64,000 nt of DNA, from assembly GCA_002102555.1 (NCBI GenBank), contig MCFL01000031.1, forward strand, positions 1 to 64,000. Reading direction: 5' to 3'. The DNA comes from Catenaria anguillulae PL171. Lineage: Eukaryota; Blastocladiomycota; Blastocladiomycetes; Blastocladiales; Catenariaceae. The first letter of the stretch is position 1. Each line of letters opens with the position of its first letter. Made by a program: the position numbers and the translations under genes. Positions 1 to 64,000 of the stretch are shown piece by piece. The notes beneath the pieces were generated by a model. It was given only the letters and a program-made list of their open reading frames with translations. It was not told the origin of the DNA and did not search any database.

Positions 1-935
1 TGACTGCATTACATTGCCCGCCAACAGCGCTCCTTGACATGTTCTCGTCGGCTCCCTCGCTCATTCCCTCTCTTGCTTCCGAGAGTACATGAACTGGTCA
101 CTTGTTACCTACTTGCCGTCATCCAGCTTAATGCACCTTTTGTCTTGACAATAATGGATCTTTGGAATCCAGTCGACAAGAACTGGTTCCCATGAGGTCA
201 AAACGTAACAGTGGGTGGGCTGTGGCATGGCATGGGATTAGTTCCTCATGTACACGTCGTGCCTGACCATGTCATGTCGGTAGAGTGGAGGGTCCAGCTC
301 GGTCAATGATTGCAAAGGACAGCATCTTTATGCAGCCGCACAGAGAACTTGTGCACGCTCCTATCTGCCTCGGTCTGCAGTTTAGCTTTGTGGCTGTTCT
401 CGACGTTCGCTGCGCATTGAAAGCTCCTTGCTGGAGCGCATTAAATACCGTGCTGGCTGTAAGGCATCATTGTGCTGCTACGGAAATCGGAACTTGCTTT
501 AACACGAGGCATGTACATTCTCGTTGAGTTAACAGAATGGTTCAATACAGCCTTCCTAAAACAGTGCCTACCTTGGCTGGCGACGTTTGGACCATGATGT
601 GAGAGCCGCCCCATAGGTAGGACACTGGCTGGTCGCCATCGTTTATGTCTCACCCATTGTCTCACCATGAACATCCGACTTGATGGAGCACGTTCATATA
701 TCATGCCTCTCAATTGCGATCGGTGACCTGGTCAACGACATCGAAGATCGGATCGACTCCTCTGTCCGTCACGTGGGCACGTGTCGGCTTGGCTCGTGCC
801 GGACACGTGCGCTTGAGCTCAAATCGACGGACCTGCCACAGATCGGAAAGGCAATCACAAAGGAACACTGGGAACGAAGCGCGAGGCAGTCGGGTGTGTA
901 TCGGTGCCAGCGCCCATAGCAACTCAAGGCAGGGG

Positions 936-944
936 TATAAAAAG
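936..944 (+). promoter_or_regulatory. TATA-like box inside the MULE end
   Basis: The bases TATAAAAAG lie 26 nt upstream of an ATG at 970. The same arrangement occurs on the minus strand of the second copy, where the ATG is at 40198-40200. The ATG opens a frame of about 158 codons that ends at 1446 and has no domain I recognise. This may be a promoter for a second, short MULE transcript or may be chance. Confidence 0.3.
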
Positions 945-1670
945 AAGCCACCCCCCTCGACCCTTTGAGATGGTTTCCTTTAGCCGTCATGCTGCCCGAT
1001 TCTTCGTCGCTCCAGTCCTTTCTTGGCAGTATGAACGTGCCCCATCACTTCAACATCCCTCGTCATCATACACAGCGTTCCCGCCTCTTTCCCCCCTTCC
1101 ACTTTTCCTCGGCCATGATCCCACTGCCATGATCCCACCCCTGTTCGCATCGTCCAGCCTGCTTGCCGCGTCGCACGTGGTCACTCTGTTCGCACGATCC
1201 TCATTCGGAATGCGTGGTTCATTTGACTCGCTTTCGCATGGTGGTCATGCTGACGACAAGGTGACTCGTGCGAGGGGTACGCAGATTTGGGGAAGGCTGA
1301 ACTGCGCGCAGGGACCTTGCAAGCTTCGAGCAACCTCGCTGTCCCCTATAGGTGGCGAGAATGCCGAGACTTGTCTCTGGCAGAGGATCGCGAGCTCACC
1401 GCGTTGCTGGTTGTCAGCGAGTTGCTCATGCTTCGCGAGATGCTGAGTAGTTCGAAACGCCGTGGTTTGGCCAAGGCTGACGATTGCGCAATGTCTTGGG
1501 TTGATTCCTTCACTGTACTCTTCACTCTTTCTTTCTTTCATTTTGATTCCTTTTTTTTTGGTTGCTCGGCGCTGCGCGAGTCTGGTCAAGGGCTGATCGA
1601 CGCGTGCGCGGAGAGCGGGTTGCACGTGAACACGTGCAGCCCCCGGGGGCGGCGCGAGAGGCGCCGCTCG

Positions 1671-1705
1671 CTGGGTTTTGGGCGCAAAAGCGCCCAAAAT
1701 CCCAG
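1671..1705. repeat. Subterminal palindrome of the MULE
   Basis: Two arms of about 15 bases (CTGGGTTTTGGGCGC and its near-perfect complement) are separated by AAAA, with one unpaired base. It is the last of several palindromes in 1621-1705: GCACGTG-AA-CACGTGC, CCCCCGGGGG and GGCGC-GAGA-GGCGCC precede it. The same set occurs near 39463-39550 in the other copy. Confidence 0.8.
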
Positions 1706-1744
1706 CAAAACCCGGGGTACGGAGGGGAGAAGGTGAATGCGACC

Positions 1745-2248
1745 ACTTGCACGTGGTGTGGTGGCGCAAGGCGATTGGGCAGTGAATGATCGCACAGGCA
1801 ACGGGGCACGTCCAGTCTGTCTGCCTCGGCCTGCCACAGTCCTGTCGCAGTGCGTCAATCGTATTCACTTGGCGCCGCCAGGCAATACCGCATCGCCTCG
1901 TGCCACACCTGCGCTTCCAACATGCCACGTCGCGTCAGTCAGCTCAACGATGCCGTTGGGCAACGTCAACGATGAGAACGGCACCCAGCTGGGTCCGTCA
2001 TGACAGGCGACAGCGAGCACGGCGGCATGGGCACGCCAGCACTCCAGCCTAACCGCTGCTGCCCATGATAGCCCGAGATAGCCCGAGAGGGGTACTGTAT
2101 TACGGAGTGAGACGCCACCGATCGATCCAGGGGCAGCCTGACCCGAACTATCCAGCTGCAAATGACTCTGGACGTGCCATGGACCAACGGCAACCGGCCG
2201 ACCCCAAGCATTCCCTCCAGCGATACCGTCCACAGCCGTTTCCAAGCC
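1745..2248. other. Intergenic, MULE edge to CCDC6-like gene
   Basis: Bases 1745-1753 (ACTTGCACG) would be the target duplication of the left MULE copy, but its partner lies outside the window and cannot be checked. The rest is the probable promoter and 5' leader of the next gene. I see no conserved motif or RNA gene. Confidence 0.5.
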
Positions 2249-3872
2249 ATGAATCCAGCCGGTGTAGCGTCGGCATCCTCTGCCGTGCCCGCAACAGCCT
2301 CGACACTCGTGTCATCTCTTCGTGATCACATTTCGGCTCTGGTCCATGGGCCTGACAACGTGCGTGAGCACCTTTCAACTTCCGAGCTGAAGCCATACTC
2401 ACCTTCTCTTTCTTTCTTCGCACATTGACAAAGCCCCTATCTTGCAGCTCACCCACAAGCTCCCCGTCCCCACAACCCACCGACCCTACAAAGCCGCACC
2501 CGCAACCGCCGGGCACCCGCGAACGCACCTCGTCGCACTCGTCGCTGCACTTGCCGACCACGCCACACCTGCGCCGCACCTCGTCCGTGCCCATCTGTGC
2601 ACACTCGCCCGAAACGCGCGCCGCCCTGGCGGGCATTTATGACCAGCTGCTTGATCTCGTCGAAGTCATTCACCCGCACATTTTCACTGATGTCATTACG
2701 CCGCTCGGGTCGCCCATGATTACGCCTACGCCTACGCCTGCGGATGGAGCTTCCGGCACGGCGGCGAAAAAAGGTGGCGGTGACGCTCCGCAATCCCCGC
2801 ACCCACGGGATGTGGCTGCGCTCATGGCCACAGTCAAGGATCAACGCAGGTTCGTGAACAAGAGCATGTTGGATTTGCAGGTGGAAAAGGGATTGAACAA
2901 GGTGCTGAGAAGCGAGAATGTGGCCTTGAAGGAGAAGCTTGTTCAAATCGTACGTCTTTCAACGTTTACCCGTCCAGCTCTCTGCAAAGCAAATCTGACA
3001 CACAGATGGATCAATAGGCGGCCGCCACCGAGCAAGAGGAAGAAGCGCTCACAAACAAGTTTCTGGTGCGCATCGAAGAACTGCACAAGGAAAAGGCAAA
3101 GATCATTGAGCAGGTCGAGCGCGAGGAAGAGTACATTACCAACCAGTTGCAGCGCAAGTTGGCAAAGTTGCAGCGCGAAAAGGTGGACATGGAAAACCAG
3201 TTGGAGATGGAGCAGGAGGCGATTGTGAACCGCCTGCAGAAGCAGTTGGAGATGTACGCCGCACCTTTCTCTCTTTCTCTTGTCTGCCAGCCGAATGCCT
3301 CTCTCATCGTTGGGTTTCGCTATGTAGGTTGAGAAGCAGCACATCGAGCAGCCAGCATGGGTCGCAAGCGCAGTTAGATGTTCCTCCGTCGCCCAACGCA
3401 GTCTCGGACGGCAGCTTGTACACACGTTCCTCCATTTGCCTCCCTGTGTCCACGTCTCTTCTCACATGCAGTGTTTCTGGTCATGTAGCCCGCACCGCCG
3501 CCGCAGCTCGTCTACACACTCGTCTCTGCACGACGTGACGCTGCCACCGCCACCGTCGCTCGTGGACGTGATGCGCGCTGACATTGTTGGGCTGAAGCAG
3601 CGCATCCACGAACTCGAACGCGAAAGTATGATCTTTTTCTCCTCTTGACATTTGCACTGGATGTATGCTCACCTTTCCTGTTCTCCATCTTCATAGACGA
3701 GAACCGTGTGCAGCAGCTTCGCACTTGGCGCGACGAGCTCTTGGTGCTCCGGCAACGCGCAGGCGTGCCCGTGGATGACTTGTTTGCGGAGCCCCTCGAG
3801 CCCTTGGCGGCCAGAAGGGACAGTCGGCAAGGGTCTCGGTCAGTGAGTCAGTCGAGGGCGCCACTTGGTTGA
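2249..3872 (+). CDS. CCDC6-like coiled-coil protein
   Basis: The protein has the heptad-rich core of the CCDC6/DUF2046 family. The part around 3018-3253 reads EEEALTNKFLVRIEELHKEK, then EEEYITNQLQRKLAKLQREK, then EQEAIVNRLQKQLE, matching the repeated blocks of human CCDC6. A PPSP stretch and a C-terminal helix (MRADIVGLKQRIHELEREN) follow in the family's order. Supported exons are about 2448-2949, 3018-3253, 3328-3417, 3489-3625 and 3697-3872; from 3018 onward the lengths add to whole codons. The first exon is not settled: an ATG at 2249 opens a suitable frame, but no good donor joins it in phase to the acceptor at 2447. CCDC6 proteins are cytoskeletal or nuclear scaffolds with poorly known biochemistry. 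The gene converges on the F-box gene. Confidence 0.7.
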
Positions 3873-4014
3873 GGGCAGGAGGGTTGGTGTCAGGTTTACC
3901 GTTAACCGCAGATTTTCATGGTGAGTCATTTTTTCATTCATTCTCTCTCTCAAATTTCATTTCTACATGCGCTCGCATCATTTTGTACACCAAACCTGTG
4001 CCATACAGAAAACG

Positions 4015-5901
4015 TCAAAACTCCGTGGGGGACCCTGGAGCCGTCACTGGGTTACTACTGGTTGCTGCAATCGACGACAGCGTGCTGACTGTCGGCGGTC
4101 CCCAATTCACCGACGACCCCTCGGACGTGACCGTCAAACTTGTCGGACTGACAGGCTCGTTCGCCTGCCCACCTTGGTCGTGGTTGTGCCCGTCCTCGTG
4201 CTCACAGCCACCCAATACACCGGCCAACCCCTCCCTGCCCCTCCTCCTCTCCTCCCTGACCCGCCTCAAATGCGCCCTCACCCTCCCCGTACCCCTGGCC
4301 ATTCGCTCAAACAACTGGAACGCGCGACACTCGTGGCTGTCGCGGCAGCTCGCACAAAACGGAAACTCGCACGCATCACACACACGCGGCAAGTCCACAT
4401 ACATGTCGTCACGCGCCAAATGCACATCGAGAAAACAGCCCAAGCACGTGGCCACGTCCGAGTCGCAGAGCAAGCACACACATCCAGTGACACACGCGTC
4501 ACAAAGTGCCAGCGAGCATCGCCCGCAAAAGTAGGTCCTGCAGCATGCACCGCATTGCGTGCGCAGGCACTTTGAGCACTTTGCCACAGGCTTGGACGGT
4601 GTGCCGTCGCCAGCGCCCGAATTTTCGGCCGCCGCAGCCGTCGTGGGTGCCACCAGCGTTGGCGACGTACTTGCGCCGCTCGTCTCGCAATGCGGACAAT
4701 CAAGCGCTCCACACGTATCGCATCGAGCAATGCCCGCAGCACACCAAGCACACACGTTGTCGGCAACGTTTTGCGCGAGCGCGCGCGGGCACAGGCTCGC
4801 TATGGGCACAAGATGTGGCGCGCAGAACGAGTTGCCGCATTTCATGCATTCGGATTGCGGCACACAGGCCAGGCACCCAGTCACGGGACATCCGAATTCC
4901 GTGTGGTCCGTGTTGAATGGGTGGACGGCGCGGTGACATTGGAGGCAAAGGGTCATGGACAGCGGGTGTGGGTGTGGGGTCATGTGAGGGAGAACAGACG
5001 ACAGGAGCGTGTAGGTGTGCATGGCGGGCTCGTCGTTGAGGTAGATGCGTTGAAGCGACGGAAGAGGGAAGTTCGGGGTTGATTTGGCGGTGGCGGCGGA
5101 TAATGAGGCAGCGGCATTGTGATGGCCAGTGACGGTCGGCGAGTGTGGCAAGATGGAAGGCGCAGCTGAGTCGTCAATGAGCATTGCTGGCGGATGTGGT
5201 GATGCCCGCAACTGCATGACGGCTTGCGAGAAGCATTCGGCGAGCATGGACGCATCTCCGGAAATGGTGGCCAGGTTGGGAAACATGGACAGCGTGCCCA
5301 CCACATCAACCGTGCCCGCAAGCAAAAACGGCAGCCACACGGCACGCACCAGAGGGCGCACGCGGCGTGCGTCCAAGCGCGACACAAGCACGGGCACGTG
5401 CCGCGGACACGCGTCCATCCATTGCAGATCCAAGCACCACATGCGGGACGGTGGAAGGCCCAGAGTGGGCGAGAAGCTCGATGCCGACCCCGACCCCGAC
5501 GCAGCGTATGCGTGTGCGTTGGACATGAGACGCGCAAATTCGGGCGGCGGCGATTGGCGCGTGGTCCACATGGACAGCCATAGCGTCGGGGTCGCGTAGA
5601 TGAGGTTCCAGAAGCGGTGGCAAGTAGCTGCAAAGACGGTACGATCGGCGTGGTCGAGCAACGACGCGATGGCGGCCCACAGCTCTTCGGTCAAGTAGGG
5701 CAGCTGGTTGCCGAGGCGCGGGTCGAATTCGGTCGGGCGCGGGGAGAGGAGCGGGAGGGGTGGCGGCGGGGATGGTATTCCAGGGGAGGTGGGTAGATCC
5801 ATGGCATGGGCGGCGCTAGGTTTCAGAAGCGGTGTTGTGATTCCACTTTGTTGGAGCAAGGAGTTGGGACGCGAAGCTTGGTGGACTGGAGTCGCGGGCA
5901 T
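4015..5901 (-). CDS. F-box protein with long Cys-rich region
   Basis: One uninterrupted frame of 628 codons starts at the ATG complementary to 5899-5901. Residues about 68-113 form an F-box (LPYLTEELWAAIASLLDHAD, then a conserved W at the end of helix 3), which would bind SKP1 in an SCF ubiquitin ligase. Residues about 340-545 hold some thirty cysteines, mostly as CxxC pairs (CLQC, CMKC, CAWC, CDTC, CSKC, CGACC, CGRC, CDAC, CLLC) with occasional histidines. They look like a chain of zinc-binding knuckles that could serve as the substrate-binding part. The N-terminus is Pro-rich and the C-terminus Ser/Thr-rich. I do not recognise a named orthologue. It is tail-to-tail with the CCDC6-like gene (142 bases between stops) and head-to-head with the Mpv17 gene. 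Confidence 0.75.
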   Translation of the reverse strand: MPATPVHQASRPNSLLQQSGITTPLLKPSAAHAMDLPTSPGIPSPPPPLPLLSPRPTEFDPRLGNQLPYLTEELWAAIASLLDHADRTVFAATCHRFWNLIYATPTLWLSMWTTRQSPPPEFARLMSNAHAYAASGSGSASSFSPTLGLPPSRMWCLDLQWMDACPRHVPVLVSRLDARRVRPLVRAVWLPFLLAGTVDVVGTLSMFPNLATISGDASMLAECFSQAVMQLRASPHPPAMLIDDSAAPSILPHSPTVTGHHNAAASLSAATAKSTPNFPLPSLQRIYLNDEPAMHTYTLLSSVLPHMTPHPHPLSMTLCLQCHRAVHPFNTDHTEFGCPVTGCLACVPQSECMKCGNSFCAPHLVPIASLCPRALAQNVADNVCAWCAAGIARCDTCGALDCPHCETSGASTSPTLVAPTTAAAAENSGAGDGTPSKPVAKCSKCLRTQCGACCRTYFCGRCSLALCDACVTGCVCLLCDSDVATCLGCFLDVHLARDDMYVDLPRVCDACEFPFCASCRDSHECRAFQLFERMARGTGRVRAHLRRVREERRRGREGLAGVLGGCEHEDGHNHDQGGQANEPVSPTSLTVTSEGSSVNWGPPTVSTLSSIAATSSNPVTAPGSPTEF

Positions 5902-6381
5902 GGACAGCCGGGCGGAAACAAAGTAGACGCTGCAAGTGCCGAATTGCGGCGAGTAATTGCGGACTCAATGGAAGCGATCGCATTCAATCTCGAACTTTGC
6001 GGAGGACATTGTTATTATACGTATTCACAAACCAACCAACCAACCAACTTTGACAAGAAGGCGATCGGAGGACCCATTCAGATCGATCGATGCAACGCTC
6101 ATTTGTTTTCGGATCGCATGTTTCGCACTTCAAGTTCTTCTTCAAGTTCGCATCCCAACCTGTCTCTGGAGCTCTTGATAGCTAACCTCGACATACAATT
6201 AATGCTCAACTCATGGAATAGCATCTCGTCTCTTCTTCGGCCCATTCCAACACCGCCAGTCACAATTGGACGCCGTGCCGCCTTCCTTTGCGTATTTGCT
6301 GCTTTTTTTGCTCAAGAAATACCCCCCCCCAACTCCACACGATAACAAGCTCCAGTGTTTATCAGCACTGTATCGTTCACC
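5902..6381. other. Divergent promoter region, F-box / Mpv17 genes
   Basis: About 480 bases separate two divergent start codons. It includes a short ACCA/CCAA run near 6029-6047 and a run of nine C near 6322. I see no other feature. Confidence 0.5.
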
Positions 6382-6879
6382 ATGTTCTATCGCATGGTAT
6401 CCGGCTACAACCGGCTTTTGGACACCCATCCTTACAAGACCCAGTCTATCACTGCCGGTACAGACATGCCGCCCTGTTCACCCAATTGCCGAAGCAGTGC
6501 TCCTTACCTAAACCTTGACTCTCTCATTCCACAGCTCTGCTCTGGTGCACCGGCGACCTCATCAGTCAAGCGATCGAGCACCGCCAAGGCTCAACGTCGC
6601 ACGCCGCCTCTGAAAACCAGCCAAGACCACACGGTCCGCCACCACAACCAACATCGCCGCCGCAAGCCAGTTCCCACACGCTTGTACCCGCTTTGGCACT
6701 CGGCACGCTGTGCGAAGCGGCACCCGCTATCCAGCAGCCCAGCGTCGCTGAATCCTCACACCAGAAACCCCCACCATGGTCCGAGTTTCGTCCTGATATC
6801 AAGCGACGTATGCAATAGTCCTCGGTCTTGTAGTCTTCGTTGGTGAAGCGCGCATGCTGACTCGATTCCCACCCACCAT

Positions 6880-6923
<44 letters not shown>

Positions 6924-7460
6924 CCCCAATCACTCATTCTTTATGCGCTGTACTATCAAGTGGGAATCATGACTGGCTTTGGCCTCTGCGTTGCCGGTCC
7001 CCTCTACACGTTCTGGTATTCCAAGCTCGACCGCGTAGTCCACAGCTACGCTTCCCGCAACAACTGGGCATCCAAGTACTCGCCACGATCGCTGGCGGTG
7101 CGCGTGACGGGCGCAAAGCTGTTTGCCGACCTGTTTGTGTTTGACCCGCCGTACCTGACGCTCTTCTTCACGTCCACGTCGCTGCTGTCGGGCATGCCAT
7201 TTGCCGATATGCTTGCAAAGTACCGTCGCGACGCTCTGCCAACGTACTTGGTCGACATTAGCGTGTGGGGACCCGTGCAGACAGTCAACTTTTCGCGTGT
7301 CCCGGTTGCTTGGCAGCCAGTGGTGGTCAATTCGGGCAATGTGCGTTCCCACTTGTTGTGTGCTTGGTTCGGGGTTGACCTTGGCCTGTGCAACTCACTT
7401 TTGTTGTGTCCAATGCAGGTGTTTTGGAATGCATATCTGAGTTATGTGGGTCACAATTAA
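6382..7460 (+). CDS. Mpv17/PMP22-family membrane protein
   Basis: Four exons (6382-6457, 6535-6807, 6961-7340, 7419-7460) join to exactly 257 codons. The protein has the family pattern in order: a start YNRLLDTHPYKTQSIT, then LLWCTGDLISQAIEHRQG, then GPLYTFWYSKLDR, and the C-terminal signature WGPVQTVNFSRVP followed by WNAYLSYVG. Mpv17 relatives are four-helix channel-like proteins of the inner mitochondrial or peroxisomal membrane (yeast SYM1). Here a Pro/Ser-rich insert of about 75 residues separates helix 1 from helix 2, which makes the protein longer (256 aa) than the usual 170-200 aa. The second intron contains the CT microsatellite. The start is the first ATG, at 6382. Confidence 0.88.
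6882..6920. repeat. CT dinucleotide microsatellite
   Basis: Nearly 40 bases of alternating C and T, followed by seven C, lie within the second intron of the Mpv17-family gene, just upstream of its 3' splice site, where they may act as an oversized polypyrimidine tract. Confidence 0.95.
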
Positions 7461-7852
7461 CCGATTGGATGCTGCCGACCCACAGCTTCCGACATGTATT
7501 TGTAATGCGACTCCATTCCTTTGAGAAACAGACCCACGTAACGGTTGGTTTGTCTTTGGTCGCCTCGTTAGTTCTCGCCCTTTTATCGCCTCAATCTCAC
7601 CTCGCTTCACTTGTATTAATATTGACACCACTTTCACTTGTATTCTAACGGCTTATACAACACAAGTCATTCCCCGCCCATACACCAATGGCGGTTGGTG
7701 ATGTCGTGCCATGACCGGAACGGAAAGACAAAGACAGCCAAAAGGAGAGTCAAACTTGCATTCATGCATGCATTCAGTGTGCGAATGAGTGGGGTATCTC
7801 AATGAAAAAAATTATGACCACGACACAACAACTCTTGCACCCTGGAACCTCC
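7461..7852. other. Intergenic, between two convergent genes
   Basis: 3' flanks of the Mpv17-family and Ser/Pro-rich genes. AT-richer than the coding DNA, with a small ATGCATTC-type repeat near 7756-7777. I see no gene. Confidence 0.5.
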
Positions 7853-8797
7853 TCACATGTGTGCCTCGGATCCATGTGCCGCCTGTGCCTCTGCCAACAA
7901 GACCGCCAAGGGAATCCGAATATCGGGCAACGCACACCGCCGCCGGACAGTGGGTCGCGCACTCATCCACTCTGGGTCGTCTGCATCGCCAACAGACCGC
8001 CGGCGCTTGCGTGTCGCGGAAGGGACTTGACTGGGTGCATCGACGGGTGCCGACATGGGTGCCGGCGATAAAGCCGAGGACGGGGCGGACAGAGTTTCGG
8101 GCGAGTTGAGCGGTGTGGCCCAGGGGACAGGAGCAGAGAAGGCGCGTGCGCGGCCAATGGCGAGGCGCGGGCGGTAGGCGACTTGAGCTTGGACAATCGG
8201 GCCCGCGGCGGCGGGTTTGCATGCAGCTGAGGATACAGGAATGGGAGGGGCGGGCGAGGCAGTCAAGTGTGGCGATGTGGGTTCCGGCGTTGGCAGCTTG
8301 TGGTCCAATACATGCAGCCGGGACCTTGGCGTTGGTGCGCGGGCAATGTCCATGGGATTGTTGTTTGCCGCATTTGGTTCGGGCTTGGGCGATGGCGGAC
8401 AGCTTGAAAATTGGTCTGCATCGCCCTCCGCATCATCTGCATCGGCTTCGGTCGACCCTTGGTCGCCGCCAAACATGGCCAACGACTTGTTCATTGAGTG
8501 CGACAGGAGCAAGCTGTCAAACTCGGACAGATATCGCTTCACCTTTTCCGAATGGTGTGAGATGGGCACCCCGTTGGCCGTGGTTGCGGGCGTGCTCGAG
8601 GGGAGCTGTGTCGTGGGCGGCAGCATCAGTCTTGGTACGTGAGGGACCGAGGGGATGGATCTGGATCCGCTGGTCATGGCCGAGGTGGCGGTCATTGGCA
8701 TGTGGTGATGAGGATTGCTGGAATGGTGTGGATACATGGTGACAGAGATGGTGATGATGTCTTGGGGACCATTGGCAAGTGTGGATGGAGGTGGCAT
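7853..8797 (-). CDS. Ser/Pro-rich protein of unknown function
   Basis: A single frame of 314 codons starts at MPPPSTLANGPQ (ATG complementary to 8795-8797). The sequence is low in complexity: His/Pro-rich at the start, Pro/Ser/Ala-rich in the middle, and with one short ordered-looking stretch (EKVKRYLSEFDSLLLSHSMN, about residues 85-105) that could form an amphipathic helix. A basic cluster, RKRRRS, near residue 265 and RRR near 293 look like nuclear-localisation signals. The composition resembles a transcription factor or other nuclear regulator, but no DNA-binding domain is visible and I do not recognise the protein. Long open frames on the opposite strand are shorter and less plausible. 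Confidence 0.5.
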   Translation of the reverse strand: MPPPSTLANGPQDIITISVTMYPHHSSNPHHHMPMTATSAMTSGSRSIPSVPHVPRLMLPPTTQLPSSTPATTANGVPISHHSEKVKRYLSEFDSLLLSHSMNKSLAMFGGDQGSTEADADDAEGDADQFSSCPPSPKPEPNAANNNPMDIARAPTPRSRLHVLDHKLPTPEPTSPHLTASPAPPIPVSSAACKPAAAGPIVQAQVAYRPRLAIGRARAFSAPVPWATPLNSPETLSAPSSALSPAPMSAPVDAPSQVPSATRKRRRSVGDADDPEWMSARPTVRRRCALPDIRIPLAVLLAEAQAAHGSEAHM

Positions 8798-9629
8798 GGA
8801 CAATGGTTGGCTCTCTCAGGTTAAGAGGGTCGTCCGTGCTTGAAGTACGGCGAGGCTGTCTGGTGTACGGTACGGAGCACTGGCTGTGGGCTAATCCAGC
8901 GGCTGATGGCTGAGGCAAGTCAACCACCCATGTCGCCAAATTTGTCACACAAACCATCAACAATTTTTCTCGCTTTATCACACACATGTGTTTCAGGCCG
9001 TGACCTTGCATGTTTGTGCCAAGCGTCAAGCCACATCCAGCCCGCACCAACCTCGCCCAGTGGCTCGACTGCGGCTTGCCACGTGTTCTTGATTCCATGA
9101 AACGGCCCAATCGTTCGGCTTCCTGGCCTGCGGTACATCGATCCATGGCCTTGGTGCGCCCACATTGTTCTGCTGCCATTTTGCCGAGCTTAATACCTGA
9201 ACATTTTGCCTTTTATATATCCCGGATGAAGTTGCCTGCAGCATGCATATGCACACTTGCCGTCGAAATGAGTCCCACTTCTGTGGGCCAATCGATCAAT
9301 CGCGTAGATATTTCATTTCCCATGCATTGGCTCACACAAATGCCATTGGACTCAAAGGCTCTGCCAGCCATTTTGCCTCATTCCCGAGCCTGTGTGTGAA
9401 CCAGGCTTTCAATCAACTTGCGGTATTCGTTTGACTTGCCTGACTCCATTTTTCCGGCCAATAGAATACATGCCTGGCTCATGGGAGTTTGTATTGCATT
9501 GATCCCTGAGCCTCGTGAGATGGTGTGACATGCAAGGATGAAAAAGCGGTGGGAAATTGACGCAGCGAGCTACGAGTGATTCAGGTATGAACGTGCAAGT
9601 TGGGGTATTGGGGCAGCGAGTGTGCGCAG
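8798..9629. other. Intergenic, about 830 bases
   Basis: Upstream region of the Ser/Pro-rich gene and downstream region of paralog A. TATATA near 9213 is the only core-promoter-like motif I notice. Small open frames here have no coding character. Confidence 0.45.
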
Positions 9630-11335
9630 TTACTCAACAATCACAATATCATCATCGCCATCCTCCTCCCCGTCGCCGCCTGGCCCCGAGACCCCTGCAC
9701 TCTCGTCCATATCCACATCATTAGACGTATCCGACAACAGCTCAACAACTTCCCGCCGCCCACCTGTACTAGCAACCTGCGCACGCGACAGCTGGCGACG
9801 CGCGGCCGATCCGCCTTGGTTCCCACCCGTGAACGTGAGTGCCGACGGAAACCCCGGCATGGCCGTGTGCGGCTCAGGCGTGACCAGAATGGTTGGCGGC
9901 GGCGGATACACGCGCGGTGCAACCGGCGTGGCATCCAACCCGGGTTGCCGACCAATCGATCCTTGCGCGGGATACACCTCCTGGACCGACGCGCGCCGCT
10001 TTTGTATTTGTTTTTGTTTTTGGTTGGCCTTGACGGGCGGCGCCCCCAGAATCGCCGTGAAGGCGCTCACCGATCGGGCTTGCTGGCGGGTACTGGCGAG
10101 CTTGAGGCGGCGCTTGCGCGTTGGTCGATGTGCCGAAGAGAGTGGCGGCGGTGTGGTGGTCGTCGACGGGTCCGACAGGCTGAATTTGCGACCATTGGGC
10201 AAGTTTGCCTTTTTGGATTTCTTGCCGTTGGCCTTCATGGACTTGGATCGCTCTGGGTAGATGGTAGTGTCAATGATTGAGTGCGCGAAGATGCAGAGAA
10301 CCACATGCTCAAGCGATGACATACCGTGATTTCGCAGGGCTTGAATGGACTTGAATGCATTTCGTGCAAGCGTGATCTTGTCATAGACGTTCATGGAGGA
10401 TGGAATGAGTAGCTGCCCAAGTTCAACTGTGCAGTGCAGGATGGCGGGTGGACTGTAAGTTATAGGCGCATGCACATACATTCGAGTCGCTTTGGAAAAA
10501 TAAGAGGCGTACATTCTTCGAGTGCAAGGTCTAGCGCCATTCGCATCTCATGTTGCGCGACCCGCAAGACTTCAGGGTCGGTGACTCGGCGAGCTGAAGG
10601 TTGAAGCGCGATATCAAACAAGACGTAAGGCAACGGATCAATTTGCATCGTGACAAGTGTATTGTGCGAGGATCCGCCCAGCCTATTTGTGAAAGCGAAT
10701 GGGTAAGTCCAGCCTGCAATCTGAACCTTGAGAGCGCACGTTCTGGTGACGTACGCAAACGTGGAGCGCACATGAAACCACTCCACAACCATTCTCATTG
10801 GATCCGGCAACACCTGTGTTTCGACGAGCTTGATGACGACGTACGAATCCGTTCTTACGATCACTGGCCGGTCGTACGGAACATACTCGTGATCCCACGC
10901 CAAGCCGGCGGCCATCAACCGCACATGCACAGCCATGTCAAACTCGGAATGTGAATTTGCGAGCAACAAACACCATGTCGGAACACTTCCGGCCATGTGA
11001 TCGACGTATCCGTCGAGGTCCGGATATGCCGTGAAGGCCACAGCCCGATCCCTCATGAGGGCTTGTCCCTTTTTTCCATGGCCGCCACGGGCAGCCGCCA
11101 CCTCGGCTAGTGCCAGCGTGGTCGCGTCGGATTCGCGCGGGAGTGACGGGACCAGTGCGTTGGTTTCGAGCATGTGCTTGCCCGTAAGACTGTGCTCAAT
11201 CACGGCTACCGCTGTGCCCGTTGGGTCGGCGCGCCGGAGCGTGGTGCCGCGGCCATTGCATACGTCCAGCTCGGACGTGAAGGCAGTCGAGGGAAAGCGC
11301 AGGAGCTCGACGGTGACATGCTTGTGTTGAGGCAT
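9630..11335 (-). CDS. Unrecognised family, paralog A
   Basis: Two exons (10513-11335 and 9630-10426) join to exactly 540 codons. The N-terminal half is a conserved domain shared with paralog B at 14301-16177. Both begin MPQHK; both have a WCLxLxNSHxExxM block, DRPxxVRxDS, and VLxxPMRxVVEW. The intron after LALEE sits at the same place and phase as the intron after LTADD in paralog B. The C-terminal third is basic and disordered, then ends in acidic-flanked hydrophobic motifs (VVELLSD and DDDIVIVE) resembling SUMO-interacting motifs. I do not recognise the domain and assign no function. A nuclear role is a guess from the basic stretch and the end motifs. Confidence 0.7.
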
Positions 11336-11599
11336 GGCGCTCGTTGCATCGGGTGGATTTGAATATAGAGTGACTGGTATTTACATTGGGGTGCGAATGA
11401 TGACCGGCCGGCACCCAGACACGAGTGCGTGAGCCCGGGCTCCCCAAGTTTACGAGATATACCAACACACATAGATAGAGATTTGGATGTTTGAAATGCG
11501 CTCCGCACACGAACGATTTGGCATACAGAACCCAAGCGCTGTCCGCCATGACGCCCGCCAATCCGTTTAACCAAAAACGACCGCAATCCCGCCTCGTAC

Positions 11600-13474
11600 T
11601 TATTCGCCAGTTGACAGTGCATTCATGAGCGCAACGAGGCTGGCGCATATCTGGGCACGCTGCACATGTGTGAGCTGCGCGGCATTGCCTCGGATCCGAT
11701 CCAACGAACTTGCGATGCCATCCCGCACACGCAACCGGTCCTTGCCTGCCAACACAAGGCCATCGCGTTCCCGAATCAAGTCATGCGCATCCTCGAATCG
11801 ATCCTCGCACACATACGCGTACACGACCGCCGCCAGATCCATCTTGTTGATGCCCGTCTCGCGCACGCTGCGCCAGTCGACCTTGTCTGCATCGCCATGA
11901 CGCGGCGGCGCACGCACTATCGGTGCGAGCGAATCGACATAGTCCATCCAATCCGATGCACTTGGTAGATGCGCTGGACCCGCAGATGCGGCCAGCAAGC
12001 GCGAAATGGCGCGTGCTTCAGCCAACCATTGGTCGCGCGGAATCGCGTCGCAAGACACATGCCATTTGGCCGATGCGAACTTTTCGAGGAGTGGGTCGGA
12101 AGGGGCAAGCAACCGAGCGCGCTCAAGCAGATGAGCACACCGCGGGCAGTGATCTGGATCCAAGTAGCTGGTGCCGAAGGGGCGTAGCGCGTGTGCGAGA
12201 TGGGTCGATTGGCCATTGAGGTCGACGGGGACATGATGGAGGACGAGATTGAGCGAGCCGGATCCATGGCTGGCTTTGTCATCGGCGCCAAGCTCAGAGT
12301 TGAATGGGAGTGTGTGGAGCATGGCCACGTGCGGGTGTACGTGCGAAAAGAGCCACGTGAGTTCGACGGTAGTGTGTTGCCATTTCGGCTCTGCATCGCC
12401 TGCGCAACCAAAAAGCCAGGGAAGAAATTCGGATTCGAGGCAGGTGCGCTTCAGGTGATCCAAAAACTTGGCTGTGAGCGATGAGGTAATGCCTTGGAAC
12501 GCGAATTGTTGCCTCAGTTGGGCAAGGGTCTCGAAGGCTGAGGGAGAAGAGGGGAAAGACGTGTTGAGAAGCAGAGGTGGCGGCGGCATTGTGTGCTGCT
12601 GATGAAGATCGTGAAGGGCGGTAATGTAGGACGTGGAAAAGAGGTCGAACAAGCTCGAATAGCGTGGATGAGTTGTTGCATAGGTCGCCAAGTACATGGT
12701 ATCAATCCGCCACTCGTCAGCACGGTGGTCGTTCATGGTGACAACCATGGAGACGATAAGCAAAACGTCATTGGTTGACACGAGCGTCTCCATGAGCGAT
12801 TCGTTGAGCCCATGCTCCGATTGAGCAAACCCAACGACGCTCACGTCCTTGGCCACTCTGGCAAGCGAGAGCAACACATCCAATCGGTGCTGCCGGGACC
12901 ACGCGGGCTGGTTGGTGACAATGATACCCTGCATCAATGCCGGAAGCAGGGTCCAGTCGCGGCGAAACACAAGCCAGTCGGATGCTCCTTGAAGCTCTCG
13001 AAAGCAGTCGAGGACCCTGGTGCGGCCAAGCATGGCCCCAAGCTTGAGGGTACGAACAAAGAGCCGGCCCAAGGCACTTTTGCTCGCAAGCCTGGCGGGT
13101 TGCGGATTCGGGTTTGGCGCGAGCGTGGCAACGAGCACAGATAATGGAGCCCACCATGCAGGGTCGGTACAGCCATGGTCGACAAGAACATAGGCACAAA
13201 CGAGAACGGCGAAACAGAGGCGTTGGCTGTGGTCGTGGTCGTGGTCGTGGTCGCTGAGTGTCGCTGCGCCGCGAGCATGAAGCAGCGTAACAGCTTTGCG
13301 GTACGCTGGGAGTTCAGTGGATCGAACGGCTGAAAGGAGCGGCCAATGTGGGTGATTCTTGGCCAAGTCAGAGAGTGCTCGTGCTGTGCGTGCCAGGCTC
13401 ACGGCAGAGCCAATGTCGAGCCAAGGCACGATAGCTGCGAGCAAATCGTGCGGGAGGTCGGTCAGCGTTGCCAT
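11600..13474 (-). CDS. F-box protein (second)
   Basis: An uninterrupted frame of 624 codons starts at MATLTDLPHDLL. The F-box covers residues about 4-45 (LTDLPHDLLAAIVPWLDIGS, then SLARTARALSDLAKNHPHW). The remainder is rich in helix-forming leucine and shows no repeats I can identify as LRR, WD40 or Kelch. One CPRC near residue 450 is an isolated cysteine pair. It would act as an SCF substrate receptor, with the target unknown. It sits between the two paralogs of the unrecognised family, all three on the minus strand, with 264 bases to paralog A's start codon. Confidence 0.7.
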   Translation of the reverse strand: MATLTDLPHDLLAAIVPWLDIGSAVSLARTARALSDLAKNHPHWPLLSAVRSTELPAYRKAVTLLHARGAATLSDHDHDHDHSQRLCFAVLVCAYVLVDHGCTDPAWWAPLSVLVATLAPNPNPQPARLASKSALGRLFVRTLKLGAMLGRTRVLDCFRELQGASDWLVFRRDWTLLPALMQGIIVTNQPAWSRQHRLDVLLSLARVAKDVSVVGFAQSEHGLNESLMETLVSTNDVLLIVSMVVTMNDHRADEWRIDTMYLATYATTHPRYSSLFDLFSTSYITALHDLHQQHTMPPPPLLLNTSFPSSPSAFETLAQLRQQFAFQGITSSLTAKFLDHLKRTCLESEFLPWLFGCAGDAEPKWQHTTVELTWLFSHVHPHVAMLHTLPFNSELGADDKASHGSGSLNLVLHHVPVDLNGQSTHLAHALRPFGTSYLDPDHCPRCAHLLERARLLAPSDPLLEKFASAKWHVSCDAIPRDQWLAEARAISRLLAASAGPAHLPSASDWMDYVDSLAPIVRAPPRHGDADKVDWRSVRETGINKMDLAAVVYAYVCEDRFEDAHDLIRERDGLVLAGKDRLRVRDGIASSLDRIRGNAAQLTHVQRAQICASLVALMNALSTGE

Positions 13475-14300
13475 GACTGCAGCCACTTATCTTGTATACT
13501 AACTGTGGGGGAGTGCATTGTGAGGACGTGACGGTTCGTAAAAGAAGCCGGCCGGATGTGGAGCACATCATGTCGATGCCGCCAGCAGGAGAGACTGTGG
13601 AAAAGGCACGGCCCCAGAAATACATGGCCAACCATCATCAGCCATCGATACGGAGGCAAAAGACATGCGGTGGAACCAACCTATTGGTCGAGCAGGATCA
13701 GCGGCGCCCTACTAGGAGCTGTCATCTCTGTGCCACGCTCAGCTGACGGTATTCGCTGCTCCGTGAAACCGGTCTCACGCGTTCCCCGTCGATTCAAGGA
13801 CGCCGAGGCAGCTTGATTTCTCAAAGCACCCCGCCATTTGTCCGAGGAGCGTCCACTGAGCGGTCAAGAACTCCGAAGAGACCATGCAGAGGCAGCAGTC
13901 CATGGTCGCAGGAGCCCGTACCCGAAGGCGCGAGCCATTCACCACTGACCCCGTAAATGCACAACCTCAGGCCCGCCCGCATGTCTATTGGTCCTGCTTG
14001 AAGCCTCGCAGTGACAGATCGACGGCGATTTCGATCCAACCAGATGTTGTGAAAGTCGACTCGCAGGATTCGAACCTGCGCCAGTGCATACAGAATACTC
14101 GTCGCACTGCGTTTGCACCAGCAAACAGTAACTAGAAGCCGGAGGCTGTCAGCGAGCTTTGTGAGTGTGAGATGCCTACGAGAGTCGAGACCAGCGCTTG
14201 GACATCGTGTCGAAAGTATATCGATAGAAAAATGCACATTTATTATCAAGTCTCGGTCGATTCAAGTTGGCCACACTCCCTTTCCGAGTCAACACAAGTC
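13475..14300. other. Intergenic with tRNA-like remnant
   Basis: Upstream region of the F-box gene and 3' flank of paralog B. The only structured element I find is the tRNA-like sequence listed separately. Confidence 0.45.
14055..14140 (-). pseudogene. tRNA-like remnant with intact B box
   Basis: On the minus strand a perfect T-arm and B box (GCAGG TTCGAAT CCTGC) is followed by GAGTCGAC, as in the 3' half of a class II (Ser/Leu) tRNA. Upstream there are two hairpins (GTTTGC-TGGT-GCAAAC and CAGTGC...GCACTG), but I cannot fit a proper D-arm, a 7-nt anticodon loop or a matching 5' acceptor strand. I read this as a tRNA fragment or degenerate tRNA rather than a working gene. Confidence 0.35.
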
Positions 14301-16177
14301 CTAGTCATCATCCGAAGAAACCAAATCCACCAATTCAACCTGCCCATCTTCGCCCGCTCTGGCTCCCACTGGTGCCACGACCACGCCTCCAGTTCCACAA
14401 AACACATTTCCCAGCACAATCGTATCTGCTCTAGAATCCGCCCTTGCCGCCGCCACCCCTGGTTTCGCTCCTTGCCTCTCTGCCATCTCACGAACGCCTG
14501 GCGGCGTCAACCGGCCCGAGGGCGGCGTGAATCGACTGGCCATTGTTGGCAGCGGCACATCCATCGTGGTCGCTGGTGCCGCATTTGCCTTCGCAGGCAT
14601 GGTGGACACGAGCCCCTCGAATGCCGACGTGGGCGTCGGCGTCGCTGGCGCTCGCCATGGTGGTAAAGGCGCTTCCACGCTTGATGTCGCAGCAGCCAAA
14701 ACAGAAACGGTGCTCAACCTCGACCGCTTTGCGCTCTTTGCTCTGATGGGCCGTGGGCGTACCGGGCTGATACTCAATGTGGTGAGATCGGATGGCGGTG
14801 AATCGAGCAGGCGAGACATGTGGAAATCGTGCATGGGCCCGCCGTCTTGGAACCGCGGGTCGAGCTGCGGCGTAGGCGATCGGGTCTGGTGCATCCAGCC
14901 AGGGTTGGTGGATTCGGTCAAGGGCGGGATCAGGCTTGTTGGTGCAGAGTGTGGATTGCTGCGAACTGTGGGTGGATGAGACGAGGTGATGGGTGCCGCG
15001 AGTCGGATACGGTACGGAATTGGACGAGGCAAAGCGGCGGCGAAAGGGGGAACGTACGGGCTTTGCGGAAACGAGCGATGTGGCCGAAAAAGAAGCGGGT
15101 GGCGTCAAGCTTGTCGAGTACGTTGTCATTGCCTGGTACGAGGAGTTGGTTTCGTTTGCCTATCGTCCCGCCAGCCAACAGGTCAGGCACTTGTGTGTGC
15201 CGTGTGGATGTGTGAGGGGACTTGATCAGGAATATACGTACAATCATCGGCAGTCAGCCATAAGCTCTTGATGCACCTTGCCCGAGCGACCCGCAAATGC
15301 TCCAAATTTGCCACTTGCTCCTTGGGCACAACGTATAGGTCCATGAACACGCTCGGGAACCGATCCAACTGGAGCGCCATTTCCGTCGACGACGGATCCG
15401 TTGCTCCAAGCCTTTGCTTTTGTCAGCTCGTACTGTAAACGGATGGAGCAGTTCACAGCATACATACCCATTCACGGTCCGCATCCGATACCACTCGACC
15501 ACCACCCGCATGGGCGCCAACACATGCGCCTCGCACATCTTGACCAGCGTCCAGCTGTCTGCTCGAACGACCAATGGCCGATCGCGCTCAGTAAATGTGC
15601 GTATCCACGTGTGCCCATCGGGCGACATGACGCGCACCGCCGCCGTCATTTCATGTTCCGGGTGCGAGTTGGACAGGACCAGGCACCACACGTATGGTGC
15701 GGGTAGGCCGTCGCCGGCAATCGGGGCGACGGCGAGTGGCCAGGGGCGGTAGCTGTTGACGCCTGGTGGCGATGGGGTTGCCATGGCAACTGTGTCGGGA
15801 AACACGGTGAAGCACGCGACACGATCCGTGAAGTTACACAGTGGCTTGATGGGATGGTCGCGGACAAAGGCATTGTATGCCAATGCATTGGCGACCGAGC
15901 CAGGATGAGAAGGGAGTGAGCATACGTGGCCCTCAAAACCGACAGCGAGTGTTTGCTTACCGGATCGTGTGTCGGCGACGGTACGAATGACCGTGGTCGC
16001 CTTTGCACTGCTGCTGCCAGTGGTGGAACCAGTGAGGTCTCCGTGGGCATAATGGCGGTCAGGCTGCCGAAAGTCGACCGTGGCCCCACGGCTGTGGCGG
16101 TGCATCTGCGACAAGGCAAAGAACTGGTCCAGCGAGAGCCGGACAATGTCGGCGGTGCATAGCTTGTGCTGTGGCAT
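14301..16177 (-). CDS. Unrecognised family, paralog B
   Basis: Four exons (15468-16177, 15242-15411, 15058-15189, 14301-14965) join to exactly 559 codons. The N-terminal domain matches paralog A: start MPQHK, WCLVLSNSHPEHEM, DRPLVVRADSW, and APMRVVVEWYRMRT. After splicing, GATDPSSTEMALQLDRFP aligns with the block before paralog A's shared intron. The C-terminal region is Pro/Thr-rich and ends VELVDLVSSDDD, again a SUMO-interacting-like motif. Paralog B has two introns that paralog A lacks. The two share roughly a third of residues in the core by eye, so the duplication is old. Function unknown. Confidence 0.7.
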
Positions 16178-17358
16178 GGTTCATGTCAGCGTGCGTCGGA
16201 TATCCATAAAATTTTTTGATTGTCTCGCAATCAAGATGTCGAAAGGAAAGCGAGTATCATACGAATAGCAGCGAGAACACTAACGAACACACAAACACGA
16301 ATACGAACACGCATAGCAACGCATCATGTGAGACCTTGCATCAAGTCCCGCACACCTTCAAGCAAAGTCAGAAAGTCATAGTCCATTTCATCGCTCCAAA
16401 CTGTACAAGACCGACAGCCAGTCCCAATGCCCCATCTCTACAGCCATCTCGAACTGCCCGACTGCCCCCAAATGCATCTCCCAGGCTCGACGACCTCGAC
16501 CACCCACTTCGACAAGCCAATTCGCAATGCAATACCTACACGATCCCACATGGATTGCCCAATTGCTACTCTATTCCACCAGCTCTCCTTTTGCTGCGGG
16601 CCTTGACGATCCAACTTCGCTTTTTTATTAACTTTCGTCCTTCCGAGAATTGCAAACCGTGCGGACAAGAGAAGACTTCAACCGAGCCTGCTTTGCTTCC
16701 CATCCGACAGCACACTGCTACTTTGATCATTCCTTCAATCACATGCAATGCCGCTGACGATAACCTATGAAAGAAGTTTAACTTCTTTCCCCTTTCGTAC
16801 CGCCCATGGCGACTGGGTTTCTGCAGCGCCGGTCCCCAGACCGTGTGCAAGCCAGTATCTTTCCGAGGCATTTCTTTTCTGTGGGTTATATTGCTGCTTT
16901 ATGTTGCTGGACTTTGGACTCTGGCGGTTGGATTGCTGCTTTAGTCTATGCTTGAGAACGCAGCTTGCTTTGCGTCATGGGAATGACATCTAGGGTGCCC
17001 CGGGAATGTAGATGTATGTACCGTCTGTAGACCGACGCAATCATTTGGCGCCCATGAGGAGGCGACGATTCAAGATCGAGAAGCCATAGAAGATGGAGAA
17101 AAAGGCAGAAGGACGTCGTTACATAACTCCAATTGCACGCTCACGGTTGGAACAAGTTGAAGTCAAAAGTGAAAGAATACATGTAAATAAATGCATGGCA
17201 CATCAAGAGAACGTAAAGGGTAATGCAAGCGACTCGACAGGGCCGATTTGACGGAGAATCAATAGAGCGGCAATGACAAATGTTCTACATACATCGACAA
17301 CGGCAAACTAAACAAGCAAGCAAACAAAACCGAGACAAGAAACCGAAAATGGAAACCC
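16178..17358. other. Intergenic, about 1.2 kb
   Basis: Upstream of paralog B and downstream of YDJ1. A loosely repeated ACGAA/ACACG run occurs near 16275-16315. Open frames on the plus strand here have no recognisable product, and I see no RNA gene. Confidence 0.45.
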
Positions 17359-18883
17359 TTACTGCGACGCGCACTGGACACCGGGTCCATGATGTCCATG
17401 CTCATCATCGTCCTCGTCCATGGCATCCATGTGGCCGCGCGCGCCATTTGCCCCACCGGCACTGCCGCCAGCACCGACCTTTGGCTCGGCCAACACACAT
17501 TCGTCGACCTCGGCCTTTGACAAGTCGGGCAACGGCATGCGTGCGGGGAGGGCCTTTTCGAGGAAGGCGAGCTTTTCGGGACTGAGTTGCGATGGCTCCG
17601 GGAACTTGACCTTGAAGGTGATGATGAGATCACCAAACTCGTGGTGCCTCTGGGTGGGGAACCCTTCGCTCTCAATCATCTTGACGCACCCGGGGTGGAT
17701 CACCTCGCCGGGAATGATGGACACGTGCAACCACCGGTCGTCCAAGTGCTGCACGGCAAATTGGCCACCGGCCAGGGCCGTCAACAAATCCACCTCTTGC
17801 TCCATCAACAACATGGCGCCGTTGCGCTTGAAGCGCGGATGGGGTTTCTCCTCGAGAATGATGACCACGTCGCCAGGCAACATACCCGGCTGTTGATCGG
17901 CCTCCTCGCGGAACACAATCTTTTGGCCGTCCTTCATGCCACGCTCAATGTGGATCTCGAGAATCTTGCGCTCGTTGGTTACCTTTTTCCCCTTGCACTC
18001 GCCACACCGGTCCTTGTCGCGAATCGTCTCGCCCGTGCCCGAACAGTCTGGGCAAGGAGTCTGGAATTGCTGAATCATGGGGCCCAATTGCCGGATTTGC
18101 ACGCGCACGCCTTGGCCGCGGCACCCCGTGCACTTTTGCACGGCGCCTTCCTTGCCACCGCGCCCGTCGCATTTCGGGCAAAGCACCGTCTTGTTGAGTG
18201 CCAGCTTGGACGTTTTGCCACGGTACAGGTCCTCGAGCGACACCTTGAGCACATGGGCCATGTCTTTACCCTTGCGCGGGCCTTGAGGGGCAGACGGGCC
18301 GCCGCGGCCGCCGCCCATACCAAACAAGTGCGAAAACAGATCGGTCGGGTCCATGCCGCCGCCCATACCGCCTGCACCGCCTTCGAGGCCAGCTTCGCCA
18401 AATCTGGTGTGATTTTTTTTTTCGTGAGGTAGTGTGTGAGTTGCATTGCAGGGATGGGTACGAGTGAAAGAAACGACGAACCGGTCGTAAACGGAGCGCT
18501 TTTCAGAGTCGGAGAGGATTTCAAAGGCGTGGGAAATGTCCTTGAACTTGTTGGCGGCCTCCTCATCACCGGGGTTCTATCGCAGAAAGGTTGAAAAGCG
18601 AGTGAGTGAGCAACGAGGGCGGGATGACTGGATGCAAGAGTACAAGGAAAGACGGACCTTGTCGGGGTCTGTTGTTTTTATTTCGTCGGAATGATTCCAC
18701 GATGGACAGCACGCAAGTAAGTAAGTGATCGCAGTAACAGTTGTCGGCGGCACAATGCCGAGGCAATGAGCAAGAGTACGCACGGAACTTGAGGGCAAGC
18801 TTACGGTAGGCCTTCTTGAGATCGGCCTCGGAGGCATCAGGGCTGACGCCCAGCAAGTCGTAGTACTTTGTTTCGCGGACCAT
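17359..18883 (-). CDS. YDJ1: Type I DnaJ/Hsp40 co-chaperone, Ydj1 orthologue
   Basis: Four exons (18784-18883, 18658-18668, 18482-18576, 17359-18403) join to exactly 417 codons, close to yeast Ydj1 (409 aa). In order: J domain starting [19 protein letters not shown] with the HPD catalytic motif; a Gly-rich linker; four zinc-binding repeats ([34 protein letters not shown]); the two substrate-binding barrels; and a C-terminal CASQ farnesylation box, identical to yeast Ydj1's. It stimulates Hsp70 ATPase and delivers clients on the cytosolic face of membranes. The second exon is only 11 bases long and, with the last base of exon 1, encodes the HPDK turn. It is divergent from dolichol kinase. Confidence 0.96.
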
Positions 18884-19958
18884 GTCGGAAATGGAATCGG
18901 TATCGATTTCGGAGGGGAGACAAGGCTGGGGGATGGACCAATAGTCAGCGTCAGCGTTGACGACAATATGTAAGTGGCAGGCCTATGCTTGGCTCGGCTC
19001 GGCTCGACATGCATGGAATGGACGCATCGAACATACATGGAGTGTCAAGGCGTGTGGCAGGGCAAACCGTGAGTGACGGAATAGACGTGGAGCGGGGCGT
19101 GGGAGTCGGTGGGCTGTGCGGAGGGCAGTGGATCCAATATGAGCAATCGGTCGTCGGTCGTCGGTCTTGCCAGAGTGATTCCTTCCCCGAGTGAGGTGAG
19201 GCGTGTGCGTGTGCGTGAGTAACCAGAGTCAGCCAGCGATTCGCAAGGATGGCCAGCGAACATTCAGTCAGCTCGCGTCACGTGCGCTCATGCTTCCAGC
19301 TTTTGCTTCGCGACATGAGTTCATGTTTGTGCATCTCGCTTCCTTGCCTGCTTGCTCGCTAAGTATCTCGCCAATCATGCTCGATGCGCTTCGAATCGGT
19401 TCGATCCCGCGGATGGTACATGCCGACCGAGGCCGGACGTGAGCATTTATCAGAATGGCATGTGAAGGCAGTAAAGCGACTGTCGTCGCTGTCGGCGCTG
19501 GCCCTTGCGAGACTTTCGCTCCAAAGCCTGAGGCAGATCAAGGGTGCAACAGCTTATTCGTATGTCTCAATCGGAAGGAGGTTCTGCACGACCCACAAAG
19601 TAAACTTGAAGGCGATATGCACTTACCTACGCGTACACAAGCGGCCAGCTCTTGACTTTGAGTCAAGGCTATACCTATGTAGCGTGGAGAGGACGTGGTT
19701 GACCGCGAGCGCTTCGACACGGTTTCGCGGTTTCGCCCTGCAGCGTGCTGACAGCGACGGCGGCGGCACTGCCAATGGCATCACATGAGTCCACCCCAAA
19801 GCAACGCTCGATAGGGAATCGATAACATTAGTTACACAACACCAACAAACGAATAAGAGACCAAGTCACCTCTCAACAAGATTGCTACACTCGACGCAAC
19901 CGCTCCTTGGCTTTGCTGCTGCTCTGTGATTGACGTCTGCCACCGACATTCTTCTGAC
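18884..19958. other. Divergent promoter region, YDJ1 / dolichol kinase
   Basis: About 1.07 kb. I looked for tandem nGAAn heat-shock elements expected upstream of an Hsp40 gene and saw no convincing array. No RNA gene or repeat noticed apart from short CGGT/CGTCGGT repeats near 19146-19165. Confidence 0.4.
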
Positions 19959-22015
19959 ATGATCATGGCCACCAGCTTGCCCGCCCACGCCCACGCCCAC
20001 GCCGGTGGTGCCAGCTCCACCCCCAACCCCAACGCCGCCAACCGCATGGGTGCCACCGCGCGCTCCGACAACGCAGGTGGCCGCGGCCGCGGATCCGCCT
20101 TGCCCAACGGGTATCGACATCGGCATCGCGGCTCTTCCACATCCACGTCCACCTCCGAGTCGGCATCAACATCTTCGCCGTCTCCGTCTCCGTCTCCATC
20201 TCCGTCACCCACTCGTCGCCGCCGCCGTTCATCGCAACCAAATAACTCGCGCACGCAAGCGGCCCACTTGCTCCCTGACGATAAGACGACGCATGAGAAC
20301 CAACCACATCATCCATCACTAACGACACCCGCCAAACCGCAAGTCACTTGGCGCGACTTTGTGCCCATGATGACCGAAAACCTCATTGTGTCGCTGGCCA
20401 TGTCGATCCGGTGTCGAACCGACCACCAACTCAAACCCTTTTCTGCCGTTTTCTCGCTCAACGCCACGTGCTCACCCACGCACTTGCCCTGGTGGGCGCT
20501 CGCCGCCATGGCCGCATGTACCGCTGGCGACCTTGTCCTGGAACACCGGCGGCTGCGCCGAATCGCGCTTGCCGCTGATGCCAACCACCCCGGGTCAGCG
20601 TCGCCGTCAAAATCGCCCGCAAGACAATTGCAACCAAGTGGCCAATTGCCGCTCGAACGTGCCACACGCTCGCTGTCGTCGCCCGGCCTGCTGTACGGCC
20701 TGTGCATCCTGCCCGCGCTGTTCTTGCGCTCGTCCTACGCATCGTTTGTATCGCACGCCATGGCCTGGTCCATGCTGGGCCTGCTCACCACCCTGCTCGC
20801 CTACCTGACTCGGTTGTGCCCGCCGCGCCTTCTGTCGCGTGCATTTCAACTCGCGCTCATTGCTCACTTGGTCACGCCCAGCAATCCCTGGACCGTGATT
20901 GCACTTGCACTCACGGCGGCTCCCACGCTGCTGTACGCGTTTCCGCGCGCATTTGCACTTGGCGAGGTGCTGGCCGTTTCAACAGCGCTGGTGCTCGTGG
21001 CCGACTCGCTTCGGGCGCGCCCGCATGCCGCGCACGTGGTGGTGGCTGCCATGCAGCATTTGGCGCTGGGTACGGCTACGGCGGCCGCAGTGGCGGCGCC
21101 CTGGGTCAAGCGGTTGATGAGTTTGAGCAAAGGCAAAGGGAAACCCGAGCAGATGGTGAGAGAGAGGAGGAGGGCCACCGTTGGACTGTACTTGGTGTTG
21201 GCAGGTGTCGTGGGCGGGTTGATTACGCCCTTGATGTATGTTCGGAGCGGGTATGAGCCATGGACTTGGTACGTCCGCTTTTTGTTTTCTGTTGTTGTGG
21301 CGTTCGCATGTGATGTCAGGGAGGCTGACGAGTGAATGTTAGGGTCATTGGATACATTGCCTCATCGCGCGCACACATGCTCATGACGGCGTACTGGCTC
21401 TTTGTCCTCTCTCTGGGGTTCACATTCTTTCCCTGGCGCCGGTCGGCCAACACTCAGCGCAAGACATACCACTTGCTGGCCATTGCCATCCTACTCCCAG
21501 GCTACCTCTGGACTCCTGTGTTCTTGTCGCTGGCGCTCACCGTGGCGCTCTCTGCATTTGTCTTTGCCGAACTGCTGCGCCTCGCACAAGCCCCGCCACT
21601 CGGCCCACTCCTTGAATCCGCGCTCGGCACGTTCCGTGACCACCGCGACGAAGCACTTGTGCTCACGTCGCACGTGTACCTGCTGCTCGGACTTGCGCTG
21701 CCCGTGTGGGTGGGGGTCATTGAGGGCACGTGGCGCGCCGGGTTGGCGGGCATGGCGGCGCTGGGCGTGGGCGACGCCGTGGCGAGTTTGGTTGGAAGAC
21801 GGTTTGGCACGTGGCGATGGTTTCCCGGGTGCGACAAGTCGGTCCAGGGAAGCGCTGGGTTTGTCGCGGGCACGCTCGCATTTTTCGTGGCCGTGGGCGA
21901 GCCATTGACGTTGCCATTGGTTGGGGCGGTGGTTGCAACGGCCGGAGTTGAGGCTGTCAGTAGCCAGTTTGATAATTTTGTGGTGCCGTTGGTGATGCTG
22001 CTCACCATCATGTGA
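19959..22015 (+). CDS. SEC59: Dolichol kinase
   Basis: Two exons (19959-21268, 21343-22015) join to exactly 661 codons. The C-terminal part carries the polyprenol-kinase signatures in order: RKTYHLLAIAILLPGYLW, GVGDAVASLVGRRFG, and EAVSSQFDNFVVPL. About a dozen hydrophobic helices fill residues 190-660. The first 150 residues are a low-complexity His/Ala/Ser/Pro tail not usual for the family. The enzyme phosphorylates dolichol with CTP in the ER membrane, making the lipid carrier for N-glycosylation, O-mannosylation and GPI anchors. The start could also be the second ATG at 19965. Confidence 0.9.
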
Positions 22016-22134
22016 GATGCACGGCGACATTTTATTTTGTGTGTCAAAACACAGAGATATACACAAGAATCTTGACTGACGGGCCAAACGTTGTCAGAAA
22101 GGGTATTCAATATATACTCAAAACACATCTACAC
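22016..22134. other. Short convergent intergenic region
   Basis: Shared 3' flank of dolichol kinase and the DHHC gene. AT-rich, with nothing recognisable. Confidence 0.5.
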
Positions 22135-23857
22135 TTATCCAACTTGGTCCGCGTCGGCTCGGCTCGCCACGTCGGCCCTGCGGTACCAAAGAACGGCCTG
22201 CCTGGGTAATGGCCGGCACAAGGTCTCGACCAAGTTGCGCCAAGGCCCAAGTAGGCCCTTGTGGCGCCACGGATTGCGCCAGTTTGGGTCTGGCCCATAC
22301 CGCATGTGCTCGTGCGTTGTCATGTTGAGCAAGCTCAGGTACCAGTGGTAAGTGGTCAAGGGGACCAGTGTCAGGCACAACAGGCCGCAAGCAATGGCCA
22401 GGAACAGGGCAAGTGGGTGTTGGTTGAATGCGCGTATGGCCGAGGCGGGCGGCATGCCTGGCAAATCCCCCGTGGTCGTCGTTGCGTCCGAGGACGAAGG
22501 GGCGGGCAATGCGGAGGCAGAGTGCACGAGCAGGAGCACGCACACGACACCAACAAGCACGTCGGTAGCGAGCGCGTGCGACAGGAATGTGACAAAGTAT
22601 CGGTAGTTGCCGCGCCCAATGCAGTTGCTCGTGTAAGGGCAATGGTGGTCGTGGTGGGCAATGCAGGCGTCGCACATGGAACAGTGGAATGTGCGTGGGC
22701 CGCGGTAGATTTTGCATGTGGCACAGTACTTGACTTGAAAGCCCAGCTCGCGGTATGTGAAATCGTACGGGTCAGGGTCCAGGACGCGCGGAATGACGAG
22801 GGCGTCGGGCCGGCCAGAGGCGTCGAGCGTTGACCGATCAAAGTGCAGGTGGGTGAATGTGGGGAGCACACCAGGATCTGTAATGAGTTGGTTGGTTAGA
22901 AGAAGAAACAGAGGCTCAGTGTGGGAATCGAGGAAAAGGCGAGGACGGACCGGAAAAGGATGTCATGAGCAGCGACAAGAAGGCCGTGACGTGCAACCAA
23001 ATTGACAACCCAACCACCCATGGCATGTTGAGCTCATTCCACACGGCAGACGCAACAAATCCATAGTACAATCCGGGCAGCACCACCATGAGCACAAGCG
23101 TAAACCCAAACGCCCGCTGGTCGTGAGCAGTCATCATGATCCTTGGCCGCCCACGGTATCGCCACTTGTGTGGGACCAGCCGCCAGGGCGCCGACAATGC
23201 ACCTTCTGCTGCAGGTTGTGGCGGCGGTATACTCTTGACGTGTGCATCTCCTCGCTCGACATCTCTGCCTGCTGCTGTACGACCTGTTCGGGCGGCTCGA
23301 CTGAACGATGATGATGCGGCAACATGTGTTGGCGAGTCCAAGTCAGGAACGCCCAGTAGGACCTGGCCGGCCCATGTCCGCTTGTCCCTTGCTGTGGTGG
23401 CGGATGCGGATTGCAACTGGGCCGCCCTCGCGTCGAGCGATGCCGGGTCGGCAACATTGTTTACTCCCAGGATGCGGGAAACGCCCTGGAAGGCGATGGC
23501 AGACGGGAAGCCGCGCATGACGAGGGTTTCGCGGTGGCGCGTAGACCAGACAAGCGGCGGGACGGGCCCCATGGGCGGGAGGACTTGCGGTGATGGACCA
23601 GATGGCGGCTGGGTCGGCATGATGGTTGGTTCAGAGGCCTGAGCCGGACCAGTGTTGGTGTTGGAGTTGGAGGATCGTGTGCGCGAACGAACAATATGCG
23701 TGGTGGAAGCGGCGGCGTCTAGGTTTACATTGACGAGCAGCGGCTGCGTCGATTCTCCACCATGCGAATGCGAAGGATGCGGATGCGAAGCTGGAAGGAT
23801 GCGAAAAGTGTTGGAGCTTGCCAAGCCGAGTCCGTCTCCAACTTGGACCGAAGACAT
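22135..23857 (-). CDS. DHHC palmitoyltransferase, Erf2-like
   Basis: Two exons (22951-23857, 22135-22877) join to exactly 550 codons. A disordered N-terminal half of about 240 residues is followed by two membrane helices, then the Cys-rich domain (CATCKIYRGPRTFHCSMCDA) ending in DHHCPYTSNCIGRGNYRYF, two further helices, and a TTHEHMR motif that fits the conserved TTxE. The DHHC cysteine is the acyl carrier. Erf2-type enzymes S-palmitoylate Ras and similar proteins on ER and Golgi membranes. The long Ser/Pro-rich tail is unusual. The start is taken at MSSVQVGDGLGL, because the frame opens further upstream only with a non-ATG codon. Confidence 0.9.
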
Positions 23858-24644
23858 GGTCGGAGCAAGCAACTGGGGACCAGCCCGGGCGTCGTATACG
23901 GTCCTGGTGGTCCGCGGCGCAAGTCTGTTGGTCGCAGTGATCCTAAGCAACAATGCGGCTCAACTGCCCAGGCAAAGAAATCCACGGAATCCGCGAACAA
24001 TGTGGAAAATTGCGGCAGCGAACTTCGAACTTCGGGCCAGTCGATTGTCGTGAGCGTTGTGAGCGGGTCGATTGCGCTTCGGGCTGATGCCGTCTGGTGG
24101 ATGTTCTCAAAGGATTGGTTCGCGTTGACTGTTGAACGGACGGCGACGATACATACATGGTCGCCGAGATTGGACTGGATTTGCCCGAGGTCGCAAATTT
24201 GAACAAGCAGACGATACGATTCATCGAGCTGTGTTAAGTATCAAATGTATATTCTTCAATCCCGGCCCAAATCCTAAATGGCGAAGCCTTACCGAAATGT
24301 TTCAGTGCGTTGGCGAGTTGCACGGCAGATCGGCGGCCTTCAGTCAGCTGCATGCCCAACTCGCCAGCCCCTTGCCCTCTACATAAGCACACATACCCTC
24401 GCAGCGCAAGTACTAGGCCTCAATGTACACCGTATTTTGTTGCGCCAGCAGTGGTCAGACAGCCAGCGAGCACCTAGGCGAGAGTCTGCAGCGCGATTGA
24501 GTCGTATTCCCACAACCCCAATCGGAATGGGGTTGGAGCCGTGGGAATGAACCTGCTGGATGAGGGACAGACATTTTTATTCCAATAACCCGGAAATCAC
24601 AATGCCACTCATTTCCCGCTGCAGCCTCGTACCCCAATTTTCGC
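23858..24644. other. Intergenic, about 790 bases
   Basis: Upstream region of the DHHC gene and 3' flank of CFAP299. No feature recognised. Confidence 0.45.
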
Positions 24645-25518
24645 TCACGTCTTCCGCCTCGTCAAATGGTCGTACAGCACGACCTGAATGTACTCCATCG
24701 ACACAAGTTCCTTTCGTTCTGTATTGTCCCCCGGGTCAGCCTTGGGGTCCACATTTACCACCTTACGGTCTCGCTTGTTCTTGAACAAGAGCCCAGTCTC
24801 ATTGTCGGCAATCACTTGCCAGTTGGGCGTGTTGTTGCTCGTGCACAGCTGTGTTTCCCAGTTGAAAAACGACATGTCCGAGGGCCGAGGGTGGAGCACC
24901 TTGGACATGGCAAAATACGCGTCAAACGATTCCGACTTGAGCCGATGCGCATAGTCGATGTAACCAGAGATTTCTTGGTTGCGCGAGTTGCGCATGCGAA
25001 GGAAGATGATGGTCTGCAGTGAACGCAAGTCGTGTTCGCAGCCATTCAGGTCCGTCAGAGGGCGGCGAGTCTGAGAGCGACAACAGGATAAACGATGGAC
25101 AAACCGTCATTTTACCGTTGCGATTGGCTTCCTCACGCTCTGCCAGGGCCTTGAGCAAGTTGCTAGCCGAAAACTCCTTGCCTTGATTGGACAAGAGCTT
25201 TGTCTGCCACCGCTTGGCCAAACGAAAGTTTTCGGCCGCCTTTTTACGTGCATCAAACTCTTCGCGCTTGAGCGGCTCGCCCGAACCGCGATACCCAAGC
25301 TCGACCAGCTGGCGGGCCAGTTCCTTGTCCTGTTTTGCATTTATACGATGAAAAAGCAGAGGAGGGTTCTGAACGACTGTTTCAAGAGCGATAAAGAGAG
25401 CTGCCGTGATCCATACCTCAAGGTAAAACAGGTCAATCGGCGTGATTTGGGAGTCGAGGTACTCTTCGTACGTCGCGAATTCGTTGATGATACTGTCACC
25501 CGGATTGTTTTCAGTCAT
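24645..25518 (-). CDS. CFAP299: Cilia- and flagella-associated protein 299
   Basis: Three exons (25417-25518, 25105-25329, 24645-25013) join to exactly 232 codons, nearly the human length. The match to CFAP299 (C4orf22) runs throughout: [16 protein letters not shown], then [20 protein letters not shown], then [14 protein letters not shown], then [17 protein letters not shown], and the C-terminal [13 protein letters not shown]. The family occurs only in organisms with motile cilia, so its presence shows a flagellated life stage. It is divergent from the rhodopsin-guanylyl cyclase gene and shares its upstream region. Confidence 0.95.
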
Positions 25519-26301
25519 TTTTGCTTGAATAAATTAAAGTTCTTCACACTATTTCATGAACTCTTGGCGGAGTATGGTTGCAGTTGCTTGCATGTAATGT
25601 TCGAAGTGCTTTTGACCAATGTGACTTCACGATTATGAAAGGCGAGAGCCGACGGATGCAGACAGAGCCCGATCTGACGAGACGCTGAACCCACCCGCCA
25701 GGCCAAGCAAATAGGCATGTACAAAATAACGCGACCAAAAAGAAAGGTGACACGTTTGGCTGGGTGAGGGAAAGTGGCATGTTTTGCGGGCACGCAATTT
25801 CACACTAGGTTCACTCGGTCACAACTTGGGCACTCCCCCCTGGTACATACTTCGAGGCACGATCCCAAATCCCTCCCCATCTGTTACAAATGCACTCTCG
25901 CCAACAAATCAATCAAGTACGGCAATCAACCGCAAAGATAGTGTTGTTTTGATTCTTTGTGCATTCCTAGTCACTGCTGTTGTAAAAGCGCTTTTCAACG
26001 TCAAAAGGTTCGCTAGATCACGTCCGATACTTGTGACGTCTCGATCCGGCTGACGCGTTCTTGACCCGTTCTCTTCTCTTCTCGATCACCTCGCCGATTT
26101 CAATTCTTGCTTTTCGCCACACAAAATACTTGTCCTTGGATCTCACATTCCAACTCTTGGGAATCGCGACCAACCGCAAAACGGATCTTGCTGCCCACCT
26201 ACCGCCCCGCCTGCTGCATTTCCCCTCCATCCCCCACCCATCGCCCACACCGATCCCACCACTCCATTACCGCACACACACACACACACACACACGACGG
26301 C
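25519..26301. promoter_or_regulatory. Divergent promoter region, CFAP299 / rhodopsin-guanylyl cyclase
   Basis: 783 bases between two start codons of genes expected to work in the zoospore. A CA microsatellite (about 26274-26295) lies just upstream of the cyclase ATG. No known factor site can be named from the sequence. Confidence 0.5.
26274..26295. repeat. CA dinucleotide microsatellite
   Basis: Eleven CA units end 6 bases before the ATG of the rhodopsin-guanylyl cyclase gene, in its 5' leader. Confidence 0.9.
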
Positions 26302-28329
26302 ATGAAAGATAAGGACAACAACTTGCGTGGCGCGTGCTCCGGCTGCTCGTGCCCCGAATACTGCTACTCTCCCACGTCCACACTTTGCGACGACTGCAAG
26401 TGCTCCGTCACAAAGCATCCGATTGTCGAGCAGCCCCTTACTCGCAACGGATCGTTCCGCTCTTCCGGCGCTTCGCTGTTGCCTTCGCCCAGTCAGCCCA
26501 ATATTAAAGTGACGGGAAGTTCCACTGCCAGCAGTAACGCCAACATGAGGAGTATGTTGAGTTGCTGTGGCCCCATCCATTCGGTGGATTCAGTTGCTGA
26601 TGATCAAACGCGTTGGTTTCGTACACTTCCCACAGACCGCCAAAACAACTCGCTGTCCGTGTCGAACGTGCGTTCGACCTCGTCGGCATCTTCTTCCAAT
26701 GTGTCGTCCCCGCCAACTCGCGGCCCGGGTCGCCGTCCAAGCAGTCTGCCCTGCAGCAGTATCAGACCAACATTGCCGATATGTGGTCGTGGGATATGAT
26801 GCTGTCGACTCCGTCGCTCAAGTTCTTGACTGGCCAGTTTATCATGTGGGCCATCTTGACGGTTGCTGGTGCATTTTACGCGCTTTTTATCCAAGAACGT
26901 CAGGCATACAACCGCGGATGGGCCGATATTTGGTATGGCTATGGCGCGTTCGGGTTCGGTATTGGCATTGCGTTCTCGTACATGGGATTTGCCGGCGCAA
27001 GGAACCCGGAAAAGAAGGCCTTGTCGCTGTGCTTGCTCGGCGTCAACATTATTGCATTCAGCTCGTACATTTTGATCATGCTCCGGTTGACGCCCACGAT
27101 CGAGGGCACCTTGTCCAACCCGGTCGAGCCCGCACGGTACCTCGAGTGGATTGCTACTTGCCCCGTGTTGATTCTGCTCATTTCGGAATACCGACGCAGG
27201 CCGACCACAATGCCTGGGGTGTCGTGTTTTCCGACTATGCGCTTGTCGTGTGCGGCTTCTTTGGAGCCGTGCTGCCGCCGTACCCGTGGGGCAATTTGTT
27301 CAACATCTTGTCGTGCGCCTTTTTTTCGTTTGTCGTCTACTCTCTGTGGCGGAGCTTCACGGGCGCAATCAATGGTGAGACCCCGTGCAACATCGAGGTC
27401 AATGGGCTCCGGTGGACGCGCTTCTCGACCGTCACCACGTGGACGCTGTTCCCATTGTCGTGGTTTGCATTCACGTCGGGCATGTTGTCATTTACCATGA
27501 CGGAGGCATCGTTCACCATGATCGATATCGGTGCCAAGTGTTTTTGACCCTGGTGCTCGTCAACTCGACCGTCGAGCAGGCGCAGAACCAGAAGGTGGAG
27601 GCGATTACCGCGATTGCCGAGGAGTTGGAGAGTCAAATCACCAACTGCGATGCCATTTTGCAAAAGATGATGCCCGAAGGGTACGCCTGGACTACTTGTG
27701 CGTTTCTTATTGTTGCGTCCATGCTCAGGTTATATGTGCCTTCTGTTTTTGGAGCAGCTCAAGAATGGCCAAGCGACCGAAGCCAAAGGAATATGAGTCC
27801 GTGACGGTCTTCTTCTCGGATATCACCAACTTCACTGTCATCTCGTCGCGCACTTCACAAAGGACATGATGGCCACGCTCAACAAGCTTTGGCTCGAGTA
27901 CGACGCGATTGCCAAGCGTTGGGGCGTGTACAAGGTCGAGACCATTGGCGATGCGTACCTGGGTGTGACGGGCGCGCCCGAGGTAGTGCCCGATCATGCC
28001 GACCGCGCAGTCAACTTTGCCCTGGACATCATTGAGATGATCAAGACGTTCAAGACGGCCACGGCGAGTCGATCAATATCCGCATTGGCTTGAACTCTGG
28101 ACCAGTCACGGCCGGTGTGCTGGGCGACTTGAACCCGCATTGGTGTTTGGTCGGTGATACCGTCAACACGGCGTCCAGGATGGAGTCCACGTCCAAGGCG
28201 GGCCACATTCACATTTCGGATTCGACGTACCAGATGATCAAGGGCAAGTTTGTCACGCAGCCGTTGGACTTGATGGAAGTCAAGGGCAAGGGTAAGATGC
28301 AGACGTACTGGGTGACAGCCCGCAAGTAA
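26302..28329 (+). CDS. RGC: Rhodopsin-guanylyl cyclase fusion, frame-broken in this sequence
   Basis: A cytosolic N-terminus (MKDKDNNLRGACSGCSCPEY) is followed by a microbial rhodopsin of seven or eight helices, a short coiled-coil and a class III cyclase, the layout of Blastocladiella BeGC1. RYLEW holds the counterion position, DIGAK the retinal-binding lysine, FFSDITNF and ETIGDAYLG the metal and base sites, and HWCLVGDTVNTASRME the guanine-selecting Cys. Light would raise cGMP at the zoospore eyespot and open a cGMP-gated channel. The frame breaks near 26715, 27187, 27538, 27785, 27855 and 28063, mostly one missing base each. Protein similarity is complete on both sides of every break. An intron fits at 26552-26635; a second starts at 27681 with an unclear acceptor. 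Confidence 0.93.
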
Positions 28330-28949
28330 GCGGTGAGACGAAGAATATGAATTGTTGGTATGACTATGGCTGTGAGAGCCTCCTGCTATGTGGTGGTCAA
28401 GCGGATGCAGAGAGGGTGCCTCGTCGCTGTTCTCGGACTTGTCACCTTTTGTATTCTTTTCCCTTTTCTGATTTCTTGTTCTCCGTCGCTTGAATCGTAT
28501 TGCTCTCCCCAGTTCTCTTTTCCGAGCCACCCCACCTTTTGGACGTGTGCCCCCGCTCTATTAAGATTGTTTTCCTTGACACTTCCTCATACATTACTGG
28601 TACTTTTCCTTTTCTGATCCACATTGAAAACGTGAAGCAGTCAGGTCAAGTGCGAATTTCTTGCCAGTTGGACGCGTCATTGTGACGATGCGGACATGGT
28701 GCTCCGACCAGCACGCTGACAACGAGAAACACACGATGTAAGGCGTCGAACAACACTGTCCATGAACTACAGCTCCATAGAAGCACATTGAAACTTTCGG
28801 CAATCAGTCGAGATTCACGCATTACCGTCCTAGAAGCTCAATCCACCACTACGGACAAGGCCACACGCCTTCTGTCATTCATCACTCCGTCGCGCCTCCA
28901 ACCGCAAAAACCACAAACCAGTGCCTGACCCTCCATCCACCTGCCCACC
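28330..28949. other. Intergenic, RGC to SNARE gene
   Basis: About 620 bases; 3' flank of RGC and promoter of the SNARE gene. T-rich stretches near 28440-28625. No gene recognised. Confidence 0.45.
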
Positions 28950-30109
28950 ATGACGTCCATGAAAGATGCAATGAAGCGCTTGACTGTGATTCACCAAGCG
29001 TGCTGCCCGCAAGAGAACAATGAGAAGCCCGACATGGACGAGTTTACGCGCATCAAGAAGGAAATTGCGGCCAAGGTCAAGGAAGCACGGCAGGTTTGTT
29101 GACCAATCTCGATTTTGTATCCTGCCATCAAAATTCGCCTCTAGGCTCTGTAAACTGACAGCTGTGCACGTGAAATGTATGTGTAGTTGATCAAAGAGCG
29201 CAACGATATCTTGAAGGCCGACAAGTCGTCAAGAAGGGTGTTGGGTCAGGTACAGAGACGGCGGAAATGTCGTTCAAGATTCGGTCGGTGCTCAAGGCCA
29301 TCAAGGAGGATATCAATTCGTTGGATGCCAATGTGCAAAAGGCTGAAAAGAAGGTGTGGCTCAATCTCTCATTATAATCCTGGTTTCGCTATATCCTCGA
29401 AACGCTCACCCTTCAGAGATGTACAGATCAAGGGCAAAAAACAAGCCCGACTTGCAAAAATTCTCGACTCGCGCAAAGAAATCGTCAAGTGTGTGTCGGT
29501 CCCATTTGGAAGAGTGTGAGAATCTCGATCGCGAGCGATTCAACGACAAGGTAGCTGGGGACCGCGCCAACTTGTTTGCGAGCGGCGGTGGAGGGGCAGC
29601 TGCGTCTCCAAGCAGTGCACTCAGTACGTTGCAAATTGTGGACATTAAACACTTGGAACCTGCTGTCTGACACCTGGATGCGAGGTCATCTCAGAATTTG
29701 GCAAGTTTGGCGCGGCAGCGGTATCCCCTGGCATGCCTCCACCGAGTCCCGGCAGCTCTGCTAGTCCCGGCGGCCCACAGGAGCTGCCGACATTGAAGTC
29801 GCCGAGGACTTGGCGCTGATCCGGCAGCGCAACATGGACATTGACCAAGAGTTGGATGAGATTGCGGCGGGCGTTAATGTGATCAAGCAGATTGCGATTC
29901 AAATGGGCGACGAGCTGGACAAGCAAAACGAGATGCTGGACAATATCGAGACAAAGGTGGACAAGGCGAACGAGCATGTGGCCGCCGTGAATGAAAAGAT
30001 GAAGCTCGCGCTGGATGGGGTCATGAAGGGAGACAAGTTCTTGGTCAATTGTGTGCTTTTGTGTGTGCTGCTGGCGTTGATTGCGTACATTGTGTCGCAG
30101 ATTGTATGA
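28950..30109 (+). CDS. Qc-SNARE, SYP7/syntaxin-like
   Basis: The first exon (28950 to about 29092) begins MTSMKDAMKRLTVIH. The last, clean block (29772-30109) is a SNARE motif with the zero-layer glutamine (MGDELDKQNEMLDNIETKVD), followed by a C-terminal anchor of about 20 hydrophobic residues (VNCVLLCVLLALIAYIVSQI). The middle has an N-terminal helical region and a Pro/Ser/Gly linker. The layout resembles plant and protist SYP7 Qc-SNAREs more than the short yeast Syn8 or Tlg1. It would act in ER or endomembrane fusion. The frame breaks near 29232 and 29775, probably also near 29487, and exon joins at 29358-29419 and about 29626-29690 are approximate. Confidence 0.72.
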
Positions 30110-30460
30110 GCCGTGCTCTGGCCCTACACGCGTGTCCCAACTCTAAAGCAGTTGGACTGCCATTGACCCGCTTTGCCTGTAGACTTTACCCCCTCATCTT
30201 CTTTTGCCTATTCCTGTTACCTTTTTTTGCAATATGCAAGTCGTCCGCATTTCGCACGCGTCGTCGCGGATGGAATTCGACACTCTGTGGATTCAAACCG
30301 AAGTGTCTCAGTCTCATCAATCGATCATGTGAGGTCTCACTCAGAAGACTGATAATCGCTCATGACATACAAATGCTACTGGCCGCGCTCAGCTCACCTG
30401 TGTGTGCAGCCAAGTTAGACGCACGCTCCACTACGACCGTGACCAGACGCAACCCAAAAG
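30110..30460. other. Intergenic, SNARE to membrane-protein gene
   Basis: 350 bases between two plus-strand genes. Nothing recognised. Confidence 0.45.
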
Positions 30461-31854
30461 ATGTCTGCCGCCGACCTCCTCACGCACATGCACATGCACC
30501 GCGGCCACACCGCCGGCTCTGCCGCACGCGCCGGTGTCCAGAACGGGCCGCAGTTTCCGGCAGCCATGGCCGACCCGCTTCGCCTCGCTCAGAGCTCGAG
30601 CTCGTCGCTGCACACATGCGCTCTGTAGCGGACCAGGCAATGCTCCACGTCCGATCCTTCCGCCAACACCGCCTTTCGCTTCCTCATCTTCCTCATCTCC
30701 GAATCGGATGAATCGAGGTCTTCGTCATTTGGCCACCGCGTCTCGTCGTCCTCCTCGTCCAGCAAGTCTAACGGCGGTCTTGCATCCACCATGAATCAGC
30801 AGCACGCGTTTCGTGCGAAGGGCGCGATGTCGCCAGATGGCAAGTTTGAGTTTGAGGCCGAAATGGGCTCGGCGACGTCGGCAGTTAAGTTATCAAGGAA
30901 CATGGAAGGTGGGAAAGGAGGAAAAGATCAAGGAGATGGGGCCGTGGACTCGTCGTGGTCCATTCCCGTGAGCGAGGTCATGCAACCCAACGACCACACC
31001 GTCGCTGGTCAACCCCAGGTCCCGAGGAACGGTCGCTGCAAGCAAGAGAAACAAGAGCCCGTCATTCAATTCCCCGCTCAAACCGACTCATCGACTTTTC
31101 CATCGTCTGAATCCATATCCGCCAACACATTGGCCAAACCGCTGCACGTCACTGAGACGTTTGAACTGTCGACGTGGCCTGCAACCTGGACCTGGGTACA
31201 AGCAAACAAGGTTGTCGTCCCGCTCATGCTCGCCCTGCTCCTGTCGGCCATCCTTGCCCGGTGGATCACGATGCGGCGTGCCCTCGGAGCACATCGTGCT
31301 CGTCGAGCCGGCGCGAGGAAACGTGTGCATCAGGAGCAAGTCGTGGAGGTGGAGCAAGTTGTGGATCAGTTTATGACGGATGAGAAGGGGAATGTGATTG
31401 GTGTGGAGGAGACGGTGAGTGTAGAGAAGAGGGTGATGCCCATCGTTACAATTGGTGCGTTTCAAATTATTGGGCGGATTCAAACGTGTCTTGTACAATT
31501 TGACTGAAAAATGCATTTGACAGACTCGCCCACTCAAGGTCGCCGCGATATCCGAGAGCACCTTGAGCGTAGCAGCGCGACTGGAAGTTTGAAGCCGTCC
31601 GGATTCCCTTCTGGTACACGCTGTCGACCTTGGCCACCTTGGTCGTTTGCGTGGTACTCGACTTTTTGGTCCTGCGTACATACACGCTGCCAGTCGCGCC
31701 GCCCACAGCCGCGGCCGTGAATCACCCGCTGGTGGATTTCGGGCTGGCCGTGCTCCACATGGGCGTTGTGGCGGCGACCATGGCGAGTTTGGCGAGGACA
31801 ATCGGGTTTGTGCGCAGGAATGGAGCAGTATCAACGCGGCGAGTAGTTGATTGA
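30461..31854 (+). CDS. Unknown multi-pass membrane protein
   Basis: The main frame runs from MNQQHAFRAKGAMSPDGKF (30791) to about 31455. An upstream ATG at 30461 is in the same frame but meets a TAG at 30626; removing 30625-30717 as a 93-base intron keeps the frame, though its donor (GTAGCG) is atypical. One helix (VVVPLMLALLLSAILARWI) lies near 31215. After a likely intron (about 31456-31523), two more helices follow: STLATLVVCVVLDFLVL and a block ending near 31800. To reach them the frame must shift once near 31570. A charged segment rich in Glu/Val (31320-31440) lies between helix 1 and helix 2. I do not recognise the family. Confidence 0.5.
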
Positions 31855-31991
31855 AATCTTGATGAGCTGAAGAAGTCTCGACAGCCAGAGTGCCATTTGT
31901 ATATTTCCTCCTTGATCTGTCATCCAATGTCATCTGTATCCCACATGCCTCACCTCAAAGTGAAATTTGTATGTACAATCCTTCCGCCGTC

Positions 31992-33872
31992 TCACAGCGG
32001 AATCCGAGCCACAATCTCCCGGCCCCACACAGCGTTCTTGAACAAGGTCAAAAACTCAATAGTAGGCGCATCCCTCGGCCGCGGCTCGCCCAGCACAACC
32101 ACAGCAAACAAAAACTCGCCCAGGCGTGCAATGTAGTAGGACCTGCCTGCCTTTGGGTCCACATACGGCAACAGCTCGCCTACATCGAGCAGCCGCGGCC
32201 GCGGCGTCGTGAGCGCCGAGCACACGGTTGCGCGATCGCCCGGCGCCAGCTCGGCCGGGGTCGAGTACAGGCTTGGAAAGTGTGTGAGCGAGGAGGCGGT
32301 TGGGTCGTCGGGCCCTACGGGGAGAGAGGCCGGCGTGGGAGAGGTGGGAAGGAGTAGCCGGTGGGATCGAAGCGCCGCAGCGAGTGAGGGCGGGCGGCTG
32401 GGATTGTTGGACCTGGGGCCGTGGATTGTGGATGGGTGTTGCCAGCTGGGGAGAGCGGGGATGCGGGTGAAGGAGACAGGTACACGGCCGAGGCATGGTA
32501 CAGGAGATGGAAAGAGTTTTCAGTGTTGCGTTGAGACTTGATAAAGTCGTCGATCCTGCAAAATGTGTGTAGCGAGGCGGAGATTGTTAGTGGAGCAAAC
32601 GACCCAGAAATCAGCACCGACAAACGTCAACATGAAAGAAAAGGAGTACATGTCGGTCAGCTCGGTCGCCATCTTTTGTCCTGAATATGCCAGCTGTTGA
32701 ACACCAAATGCACCTTGGCCAAGTAGTGCCGCGCGAAATCCATCCAAAAGGTGTAGTACGCTGGTGCAGCTGCCAACCCGCCGGCCTTGAGGAGCGATTT
32801 GGCCATTTTGGACGTGGCCCCACCAAGACTCAGAGACCGGTCACCGCCCATTGCGCTCGGGAACGCCGCTGATTTCCATTCTGCGAGAATGGACTGAGCA
32901 GTGCAAATGGACGACAGTGCTTCGACCAGGTTGTGGTAGTAGATACCATTTTCCGTGTGAAGCAGGGCTAGAAAGGTGCGCATTTCGCGCCTATGAATAC
33001 CAAATGTACAGGTCAGCAACAAGAGAATGTAGGAACAAAAGGAACAGGACGTACTCGACAAGTGCAGAATACATTGGCGACAGCCTTGCCATCATGGCGA
33101 AATCCATGGCCACAAACGCCGCCTCGGCAATGGGCAAGATGGAAATCAAATCCTCTGCGTCCGCACACTGTGCAAGCCGCCGCCACAGCTGGATCATGGC
33201 CACCCGGGTCTGACACAAGTGAATGAGCGGGTCCACCAAAGTCGCGAGGGCGGGCACATTGAGTGTGGCCACCGTCGCAGAGTTGTTACCCATCGACGAA
33301 AGCGATCGCGCGCTGATTGTACGCTCCAGTGGCAACATGGGCAGACCCGCGACACTGTCGAGGTGAATGCGCGAGTGGTCAATGTCGAGCAACAGACCAC
33401 GGTACGCCTCGTCGAGCGTTTCGCGGCCAAACACGCGGCGCGGTCGAGTCAAAGCGAGTTGTGTGTACAGTGGCTCGAGGCGGAACAGGTGGGCAAGCAG
33501 TTGGCCAAGTGTGTCGACGGCGGTATGAGCTGCGGCAAGACTCGCGGGCGAGTTGGGCGGCACGTCAGAAGCGCCGTGATGGTTGTGCGTAGCCGGTGGG
33601 GCGAGGTGGAAGGGGGACCGCAAGGAAGAGGACGTGTTGGTCGAGAAGGAAGACGAGGCGGTGGGTGAGGAGGAGATCCGGAAGCTGCCAAAGCTCCGTG
33701 AGGAAGCAGATCCAAGATTGCCGCCGCTGCCATTGCTGCTGCTGGCGGCGTTGGTTGTTACTTGATGGGGTGGAGCGAGGCCGCGCGAGAGGCGGAGGGC
33801 AGCCTTTGCGGCTTGCGCGTATTGGTAGTGTGCGGCCAGCACAAAGCACTCATTGACAGCGTCATCGGGCAT
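31992..33872 (-). CDS. KICS2: KICSTOR subunit KICS2 (C12orf66) homologue
   Basis: Exon 1 is 33055-33872 and exon 2 begins at 32990; a third begins near 32554. The order of conserved blocks matches human KICS2: an N-terminal helical bundle; AEDLISILPIAEAAFVAMDF; SALVEREMRTFLALL; CTAQSILAEWKSAAFPSA; FWMDFARHYLAKVHLVFN; DDFIKSQRNTENSFHLLYHA; and a C-terminal SYYIARLGEFLFAVVVL block with EFLTLFKNA. In animals KICSTOR holds GATOR1 on lysosomes so that TORC1 senses amino acids and glucose. A Ser-rich loop of about 80 residues is inserted in the N-terminal domain. Frame breaks occur near 32693 and 32315. It is divergent from the ASH-repeat gene. Confidence 0.75.
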
Positions 33873-34135
33873 CTTGCTGCATACGTATGATACATCATAT
33901 GTATGAAATCACCAAGTCCATTATACGGGCATCAATGGGCTTCAAAGGGCTTCAATAATGCTTCAATGGTGAGGAAGCGGTCAGTGGACGCCGATCCAAC
34001 GCGGGTTTTCTCTTCGTCCTCGTGTAGCTTGCTTTACCTCTTTCGTCTTGTTCGCACCTATCATACATAACAGATGCCTTGGATTCCCAGCAATTCCAGT
34101 TGGGCCAAGTGTCATGAGAAGCAATTGGAATTGGA
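33873..34135. promoter_or_regulatory. Divergent promoter region, KICS2 / ASH-repeat gene
   Basis: 263 bases between two start codons; contains ATACGTATG and CATATGTATG palindromes near 33880-33905 and no TATA box that I can identify. Confidence 0.4.
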
Positions 34136-37100
34136 ATGCACACGTCGCAACCAACGCATTTCATTCACCATGACAGCTATTACAGTACGCACCAACCAAC
34201 ATGGGCCATGTCTTGCAAGTCGGCTTCCGCTCTGCTGACACATCCGCATGGCAACATGCAACAGAACTCGCACTCCGTCCTGCCACCCCTCGGAAACGGC
34301 ACCAATGGCAGTGGGCTACTTGGGCCCGAAGCAGCAAAGAAGTCCTCATCGAACCGGCCCTCGATCGCAAACTTGACCAAAACGCCATCAAAGTCGTCCA
34401 TCGTTGTTCCCACATCGCGCCGCCAATCGGATGGGGAAACGACCCCGACTTCGGAATCCAATTATTCAGTATACTTGCAGCTGCAACGTGCCAGTCGGTC
34501 TCGATTATCGATCGCGCTTCCCGGCGACGACAGTGGATCCAAGCTCGGCTTGCAGAAGTCATTGTCATTCGCGAACTCTGATAGTGCTGCTGCAGCAACA
34601 GGAACCAGACTGCGTTCTTCGGATTCGTCGCGCTTGCACCGAGATTTACCGTACCCGAAAAGCTATCTGGCATGCGAACTTGACTCGGATGCAATCTCAA
34701 ACTCAGCGATTGCCGCTCTCTTGCACGAGCAATCTGCCCAAGTACGGTGTCTTGATGGCGCTGCTGATGCCCTCGATGACGCCCTGATCCGTGTCCAAGA
34801 TGAGCTCAATCGCACACGCACGGGCGCAGACTGGCAATCCGATGCCATTGACAAGATGGGCGAGCGTGAGCCTGAGCCTGACCGCATTTACTCGCAACAG
34901 AGCGGCATGAGCCTTTCCGAGTACACATCCCGTTCCACGTTCCGTCAAAACTATGGCGACAACTTTCACTCGGCCTTCTGGATGGATCCAGAATCAATGC
35001 TCTTTGACCACCAGGATCACTTGTTCAATGCGGCGGATGCAGGAAACCCAGACTTGATGATTCTGCCATACCTGGCGCCCTTGCCGGATATCCTGCACGC
35101 TCTGCCGCCGGCAGGCCCTGTTGTTGACTCGTTCCCACGCAGCAGTAGCGGTCGAAAGGGTACGGATAACCATGCAGCCCCGCCTCAGTTGGCTCTTTCA
35201 TCGCTTGATCCGTTAACACCGCCCGCGGCCCGGCGCCAACTGCGTCCAATTTCCCCATTTCCGCACATATCCTCAAAATCGGAACCACCCTCGGCGCACG
35301 ATTTCCTCTCCATAACGCCTGCAACTATTACATTCACAAACTACACGCCTGGATCTGTCTCCGCCGCCGAAATCGACCTCGTCAACCGTTCAGCAACCTC
35401 CATCTCCGTCGGCCTCGACCCAGACTCGCCCGTGCTACACTTGTCATCGACATTCAACGTGTCACCAAAGACCAACACGCGCCTCGCGCCGGGCATGCGG
35501 CACACGCTTCAGGTCTTGTTCCGTCCCGACTCGCTCGCGGATTACGAGGCGCCACTATATGTGCACGTGGTGCCTGCCCCAAGCGGAGGTGGCGGCTTCG
35601 GTCGTGGTTCTGCGGCGTCCAAACTGTCGGCCATCATCAACCTATGTGCCAAGCGGCCGGCACCAGAGCTGGTCGGGTGGCCAGAGATTTGCGCCATGCC
35701 AACGTGTCCCGTTGGGTCCATGGTCGAAAAAGTTATGCGTGTGACGAATCGAGGCGGAAAGGGCGTGTTTCATTTGCACGTCAACCACCAGGAGGGGATG
35801 GGCGGGCAGCGGCTACGGATTACTCCGTCGGCGTTTGCTTTGGACAAGGATGATTCGGTCGAGGTAAGGGTACAGTATACCGATCCAGAGATTGAAAACA
35901 GCGGTATTGAGGACGGCAAGGGCGATTATCCCTTGATTCTAGTGCCTGTGACGCTGACATGCGATAATGGGTCAACGATTCAAACCACGTTCACCGTCCA
36001 GCGCGTCTCGCCCGCACCATGCATTGTGTTCGAGAGTCCATTTGAGCAGGGCATTGTGCAGTTTGAAAGCTATCCAGGCATTCAAAAGGCGGCGTGGGTA
36101 TCCATTCACAACCCAACATTGCTCCCCATTCAAGTTACACTGGGCCACGTGGTCATTCACAGTCTCTCTAACCACGTTGAGCATTTACCAACCCCGCCTC
36201 CTGCAGCAGACGACTCGCTCGACTCCACATGTACCACGGCCACACTCGTCACTTCCAAACTCTCGCCGACGTCCCCATTCACCCTCTCTCCATCCACCCT
36301 GAGCATTCCCGCTACATGTACTTCCCGCGTCCGCATCACCTACATTTCGCCCATCCCACAATCCATCGCTGCCGCCGTCCATCTCAGCTACGGCGGTGCA
36401 TCTCCACTTACACTCGCGCTCCAAGCAACCACATTCCCGCTCGCCTTGTCGCTTTCCCCACCCACCATTTCTGTCCCTGGCATGCTGCCCGTGGGCCACA
36501 CGCACACGACGCACGTGACACTGACCAACCACACATGCACAACGCAACGGGTCGTGCTTGATTGGGCGCTCGACAATGTCCCCGAACACATTGTGAGTTG
36601 CCGCATTATTGACTCGCTCACATCGGCCGAACCAGTACCACGTTCCACACGTGGCGCGGGCGCACGCACCGGCGATGGGGACGGCGTGTGTTTAAAACCG
36701 GGCAAACCACGGACCGTGTCGGTGGTGTGGAAGGGCCTATGGCCCGGATTGGTCGTTGGCAAGTTGTGGTGTGAACAGCGGTGTGTTGGTAATGATTCAG
36801 ACGATGTGGGCGTGCAACGGTGGCGGCAAGAGGTGCCTGTGCAGATGCAGGTTGGGCCCGTTGAGTCGGTGGTGAGCGTGGAGGCGGAAGGTGCGAGGGG
36901 AGTGGTTGAGTTTGGGAATGTGGCGCTTGGTGCGGGCGAGACGTGCAGGATCAAGCTGAGAAATGTCGATGCGATGCGGCGCAACTTGTATTGGGATGCA
37001 CAGATGGTCCCAATGGATCGCGATGCCGAGCATGATGCGGCAAGAAGCGGCCGGTCGGCCGTGTTTTCGTTTGTCCCGTCCCAAGGCCAGCTGCCGCCGG

Positions 37101-38743
37101 GCCGAGAAACGTGGGTGCATGTGACGTGTGTGCCTGTTCGGCCGCTCAAGCAATTTCGTGCTCTGGTGCAAGTTGCCATTTCGGACAAGGAACCGAGCGT
37201 CGACCATCATCATTTGCCGACTGTCGCGCATGTGCACGTTCCCGTGTCGTTATCGTGCTCGGTACCGACGCTGGTGGTCAAGAAGCAGGAGCTGCTTGTG
37301 GGAACGTTGTGGGCTGGGTCAATGCTCGCAACGAGTGCTGTGATGGAGCTGGAAAATGTGTCGGATGTTGCATGCGGTTTCAAGATTACTGCACCCCCAT
37401 CAGAGAATGACGAGGACGGAGTTGAGGTGGTACCGTGCGCGAGTTGGGGAAGCGTGCCCGCAGGCAAGACGGCCGAGGTTCAAGTCCTTGTCCGTCCGAT
37501 GACCAGAAGTCAAGCTGGAGCATTCAGTGCACCAATTCATGTGCTTACGGATGCGGGATCCGTGTTGACAGATGGCGAGGGCAGCGCGGCAGGAGGTGGC
37601 AATGTCGTTTCGCTGACCGTTTCTGGAACCATTCACCACCCGCTCTTGCACTGCGAAACAACGAGTCTTGATTTCGGAACTCTACCGCTGTTTGGGTGGA
37701 CCGTTCAGCATGTCACGCTCACCAACCCGACCACGCTACCGCTCACATTCGCAGCCGATCCACGGTTCACGCCCGCCGGCCCTGCATGGACAGCTTCGTC
37801 GAGCGCCAGTGGGTCAATGCTGGACCTGGTGTCTGGCGCAGGTGTACCACGGTTCAAGAGTGCGGCAACGGGCGGACACATTGAAGACCTCAAGTCGGTT
37901 GCCAAGCAAGCGTGGGACCTGGCGCTGGGCCAAATGCCTGTCGGCCTGCTTGTGGTGCCGCCTGTCGGCGTGATTCACGGTGGAGAGAGTGTTTCAGTTG
38001 GCATTTGGTGCATTGGCACACGTCAGACGATTGGCGCCTTTGAGGACGTGGTCGATATCCGCGTTGGCGGGCACGCATCAACCTGGGTGACTGGCAACTC
38101 GGGAGTTCAGATTGCCTGCAAAGTGCATATCAACGGTTCGCCGCTACATTTAGAAACACCCCACTTGGATCCCAACACGCATGTGATCCACACTGGCCGG
38201 CGCACATCCATTCCGCTGCATGTCACCAATCTTGCGCCGTATCCTGTCAAGTCATACTGGGGATTACTCGTGTGGCAGGCGAGCAAGGGAATGGTCAAGT
38301 CAATTGTGCGTGCGGAATCGGCAGGCAAGTCTGCGCGATTTGACCACCCACGGCTCGCATTGGGTGCGGGTGGGCAGGTGACCGAGTTGGAGATTCCAGG
38401 GCAAAAGTCGCGCGTGATTCACATTGCACACGATCCCGTCGAGGCAGATGCGGATGGCAACTTGCATGGCGTACTGGTCCATGATTTGGAGATTGGTATT
38501 GGCGATCAGCAAGCCGAACCGTGGATTCGTGAGTCGTGGCGGCATGTGGTGGCTCGAGTGAATGAGGAGCAAATGCAGCGACCGGGCGTGAGAGAGGGTG
38601 TTGTGCCCGTGTCGTCGGTGTTTGTGAAGCGGGCAATGCTGGGTTGGGCAAAGGAGCACGAGGCACAGTCGGTGTATGTTGCGACAGGTGCGGGCGGCGG
38701 TGCGAGTCACGGTGGCGGGAATGGAGAAAGCGAGGAGATGTGA
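34136..38743 (+). CDS. Large ASH/MSP-repeat flagellar protein (HYDIN/DLEC1 type)
   Basis: One uninterrupted frame of 1535 codons. After a disordered N-terminus of about 390 residues, seven or eight immunoglobulin-like ASH/PapD-type domains repeat to the end. Each has a strand pattern such as ITFTNYTPGSVSAAEIDLVN, VVEFGNVALGAGETCRIKLR or LDFGTLPLFGWTVQHVTLTN (near residues 395, 520, 640, 770, 915, 1050, 1185 and 1370). This build is typical of the central-pair and doublet proteins HYDIN, CFAP47, CFAP65 and DLEC1; the length fits DLEC1 best, but I cannot assign the orthologue. It would be part of the zoospore axoneme. The ATG at 34136 opens the frame, though one at 34208 is also possible. Confidence 0.78.
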   Translation: MHTSQPTHFIHHDSYYSTHQPTWAMSCKSASALLTHPHGNMQQNSHSVLPPLGNGTNGSGLLGPEAAKKSSSNRPSIANLTKTPSKSSIVVPTSRRQSDGETTPTSESNYSVYLQLQRASRSRLSIALPGDDSGSKLGLQKSLSFANSDSAAAATGTRLRSSDSSRLHRDLPYPKSYLACELDSDAISNSAIAALLHEQSAQVRCLDGAADALDDALIRVQDELNRTRTGADWQSDAIDKMGEREPEPDRIYSQQSGMSLSEYTSRSTFRQNYGDNFHSAFWMDPESMLFDHQDHLFNAADAGNPDLMILPYLAPLPDILHALPPAGPVVDSFPRSSSGRKGTDNHAAPPQLALSSLDPLTPPAARRQLRPISPFPHISSKSEPPSAHDFLSITPATITFTNYTPGSVSAAEIDLVNRSATSISVGLDPDSPVLHLSSTFNVSPKTNTRLAPGMRHTLQVLFRPDSLADYEAPLYVHVVPAPSGGGGFGRGSAASKLSAIINLCAKRPAPELVGWPEICAMPTCPVGSMVEKVMRVTNRGGKGVFHLHVNHQEGMGGQRLRITPSAFALDKDDSVEVRVQYTDPEIENSGIEDGKGDYPLILVPVTLTCDNGSTIQTTFTVQRVSPAPCIVFESPFEQGIVQFESYPGIQKAAWVSIHNPTLLPIQVTLGHVVIHSLSNHVEHLPTPPPAADDSLDSTCTTATLVTSKLSPTSPFTLSPSTLSIPATCTSRVRITYISPIPQSIAAAVHLSYGGASPLTLALQATTFPLALSLSPPTISVPGMLPVGHTHTTHVTLTNHTCTTQRVVLDWALDNVPEHIVSCRIIDSLTSAEPVPRSTRGAGARTGDGDGVCLKPGKPRTVSVVWKGLWPGLVVGKLWCEQRCVGNDSDDVGVQRWRQEVPVQMQVGPVESVVSVEAEGARGVVEFGNVALGAGETCRIKLRNVDAMRRNLYWDAQMVPMDRDAEHDAARSGRSAVFSFVPSQGQLPPGRETWVHVTCVPVRPLKQFRALVQVAISDKEPSVDHHHLPTVAHVHVPVSLSCSVPTLVVKKQELLVGTLWAGSMLATSAVMELENVSDVACGFKITAPPSENDEDGVEVVPCASWGSVPAGKTAEVQVLVRPMTRSQAGAFSAPIHVLTDAGSVLTDGEGSAAGGGNVVSLTVSGTIHHPLLHCETTSLDFGTLPLFGWTVQHVTLTNPTTLPLTFAADPRFTPAGPAWTASSSASGSMLDLVSGAGVPRFKSAATGGHIEDLKSVAKQAWDLALGQMPVGLLVVPPVGVIHGGESVSVGIWCIGTRQTIGAFEDVVDIRVGGHASTWVTGNSGVQIACKVHINGSPLHLETPHLDPNTHVIHTGRRTSIPLHVTNLAPYPVKSYWGLLVWQASKGMVKSIVRAESAGKSARFDHPRLALGAGGQVTELEIPGQKSRVIHIAHDPVEADADGNLHGVLVHDLEIGIGDQQAEPWIRESWRHVVARVNEEQMQRPGVREGVVPVSSVFVKRAMLGWAKEHEAQSVYVATGAGGGASHGGGNGESEEM

Positions 38744-38843
38744 ATGAATGATTATTGTATAAGGCCCTCGGAATGAGTGAAATAGTCATAGACACTATCA
38801 AAAACACGCAAAGAGAATGGTATGGCAAGAAGGATCGATTGAG

Positions 38844-39239
38844 TTACTCGTGGCTTGATTCTGCGTCTGATTCGGATGACGCTTTAGCGGTGGTGGAATC
38901 ATCGGCTGACGCCGTGTCAGATGAAGATGAAGGCACGGGCTCAGGCGCAAACTTGATGGGATTCTTGCGCTGGTACGGCCATGGCGGAATGACTGCGAAG
39001 GCAGCGATGAGGACGCCGACGGCAAAGACCTTGAATACGAGGGAGAGTGATTGAAGAAAGAAGCCAGAAACAATGCCAAGGATGGAGGCTCCCGTGATGG
39101 TGTAGGTCATGATGCGATCGGCATTGTATTGGCCAACAAAATCCTGGAAGTGGAATGGGGCAAGAGTCAAGTCAGGGCAGCCGTGCCACCGTATCGAGGC
39201 GATCCTCAGAGGACATACGGCAGGAGGTGGCGAAAACAT
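38844..39239 (-). CDS. SPC1: Signal peptidase complex subunit SPC1/SPCS1
   Basis: Two exons, 39219-39239 (MFSPPPA) and 38844-39143, join to exactly 107 codons with consensus splice sites (GTATGT, TTCCAG). DFVGQYNADRIMTYTITGAS, two hydrophobic helices and IPPWPYQRKNPIKFAP match the SPC12 family. The C-terminal tail is Ser/Asp-rich. The protein supports substrate selection by signal peptidase in the ER membrane. Its start codon lies 176 bases from the MULE insertion point, so its upstream control region has been displaced. It is tail-to-tail with the ASH-repeat gene. Confidence 0.88.
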   Translation of the reverse strand: MFSPPPAVCPLRIASIRWHGCPDLTLAPFHFQDFVGQYNADRIMTYTITGASILGIVSGFFLQSLSLVFKVFAVGVLIAAFAVIPPWPYQRKNPIKFAPEPVPSSSSDTASADDSTTAKASSESDAESSHE

Positions 39240-39414
39240 GTTCGTTGTTGGGTGCAATGACCGGGAGTGATCAGTGGTTTTTGTATGATTCAGAGGTATT
39301 GCATCGACTATTTTTATCCCTTGAATAACAATCAGGATTTGACATTGACATATATGAACATCAGAGCATGACGATTTCTCTGTACGATAGATACTCAATT
39401 TGCGATGGATCCGA

Positions 39415-39423
39415 CTGTGTGCC
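39415..39423. repeat. Target-site duplication, left
   Basis: CTGTGTGCC directly precedes the MULE left end and is repeated exactly at 47000-47008. Nine bases is the usual MULE duplication length. Confidence 0.93.
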
Positions 39424-42244
39424 GGTCGCATTCACCTTCTCCCCTCCGTACCCCCGGGTTTTGCTGGGATTTTGGGCGCTTTTGCGCCCAAAACCCAGCG
39501 AGCGGCGCCTCTCGCGCCGCCCCCCGGGGGCTGCACGTGTTCACGTGCAACCCGCTCTCCGCGCACGCGTCGATCAGCCCTTGACCAGACTCGCGCAGCG
39601 CCGAGCAACCAAAAAAAAAGGAATCAAAATGAAAGAAAGAAAGAGTGAAGAGTACAGTGAAGGAATCAACCCAAGACATTGCGCAATCGTCAGCCTTGGC
39701 CAAACCACGGCGTTTCGAACTACTCAGCATCTCGCGAAGCATGAGCAACTCGCTGACAACCAGCAACGCGGTGAGCTCGCGATCCTCTGCCAGAGACAAG
39801 TCTCGGCATTCTCGCCACCTATAGGGGACAGCGAGGTTGCTCGAAGCTTGCAAGGTCCCTGCGCGCAGTTCAGCCTTCCCCAAATCTGCGTACCCCTCGC
39901 ACGAGTCACCTTGTCGTCAGCATGACCACCATGCGAAAGCGAGTCAAATGAACCACGCATTCCGAATGAGGATCGTGCGAACAGAGTGACCACGTGCGAC
40001 GCGGCAAGCAGGCTGGACGATGCGAACAGGGGTGGGATCATGGCAGTGGGATCATGGCCGAGGAAAAGTGGAAGGGGGGAAAGAGGCGGGAACGCTGTGT
40101 ATGATGACGAGGGATGTTGAAGTGATGGGGCACGTTCATACTGCCAAGAAAGGACTGGAGCGACGAAGAATCGGGCAGCATGACGGCTAAAGGAAACCAT
40201 CTCAAAGGGTCGAGGGGGGTGGCTTCTTTTTATACCCCTGCCTTGAGTTGCTATGGGCGCTGGCACCGATACACACCCGACTGCCTCGCGCTTCGTTCCC
40301 AGTGTTCCTTTGTGATTGCCTTTCGATCTGTGGCAGGTCCGTCGATTTGAGCTCAAGCGCACGTGTCCCGGCACGAGCCAAGGCCAGACACGTGCCCACG
40401 TGACGGACAGAGGAGTCGATCCGATCTTCGATGTCGTTGACCAGGTCACCGATCGCAATTGAGAGGCATGATATATGAACGTGCTCCATCAAGTCGGATG
40501 TTCATGGTGAGACAATGGGTGAGACATAAACGATGGCGACCAGCCAGTGTCCTACCTATGGGGCGGCTCTCACATCATGGTCCAAACGTCGCCAGCCAAG
40601 GTAGGCACTGTTTAGGAAGGCTGTATTGAACCATTCTGTTAACTCAACGAGAATGTACATGCCTCGTGTTAAAGCAAGTTCCGATTTCCGTAGCAGCACA
40701 ATGATGCCTTACAGCCAGCACGGTATTTAATGCGCTCCAGCAAGGAGCTTTCAATGCGCAGCGAACGTCGAGAACAGCCACAAAGCTAAACTGCAGACCG
40801 AGGCAGATAGGAGCGTGCACAAGTTCTCTGTGCGGCTGCATAAAGATGCTGTCCTTTGCAATCATTGACGAGCTGGACCCTCCACTCTACCGACATGACA
40901 TGGTCAGGCACGACGTGTACATGAGGAACTAATCCCATGCCATGCCACAGCCCACCCACTGTTACGTTTTGACCTCATGGGAACCAGTTCTTGTCGACTG
41001 GATTCCAAAGATCCATTATTGTCAAGACAAAAGGTGCATTAAGCTGGATGACGGCAAGTAGGTAACAAGTGACCAGTTCATGTACTCTCGGAAGCAAGAG
41101 AGGGAATGAGCGAGGGAGCCGACGAGAACATGTCAAGGAGCGCTGTTGGCGGGCAATGTAATGCAGTCAGTGCAGAAAACAGAGCAGGGCGTGTGTCACA
41201 GCCTGCAATTCTTCTTGCGAACAGGATGGAGGTGAGCCCACTGTTCCAATTGTTAGGACATCCGACTCGCTCAACTGGATATCTGACCTGACAACCACCA
41301 CCGACTGCAGATATGGATATATGTGGCATCCGAACCAATTCGTACAACAACATCCGCTATTGGGTGTGATTATCTTGTTGTGAGGAGCTCGTCGGTGAAG
41401 GATGACTAGCGACACTTAAATACCCACTCACGCACAAGCCAGCCGAATGACACTCATTGCACTCACCAGCTCACACTCGAACGGAATCGATATTCTTTTG
41501 CCTTCCACCCGTCCGATCTGTGAACTTCAAGTTAAGTATCATATCTTGACCTGAGCGAATTACATCGGCATGGATGGTTTATGTAGAAGACTGTGCTCCA
41601 TGAAAAGCAAGGCATGTCGACTCCTCCATGCCATCAGTTCCACTCTGATGTCATGAATACAAATGATTCTTCGAATAAGCGTGTATGTAGTAAGTAGGAA
41701 GAATACACTGCATCTGTGGGCAGCTCGGCATACACCACGGCAATTCAAAAGTGAGGATAACAAAGCCGAGATCGATGCAAGATCAACCCAGCGGAACAGT
41801 GCAACGAGGGTGGCGGAAAACATGAAAGAAACAGTAGAAAATGGGCGCGGCAAACAGCATGCAGCAGCAGACGAGAAAGGCAACCCGACAACTCACTCAA
41901 CGCTGGACGTCAGGATGTCTACCAATGATTTGGCGTTAACACAGCGGCAAAGGAGGTGACAGTCAAGAGACAAGGAAAGACAAAAATACCGAGGAAAACG
42001 TGAGGCGGTTGCCGTGGTTGCCATTCGTCGTCACTGGAATGTTAGCACGTATCTTTCCTTGAACATACCGAGCAGTATCAATCATCTTGGAGCACTGCAA
42101 ATGAACAGACTCCAGCTCCTTGAATGACACACCGTTACCCTTGTGTCGCAGCAGTATGGATCGAAGATATGCAACAAGGCAATGTAGGTCTCGGGCAAGT
42201 AACGCAGCTCGCGCAACCTCTCTGATCGCAACAAAGTAGTCGTG
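39424..42244. other. Non-coding left part of the MULE
   Basis: 3' of the transposase stop codon. It contains the palindrome cluster near the left end, the inverted copy of the TATA-like motif (near 40226-40234) and a frame of unknown meaning. I see no domain-bearing protein in it. Confidence 0.6.
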
Positions 42245-45200
42245 TCAGCAAGCGGACGCGGGAATCAAGAAATTGCACGCGCACGTTTGCTGTGAGGGCA
42301 AGGCGTCCGGTCCCTCCACGCGCTCATCCTCCGACTGCTGCAATGAATCCATCGGCGGCGCATCGGCGGTCTGCTTTTGCAACTGAGGTTGTTGGAGGAC
42401 CCGCGTTCGGTGTGGGCGCACGGCGTCGCGCAGTAGATCGCCGTTGTGCAAGTACTCAATTGCAACGAATGGGGCGGTTAGTCGCGGGGCGATCCGCAGA
42501 TCGGCAATGTCCCAACTGGATGACGTGCGGTGGCGGGCTAGCAGCAGGACGAGGTGTTTGCACATGCGGAATCGACCCATGCAATACCCTGGGCACGCGC
42601 AATGCCACCGCTTGACGTCTGTTGCGTACTTCGTGATTGACGTGGAGTCAAACGGCTTGATTGCGTGTTTGCGGAACTCGCGATTGAATTCCTGACGCCA
42701 GCGCGGTGTGGACGAATCTGAGCCTGAGCGGCGCATGTCGACAAGCAAACCAGGGATAACCTCGGCGGCAATAAAGGCGACAAGGATACCAACCGACACG
42801 CGGCCACGGCGAGCAAGTCGATGCTTGAATTGCGACCAATGTGCTTCATTGGCATTGGTAGTGAGCACGTAAGGAATCTCGGAAATTTCAGCGCGGTTGA
42901 CGGCCCAGCTAAGTATATGGTGCAGCGTGAGGGTTGTTTTCGAAGGACCAGAACAAAGAGAAACATACCGGGTATACTCCTCGGGACAGTACCAGTTACT
43001 CCACAAATACACCCAAATCGGCGCATGATCCAATGATTTGCACAAGTCGTAGGCCTCCTCAACGTGGGTTCGGTACAGCGCCTCGGCGTCCAACACCACA
43101 GACATGTTGCCATCAAAGCGAGGGTTTGATGCATGCTCACGGCCGTGTTTCCGAACAAGGTCGGTGATCTTGGTCATGGCAACATTCTTGTCGCCACGGA
43201 AGTGGATCATTTGGGCCTCCTCTTGCTTGTCCACGGCCCGTTGTTGACGCGCTTGCTCATCCCTCAGCCGCTTTTCCTCTGCCTTGCGGTCGATTGCTTC
43301 TTGTCTGGCGCGCGCTTTGTCCTCCTTGGCCTTCCGCTTCTCCAACTCCTTGAGTCTCCTTTCCTCCTCCTTTGCCCGTCGCTTTTCCTCGATCTTGAGT
43401 CGCTTTTCCTCCTCCTTTGCCCGCCGCTTTTCCTCGGCCTTGAGTCTCTTTTCGTTGGCCTTGAGCTGCGTTTTCTCTCCCTTGGAGAGTTGGCCATGGT
43501 CTGCCGCTGAGCGTGTCGAGCCAAGCGTCATGCGTGCAAGCGCCGTTGGCTGTGAGGTAGTGGGGGCGAGATCGAGTGGCACCGTGGGCGCCGTCGCAGG
43601 CGTGAGATCGAGCCGCACCGTAGACGCTGGCGCGACGGCAGGGGTTGCCGGCTGAGCGGGCAAGGTTGACAGCGCAGGTGCGTCGTGTGCTGGTCCGTGA
43701 GGCGCGGGGATTTGCGGCGTAGTTGAGGACGACAGGTTGCTAGCTGAAACAGTAGGTCCGGGCGCGGGTTGGGACGACGCAGCTAGCTCAGGTGCCGCGG
43801 CGGCGGTATCCCAGCCTGCCAGTGCCCACAGTGTCGGAAAGGCGGAACCCATGGTCGCCTTGACCGACTCGTCGGTTTCCCTCAACGATTTCACTGAAAT
43901 CTTTTGCGCGTCGTTGCCAGAACCAGCGAGGATGCGGGTGCGAATCGCCTTGAGGACGTGGAATTGGCAAAGCTGGACAATCGAATCTGGGAAGGCGGAT
44001 TGGTACGCGCCAATTTGGCCGAGGTCTTTGTCCGTTAGACAAAAAAGCGGGTCGACCAGGGAAAACTTGGCAGGCGCCGGGTCCTCAGGTGGTGGCGTGG
44101 CAGGGAACGCCTCGGCAAACTCGCGAAGGAACTGGGCGATTGCATCCATGCGGTCGCCAGGGCGGACTTGACCGGCAGCGAGCAACATGTACGCCAAGGG
44201 ATACGCGCGCTGATGCGCCATTCCCATCAAGGCAAGCAGCTCGAACCCGTCAACATTTGTTTTGAATGTACCGTCCATGATGAGCAGCTCGGTGGTTGTT
44301 GTGGGGCACGTCTCCATCAGCTCCTCACCAACCTTCGTTGTAAAGCCAATGTACTGCCGTGCGTCGCCACCGTCTTGACAAACGAGCAGCCGCCCAAGGT
44401 ATTTGCGACAATTGTCGTCGGTCGACAACAGTGTCCGGATGTGCGCAACGCTGTTGAGCCCCCGAAACGCTTGTCCGCCACGCGCCTTGTCAAACAGTGT
44501 ACGAAGGCGTGCCGTTCCGACGGCCACCATTTCGTCCTCAAAAACCGCATGGGCAAGTACGAGTACATCCGGAAAAGTTCGGTGGCAGTTGTCAATGACC
44601 AGTTGTTGCAGCTCTGACGAAATGGCGGGACGCGTGCGGTGCTGATGGACGTGGGGATGCGAGTAACGGACGCAAATGATGCCGTCACGGAGGTCGTCAT
44701 CGGTCGCGTGTGGCGAATTACGGATCCAGTTGATGGTTGCTGGTTTTGTGACGTGGGAGATCTCGACGGCTCCAGGGCAAGATGGGTTGGCGCAACTACG
44801 CCTTGCGCGCGGCTCCGACTGTGTGGCCCACTGCTTGGTGCTGAAGGAGGAAAGACGGTGAACAAACCGGGTCAGTTGAGTGGCCGCAGAGTGTCTGGAA
44901 GAAGCTCAAGACGTTGACGTACTTCCACTGGTACGAATCACCATCCAAGGCGTTCAAAACGCACCCCATAACGATGTTGACCATGTCAAGGATACGGTCT
45001 GGCGACAAGTTCGGTGTTGGCGACGCAGCAGGGCCACTGGAATGGGGTGCATCAGCACCGTCCAACTCGTTCGTGATGGGATTGAGGTCTTGGTCATCGA
45101 GGCTCATACTGTTGAAAGCGTTGATGAATGTGTCGATGGCCCAGACGTCGGTGGTTGGCGCATCCTCGTCAATGACCTCGGCAACAGAGGCGCGGGAGGT

Positions 45201-46206
45201 GGCGTGTACAATTCCTTGCCTCGTGATCGGAGCAACAGGAAGGCTGCGGTGGAACAGTAGACTATGGTGAGACACATTATATGGCACATGATGAAGATAC
45301 GATGAACGTACAAGAGTAGAAAGTTTGGGACACCGCGACTGCTTGGCTCCAGAGCGACGTGGCGAGCGACCTCAAGCACAAGATCCGACAAAGTTGGGCA
45401 ATACTCCGCGAAAATGGGAACCGTTGACGACGCGTCCTCGTCCTCGACGTTGCTGGCGCCGTTGGGGTGAGCGTTGGTGGCGCCGTTGGAGTCGGCAGGC
45501 GGCGCTTCCGCGGCCGCCTTGGTCTTCCTGCGATTGGTGCTCTTGGCATTTTCTTGTTGGCGACAGGCAAAGCACTGGGCCGCAAGGAACGGTTCGTGGT
45601 ACTTGACGAAGTGTGACATCGGAAGCTCGACTTTCTTGTTCTTACACTTGGAGTTCGAGCAACGCTTGCCGCTGCCAGTAAGCGACGTTACCGGGGAGGA
45701 GTCACCCTAATCAGTCGTTCATTGCCAGAGGTGAAATGGTGTTTAATTTGTCGTGAGAACAATGGGGAATGTCGTACATAAGTCGATGGAATGATCGGCG
45801 GCAAAACAACCTGGTTGGTGGAGGACGGAGGCGTTGGGTCGAATTCGAAAGCTTCGGCGGGCAAGGTGCCTTGAGTGCTGGGCGATTGTGCAGCTGCAGC
45901 AGGTGGTGATTCCGTGGCAACATGGGACGGCGTGACCCCACCCGCCAGGGGCGCCGGACAGACGCCGTCGAAGCCTGGGACGCTTTCCGCTGGGATCGCG
46001 GCAGGCATGAAGGCTGGCGCGACGTGCGTCGGCGGGGCGCCGTCGGAGCCTGGGACATGTGGGTGCTGGACCAGTCCGGCATGTCGAGGACGCTTGGGGG
46101 CTCGCGGATCGAAGGCTTCCAGGGGTGGCCTTTTCTGAACGTTGACCGGCGGTGGGCCAAATAGGCCCTGAGGAGACTGGGGGTGTGGAACGGCAAGGAT
46201 GAGCAT
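42245..46206 (-). CDS. MULE transposase
   Basis: The main exon runs from about 44875 to 42245. The catalytic residues are visible: D in IMDGTFKTN, D in CLTDKDLGQ followed by the CQFHVLKA (CxxH) motif, and E in TTNANEAHWSQFK. A SWIM zinc finger (WHCACPGYCMGRFRMCKHLV) ends the conserved part. Upstream in the same frame a DNA-binding zinc knuckle appears (CANPSC, then HPHVHQH). Two 5' exons are likely: about 45270-45706 (CSNSKC, FLAAQCFACRQQ) and one within 45710-46206. Their joins are not resolved. Between the second D and the E lies an unusual run of about 95 mostly Glu/Lys/Arg/Ala residues. The start codon is uncertain. Confidence 0.85.
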
Positions 46207-46999
46207 GGCCGAGGATTGACGCCAGTGGAAGCGGCACGTACATTCAATACAGCGGTGGCGGCTGTGGCAGTCGAAGGCGACGGGGTGCTTGTGGTGGTGC
46301 CTGAGGAGGACAGGAGCAGCATCGATGCCGGCAGCATGTGCGGCACGGCGAACGGCATGGGGCCGCGACGGGACGGTGAATGAGGGGGAGACGGAACGGG
46401 ACGTACCGATCGCCCTTGAAGGGCACGATCCACGTGGTGGGCCGCGGCGGCGGCAGCGCGGGCACGTGGCGAGAGCATTTGCGACATGATGAGGGCTACC
46501 ATGTGCCTTGGCCGAATGTTTGGGGCGCGTGATCAGTCAGGCGCACAGACGTGTCTCGCAGACGTTCAGGAAGACGTACACAGTGCGGCGGGGTGGCGGG
46601 ACGGGGTTGGACGGGCGGAGAGCGCTAGAGGTACAAACGACGGTGAGTAAGCGAGCAAAGCACCGGGGCGGGCGACGGCGGATGGCGGGCGCGGCGGGCG
46701 CGGCGGGCGCGGCGGGTGGACGGCGGCGGACCAGGACATACCGTTCTTGCGGATGAGGTCGCGTGTTGCGGCCGGTTTCGTTTCTTACTACGCAATAGCG
46801 GGCGAGCGGGCGTTCGTAATGTTTGCCGCCGGCCGCTGGCGGCGGCGTTAAATGGTTGGTCAGTGATCTCGAGACGCCGGCCATGGGAGAAATCACGTGC
46901 CTATACCATTGTATTGGATTGTCATTGTGATCAGGAGCATTTTCTTGAAATTGTTCACTGATCGACTGGGGGTACGGAGGGGAGCCTTCAACAACGACC
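46207..46999. other. Right end of the MULE, probable transposase promoter
   Basis: GC-rich with several GGCGGGCGC repeats (46684-46718). It should hold the transposase promoter and perhaps its first exon. Ends with the terminal inverted repeat. Confidence 0.5.
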
Positions 47000-47008
47000 C
47001 TGTGTGCC
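47000..47008. repeat. Target-site duplication, right
   Basis: CTGTGTGCC, exact copy of 39415-39423, directly after the MULE right end. Confidence 0.93.
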
Positions 47009-47215
47009 ACATGGACCTCCGATCCAACTTTGGTTGTGAGTCGGATCACCCATATGCAATTTGGACAGTATGTACATATGCATATGTATATTCAGACATA
47101 TATGAAAACACACACTTGACGTCATGATTATGTCTTAATGCCACCGACTTTTCAGAGCTGAAGCAATCCACTCCCGTGACCAGTATTCTGCACTCTTTGC
47201 ACTCTGCCGCACACC

Positions 47216-47962
47216 ATGGACCACCACGCCCACCACCACCCGCACTTACAGCAACCTCCAACCTCCACCGCCGCTGGTGCCACCGCTGTCCCCATGCCAC
47301 CGCCTCACTCCCAGTCCCAGCCGCCACTGGCCCAAGACCAAACCGAAGACCCGCAAGTCCTTTTCAAAACCGCCGCCAACGCTCTCGCCCAGCTCTACCG
47401 CCGCTCCATCACCCCCGACCGCCGTGCCCACTCACGGGGATATGCTGCTGCTCTCAACGATGTCAATGCATCGCTCGACTCGCTTCCCGACCACCCGCTC
47501 TCGGTCCAGTCTAACGGTCGCACGTTCGTCCCTTTGGATCTCGTCAAGCATCTGGTTGCCGCCCTCGGCGTGCAAGCATCCGAGCACAATGCCATGTTGG
47601 AGGAGCATGACCACCCAATGTTGATGCCCACCTTGTCGCCAATGATGCCTGGGCTAATGGGTATTGTTGCACCCGCTTCGACTTCTGCACAAGGAACGAC
47701 CACCGCAGGGCCATCGCAGGCTTCAAGTGCCCACCAACACCAGCAACACCACAGTGGTTTGTCTGCACCAGTTTCATCGTCAACACCAGCCGGATCAGGC
47801 ATTGCATCTGCAGCTCCCGGCGGCGGCACAAACAGTTCGGTTGCCTCCGGATCCGCTCAGCAAGGCTCCTCTTCCACAGCGCAACATCCAGCATCCAAGA
47901 CACCCATGTTTCCGTGGATGCTTGACGGCGAACCGACCCGCAAGAGACCGAGGGATTTTTGA
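47216..47962 (+). CDS. HAPSTR1 (C16orf72)-like protein
   Basis: Single exon, 248 codons. Residues 41-100 (VLFKTAANALAQLYRRS, then GYAAALNDVNASLDSLP) resemble the conserved helix pair of HAPSTR1/C16orf72 (FQNAATAVTNLYKES). As in that family the C-terminus is Ser/Gln-rich and ends in a basic tail (RKRPRD) like a nuclear-localisation signal. The animal protein is a nuclear adaptor of the HUWE1 ubiquitin ligase in stress responses, and fungal relatives are uncharacterised. The N-terminus is His/Pro-rich. The start codon is 208 bases from the MULE's right target duplication. Confidence 0.6.
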   Translation: MDHHAHHHPHLQQPPTSTAAGATAVPMPPPHSQSQPPLAQDQTEDPQVLFKTAANALAQLYRRSITPDRRAHSRGYAAALNDVNASLDSLPDHPLSVQSNGRTFVPLDLVKHLVAALGVQASEHNAMLEEHDHPMLMPTLSPMMPGLMGIVAPASTSAQGTTTAGPSQASSAHQHQQHHSGLSAPVSSSTPAGSGIASAAPGGGTNSSVASGSAQQGSSSTAQHPASKTPMFPWMLDGEPTRKRPRDF

Positions 47963-49247
47963 TCAAGCTGTTTCAGCCGTATGTGAGGAATTGCTGTTGC
48001 GTCTTGTACAGTCATGATGGGTCAATCTCATCCATCCAAACTCCAAGTTTTTCGCGGAATTTGTTGTTACCCCACTTTACCCCTCTCCTGTTGTCCTACC
48101 GTTTCTTCTCTTGCCTTCTCTACCCCATCCACGCAGCGGACGTCAAGCCGATTGCAAGTTCACTCTTCTACACTTTATTGAGCGCATTTCTCTTCAGCTT
48201 GTCTCCATTTTGCATTCTCTGAAATGTATGCTTCATACTTGACTCGTTCACTCTTGGTGATGACTTCCTGATCGTGCGTGCCGAATAGTCACATGCTTCA
48301 TACTAGTGCTCAATGACCTATGATATGTACAAGAGGCGAGCAACAATGGTGCGGCGTGGTTTGTGGTTGAAGATTTCCAACCGTCAGACATATCCAGCTC
48401 CTTATGCCATTGTTGCTTTTGGTCAGAGTATTCACCAGTTGGATCCAGCTGCAGCCGCGGAACAGTGATGGCCACTGCAGCCGGCCGAGCAGCGGAGCGG
48501 TAACATTCTCGTCTGGGACCAAGTGAGGCGGAGGAGGATGAACGAAGGGAAGGCGACGGATCGGTATGCGAGCCAGCAATCAGCTCGCAACTGACTCAAA
48601 CATGAGCTCCTATGACTGCTTCACGTGCCTGAAGCTTTTGTGCCATACTGATTCCCTCTTCCCAAAGACAGTTGGATTCAGCAGCCGCGGAGCCGGCTCG
48701 AGTAGCAGAGCGGCAACATTGACGGCTGGGACCAAGCGCACAAGCCCAGCATAAGGATGAAACCAAGTCTCAGCTTTCATTGATGGCTGGCGCGAATTGA
48801 CTCGATGACTCAAACGACGACAAGGAATACGCGGCCACATCACTCACCACCGCGTTGTGCAACCGCACACAGCACAATGCATACTGCAGCGAGGGTAAAG
48901 ACTCGATGCAATTTCTAATGTAAAGCCTTTCTTTATGTCACTGATTCTTTAAAGGTCTGAATGCCCGTGTACATTGCTTTCGACCACATCCACCGAAACT
49001 CAATCCCGTCTCATCGACTCTTCACCTTGTTCGCAACACGCCCACCACACACCACACGTCCCACGCGTTCTCTGACTTTGAGTTTGACATCCACCTCCAT
49101 CATTCTTGAACAATTCTGTACGTACACCATGCACCGACCCTACACATGACCTTGCTTTCCAACCTGGCACTACATATACGTATTGTATTGTATTGACATG
49201 TGTACCGCCTTGCAGACTCTATCACCACCACAAGCAGTCATACCATC
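47963..49247. other. Intergenic, about 1.3 kb
   Basis: Contains an imperfect direct repeat of about 45 bases (near 48478-48525 and 48688-48735), listed separately. No gene recognised; small open frames lack coding character. Confidence 0.45.
48478..48735. repeat. Imperfect direct repeat pair
   Basis: The two copies share the pattern GCCG...GAG...AGAGCGG.AACATT followed by CTGGGACCAAG. They lie about 210 bases apart and differ at several positions. Origin unknown. Confidence 0.5.
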
Positions 49248-52200
49248 ATGTCTCGCCGCCCTACCCTCGGTCCCAACAAATCTGCCCGCACCGCCGTGGC
49301 AATCATCCCGCCACCCGCCCTTTGGCCCGCCATCCAACCTCTGCGCCGCGCATTCGACCCTGCCCATCCGCGCTGGCCACCTCACATCAACCTGCTGTTC
49401 CCATTTGCCCCGCTCTCCTCCAACAACAATGACGCCTCTGCCCTAGCCGACCACGCACGTCTGCCCTCGGTCTTGGATCGTATCCGCACCGCTTTGCAAT
49501 CCTGTCAAACCACGAGCGACCTGCACTTGCAGCTCGCACAGGCATCCACCTTTTTCCAACGCAAAGTCGCCATTGTCCACGCAAAACCCGTCTCGGACTC
49601 GTCGCTCCTCCAAATTCACGCCGCACTCCTGCGCGCCTTTCCGCAGTGCACCGACACGGCCGATCACGCTGGCGGATTCCACCCGCACTTGACGCTGGCC
49701 AAGGTGCCCTGGAACTCCAATCAGCCGAGTCAGACGCAGGGCAACTTGGATACCGTGCTGGATGCGGCTGCACGGGCTGTCCAAGAGCATCATGGCGAAA
49801 ACGGCGTGCTCGAGTGGGTGGCACAGGGTGTCTATGTGCTCGAACGCCTGGACAACGATCCCTTCACGTTTGTGGGCCATGTTGGATTTGACGGATCGAC
49901 CAATGGTGATCCGTACGGATTGCTTGGAACAACATACTCGCCCGATGCGGATTTGATGGCGCCATTGCCGACCCCGGCAGCCGCCGAGGCGGTTCAGATT
50001 GCCGAGCCAAAGGACAAGTGCAGTGTTGTATGCAAACCCCGTACGACCACATCATTGGATGCAATCCAGCTGGCCGCAAGGCCGTGGCTCGAGTATCCGT
50101 GTGTGGATTCGCCCGAGGTGCTTGCGAGCGAAAAGTACGATCAGTCATGGGTTGTGCTGCCGACGTATCAGTACGACAGCCGCCATCAAGCGTGGGCCAA
50201 GGTTCCGCTCGAAAAATTCGATCAACATCATCATCACCACCACCAAAACAACATGGATTCATTGTCTATCATCACCTACAACATCCTCAACTCTCTGTCA
50301 CCCAACTCGACGGCACGGCACAAGCGCCTGCTCGCCCAACTGGAACGTGCCATCGCCACCCACTCGGTCACCGTGATTGCCCTGCAAGAATTGACGCCAA
50401 CCTTCCTGACCCTGCTGCTCGCCCAACCCTGGGTGCAATCCTCGTGGTCCGTGTCGCACACGCCCGACTTTGCCGCGCCCGTGTTTCCCGCCATGGGCGC
50501 CCAGGGATTTCTCGTGCACAAGTCGCTCGGGGCATTTGCACACATGCACATGCGTCTCACGGGCAAAAAAGCACACGTGGTTGCATACCTTCCCCAAACG
50601 GGCGCCTGGATCGCCAATGTGCACTTGACATCCAATCATGCGACGAATCGCGATCCAAAGGATAAGCGCGTGGCGCAAATGGATCCCGTGGGCCAGTTGC
50701 TTGAGAGGCATGCACGCGGCCGGGGATTGGCCGTGGTGGTTGGCGATTTCAATTCGGATGATCACGAAGAGGATGCCATGTTGATTGGCAGGTTTGGGCT
50801 CGTGGACGGAGCGGGCGAGCTGGGCCGCAGACTGGACACGTTTGATCCGACACGCAATGTGTTGGCGTTGGCGGCGGCAACCATGAAGGAAACGCCGCAT
50901 GCGTATGATCGGGTCGTGTACCAAGGCAAGTGGACAAGCGGGTGGGAGGTCAAGCACATGGACATGATTGGCGACCGGGTCGAGGACGAGGAGGATTTGG
51001 CAGGTGTGGAAGATGAGGACGAGCGGTTGACGCGCGGGTGGCCTGCCTCGGACCATTACGGAGTGCTTGCCCGGTTTGTTTGCAAGGCAACAACGACAAC
51101 TGACGACGAGGAACAGGGTTCGCTCATCTCGAACCACGAAATCCACTCGCGCCTCGCTGCCCTGCACAACTATGAGTCGCAAAGTCAACGTGTGCTGCGT
51201 GCCCGCGCCCTCGACCTGCTCACGCACCATCTCAACCACCTTGACCGCATGCCGCCGCTCGCCATCCCGCACCTCTTGCCCGTCGGGTCTGTGCGCTTGG
51301 GTCTGCACTCGCCCGAATCCGATACCGACCTGCTGTGCCTCGTGACCACGTCGCCCACGCTGTTTGCCGACGCCATTGAGCGCACCGCATGCCCAACGGG
51401 CTTGCGCCTGATGCGCGTGATTCGCGACGCGAGTGTCCCCACGGCACAATTCATGGCATTTGACAAGGTGCACATGGACGTGCAGTACGTTGCACCCAGC
51501 ACAGCATTCCTCACACGCGCAAGCGAGTTGCTGGCCAACCCGGACCTGGCCTCGTCCGAGCTCGAGTGGCCCGACGAAAAGAAGTCGGTGACGTCGGCAT
51601 TGCTTTCGGTGCGCGACGCCGCAACCGCCGCAGCACACCTGACGCCGGCTGCACAGCTCGCGTTCCGCGTGCTGCGCCTCTGGGCCACTGACAATGGCCT
51701 GTACGCTGGCCGCGTCGGATACCTGTCTGGCGCGGCACTTGTTGTGCTTGTGCTGCGCGTGCTTCACGTGCACCCGGGCGCTGCGCACTCTGCGGCGGCC
51801 ATTGTCAAGCACTTTTTCGACGATTACGCGCAGTTCCCGTTTGCGAGCGTGGCAGTTACTGTGGGTGGCGCACCTACGGCACCCGTACGTGGGGCCATGG
51901 TTGTTGAGAGTTTGAATCGGCCACGCGTCAACATTACCCGGCATGCAAGCGCGGCGACACGGGGTGTGCTGGTGACCAAGTTGAGGGAGATGCGCGAGAG
52001 GGCCGCCGAGGATCCAGCGGCGGCGATTTTGGGGCTGGATGTGAAGAAGGGCGACTGGAGGTGTCGCGTGATCAAGCATGGGTGGCAGAAGTTTATGAGC
52101 GAGTACGACACGTTCATCGACGTGGGCATGGGCCGGTCGGTAGCGGATCGGGAATGTGTTCGCGCATGGAGGCTGGCCGTGGGAACCGTCAGGTGGAATC

Positions 52201-53123
52201 AAGTGCTAGGACGAGTGGATCGCTTGATTGAGGCGCACGAGGTTGCAGCAGCCGAGGCCACGAGCCCAAGTCCGCCAAGCAGTGCGGACGACAAGGTTGA
52301 GTCGCAACCGCCGCCGCCACGCGCACAAGAGGTGCCGTCCATGACCGTTCACGTCTGGCCGGTCGCCTGGCAAACCAAGGACGTTGCCAGCATGTCCGAT
52401 GTGGCCATGAACAAGTTGCACGACGTTGATGTGCATTACTTGGTTGGCGTGCGCGGTGTCGAGCCGGGTAGTATGCTGATGCAGCGTATTCTCGCCGAGA
52501 TTGATGCAGCGGTTCGGCCGCCTGCTCTCGATGAAGTCAAGGGCGCCATTGGGTCGAGTGTGGCAGCGCCGTGGTGGTCGTACGTGACGTGTGCGACTCG
52601 TGCAGAGGTGGCGGCGTTGGAGTTGGTGCCGGTGGAGAGGGAATGGACGGATCCCGGACCGACCGAGGCTGTTGACGATTTGAAAAACGGTGGTCATGAT
52701 GAAGGTTCAATTGATTCGCCCGTATCCGCCGCCCCCACTTCGCCTCCCGAGGTCGATTCACCGCCCGCATCGCCAACGCGTTCAGCGACCTCAAGCACCG
52801 CCAAGCAACGCAAGTCCAAATCGAAATCAACCCGGCAATCTGCCTCGCAACCTGCATCCAAGGGCAAGCTCCGTCCCTCGCAAGACGTCATGCATCGGCT
52901 GCTGTGGGACCCCGAGACGTATGACGCGGCCGACTTTGTTGTCGGCTACGTTGACCGGTTCTTGGGGATCAAGGAGCGGCCTCTGCTGGCGTTCCGGTCG
53001 GACGATGAGGCGGATCCAGATTGGGTGCCGCTGCATCGAATCGTCCATTTCCGACGGGTGTCGGATGGCGTCAAGGTGTGGGATCGCGAGAAGAAGGTGG
53101 ATTTGGTATTTGGAAGCGGGTGA
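49248..53123 (+). CDS. Four-domain RNA-end repair-type enzyme: 2H, EEP, poly(A)-polymerase-like, MJ1316
   Basis: One exon of 1292 codons, starting at MSRRPTLGPNKS. Residues 15-250 form a 2H phosphoesterase (LigT-like) domain with HIN at 46-48 and HLT at 147-149. Residues about 337-605 form an endonuclease/exonuclease/phosphatase domain (ITYNILNS, ALQE, GDFNSDD, SDHYG). Residues about 650-1060 form a nucleotidyltransferase with PAP-type central domain: PVGSVRLGLHSPESDTDL holds the GS...DxD site, HMDVQYV the third Asp, and FRVLRLWATDNGLYAGRVGY the central helix. Residues about 1211-1291 form an MJ1316/DUF504 domain thought to recognise cyclic RNA ends. Together they suggest opening, trimming and re-tailing of damaged or 2',3'-cyclic RNA ends. 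A six-histidine run lies in the first linker. All active-site motifs look intact. Confidence 0.88.
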   Translation: MSRRPTLGPNKSARTAVAIIPPPALWPAIQPLRRAFDPAHPRWPPHINLLFPFAPLSSNNNDASALADHARLPSVLDRIRTALQSCQTTSDLHLQLAQASTFFQRKVAIVHAKPVSDSSLLQIHAALLRAFPQCTDTADHAGGFHPHLTLAKVPWNSNQPSQTQGNLDTVLDAAARAVQEHHGENGVLEWVAQGVYVLERLDNDPFTFVGHVGFDGSTNGDPYGLLGTTYSPDADLMAPLPTPAAAEAVQIAEPKDKCSVVCKPRTTTSLDAIQLAARPWLEYPCVDSPEVLASEKYDQSWVVLPTYQYDSRHQAWAKVPLEKFDQHHHHHHQNNMDSLSIITYNILNSLSPNSTARHKRLLAQLERAIATHSVTVIALQELTPTFLTLLLAQPWVQSSWSVSHTPDFAAPVFPAMGAQGFLVHKSLGAFAHMHMRLTGKKAHVVAYLPQTGAWIANVHLTSNHATNRDPKDKRVAQMDPVGQLLERHARGRGLAVVVGDFNSDDHEEDAMLIGRFGLVDGAGELGRRLDTFDPTRNVLALAAATMKETPHAYDRVVYQGKWTSGWEVKHMDMIGDRVEDEEDLAGVEDEDERLTRGWPASDHYGVLARFVCKATTTTDDEEQGSLISNHEIHSRLAALHNYESQSQRVLRARALDLLTHHLNHLDRMPPLAIPHLLPVGSVRLGLHSPESDTDLLCLVTTSPTLFADAIERTACPTGLRLMRVIRDASVPTAQFMAFDKVHMDVQYVAPSTAFLTRASELLANPDLASSELEWPDEKKSVTSALLSVRDAATAAAHLTPAAQLAFRVLRLWATDNGLYAGRVGYLSGAALVVLVLRVLHVHPGAAHSAAAIVKHFFDDYAQFPFASVAVTVGGAPTAPVRGAMVVESLNRPRVNITRHASAATRGVLVTKLREMRERAAEDPAAAILGLDVKKGDWRCRVIKHGWQKFMSEYDTFIDVGMGRSVADRECVRAWRLAVGTVRWNQVLGRVDRLIEAHEVAAAEATSPSPPSSADDKVESQPPPPRAQEVPSMTVHVWPVAWQTKDVASMSDVAMNKLHDVDVHYLVGVRGVEPGSMLMQRILAEIDAAVRPPALDEVKGAIGSSVAAPWWSYVTCATRAEVAALELVPVEREWTDPGPTEAVDDLKNGGHDEGSIDSPVSAAPTSPPEVDSPPASPTRSATSSTAKQRKSKSKSTRQSASQPASKGKLRPSQDVMHRLLWDPETYDAADFVVGYVDRFLGIKERPLLAFRSDDEADPDWVPLHRIVHFRRVSDGVKVWDREKKVDLVFGSG

Positions 53124-53389
53124 GTGAATAAAGAATGGTGTGTTCATGTCCCCTCTAAGCTTGGTGCTATGTACCACTACGCTTTCACTGCAGATGGACG
53201 TACTTCTTCGTTTTGTCAATGTTTTCAATGCAATGCCTTTCATTTCCCAACCTGTTTGACTTGCCACCACCAGTGAGAAACGGGCCAATCATGGACATGT
53301 TCCAGAAGGCCGCTTGTTCTGGAAGGGTTACCCAACACAACACAAAGGATCAGTAGACATTGAAGAGCCGCCAAAGCAATGCTAACACC

Positions 53390-55108
53390 ATGAATCGAAC
53401 CGCCGGCAATACCAAAAGCAACGGATCCCGCGGCCGCCGAGCTGATACCTCGCCCGGTCGAGGGCCGTCGTCGAGTGACTCGTCGGCTTCGTCGAGCGAA
53501 TCGGGTTCGAGTTCTGGTTACTCGTCTGGCTCGGACACGGAAATGCACCAAGGGTCGCCGCAAAAGACAAAGACCAAGCCCAAGTCCACCGGCCCGCTCC
53601 CCGGTGCGCCCGGATCCCTGCTGGACTCGTTCCTCACCCACCAAGAATCGGCCGCTGCGACGTCGTCACCGGCCACCAACGGCGCCGCGGTGCGTAACCG
53701 CTCCGCCAATGTGCCCGTGGCCACGCTTCCCGAAGGCGCCGCCGGCGCTGAAGCTGAAAATTACCAGTCCATCGAAGCAGTGCCCATGGACAAGAAGGCC
53801 GCAAAGAAGGCCGCCAAGCAAGCCAAAAAGCAAGCAAAGCACTCGGTCGCGAACCCCGTCGCCGTGTTGGGATCCGCTTCCCCTACCGTGTTTGCCTACC
53901 CGCTCAACGGCAAGTTACCCGTGCTTTCACTTCTGACGGCTCTCGGCGCCACGGCCGCTTCGCCCTGGACCGAACAAGAAGTCATGTCGGATGCGGTTGC
54001 CCTGTCCAATGCCCGCATTCGAACCGTCGATGACCTGCGCTACGTGCCCAAGAAGGGATGGAAGGACTTGCCTGTCCCGCAAGTTGTTTCGGATCGGTTG
54101 CGCCGGTGCGTGTGGGCGGGCATGGATAAGCGGCACGTGAGAGAAATGGAGGATGGGTTACTGGATGGCGTCGGTCAGGAATTGGCCAAGAGTCTGCCGA
54201 GCTTGCCCGCTACCCTCGCTGCGAGGAATACCACTCAGGATGGACAACCCAAACGCACCATCGAGCTCGAGCCAGCCACCGTGACCACCAACGATGGCAC
54301 TACTGTCGCTCCGCGCCATGCCACGGGAGGCGTCCACACCAAAGCGGACGACAAACCCGAAGGATACTGGTCAACGCTCGCGTCGCAATTCCTCGGCACC
54401 GCATCGCCCGCCGTCGACTCGACCCCGCGCTCGCCTCCGTCGCCGCCCACGCAATCGGCAACGGTCAACTTGGACCCGTCCAACCCGGCTGCGCTCGTCA
54501 ATGCGCTCCTGTACGATGGCAGGGGTGGCCCACAGTGGGTGCCACCGACTCTCGACGAGGTCATGGCTTCGAGTCCCAAGAAGAAGTCGACAAACGCGGC
54601 CAGCATCCGTGACGTCAAGCCCGCGGTTGCGGCGGCCTTGGCGGCAATGGATGCGCAGCCCGAAAACCCAACGGCTGCCTCCATCAAGTCGACCAATGGG
54701 GACACCAGCGTCAAGCTCAGCGCAACGGACCTTTCGTCGACCGAGCTGGTCCACTCGCTCTTGCACACGGGCGCCATGGTGGCGCCCACGGACGCCAATG
54801 TGCCGCTCGATGCCAACGAAAACGCAACCGGTTCCGGTGGCGGCAAAACCATGCCCGCGGCACAACAGCCGCAACTGGGCGTGGTTGCGGGCAAACCCAA
54901 CCGGATTCGCGTGACCAATGGGCGCCAAGTGTTTGAGGTCGACAGGTACTGTCCGCACAAGCAGTACGATATGCTCAAGGCGCCCGCCATGCGTGGCAAT
55001 GTGTTGACGTGTCCCAAGCATGATTGGGATTTCGATTTGGCAAAGGGTGGCACGTGTGTGGGTCGGCCAGGTAAGTCGTTGAACTGTGTTGTTGTTAGCG
55101 ATTGGTGA
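53390..55108 (+). CDS. Rieske iron-sulfur protein with long N-terminal extension
   Basis: An uninterrupted frame of 572 codons starts at MNRTAGNTK. Residues about 500-565 form a Rieske [2Fe-2S] domain with both ligand motifs: CPH (in DRYCPHKQYDML) and CPKH (in VLTCPKHDWDFDLAKGG). Residues about 180-240 (WTEQEVMSDAVALSNARIRT, then KKGWKDLPVPQVV) resemble a SAM-like helical fold. The rest is low-complexity Ser/Thr/Pro sequence with a Lys/Ala run near 145. No oxygenase catalytic domain or membrane anchor is present, so it is neither a Rieske oxygenase nor the bc1 subunit. A GTAAGT near 55071 could be a splice donor, but the unspliced end gives a normal Rieske C-terminus. It lies 266 bases after the RNA-repair-type gene, same strand. 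Confidence 0.75.
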   Translation: MNRTAGNTKSNGSRGRRADTSPGRGPSSSDSSASSSESGSSSGYSSGSDTEMHQGSPQKTKTKPKSTGPLPGAPGSLLDSFLTHQESAAATSSPATNGAAVRNRSANVPVATLPEGAAGAEAENYQSIEAVPMDKKAAKKAAKQAKKQAKHSVANPVAVLGSASPTVFAYPLNGKLPVLSLLTALGATAASPWTEQEVMSDAVALSNARIRTVDDLRYVPKKGWKDLPVPQVVSDRLRRCVWAGMDKRHVREMEDGLLDGVGQELAKSLPSLPATLAARNTTQDGQPKRTIELEPATVTTNDGTTVAPRHATGGVHTKADDKPEGYWSTLASQFLGTASPAVDSTPRSPPSPPTQSATVNLDPSNPAALVNALLYDGRGGPQWVPPTLDEVMASSPKKKSTNAASIRDVKPAVAAALAAMDAQPENPTAASIKSTNGDTSVKLSATDLSSTELVHSLLHTGAMVAPTDANVPLDANENATGSGGGKTMPAAQQPQLGVVAGKPNRIRVTNGRQVFEVDRYCPHKQYDMLKAPAMRGNVLTCPKHDWDFDLAKGGTCVGRPGKSLNCVVVSDW

Positions 55109-55452
55109 AGAGTTTTTACTTCTTTGGCCAGGACATTGTTTTTTTTAATGATTCGGAGGTCAATATTCTTTCCGTTTGTTTGTTGTTTCTGTCCGATTCT
55201 GTTCCTTTCCGCTTGCACATGGTGACGCACACACACATGGTCGACAAAGTGAAATTCCTCTTTTGTGCAAGTAGATGGCGACACCACAAACGGTTCAAGG
55301 ATTGAGTGGAATGGTATGTACATAACGAAAGTCGAAAATGTACACATGGAAGGTATATTGTATAAGAAACGTATCATCATCGATTACATACAAGTGAAAC
55401 GAATATCGTTGTCGAGTCCCCGATTCCCACATCGGAATCAAAGCCGCACGGC
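55109..55452. other. Convergent intergenic region
   Basis: 344 bases of AT-rich 3' flank for the Rieske and permease genes; runs of T and a CACACACACA stretch near 55228. No gene seen. Confidence 0.5.
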
Positions 55453-57842
55453 TCACGGCATCTCCTCAATGGGCTCCAACCCCAAATCGCCCGCCTTTCC
55501 CCTGCCCACCTGCACCAAACTTGTCACCCCACCCACAACAAACAAGACTCCGCCCAACACCAGACAAGCATACGCACACCACCGCAACCACGCCTGCCTG
55601 GGCACCTTTCCCTCACGCGCCAGTTGCAAGTAGCAGTACGCAGGGAACACATAGACAACAAGCGATCCCGCGACCGATCCCGTGAGCCCAAGAATCCGGT
55701 CAAGTGATGGGACAAGCACCGAAATGAGCCACGACAAGAGCATGATGGCTGCGGCCTTTGTCGCAATCCACGACTCGATGGGTGCAGGCAAAACCAGCAA
55801 GTGCGTCGAGTCGGCATCGTCCACCACGTGCGTGTGCGGCGCAAATGGCGGGGATGCGTCGGCAAGCACGTGCATGGCCGATGCACGTGGCGTCAGCAGT
55901 GGCGAGTCGGTGCCGCCATACTGGTGCGCGTCGGGCGTGGGCGTGAGCAGCGGCGAGACGGACGATTGATGCACGTATGGCGAGCGAGGGGACACGGGAG
56001 CGGCAAACACGGACGAGGCTTGGGATCCGCGGCGCTTGATGTGCACGCGATGGTGGACGAGTGCATCGGTCGCATCGTTGGGGTCCAGGTGTGCGGGTGT
56101 GGGCGCCAGAGTCGGACTGACGACCAGCACACGCGCCGAGCCGCCCGTGAGTGTGCGTGGCCGGCCCGCCGCCACGATCGTTGCATGTGCCTGGTCGACG
56201 GCGGCAGTTGCGGAAGGCAACGTCGCAAGCAAATCCCCGGCACGCGCCGCCTCGTCGTGCTTGCCCCCGCTCGTCCCGCTGCGATTGCCCAAAGAGTTTG
56301 TGCGCTCTGCGCGCCACGCCCGAATCTCGTCGGCCATTTGCGCCAAGCACAATCGGCATGGCAAAACGAGCAGTGGAAACGTCAGAATAATGCACACCAG
56401 GATGGCGGCGCGTGCGCCCACAAAGACGGCCGATGCGGGCTCCGATGTCAGAATGTTGGGCGCCACGCGCGCGCCATAGTGAAAGTAGCCAGGGATGGCC
56501 ACGGATACATAGGTCAAGGTGACAAACAGGCCCGTGAGAATGATAAGCAAAGCGTTTTTGCGTGTGGCAGCGGCAGCCGCCACCGTGGATGGAATCACGC
56601 GTGTTGAGGGCGATGTGCGCGACACTTGCGCCGGGTTCATTTCGCGGGCGATTTCGATCACGTTCGAGTGGTTGATGAATGCCATGGCGATGGTGGAGAA
56701 CACGGGCGCCCATTGCCATCCGGGGACAATGGCCTTTGTGGGTGGCGGTGTCCACGAGGGCGTGTGCAGGTCGTTAAGGTAAGACACGGGCACGAGCACG
56801 GCGACAAACAGGATGGCGGCCAGGCCCAGTGACGAGACCCAGGCGAGCGAGGCCATGGAGCGCGCCTTTGAGAGTGGGTACAGGCACAGCATGGTGACGG
56901 CAACGAGGGCAAATTGGTGGATCGAGGCACGGGTTGCTGGTGGCGTGGTGGGCGCCACGAGCGGGAGAAGCGAGTCGATGATGGAAGAGAGGTACTCTTG
57001 GATGACAGAAAAATAGGCCGAGAGCGATCTATGTGGTCCGATTCCGTGGGAATGTCAGCTTACTGTCTCGAGTCGCGAGACACATCCTTGGATTGGATTT
57101 GTGGGTTGCGGACACGGCAGCCGATTGGTGCGGTGAGCGTGACTCATCGTCACGAGCGCAAACCTTTGCAGATGCAAGGTTCACCGGCCGGCACACGTGC
57201 CAGCCGCCCGATGGACGGCTGACGAGAGCCATGCGCGTGTCATGCTTGGAACGCAACCCTGCCCAACTTTGAAATTGTATCGTACCCGATGACGAGCACG
57301 AAAAACACCCAAGTGACAATCCAACTCTTTTTCTTGAGCACCGTGGCAGCCAAGTGAGTGTACCCTGTTGCGCCCGTGGCGTCGGCGGCCACCACCAGCA
57401 TGTAGAGCGAGAGCGACGACGAGATGCACGCAATGGCCGTCAGAAAGAGTCCGCCGACCCATCCGACATTGGCAAATGCCCGTGGGAGAGACAATGTGCC
57501 GACGCCAATGGCAACATTGGACAGGTTGAGGAAGCAGGAGAGTAGCGATGCTGGATGGGAGGTGTCGTCTTCGACAGGCAACCTGTGTCCTCGAGTTGGG
57601 GACGGTGACGAGGAGGACGAGGACGATGACGATGACGCTGCCGACCGAGAGCGTGTGCGTGAGCGAGTGCGTGGACTTTGGATCCAGTTGTTGGAGTGGG
57701 AACGGCGGCCACGACCTTGGCTGTGTGGATGAAGGGGCGATGGCGGCAGCAGTGGCGAAGTCTCTGAGGATGGGGATGGGGACTGCAAGTCTGCTTCAGA
57801 AGGCGCTGGTGGGTGGTGGTGATTTGCACTTGCAGTTGTCAT
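55453..57842 (-). CDS. Amino-acid permease of the AAAP/SLC38 (vacuolar AVT) family
   Basis: Two exons (57286-57842, 55453-57028) join to exactly 711 codons. After a Ser-rich N-terminus, helix 1 carries the family signature (LSNVAIGVGTLSLPRAFANV). About eleven membrane helices follow, with QYxx-like FINHSNVIEIAREMNP in the middle. A hydrophilic loop of about 180 residues is inserted before the last helices. The closest layout is fungal Avt6/Avt7, which export acidic or neutral amino acids from the vacuole. The substrate cannot be read from the sequence. The C-terminus is short and acidic. Confidence 0.85.
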
Positions 57843-58207
57843 TGCGTTCTGCCTTTTCTTGCTGTTAGAGAGTAATGTAGTATTCCATCTTGAGTGCTAG
57901 AAAGTGAATCTGTGAGTGAGTTGAGGGTATTGACTGCCTTTTCAGGAGGATCTGGAAGCTGGAAGCTGGCGTGGCGGACAAACACCCAAACAACTTGTGT
58001 GTGTCATCGTATCACGCGATCCAATGGGAACGATTTCGTCAGTTTCCCACACCCACACCCGCTTTGCTTCCGTGAGTATTCCCTATTCTACTTATCCATT
58101 CCCATCTGGAGCCCAGTAAACATAGGTACACCGACTGGGAACGGACGGATAGACTTAGAGTGACAGCGGATATATGTACAGGGGGCAGTGAAACAAAAAA
58201 TGCTTGC
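57843..58207. other. Intergenic, permease to NBP35
   Basis: 365 bases: promoter of the permease gene and 3' flank of NBP35. A short direct repeat CTGGAAG/CTGGAAG occurs near 57955-57968. Nothing else seen. Confidence 0.45.
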
Positions 58208-59248
58208 TTACTCCAACGGCGAATGGTCCATCAACTTGTCCACCACCTCCTGCCACGCACTCGTCGCTGGCGACTCTGGGTACTCGTCCATAAACGACAA
58301 GCCCGAATCACACGACCGCCCAATCCTCGGGTCCAGCGGCACCGCACCCAAAAACCGTACGCCCATCTCTTGACACATCTTTCTCGCCCCACCCGTTGTC
58401 GGCTTGAAGATTTGCGAGACGCCCGTGCATGACGGACAAACAAACCCGCTCATGTTCTCAACAACGCCAACAATCTCGACGCCGACTTTGCGGCAAAAGT
58501 TGATTTCCTTGCGCACATCCTGGAGGGCCACTTCTTGTGGAGTTGTGACCAAGATGGCACCGTCAATGCCTGCATCCTTCAAGTAGGTGACAATGGACAA
58601 GTGCTCGTCCGATGTGCCTGGAGGGGTATCCACCAGCAAGTAATCGAGCTCGCCCCAGTCCACGTCCCGCAAAAACTGCTTGATCATGCCATTCTTTTTC
58701 GGGCCGCGCCAAATCACCGCATCGGATTTAGACGGCAACATAAAGGCAATCGACATGCAACTCAACGTGTCGTCCACTTGCACGGGGGTCCATCCCGTGC
58801 TGGTCTGATGAACCTGGTCGTCGGCCACGCCCAGCAACAGCGGAATCGACGGGCCCGTGATATCGACATCCAGCACGCCTACGGTTGTGGGTGCACGTGT
58901 GCCCGTGGCCATTGCCGTTTGCTCCATGCCCGAAAGCGCCCAAGCGAGTGTGGCCGTGACGGTGGATTTGCCAACGCCGCCCTTGCCCGAGAGCACGAGC
59001 AGCTTGCGGCGGACACCGGCGAGGCGCAGGGCAATGTCGGCAATGGCCGGGTCGGGTCCTGCTGCGGCTTCGCCAGACGCACAGATGGATTGGTTTGGGC
59101 AACCTGCGCACGCAGACGACTTGCCGGCGGCCTCGGACTGAGTCCCGGGGCAGTGTTCGGGGGCGTCTTGCGGGCGGTCGGCCGGTGGTGCTGATACGGA
59201 TGCGGATGCGGATGCAGATGCAGATGGTGGGTTTGCAGAGTCTGGCAT
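58208..59248 (-). CDS. NBP35: Cytosolic Fe-S assembly ATPase Nbp35/NUBP1
   Basis: Single exon, 346 aa, starting at [11 protein letters not shown]. The N-terminal cluster site is complete (C, then 13 residues, CAGC, five residues, C). The P-loop GKGGVGKST marks a deviant Walker A motif; [20 protein letters not shown] and the C-terminal CPSC pair complete the Mrp/NBP35 pattern. It scaffolds new [4Fe-4S] clusters for cytosolic and nuclear proteins together with Cfd1. The start is set here because the N-terminus then has the usual length; the frame opens 27 codons earlier without an ATG. It is divergent from CLF1. Confidence 0.95.
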
Positions 59249-59601
59249 GTTGATTGAATGATTGAATGATGTACTTTGGGGTGGGATGCTCAAGTCCCAT
59301 CCATTCTGAGTCAGCGATTGTCTTCGCAATCAGAGAGAGGGAGTGACGAAGCGGTGAATCGGCGGACCGTTTATCGATTGTCAACGGCAATCATAATATT
59401 TTCCATAACCAACGTTATCAGAATGCTCAACTCGACAATACGCAGCAATGCCATGGATACAATGCCCAATGACTTGATGCATTCATCCGCTCGGCTTCAT
59501 TGATCCTTGAGCTGCCCCACCCGCACCGCCCCACCCCCGTCCAGACCTGACGGCTCTCCCACCAGTCAGCCTCTATCCAAACATCAACATCCATCATCAT
59601 C
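59249..59601. promoter_or_regulatory. Divergent promoter region, NBP35 / CLF1
   Basis: 353 bases between start codons. No TATA box or named site recognised. Confidence 0.4.
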
Positions 59602-61994
59602 ATGCAGCGCACGTCCTTCCAGCGGCCCACAAAGGTCAAGAACAAGACGCCCGCCGAGATCCAAATCACGGCCGAGCAAATCCTGCGCGAGTCACACGAC
59701 CGTGCCGAGCCGCTCTACACACGGCCAAAGCAGCAAATCACGACGAGGACGAGCTGCAAGACTACCGCTTCAACCGCCGCAAATGGTTCGAAGACGCCGT
59801 GCGCCGCAACCGCCATAACGTTAGCTTGTACCTGCAATATGCGCCTGGGAAGAGTCGCAGGGCGAGCTCGACCGTGCTCGGTCCGTGTACGAGCGCGTGC
59901 TCGAGGTCGAGGGCCGCAACCCGAGTATTTGGATCAAGTATGCAGAAATGGAGATGCGCAACAAAAACATCAACTTGGCCCGCAACTTGTGGGACAGGGC
60001 AGTCACGCAGTTGCCGCGCGTCGACCAGTTTTGGTACAAGTATGCGTACATGGAGGAAATGCTCAACCAGCATGCAAAGGCGCGCCAGATTTACGAGCGG
60101 TGGATGACGTGGAAGCCCGCAGAGCCGCTTGGGAGTCGTACATTGCGTTCGAGGTCCGGTACCGCGAGGTGCAGCGTGCACGGTTGTTGTACCGGCGCAT
60201 GGTCGAGTGTCACCCGGATCCGAAAAACTGGATCACGTACGCAAGGTTTGAAGAGGCACAATCGGATCTTGCGGCAGCAAGGTCCGTTTTTGAACAAGCC
60301 GTGGCGTACCTGGGCGACACGCACGCCTCTCCCGAGCTCTTTATGGCGTTTGCCAAGTTTGAAACGCGCCAGGGCGAACTCGACCGCGCGCGGGCAATCT
60401 ACACGTATGCGTTACAGACGCTGCCAAAATCCGCAGCCGACGACCTTTACCGGGCCTACACCCAGTTTGAAAAGATGCACGGCGACCGGAAGTCCATCGA
60501 GCACGCCGTTGCGAGCAAGCGCAGGCACATTTACCTCGATGAGATCAAGGCCAACCCGCACAATGTCGATGCGTGGATGGACCTTGTGCGCCTCGAGGAG
60601 GATTCGGGCGATTTGGCGGCCACCAGGGATACCTATGAGCGCGCCGTCGCCAACGTGCCACCTGTCCAGGTCGATTCCGACATGGGAGCTGGCGGAACGG
60701 GCGGTGGCGCGGCGGCAAAACGGCTGTGGCGCAGGTACATTTACTTGTGGCTTCAGTACGCCGCCTTCGAAGAGGCCAAGGCGCACGACGTGGACCGCGC
60801 TCGCGCCGTGTATACAACGGCACTCGACACGGTCCCGCACAAGCACTTTACGTTTGCCAAGCTGTGGATTCAGTATGCCAAGTTTATGATTCGCCAGCGC
60901 GATTTGCCCGGCGCACGCAAGCTGCTGGGATTTGCTCTGGGGATTGCTCCGAAACCAAGCTTGTTCAAGGGGTACATTGACATTGAGATGCAGTTGCGCG
61001 AGTTTGAGCGCGTGCGTGTGCTGTACAACAAGTTTATCGAGTTCAATGCCGCGCTCGTCACCACCTGGGTCAAGTATGCCGAGCTCGAGACCATGTTGGG
61101 CGATGTGGAGCGGGCCAGGGGAATTTACGAGTTGGCCGTGGCACAAGAGGTGTTGGATGTGCCCGAGGTCATTTGGCAGGCGTACATCGGTCCGTTTCGT
61201 TTCTCTTTTCTGTTTTTTAACTTGTGGGATTTTGCTGTGTACTGACACTACGTGATCACGGCCCGCGACAGAATTCGAATGCGATCTCGGCGAATGGGAC
61301 AATGCCCGCGAACTATACGAGCGCATGCTGCAGCGCACCATCCACGTCAAGGTGTGGGTCCAGTTTGCAAAGTTTGAGGTGCGTGCAGAGCAGTTTGACA
61401 GCGTGCAAGAACGAGCGACGCGGGCACGTGCCATTTTCCAACGTGGATACAAGGCACTCAAGGAACAGGGCTTGAACGAGGAGGTGCGCATATAGATTTT
61501 TTTTTTCCTTCCGTCGCGATTGCGCATGCTCGGGTTCTAACCGCCGTCGATGCTTGATCCCGTAGCGACTCCTCCTCTTGCAATCGTGGCAACAATTCGA
61601 GCGCGAATTTGGTGCCGTGCAAGATCTGACGGCCGTGACAAAGATGTTCCCCAAGGTCACCACGCGCCGCCGGCGTGTGGGCGAAACGGGCGGCGTGTCT
61701 GAACAGCAGCAGCCGCACATGACCGAGGAGTACCTCGAGTACGCGTGGCCCGACGACGAGGTGCAAAAGCCCAGCCTCAAGTTGCTCGAGAAGGCGCATG
61801 CGTGGAAGGCAAAGTTGGCGGCCAGGACGGCGCAGCAGGAGGCGTTGCAGAAAGCGAGCGCTAGGGCGGCCTCTGCGCCAATTGGAGAGGAGGGGAGTGA
61901 GCAGGATGGGAGTCAGGATGAGGATGACATGGATGTGGATCGAGAGGATACGTCCATGTTGCCTGATCATGACGAGCAGGAGGAGCGGGAGTAG
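59602..61994 (+). CDS. CLF1: Pre-mRNA splicing factor Clf1/Crooked neck, frame-broken near its 5' end
   Basis: HAT repeats run through the protein: [64 protein letters not shown] and others, in the order of human CRNKL1 and yeast Clf1. The start ([19 protein letters not shown]) is diagnostic. Introns lie at about 61190-61272 and 61483-61564. The C-terminus is acidic. Clf1 scaffolds the Prp19 complex during spliceosome activation. The frame breaks near 59741, 59843 and 60120, each repaired by adding one base; the protein similarity is continuous across them. Downstream of 60120 the frame is clean. Confidence 0.92.
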
Positions 61995-62094
61995 TGCTTT
62001 GTGTGGTGTGCGATAGGTTGTCCTCATAAAAAATTCGTGTATTAACAGCAGAAAGTCACGCATTTTTTCTCTTTTTTTTTGGAATCCTCCTCAG

Positions 62095-63010
62095 TCAACG
62101 TGGACCATGGAGCAGCCAGAAATTGTGCATGCGGACCCACAAGCGCACAGGATCACCGTATCTGCTTTTCAGCGACTCTTCGCATGCCTGACCCAGACCC
62201 TGCTGCCAGTGGTGACTCGTGACGCGTGGCACCGCGAGAACTTGCCAACGACATTGTGGGCACATCAAAACGAATCAAAGAGCAAACGGATTTACAAAGT
62301 CCCCAGCGAGCAATTTGGCCATGCGATGAAACACCTGCAGACCGTTGGCGTACTTGAGCGCAATCATATGCTCTCGGGTCCTTGACTCGGAGTCCATCAC
62401 GAGCAAGCTTCGCAGAAACGGCATTCTTTTGCAGCGTCGGGTTGCAAGGTGGATCGAGGAATACTGCTGGATCATCTGCCTTTACGGGCACAACGCAAAA
62501 GGCAGCTTCCACTCAAGCAGATTCCGCCACGACGGGGTCGAAATGGAATCAGGTGTTGTTCTTATATCCGCCCACACGTTCCAATTCTTGGGATTCGAAG
62601 TCAATCATGCATATTGCAACTTTGGCATCGTTCCCGGTACGTGAGCGATCGCATTCAAATCCCGGACACCGGTTTGCGCGCCGCTGTGGGCAACTCGATG
62701 TGCCAGACAGTGTCTTGGACGCCATTGAAAACCGACAGGTCGACGCAGGCGCTGGTGGTGAGCTTGACCCGCATACCCACTCAGAGGGGCAAAAGAGTGG
62801 AGACGCCGCCAGTGTTCTTATCGTGAATGCCGTGCAGCTCGCCGTAGTCGGCAGCGGTGAGGGAGGGGCCGCTGTCGGGCGTGAGGGAGGCCGAGACGAG
62901 GTAGAAGGGCATTGCGGGGTCGGTTCGCGCAATCTGGCCAATGATGCGGTTGTTGCATGCATGGCGGACAGAGTGTTGGGAATGACGATGAACCGCAGCG
63001 ACCGTTGTTG
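62095..63010 (-). CDS. Unrecognised gene, frame-broken
   Basis: Several minus-strand blocks have strong G/C third-position bias but lie in different frames: FYLVSASLTPDSGPSLTAAD (about 62830-62920), VKLTTSACVDLSVFNGVQDT (near 62730), AKVAICMIDFESQELERVGG (near 62600), MDSESRTREHMIALKYANGL (near 62380) and ESLKSRYGDPVRLWVRMHNF (ending at the stop at 62095-62097). Together they suggest one gene of about 280-300 codons interrupted by introns, single-base indels or both. I do not recognise the protein. It converges on CLF1. Confidence 0.4.
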
Positions 63011-63111
63011 CCAATGGTCGACTCTATTGGTGTTGGTTCCGCTTCCATATATGCATAATCTTGAATCAGATATAATATGTGGACGAAAAAAACATGGGAA
63101 AACACCAACAA

Positions 63112-63150
63112 GCGCCGGTGGTGTCGAGGTATTATTGAGCCCTCTCTTGT
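63112..63150 (+). pseudogene. tRNA-Gly 5'-half fragment
   Basis: The bases GCGCCGGTGGT, then GGTATTATTGA and CCCTC, copy the 5' half of the tRNA-Gly gene 129 bases downstream, with changes in the D-arm. No T-arm follows. It looks like a truncated tandem copy. Confidence 0.6.
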
Positions 63151-63240
63151 TCAACTCTCTCTAGGTTCAACATTGAATGTGCTGAATCTTGAATCCAACG
63201 GGTATATGTCGACCAGAAAAGCGACTCATAGCAACAAGAA

Positions 63241-63311
63241 GCGCCGGTGGTGAAATGGTATCATTGAACCCTCCCAAGGTTTAGGCCCGGGTTCGATTCC
63301 CGGCCGGCGCA
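63241..63311 (+). tRNA. tRNA-Gly(CCC)
   Basis: A complete cloverleaf of 71 nt with a fully paired acceptor stem (GCGCCGG/CCGGCGC), D-arm, anticodon loop CTCCCAA (anticodon CCC), T-arm with GGGTTCGATTCCC and discriminator A. No intron and no encoded CCA, as expected in a nuclear genome. TTCTTTTT starting at 63314 would serve as the RNA polymerase III terminator. Confidence 0.96.
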
Positions 63312-63704
63312 GCCTTCTTTTTCCCAACTTTTGCACAACCATCACAGACACTCTGTTGAAGCCGCCGTCTATATCCCCATGGCTCTGCGCAAACCCACAC
63401 AGGTCTTGGGCGTGGTGGCTTGTGTGGTCCTGCCAGGGATGGCATCCTTTGCCATCGACACCAAAGGACGTGTGTCGCGCACAAGTGCACCCACTTGTGC
63501 CTGGTCTCCTCGAGCTCGCGCATTCCAGGACGGAGCACATTCGTGTTTATTGCCCTTTTCATGTACATGAATATCCATACATGCCAAACATTCATGTATT
63601 GAGACGATCAAGAGGAGCCACAGCAAGAAACTTACAGTTTGGCAAATGGGCATGCGGTCCTGCCGAAGTCGAGGGGAACCGGCGGCAGCAAAGACAAAAA
63701 GCAT
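63312..63704. other. Between the two tRNA genes
   Basis: About 390 bases with no gene recognised. The T-run at the start is the likely tRNA-Gly terminator. Confidence 0.5.
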
Positions 63705-63786
63705 TGGTGCGAGTGGGATTCGAACCCATGCGGATTGCTCCATAGGAACTTGAGACCTACGCCTTAGACCACTCGGCCATCACACC
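63705..63786 (-). tRNA. tRNA-Leu(CAA)
   Basis: 82 nt with a class II layout. The acceptor (GGTGTGA/TCGCACC), the D-arm (TGGCCGAGTGGTCTAAGGC), an anticodon loop CTCAAGT (CAA), a long variable arm and a T-arm with GGTTCGAATCC are present. It has no intron, although fungal tRNA-Leu(CAA) genes often do. Two stem positions are unpaired (T·T at the base of the anticodon loop and A·C at the outer end of the T-stem), so a sequence error or reduced function is possible. Confidence 0.88.
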
Positions 63787-64000
63787 CTGCTTCACGAGGT
63801 GTGATCCAGCAGGCCAGACAAAAATCGTGTTCAGGTGAACGTCGCGGACATGAATCGGACAAGACTCAAGAGCACGCTTACACAAAACTAGGTATGGTCA
63901 GTATTCCGACTTCAGACGGACACATGGATTACAATGCTGAGATGTCCCAGAGAAAATTAAAAAAAGTACGATAGCCAACAATAAGAGAGCGGAAATCGAG
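63787..64000. other. Right edge of window
   Basis: 214 bases upstream of tRNA-Leu with no recognisable gene. Confidence 0.4.

Follow-up and report, generated by a model that had tools for sequence, protein, structure and literature searches.

Cleaved RNA is mended by heal-and-seal systems such as Pnkp1-Rnl-Hen1 (PMC4411300) and T4 Pnk/Rnl1 (PMC2610378), which resemble the protein described here in the lesion that it would address. They rely on other healing enzymes, however, and these two papers describe them without a nucleotide-adding step. In all of the RNA repair systems compared here, ends are healed and sealed, and lost nucleotides are not restored.

Trl1 uses a 2H-type domain to process 2',3'-cyclic phosphate ends; to our knowledge, it combines ligase and kinase domains but has no EEP, PAP, or MJ1316 domain. 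TDP2 is known for its action on 5'-tyrosyl bonds rather than 3'-phosphates, and we know of no 2H, PAP, or MJ1316 domain in that enzyme. The MJ1316 domain has been described as recognizing RNA 2',3'-cyclic ends, and eukaryotes of diverse groups carry it in fusions with RNA-repair domains (PMC6514570). Here, we report on a protein of the blastocladiomycete Catenaria anguillulae PL171 in which 2H, EEP, PAP, and MJ1316 domains follow one another, in that order, on a single chain.

Results

We analyzed a window of 64,000 nucleotides, the first 64,000 positions of contig MCFL01000031.1. On its forward strand, to which all coordinates below refer, positions 49248 to 53123 hold a whole open frame of 1,291 residues plus stop (P0001), unbroken, as a preliminary description of this DNA had stated. 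Across its full length, the translation was 100% identical to an annotated C. anguillulae PL171 protein (P0002), beginning at residue 64 of the latter. The 63 extra N-terminal residues of the deposited model come from an upstream exon (48961 to 49117) plus the bases that follow an intron ending at about 49214. This exon has no counterpart in the Blastocladiella protein introduced below, and we regard it as a candidate coding exon only. A second copy of the gene, on contig C221, lacks about 36 bases of the exon. We considered a frameshift in that copy as disproof of the exon and rejected it, since the gap is in frame.

Within the 1,291-residue frame, the C221 copy had no indel and shared 98.8% protein identity with the window copy. 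The two differed by 34 synonymous base changes and 16 changed codons, which is the pattern expected for a translated frame under constraint. A chance origin of the four-domain frame is ruled out.

A Pfam search of the protein placed all four kinds of domain in the proposed families, each above a curated cutoff. The first is a 2H phosphoesterase domain (residues 12 to 212; 49281 to 49883), where Pfam 2_5_RNA_ligase2 (PF13563) matched residues 21 to 172 at 8.9e-24 (84.7 bits versus a cutoff of 27). Its identity to the actinobacterial 2H domain was 36.7% (4e-16), and a plain phmmer search of this piece against the PDB returned only weak matches to KEAP1 (0.14 or worse). Whereas 2H phosphoesterases are defined by two HxT/S motifs, only the second motif here has that form (HLT, residues 147 to 149); the first is HIN (residues 47 to 49), contrary to the earlier view that every motif residue was visible. 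Among the 120 listed relatives of the actinobacterial protein P0004, the first motif was HVN in 118, HVT in 1, and undetected in 1, while the second, HL[TS], was found in 118. HVT also occupied the first position in 3 of 13 diverse actinobacterial rows. The domain is thus 2H-like by profile, with an HxN first motif, and its activity could be altered.

A strip at 50103 to 50258, which includes a run of six histidines (50226 to 50243) and is partly conserved in Blastocladiella and in a Catenaria paralog, leads into the EEP domain (residues 338 to 616; 50259 to 51095). Pfam Exo_endo_phos (PF03372) matched residues 342 to 565 at 1.3e-7 (32.1 bits versus a cutoff of 24.5). The catalytic motifs (N, E, D/N, H) were present, with N345, E381, H459, D500/N502, D554, and D602/H603 as the relevant positions, and these residues were invariant across 9 alignment rows; the GDxND motif was found in 119 of the 120 listed P0004 relatives. 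With the EEP piece as query, plain phmmer returned nothing but noise from the PDB, and many of the spurious matches fell on the start of the piece, next to the histidine run. EEP and PAP relatives in the PDB were recovered through profiles, plain sequence searches being insufficient. In the profile search, the best matches were to TDP2 (4.9e-16), and the next families scored 1.3e-7 or weaker. When the predicted model was searched with Foldseek, TDP2 filled ranks 1 to 39, by a small structural lead over other EEPs. Of the EEP families with solved structures, TDP2 is thus the nearest to this domain by profile and predicted fold; the two share fold and motifs but only about 16 to 20% identity. 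This likeness does not fix the domain's substrate. It does shift the expectation away from the trimming nuclease that had been proposed, as the nearest solved relatives are a 5'-phosphodiesterase.

The third part combines a nucleotidyltransferase with a PAP central domain. In the former (residues 622 to 800; 51111 to 51647), we located GS at 680 and 681, DTD at 692 to 694, and a third Asp at 744, although the Pfam PAP_NTPase model itself scored below its cutoff (0.015). The central domain (approximate limits 51648 to 52097) was recognized by PAP_central (PF04928) above its cutoff, at 1.9e-8 over residues 804 to 866, and the PAP profile matched canonical PAP at 1.2e-35. The features of a canonical PAP, namely the GS..DxD pattern, the third Asp, and PAP_central, were therefore all found, and GS..DxD was present in 120 of 120 listed P0004 relatives. 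The region that follows (residues 951 to 1140; 52098 to 52667) shares a WP...YxxG pattern with the bacterial rows of the alignment and is perhaps a candidate PAP-type RNA-binding domain. The low-confidence PAP model (mean pLDDT, 55.4) had PAP gamma as its best PDB match, at a TM of 0.28, which is too weak to use.

After a linker that reads as low complexity (52668 to 52862), the chain ends in an MJ1316 domain (residues 1209 to 1280; 52872 to 53087; PF04457, 2.5e-16, 60.5 bits versus a cutoff of 26.3). A Catenaria genome search for MJ1316 found only the window copy and the C221 copy, and the bacterial MJ1316 piece had no match among solved structures.

A relative in Blastocladiella emersonii (P0003) aligned with 99% of the query at 40% identity and has an identical set and order of domains. 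Blastocladiella was the one other eukaryote found in a protein database search among the 8,000 candidates sharing most words, and when its MJ1316 part was used as the query, only P0003 and P0002 were recovered among 150 candidates. Both searches depend on shared exact words, so other fungi may still carry the four-domain protein.

The same set of domains was found in bacteria. Of 8,000 scored candidates, 1,264 were relatives of P0004 at an E value of ≤1e-3. Among the 120 listed, to which our counts refer, 116 had all four domains; those with a named source were actinobacterial. P0004 and its relatives are annotated as "RNA repair domain-containing protein" or "poly(A) polymerase," and pieces of P0004 aligned with the window protein at 37% (2H), 31% (EEP), and 36% (MJ1316) identity. 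A protein from Calothrix brevissima (BAY66805.1; P0125) likewise had all four domains over the Pfam cutoffs but is encoded on a conjugative plasmid. The fusion is therefore not limited to early-diverging fungi, as had been supposed. The scanned actinobacterial and cyanobacterial relatives had the order MJ1316-EEP-2H-PAP, in contrast to 2H-EEP-PAP-MJ1316 in Catenaria; one toolkit thus exists in two orders, one bacterial and one from Blastocladiomycota. Because the order differs between lineages, it cannot encode the order of reactions, as the preliminary description had suggested. Nor need the four domains act together, since the Catenaria paralog keeps 2H and EEP without MJ1316 or the nucleotidyltransferase motif.

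The fungal and bacterial PAP parts gave no BLAST match to each other and are related only via the common PAP profile. In the PAP tree, the cyanobacterial PAP grouped with eukaryotic Pap1 at a node with a support of 23.5/65, and the fungal rows lay behind a very long branch. The tree did not place the source of the fungal PAP part and is compatible with either direction of transfer and with one or two origins of the fusion.

Among the papers listed in literature searches, no title or abstract opening described the four-domain protein or the actinobacterial gene pair. The article of Burroughs and Aravind on RNA damage in biological conflicts (NAR, 2016) reportedly documents fusions of MJ1316. 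The present architecture could be among them, and we make no claim of first description.

The actinobacterial family is further distinguished by its neighbor. Directly upstream of the four-domain gene, on the same strand, 75 of 80 actinobacterial loci carried a fusion of RNA_ligase with AAA_33, a P-loop kinase; by match ends, the genes were 3 to 134 bases apart. The other 5 loci had no ligase match, and no ligase was found among the three large neighbors scanned around the cyanobacterial gene. This adjacency in actinobacteria is the strongest evidence for RNA repair and lends independent support to the role first proposed from the window alone. The cycle imagined there was not complete, however, as Pfam found no ligase or kinase domain in the chain. 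Four frames neighboring the window gene matched MULE, Rieske, Aa_trans, and, in one case, nothing, and an RNA_ligase search of the genome found none on the window contig. On another contig, C335, a frame contained kinase-like and RNA-ligase domains over the cutoff and a DSP-phosphatase-like stretch below it, and it is perhaps a partner of the window protein. The bacterial ligase-kinase had no match in a Catenaria genome search run without a positive control; compared pairwise, it and the C335 frame scored 30 bits around the P-loop.

Discussion

We think it probable that the Catenaria protein is a single-chain enzyme that heals and rebuilds RNA 3' ends before ligation, as the Blastocladiomycota version of the family whose actinobacterial members adjoin an RNA ligase-kinase. 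The domains, nearest families, conserved motifs, constraint, and bacterial pairing were computed; from them we infer what each domain does, in which order the steps run, which RNA is acted on, and which fungal gene is the partner. MJ1316 would bind cleavage-derived RNA ends carrying a 2',3'-cyclic phosphate, which the 2H domain would open. The TDP2-like EEP domain might then take off whatever still blocks the end, be it the leftover phosphate or a different group. Where nucleotides had been lost, the canonical PAP-type domain would extend the exposed 3'-OH with new ones. A kinase and ligase partner, in Catenaria perhaps the C335 gene, would phosphorylate the 5'-OH and then seal.

In a variant of this proposal, possible though doubtful, the EEP domain would act as TDP2 does and clear the 5' ends of RNA of attached protein or adenylate; the enzyme would then process a break from both sides. 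TDP2 is the nearest EEP relative by both profile and Foldseek, and it takes VPg off picornavirus RNA (PMC7077319).

Instead of repairing damaged RNAs, the same domains might tag or strip them for decay. Oligo(A) tails added by noncanonical PAPs feed exonucleases (PMC10493513), for which the TDP2-like and 2H domains might prepare the RNA ends. The ligase and kinase at 75 of 80 actinobacterial loci point to resealing, and we consider decay unlikely. We give even less credence to an antiviral or signaling enzyme, in which a 2'-5' or cyclic oligonucleotide would be synthesized by the nucleotidyltransferase and broken down by the 2H and EEP domains. Pairing with a ligase-kinase suits RNA repair more than nucleotide signaling; moreover, PAP_central was far better matched in P0125 (1.7e-29) than in the window protein, which had no PADLOC match at 0.01.

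2H-type domains are active in both tRNA splicing and U6 processing, and the protein might accordingly be a fused substitute for the healing part of Trl1 or for Usb1. Yet Catenaria has separate matches of its own: two contigs match the Trl1-type ligase domain (the match on one contains a stop), and there are matches to the Trl1 kinase domain and to Tpt1 (with one internal stop, where an intron is possible). Beside the ligase on C168, a frame with two HVT motifs resembles, by eye, the CPD part; the Pfam search for that part had no match anywhere, a negative that carries no weight. A genome search for RtcB found no match. The window protein had no Pfam match to Trl1 ligase or kinase domains, and the bacteria that carry four-domain relatives are not known to splice tRNA in this way. 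The host's own Trl1-type ligase and Tpt1 matches argue against a tRNA-splicing role, and we regard this reading as the least probable of those considered.

If RNA repair is the function, the family may, more tentatively, fill gaps: once a nuclease had taken out one or more nucleotides, the 3' end would be cleaned, untemplated nucleotides added, and the end passed to the ligase-kinase. Such replacement would extend healing and sealing by a third step, with which damage like that done by RloC, which excises the tRNA wobble nucleotide, might be overcome. The discoverers of RloC argued that phage repair enzymes could thus be defeated (PMC2610378). A repair enzyme with an intact nucleotidyltransferase motif beside a ligase-kinase is a direct, testable candidate for nucleotide replacement. 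The bacterial pair is open to laboratory study, and the fungal form presents the same toolkit, differently ordered, in a eukaryote.

A scan of IMG/VR for close relatives of P0004 returned none, and none were found in phages. Eight plasmid records matched P0004, 3 of them over at least 80% of its length. Several of the matching "plasmids" were millions of bases long.

Conservation of the four-domain architecture

The reading frame at 49248-53123 on the forward strand of the window spans 1,291 codons without a stop, and its product was identical to a deposited protein of Catenaria anguillulae PL171 in a protein database search. C. anguillulae is a blastocladiomycete; its genome assembly, which contains the window, comprises 457 contigs and 41 Mb. 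A relative from Blastocladiella emersonii (P0003) has the same domain order, 2H-EEP-PAP-MJ1316. In contrast, the order in the actinobacterial relative P0004 is MJ1316-EEP-2H-PAP. With P0004 as the query, 1,264 proteins were recovered at an E value of ≤1e-3 among 8,000 candidates scored. Precomputed domain assignments placed all four Pfam families in 116 of the best 120 of these relatives; P0020, P0025, and P0120 lacked PAP_central, and P0058, which is marked as partial, lacked MJ1316. The full-length alignment of the best 120 conserved the motifs of all four domains. A protein from a Calothrix plasmid also carries all four in the bacterial order.

We compared the window protein with P0004 domain by domain using BLAST. 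Matches were obtained for 2H (4e-16), EEP (1e-5), and MJ1316 (8e-8), and the EEP domain of a Catenaria paralog matched P0004 at 3e-18. Because the PAP part of the window protein had no BLAST match in P0004, common descent of the fungal and bacterial sequences is supported for 2H, EEP, and MJ1316 and uncertain for PAP, for which a PAP tree did not settle the question.

A ligase-kinase gene adjoins most actinobacterial homologs

Gene neighborhoods were sampled for 80 of the 232 P0004 relatives found in genome contigs. By direct search, 75 of the 80 loci had an RNA ligase-kinase match immediately upstream in the same orientation, with 3 to 134 bases between match ends. Rough gene calls grouped the ligase-kinase in only 41 loci, making the direct search the better count. 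In the one representative scanned, RNA_ligase matched at 1.1e-33 and the kinase family AAA_33 at 5.3e-20. No ligase-kinase match was found in the remaining five loci (L031, L056, L069, L073, and L075), where other frames lie upstream. Genes for ribosomal proteins and elongation factors lie close to the pair in L032, L033, and further actinobacterial loci (up to 13 per gene cluster); most of these genes are encoded on the other strand. On a conjugative cyanobacterial plasmid (L100:7596-17820), the four-domain gene is near a dynamin-family gene and a further gene that matches RNase_T and AAA; this setting may be defense-like.

MJ1316 fusions to RNA-repair domains have been described across eukaryotes (PMC6514570). 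Among the papers listed by our literature search, none described the four-domain protein or the bacterial pair.

Candidate partners and proposed mechanism

Of four neighboring frames scanned in the window, three had unrelated domains and one had none; domain scans identified a Rieske domain at 53360-55108 and an amino-acid transporter domain at 55453-56958. Elsewhere in the genome, a frame on contig C335 (L098:1443-3320) encodes an N-terminal DSP-phosphatase-like stretch below the cutoff, a kinase-like P-loop AAA_33 domain above it, and an RNA ligase match (1.3e-18). It shares its kinds of domain with the bacterial partner but in reversed order, and its kinship to that partner may be only distant; a partnership between its product and the window protein is conjectural. 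Catenaria also has matches to a Trl1-type ligase, its kinase, and Tpt1, with no match to RtcB. Thus, tRNA splicing appears to be already covered by other genes.

We propose that MJ1316 would recognize an RNA end, the 2H domain would open a cyclic phosphate, the TDP2-like EEP domain would take off the remaining group, PAP would add nucleotides, and a separate kinase-ligase would phosphorylate and seal. The preliminary description read a sequence of steps from the domain order, which is uninformative because it differs between lineages. The PAP part is the puzzle of this enzyme, as heal-and-seal requires no polymerase. The simplest reason for keeping it would be replacement of lost nucleotides. 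The nuclease RloC excises the wobble nucleotide, and its authors thought that phage enzyme repair could be defied (PMC2610378).

The paralog (L091:887-4165, contig C334; 1,092 amino acids), with a near-identical copy on contig C141, retains 2H and EEP; its second 2H motif reads HLN. Its nucleotidyltransferase motif has decayed, and no MJ1316 match was found in it. The 2H-EEP part can therefore persist without the nucleotide-adding part, hinting at separate jobs for the two halves, and the paralog is a point against the necessity of all four domains together.

Translation start and second copy

The window and contig C221 are collinear across 12 kb at 97.6% identity, and the C221 copy is probably the other allele. 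Between the two coding frames there are 34 synonymous bases, 16 changed codons, and no indels, giving a ratio of rates of ~0.2 by a rough hand calculation. The deposited model includes an additional exon (at 48961), spliced through a GT-AG intron, which lengthens the protein by 63 residues. A start at 49248 is likelier, if not proven, because the C221 copy lacks ~36 bases of the upstream exon, in frame, and because the Blastocladiella protein, compared with the deposited model, has nothing resembling the 63-residue N-terminal extension. A natural run of six histidines (50226-50243) precedes the EEP domain, and one of these is leucine in the C221 copy. Upstream, about 7.6 kb of the window (39380-46999) is absent from the near-identical C221. 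This stretch, which has a short inverted repeat near its ends, looks like a Mutator-like element carried by one copy only, since a frame inside it (42245-44530, minus strand) has a MULE transposase domain.
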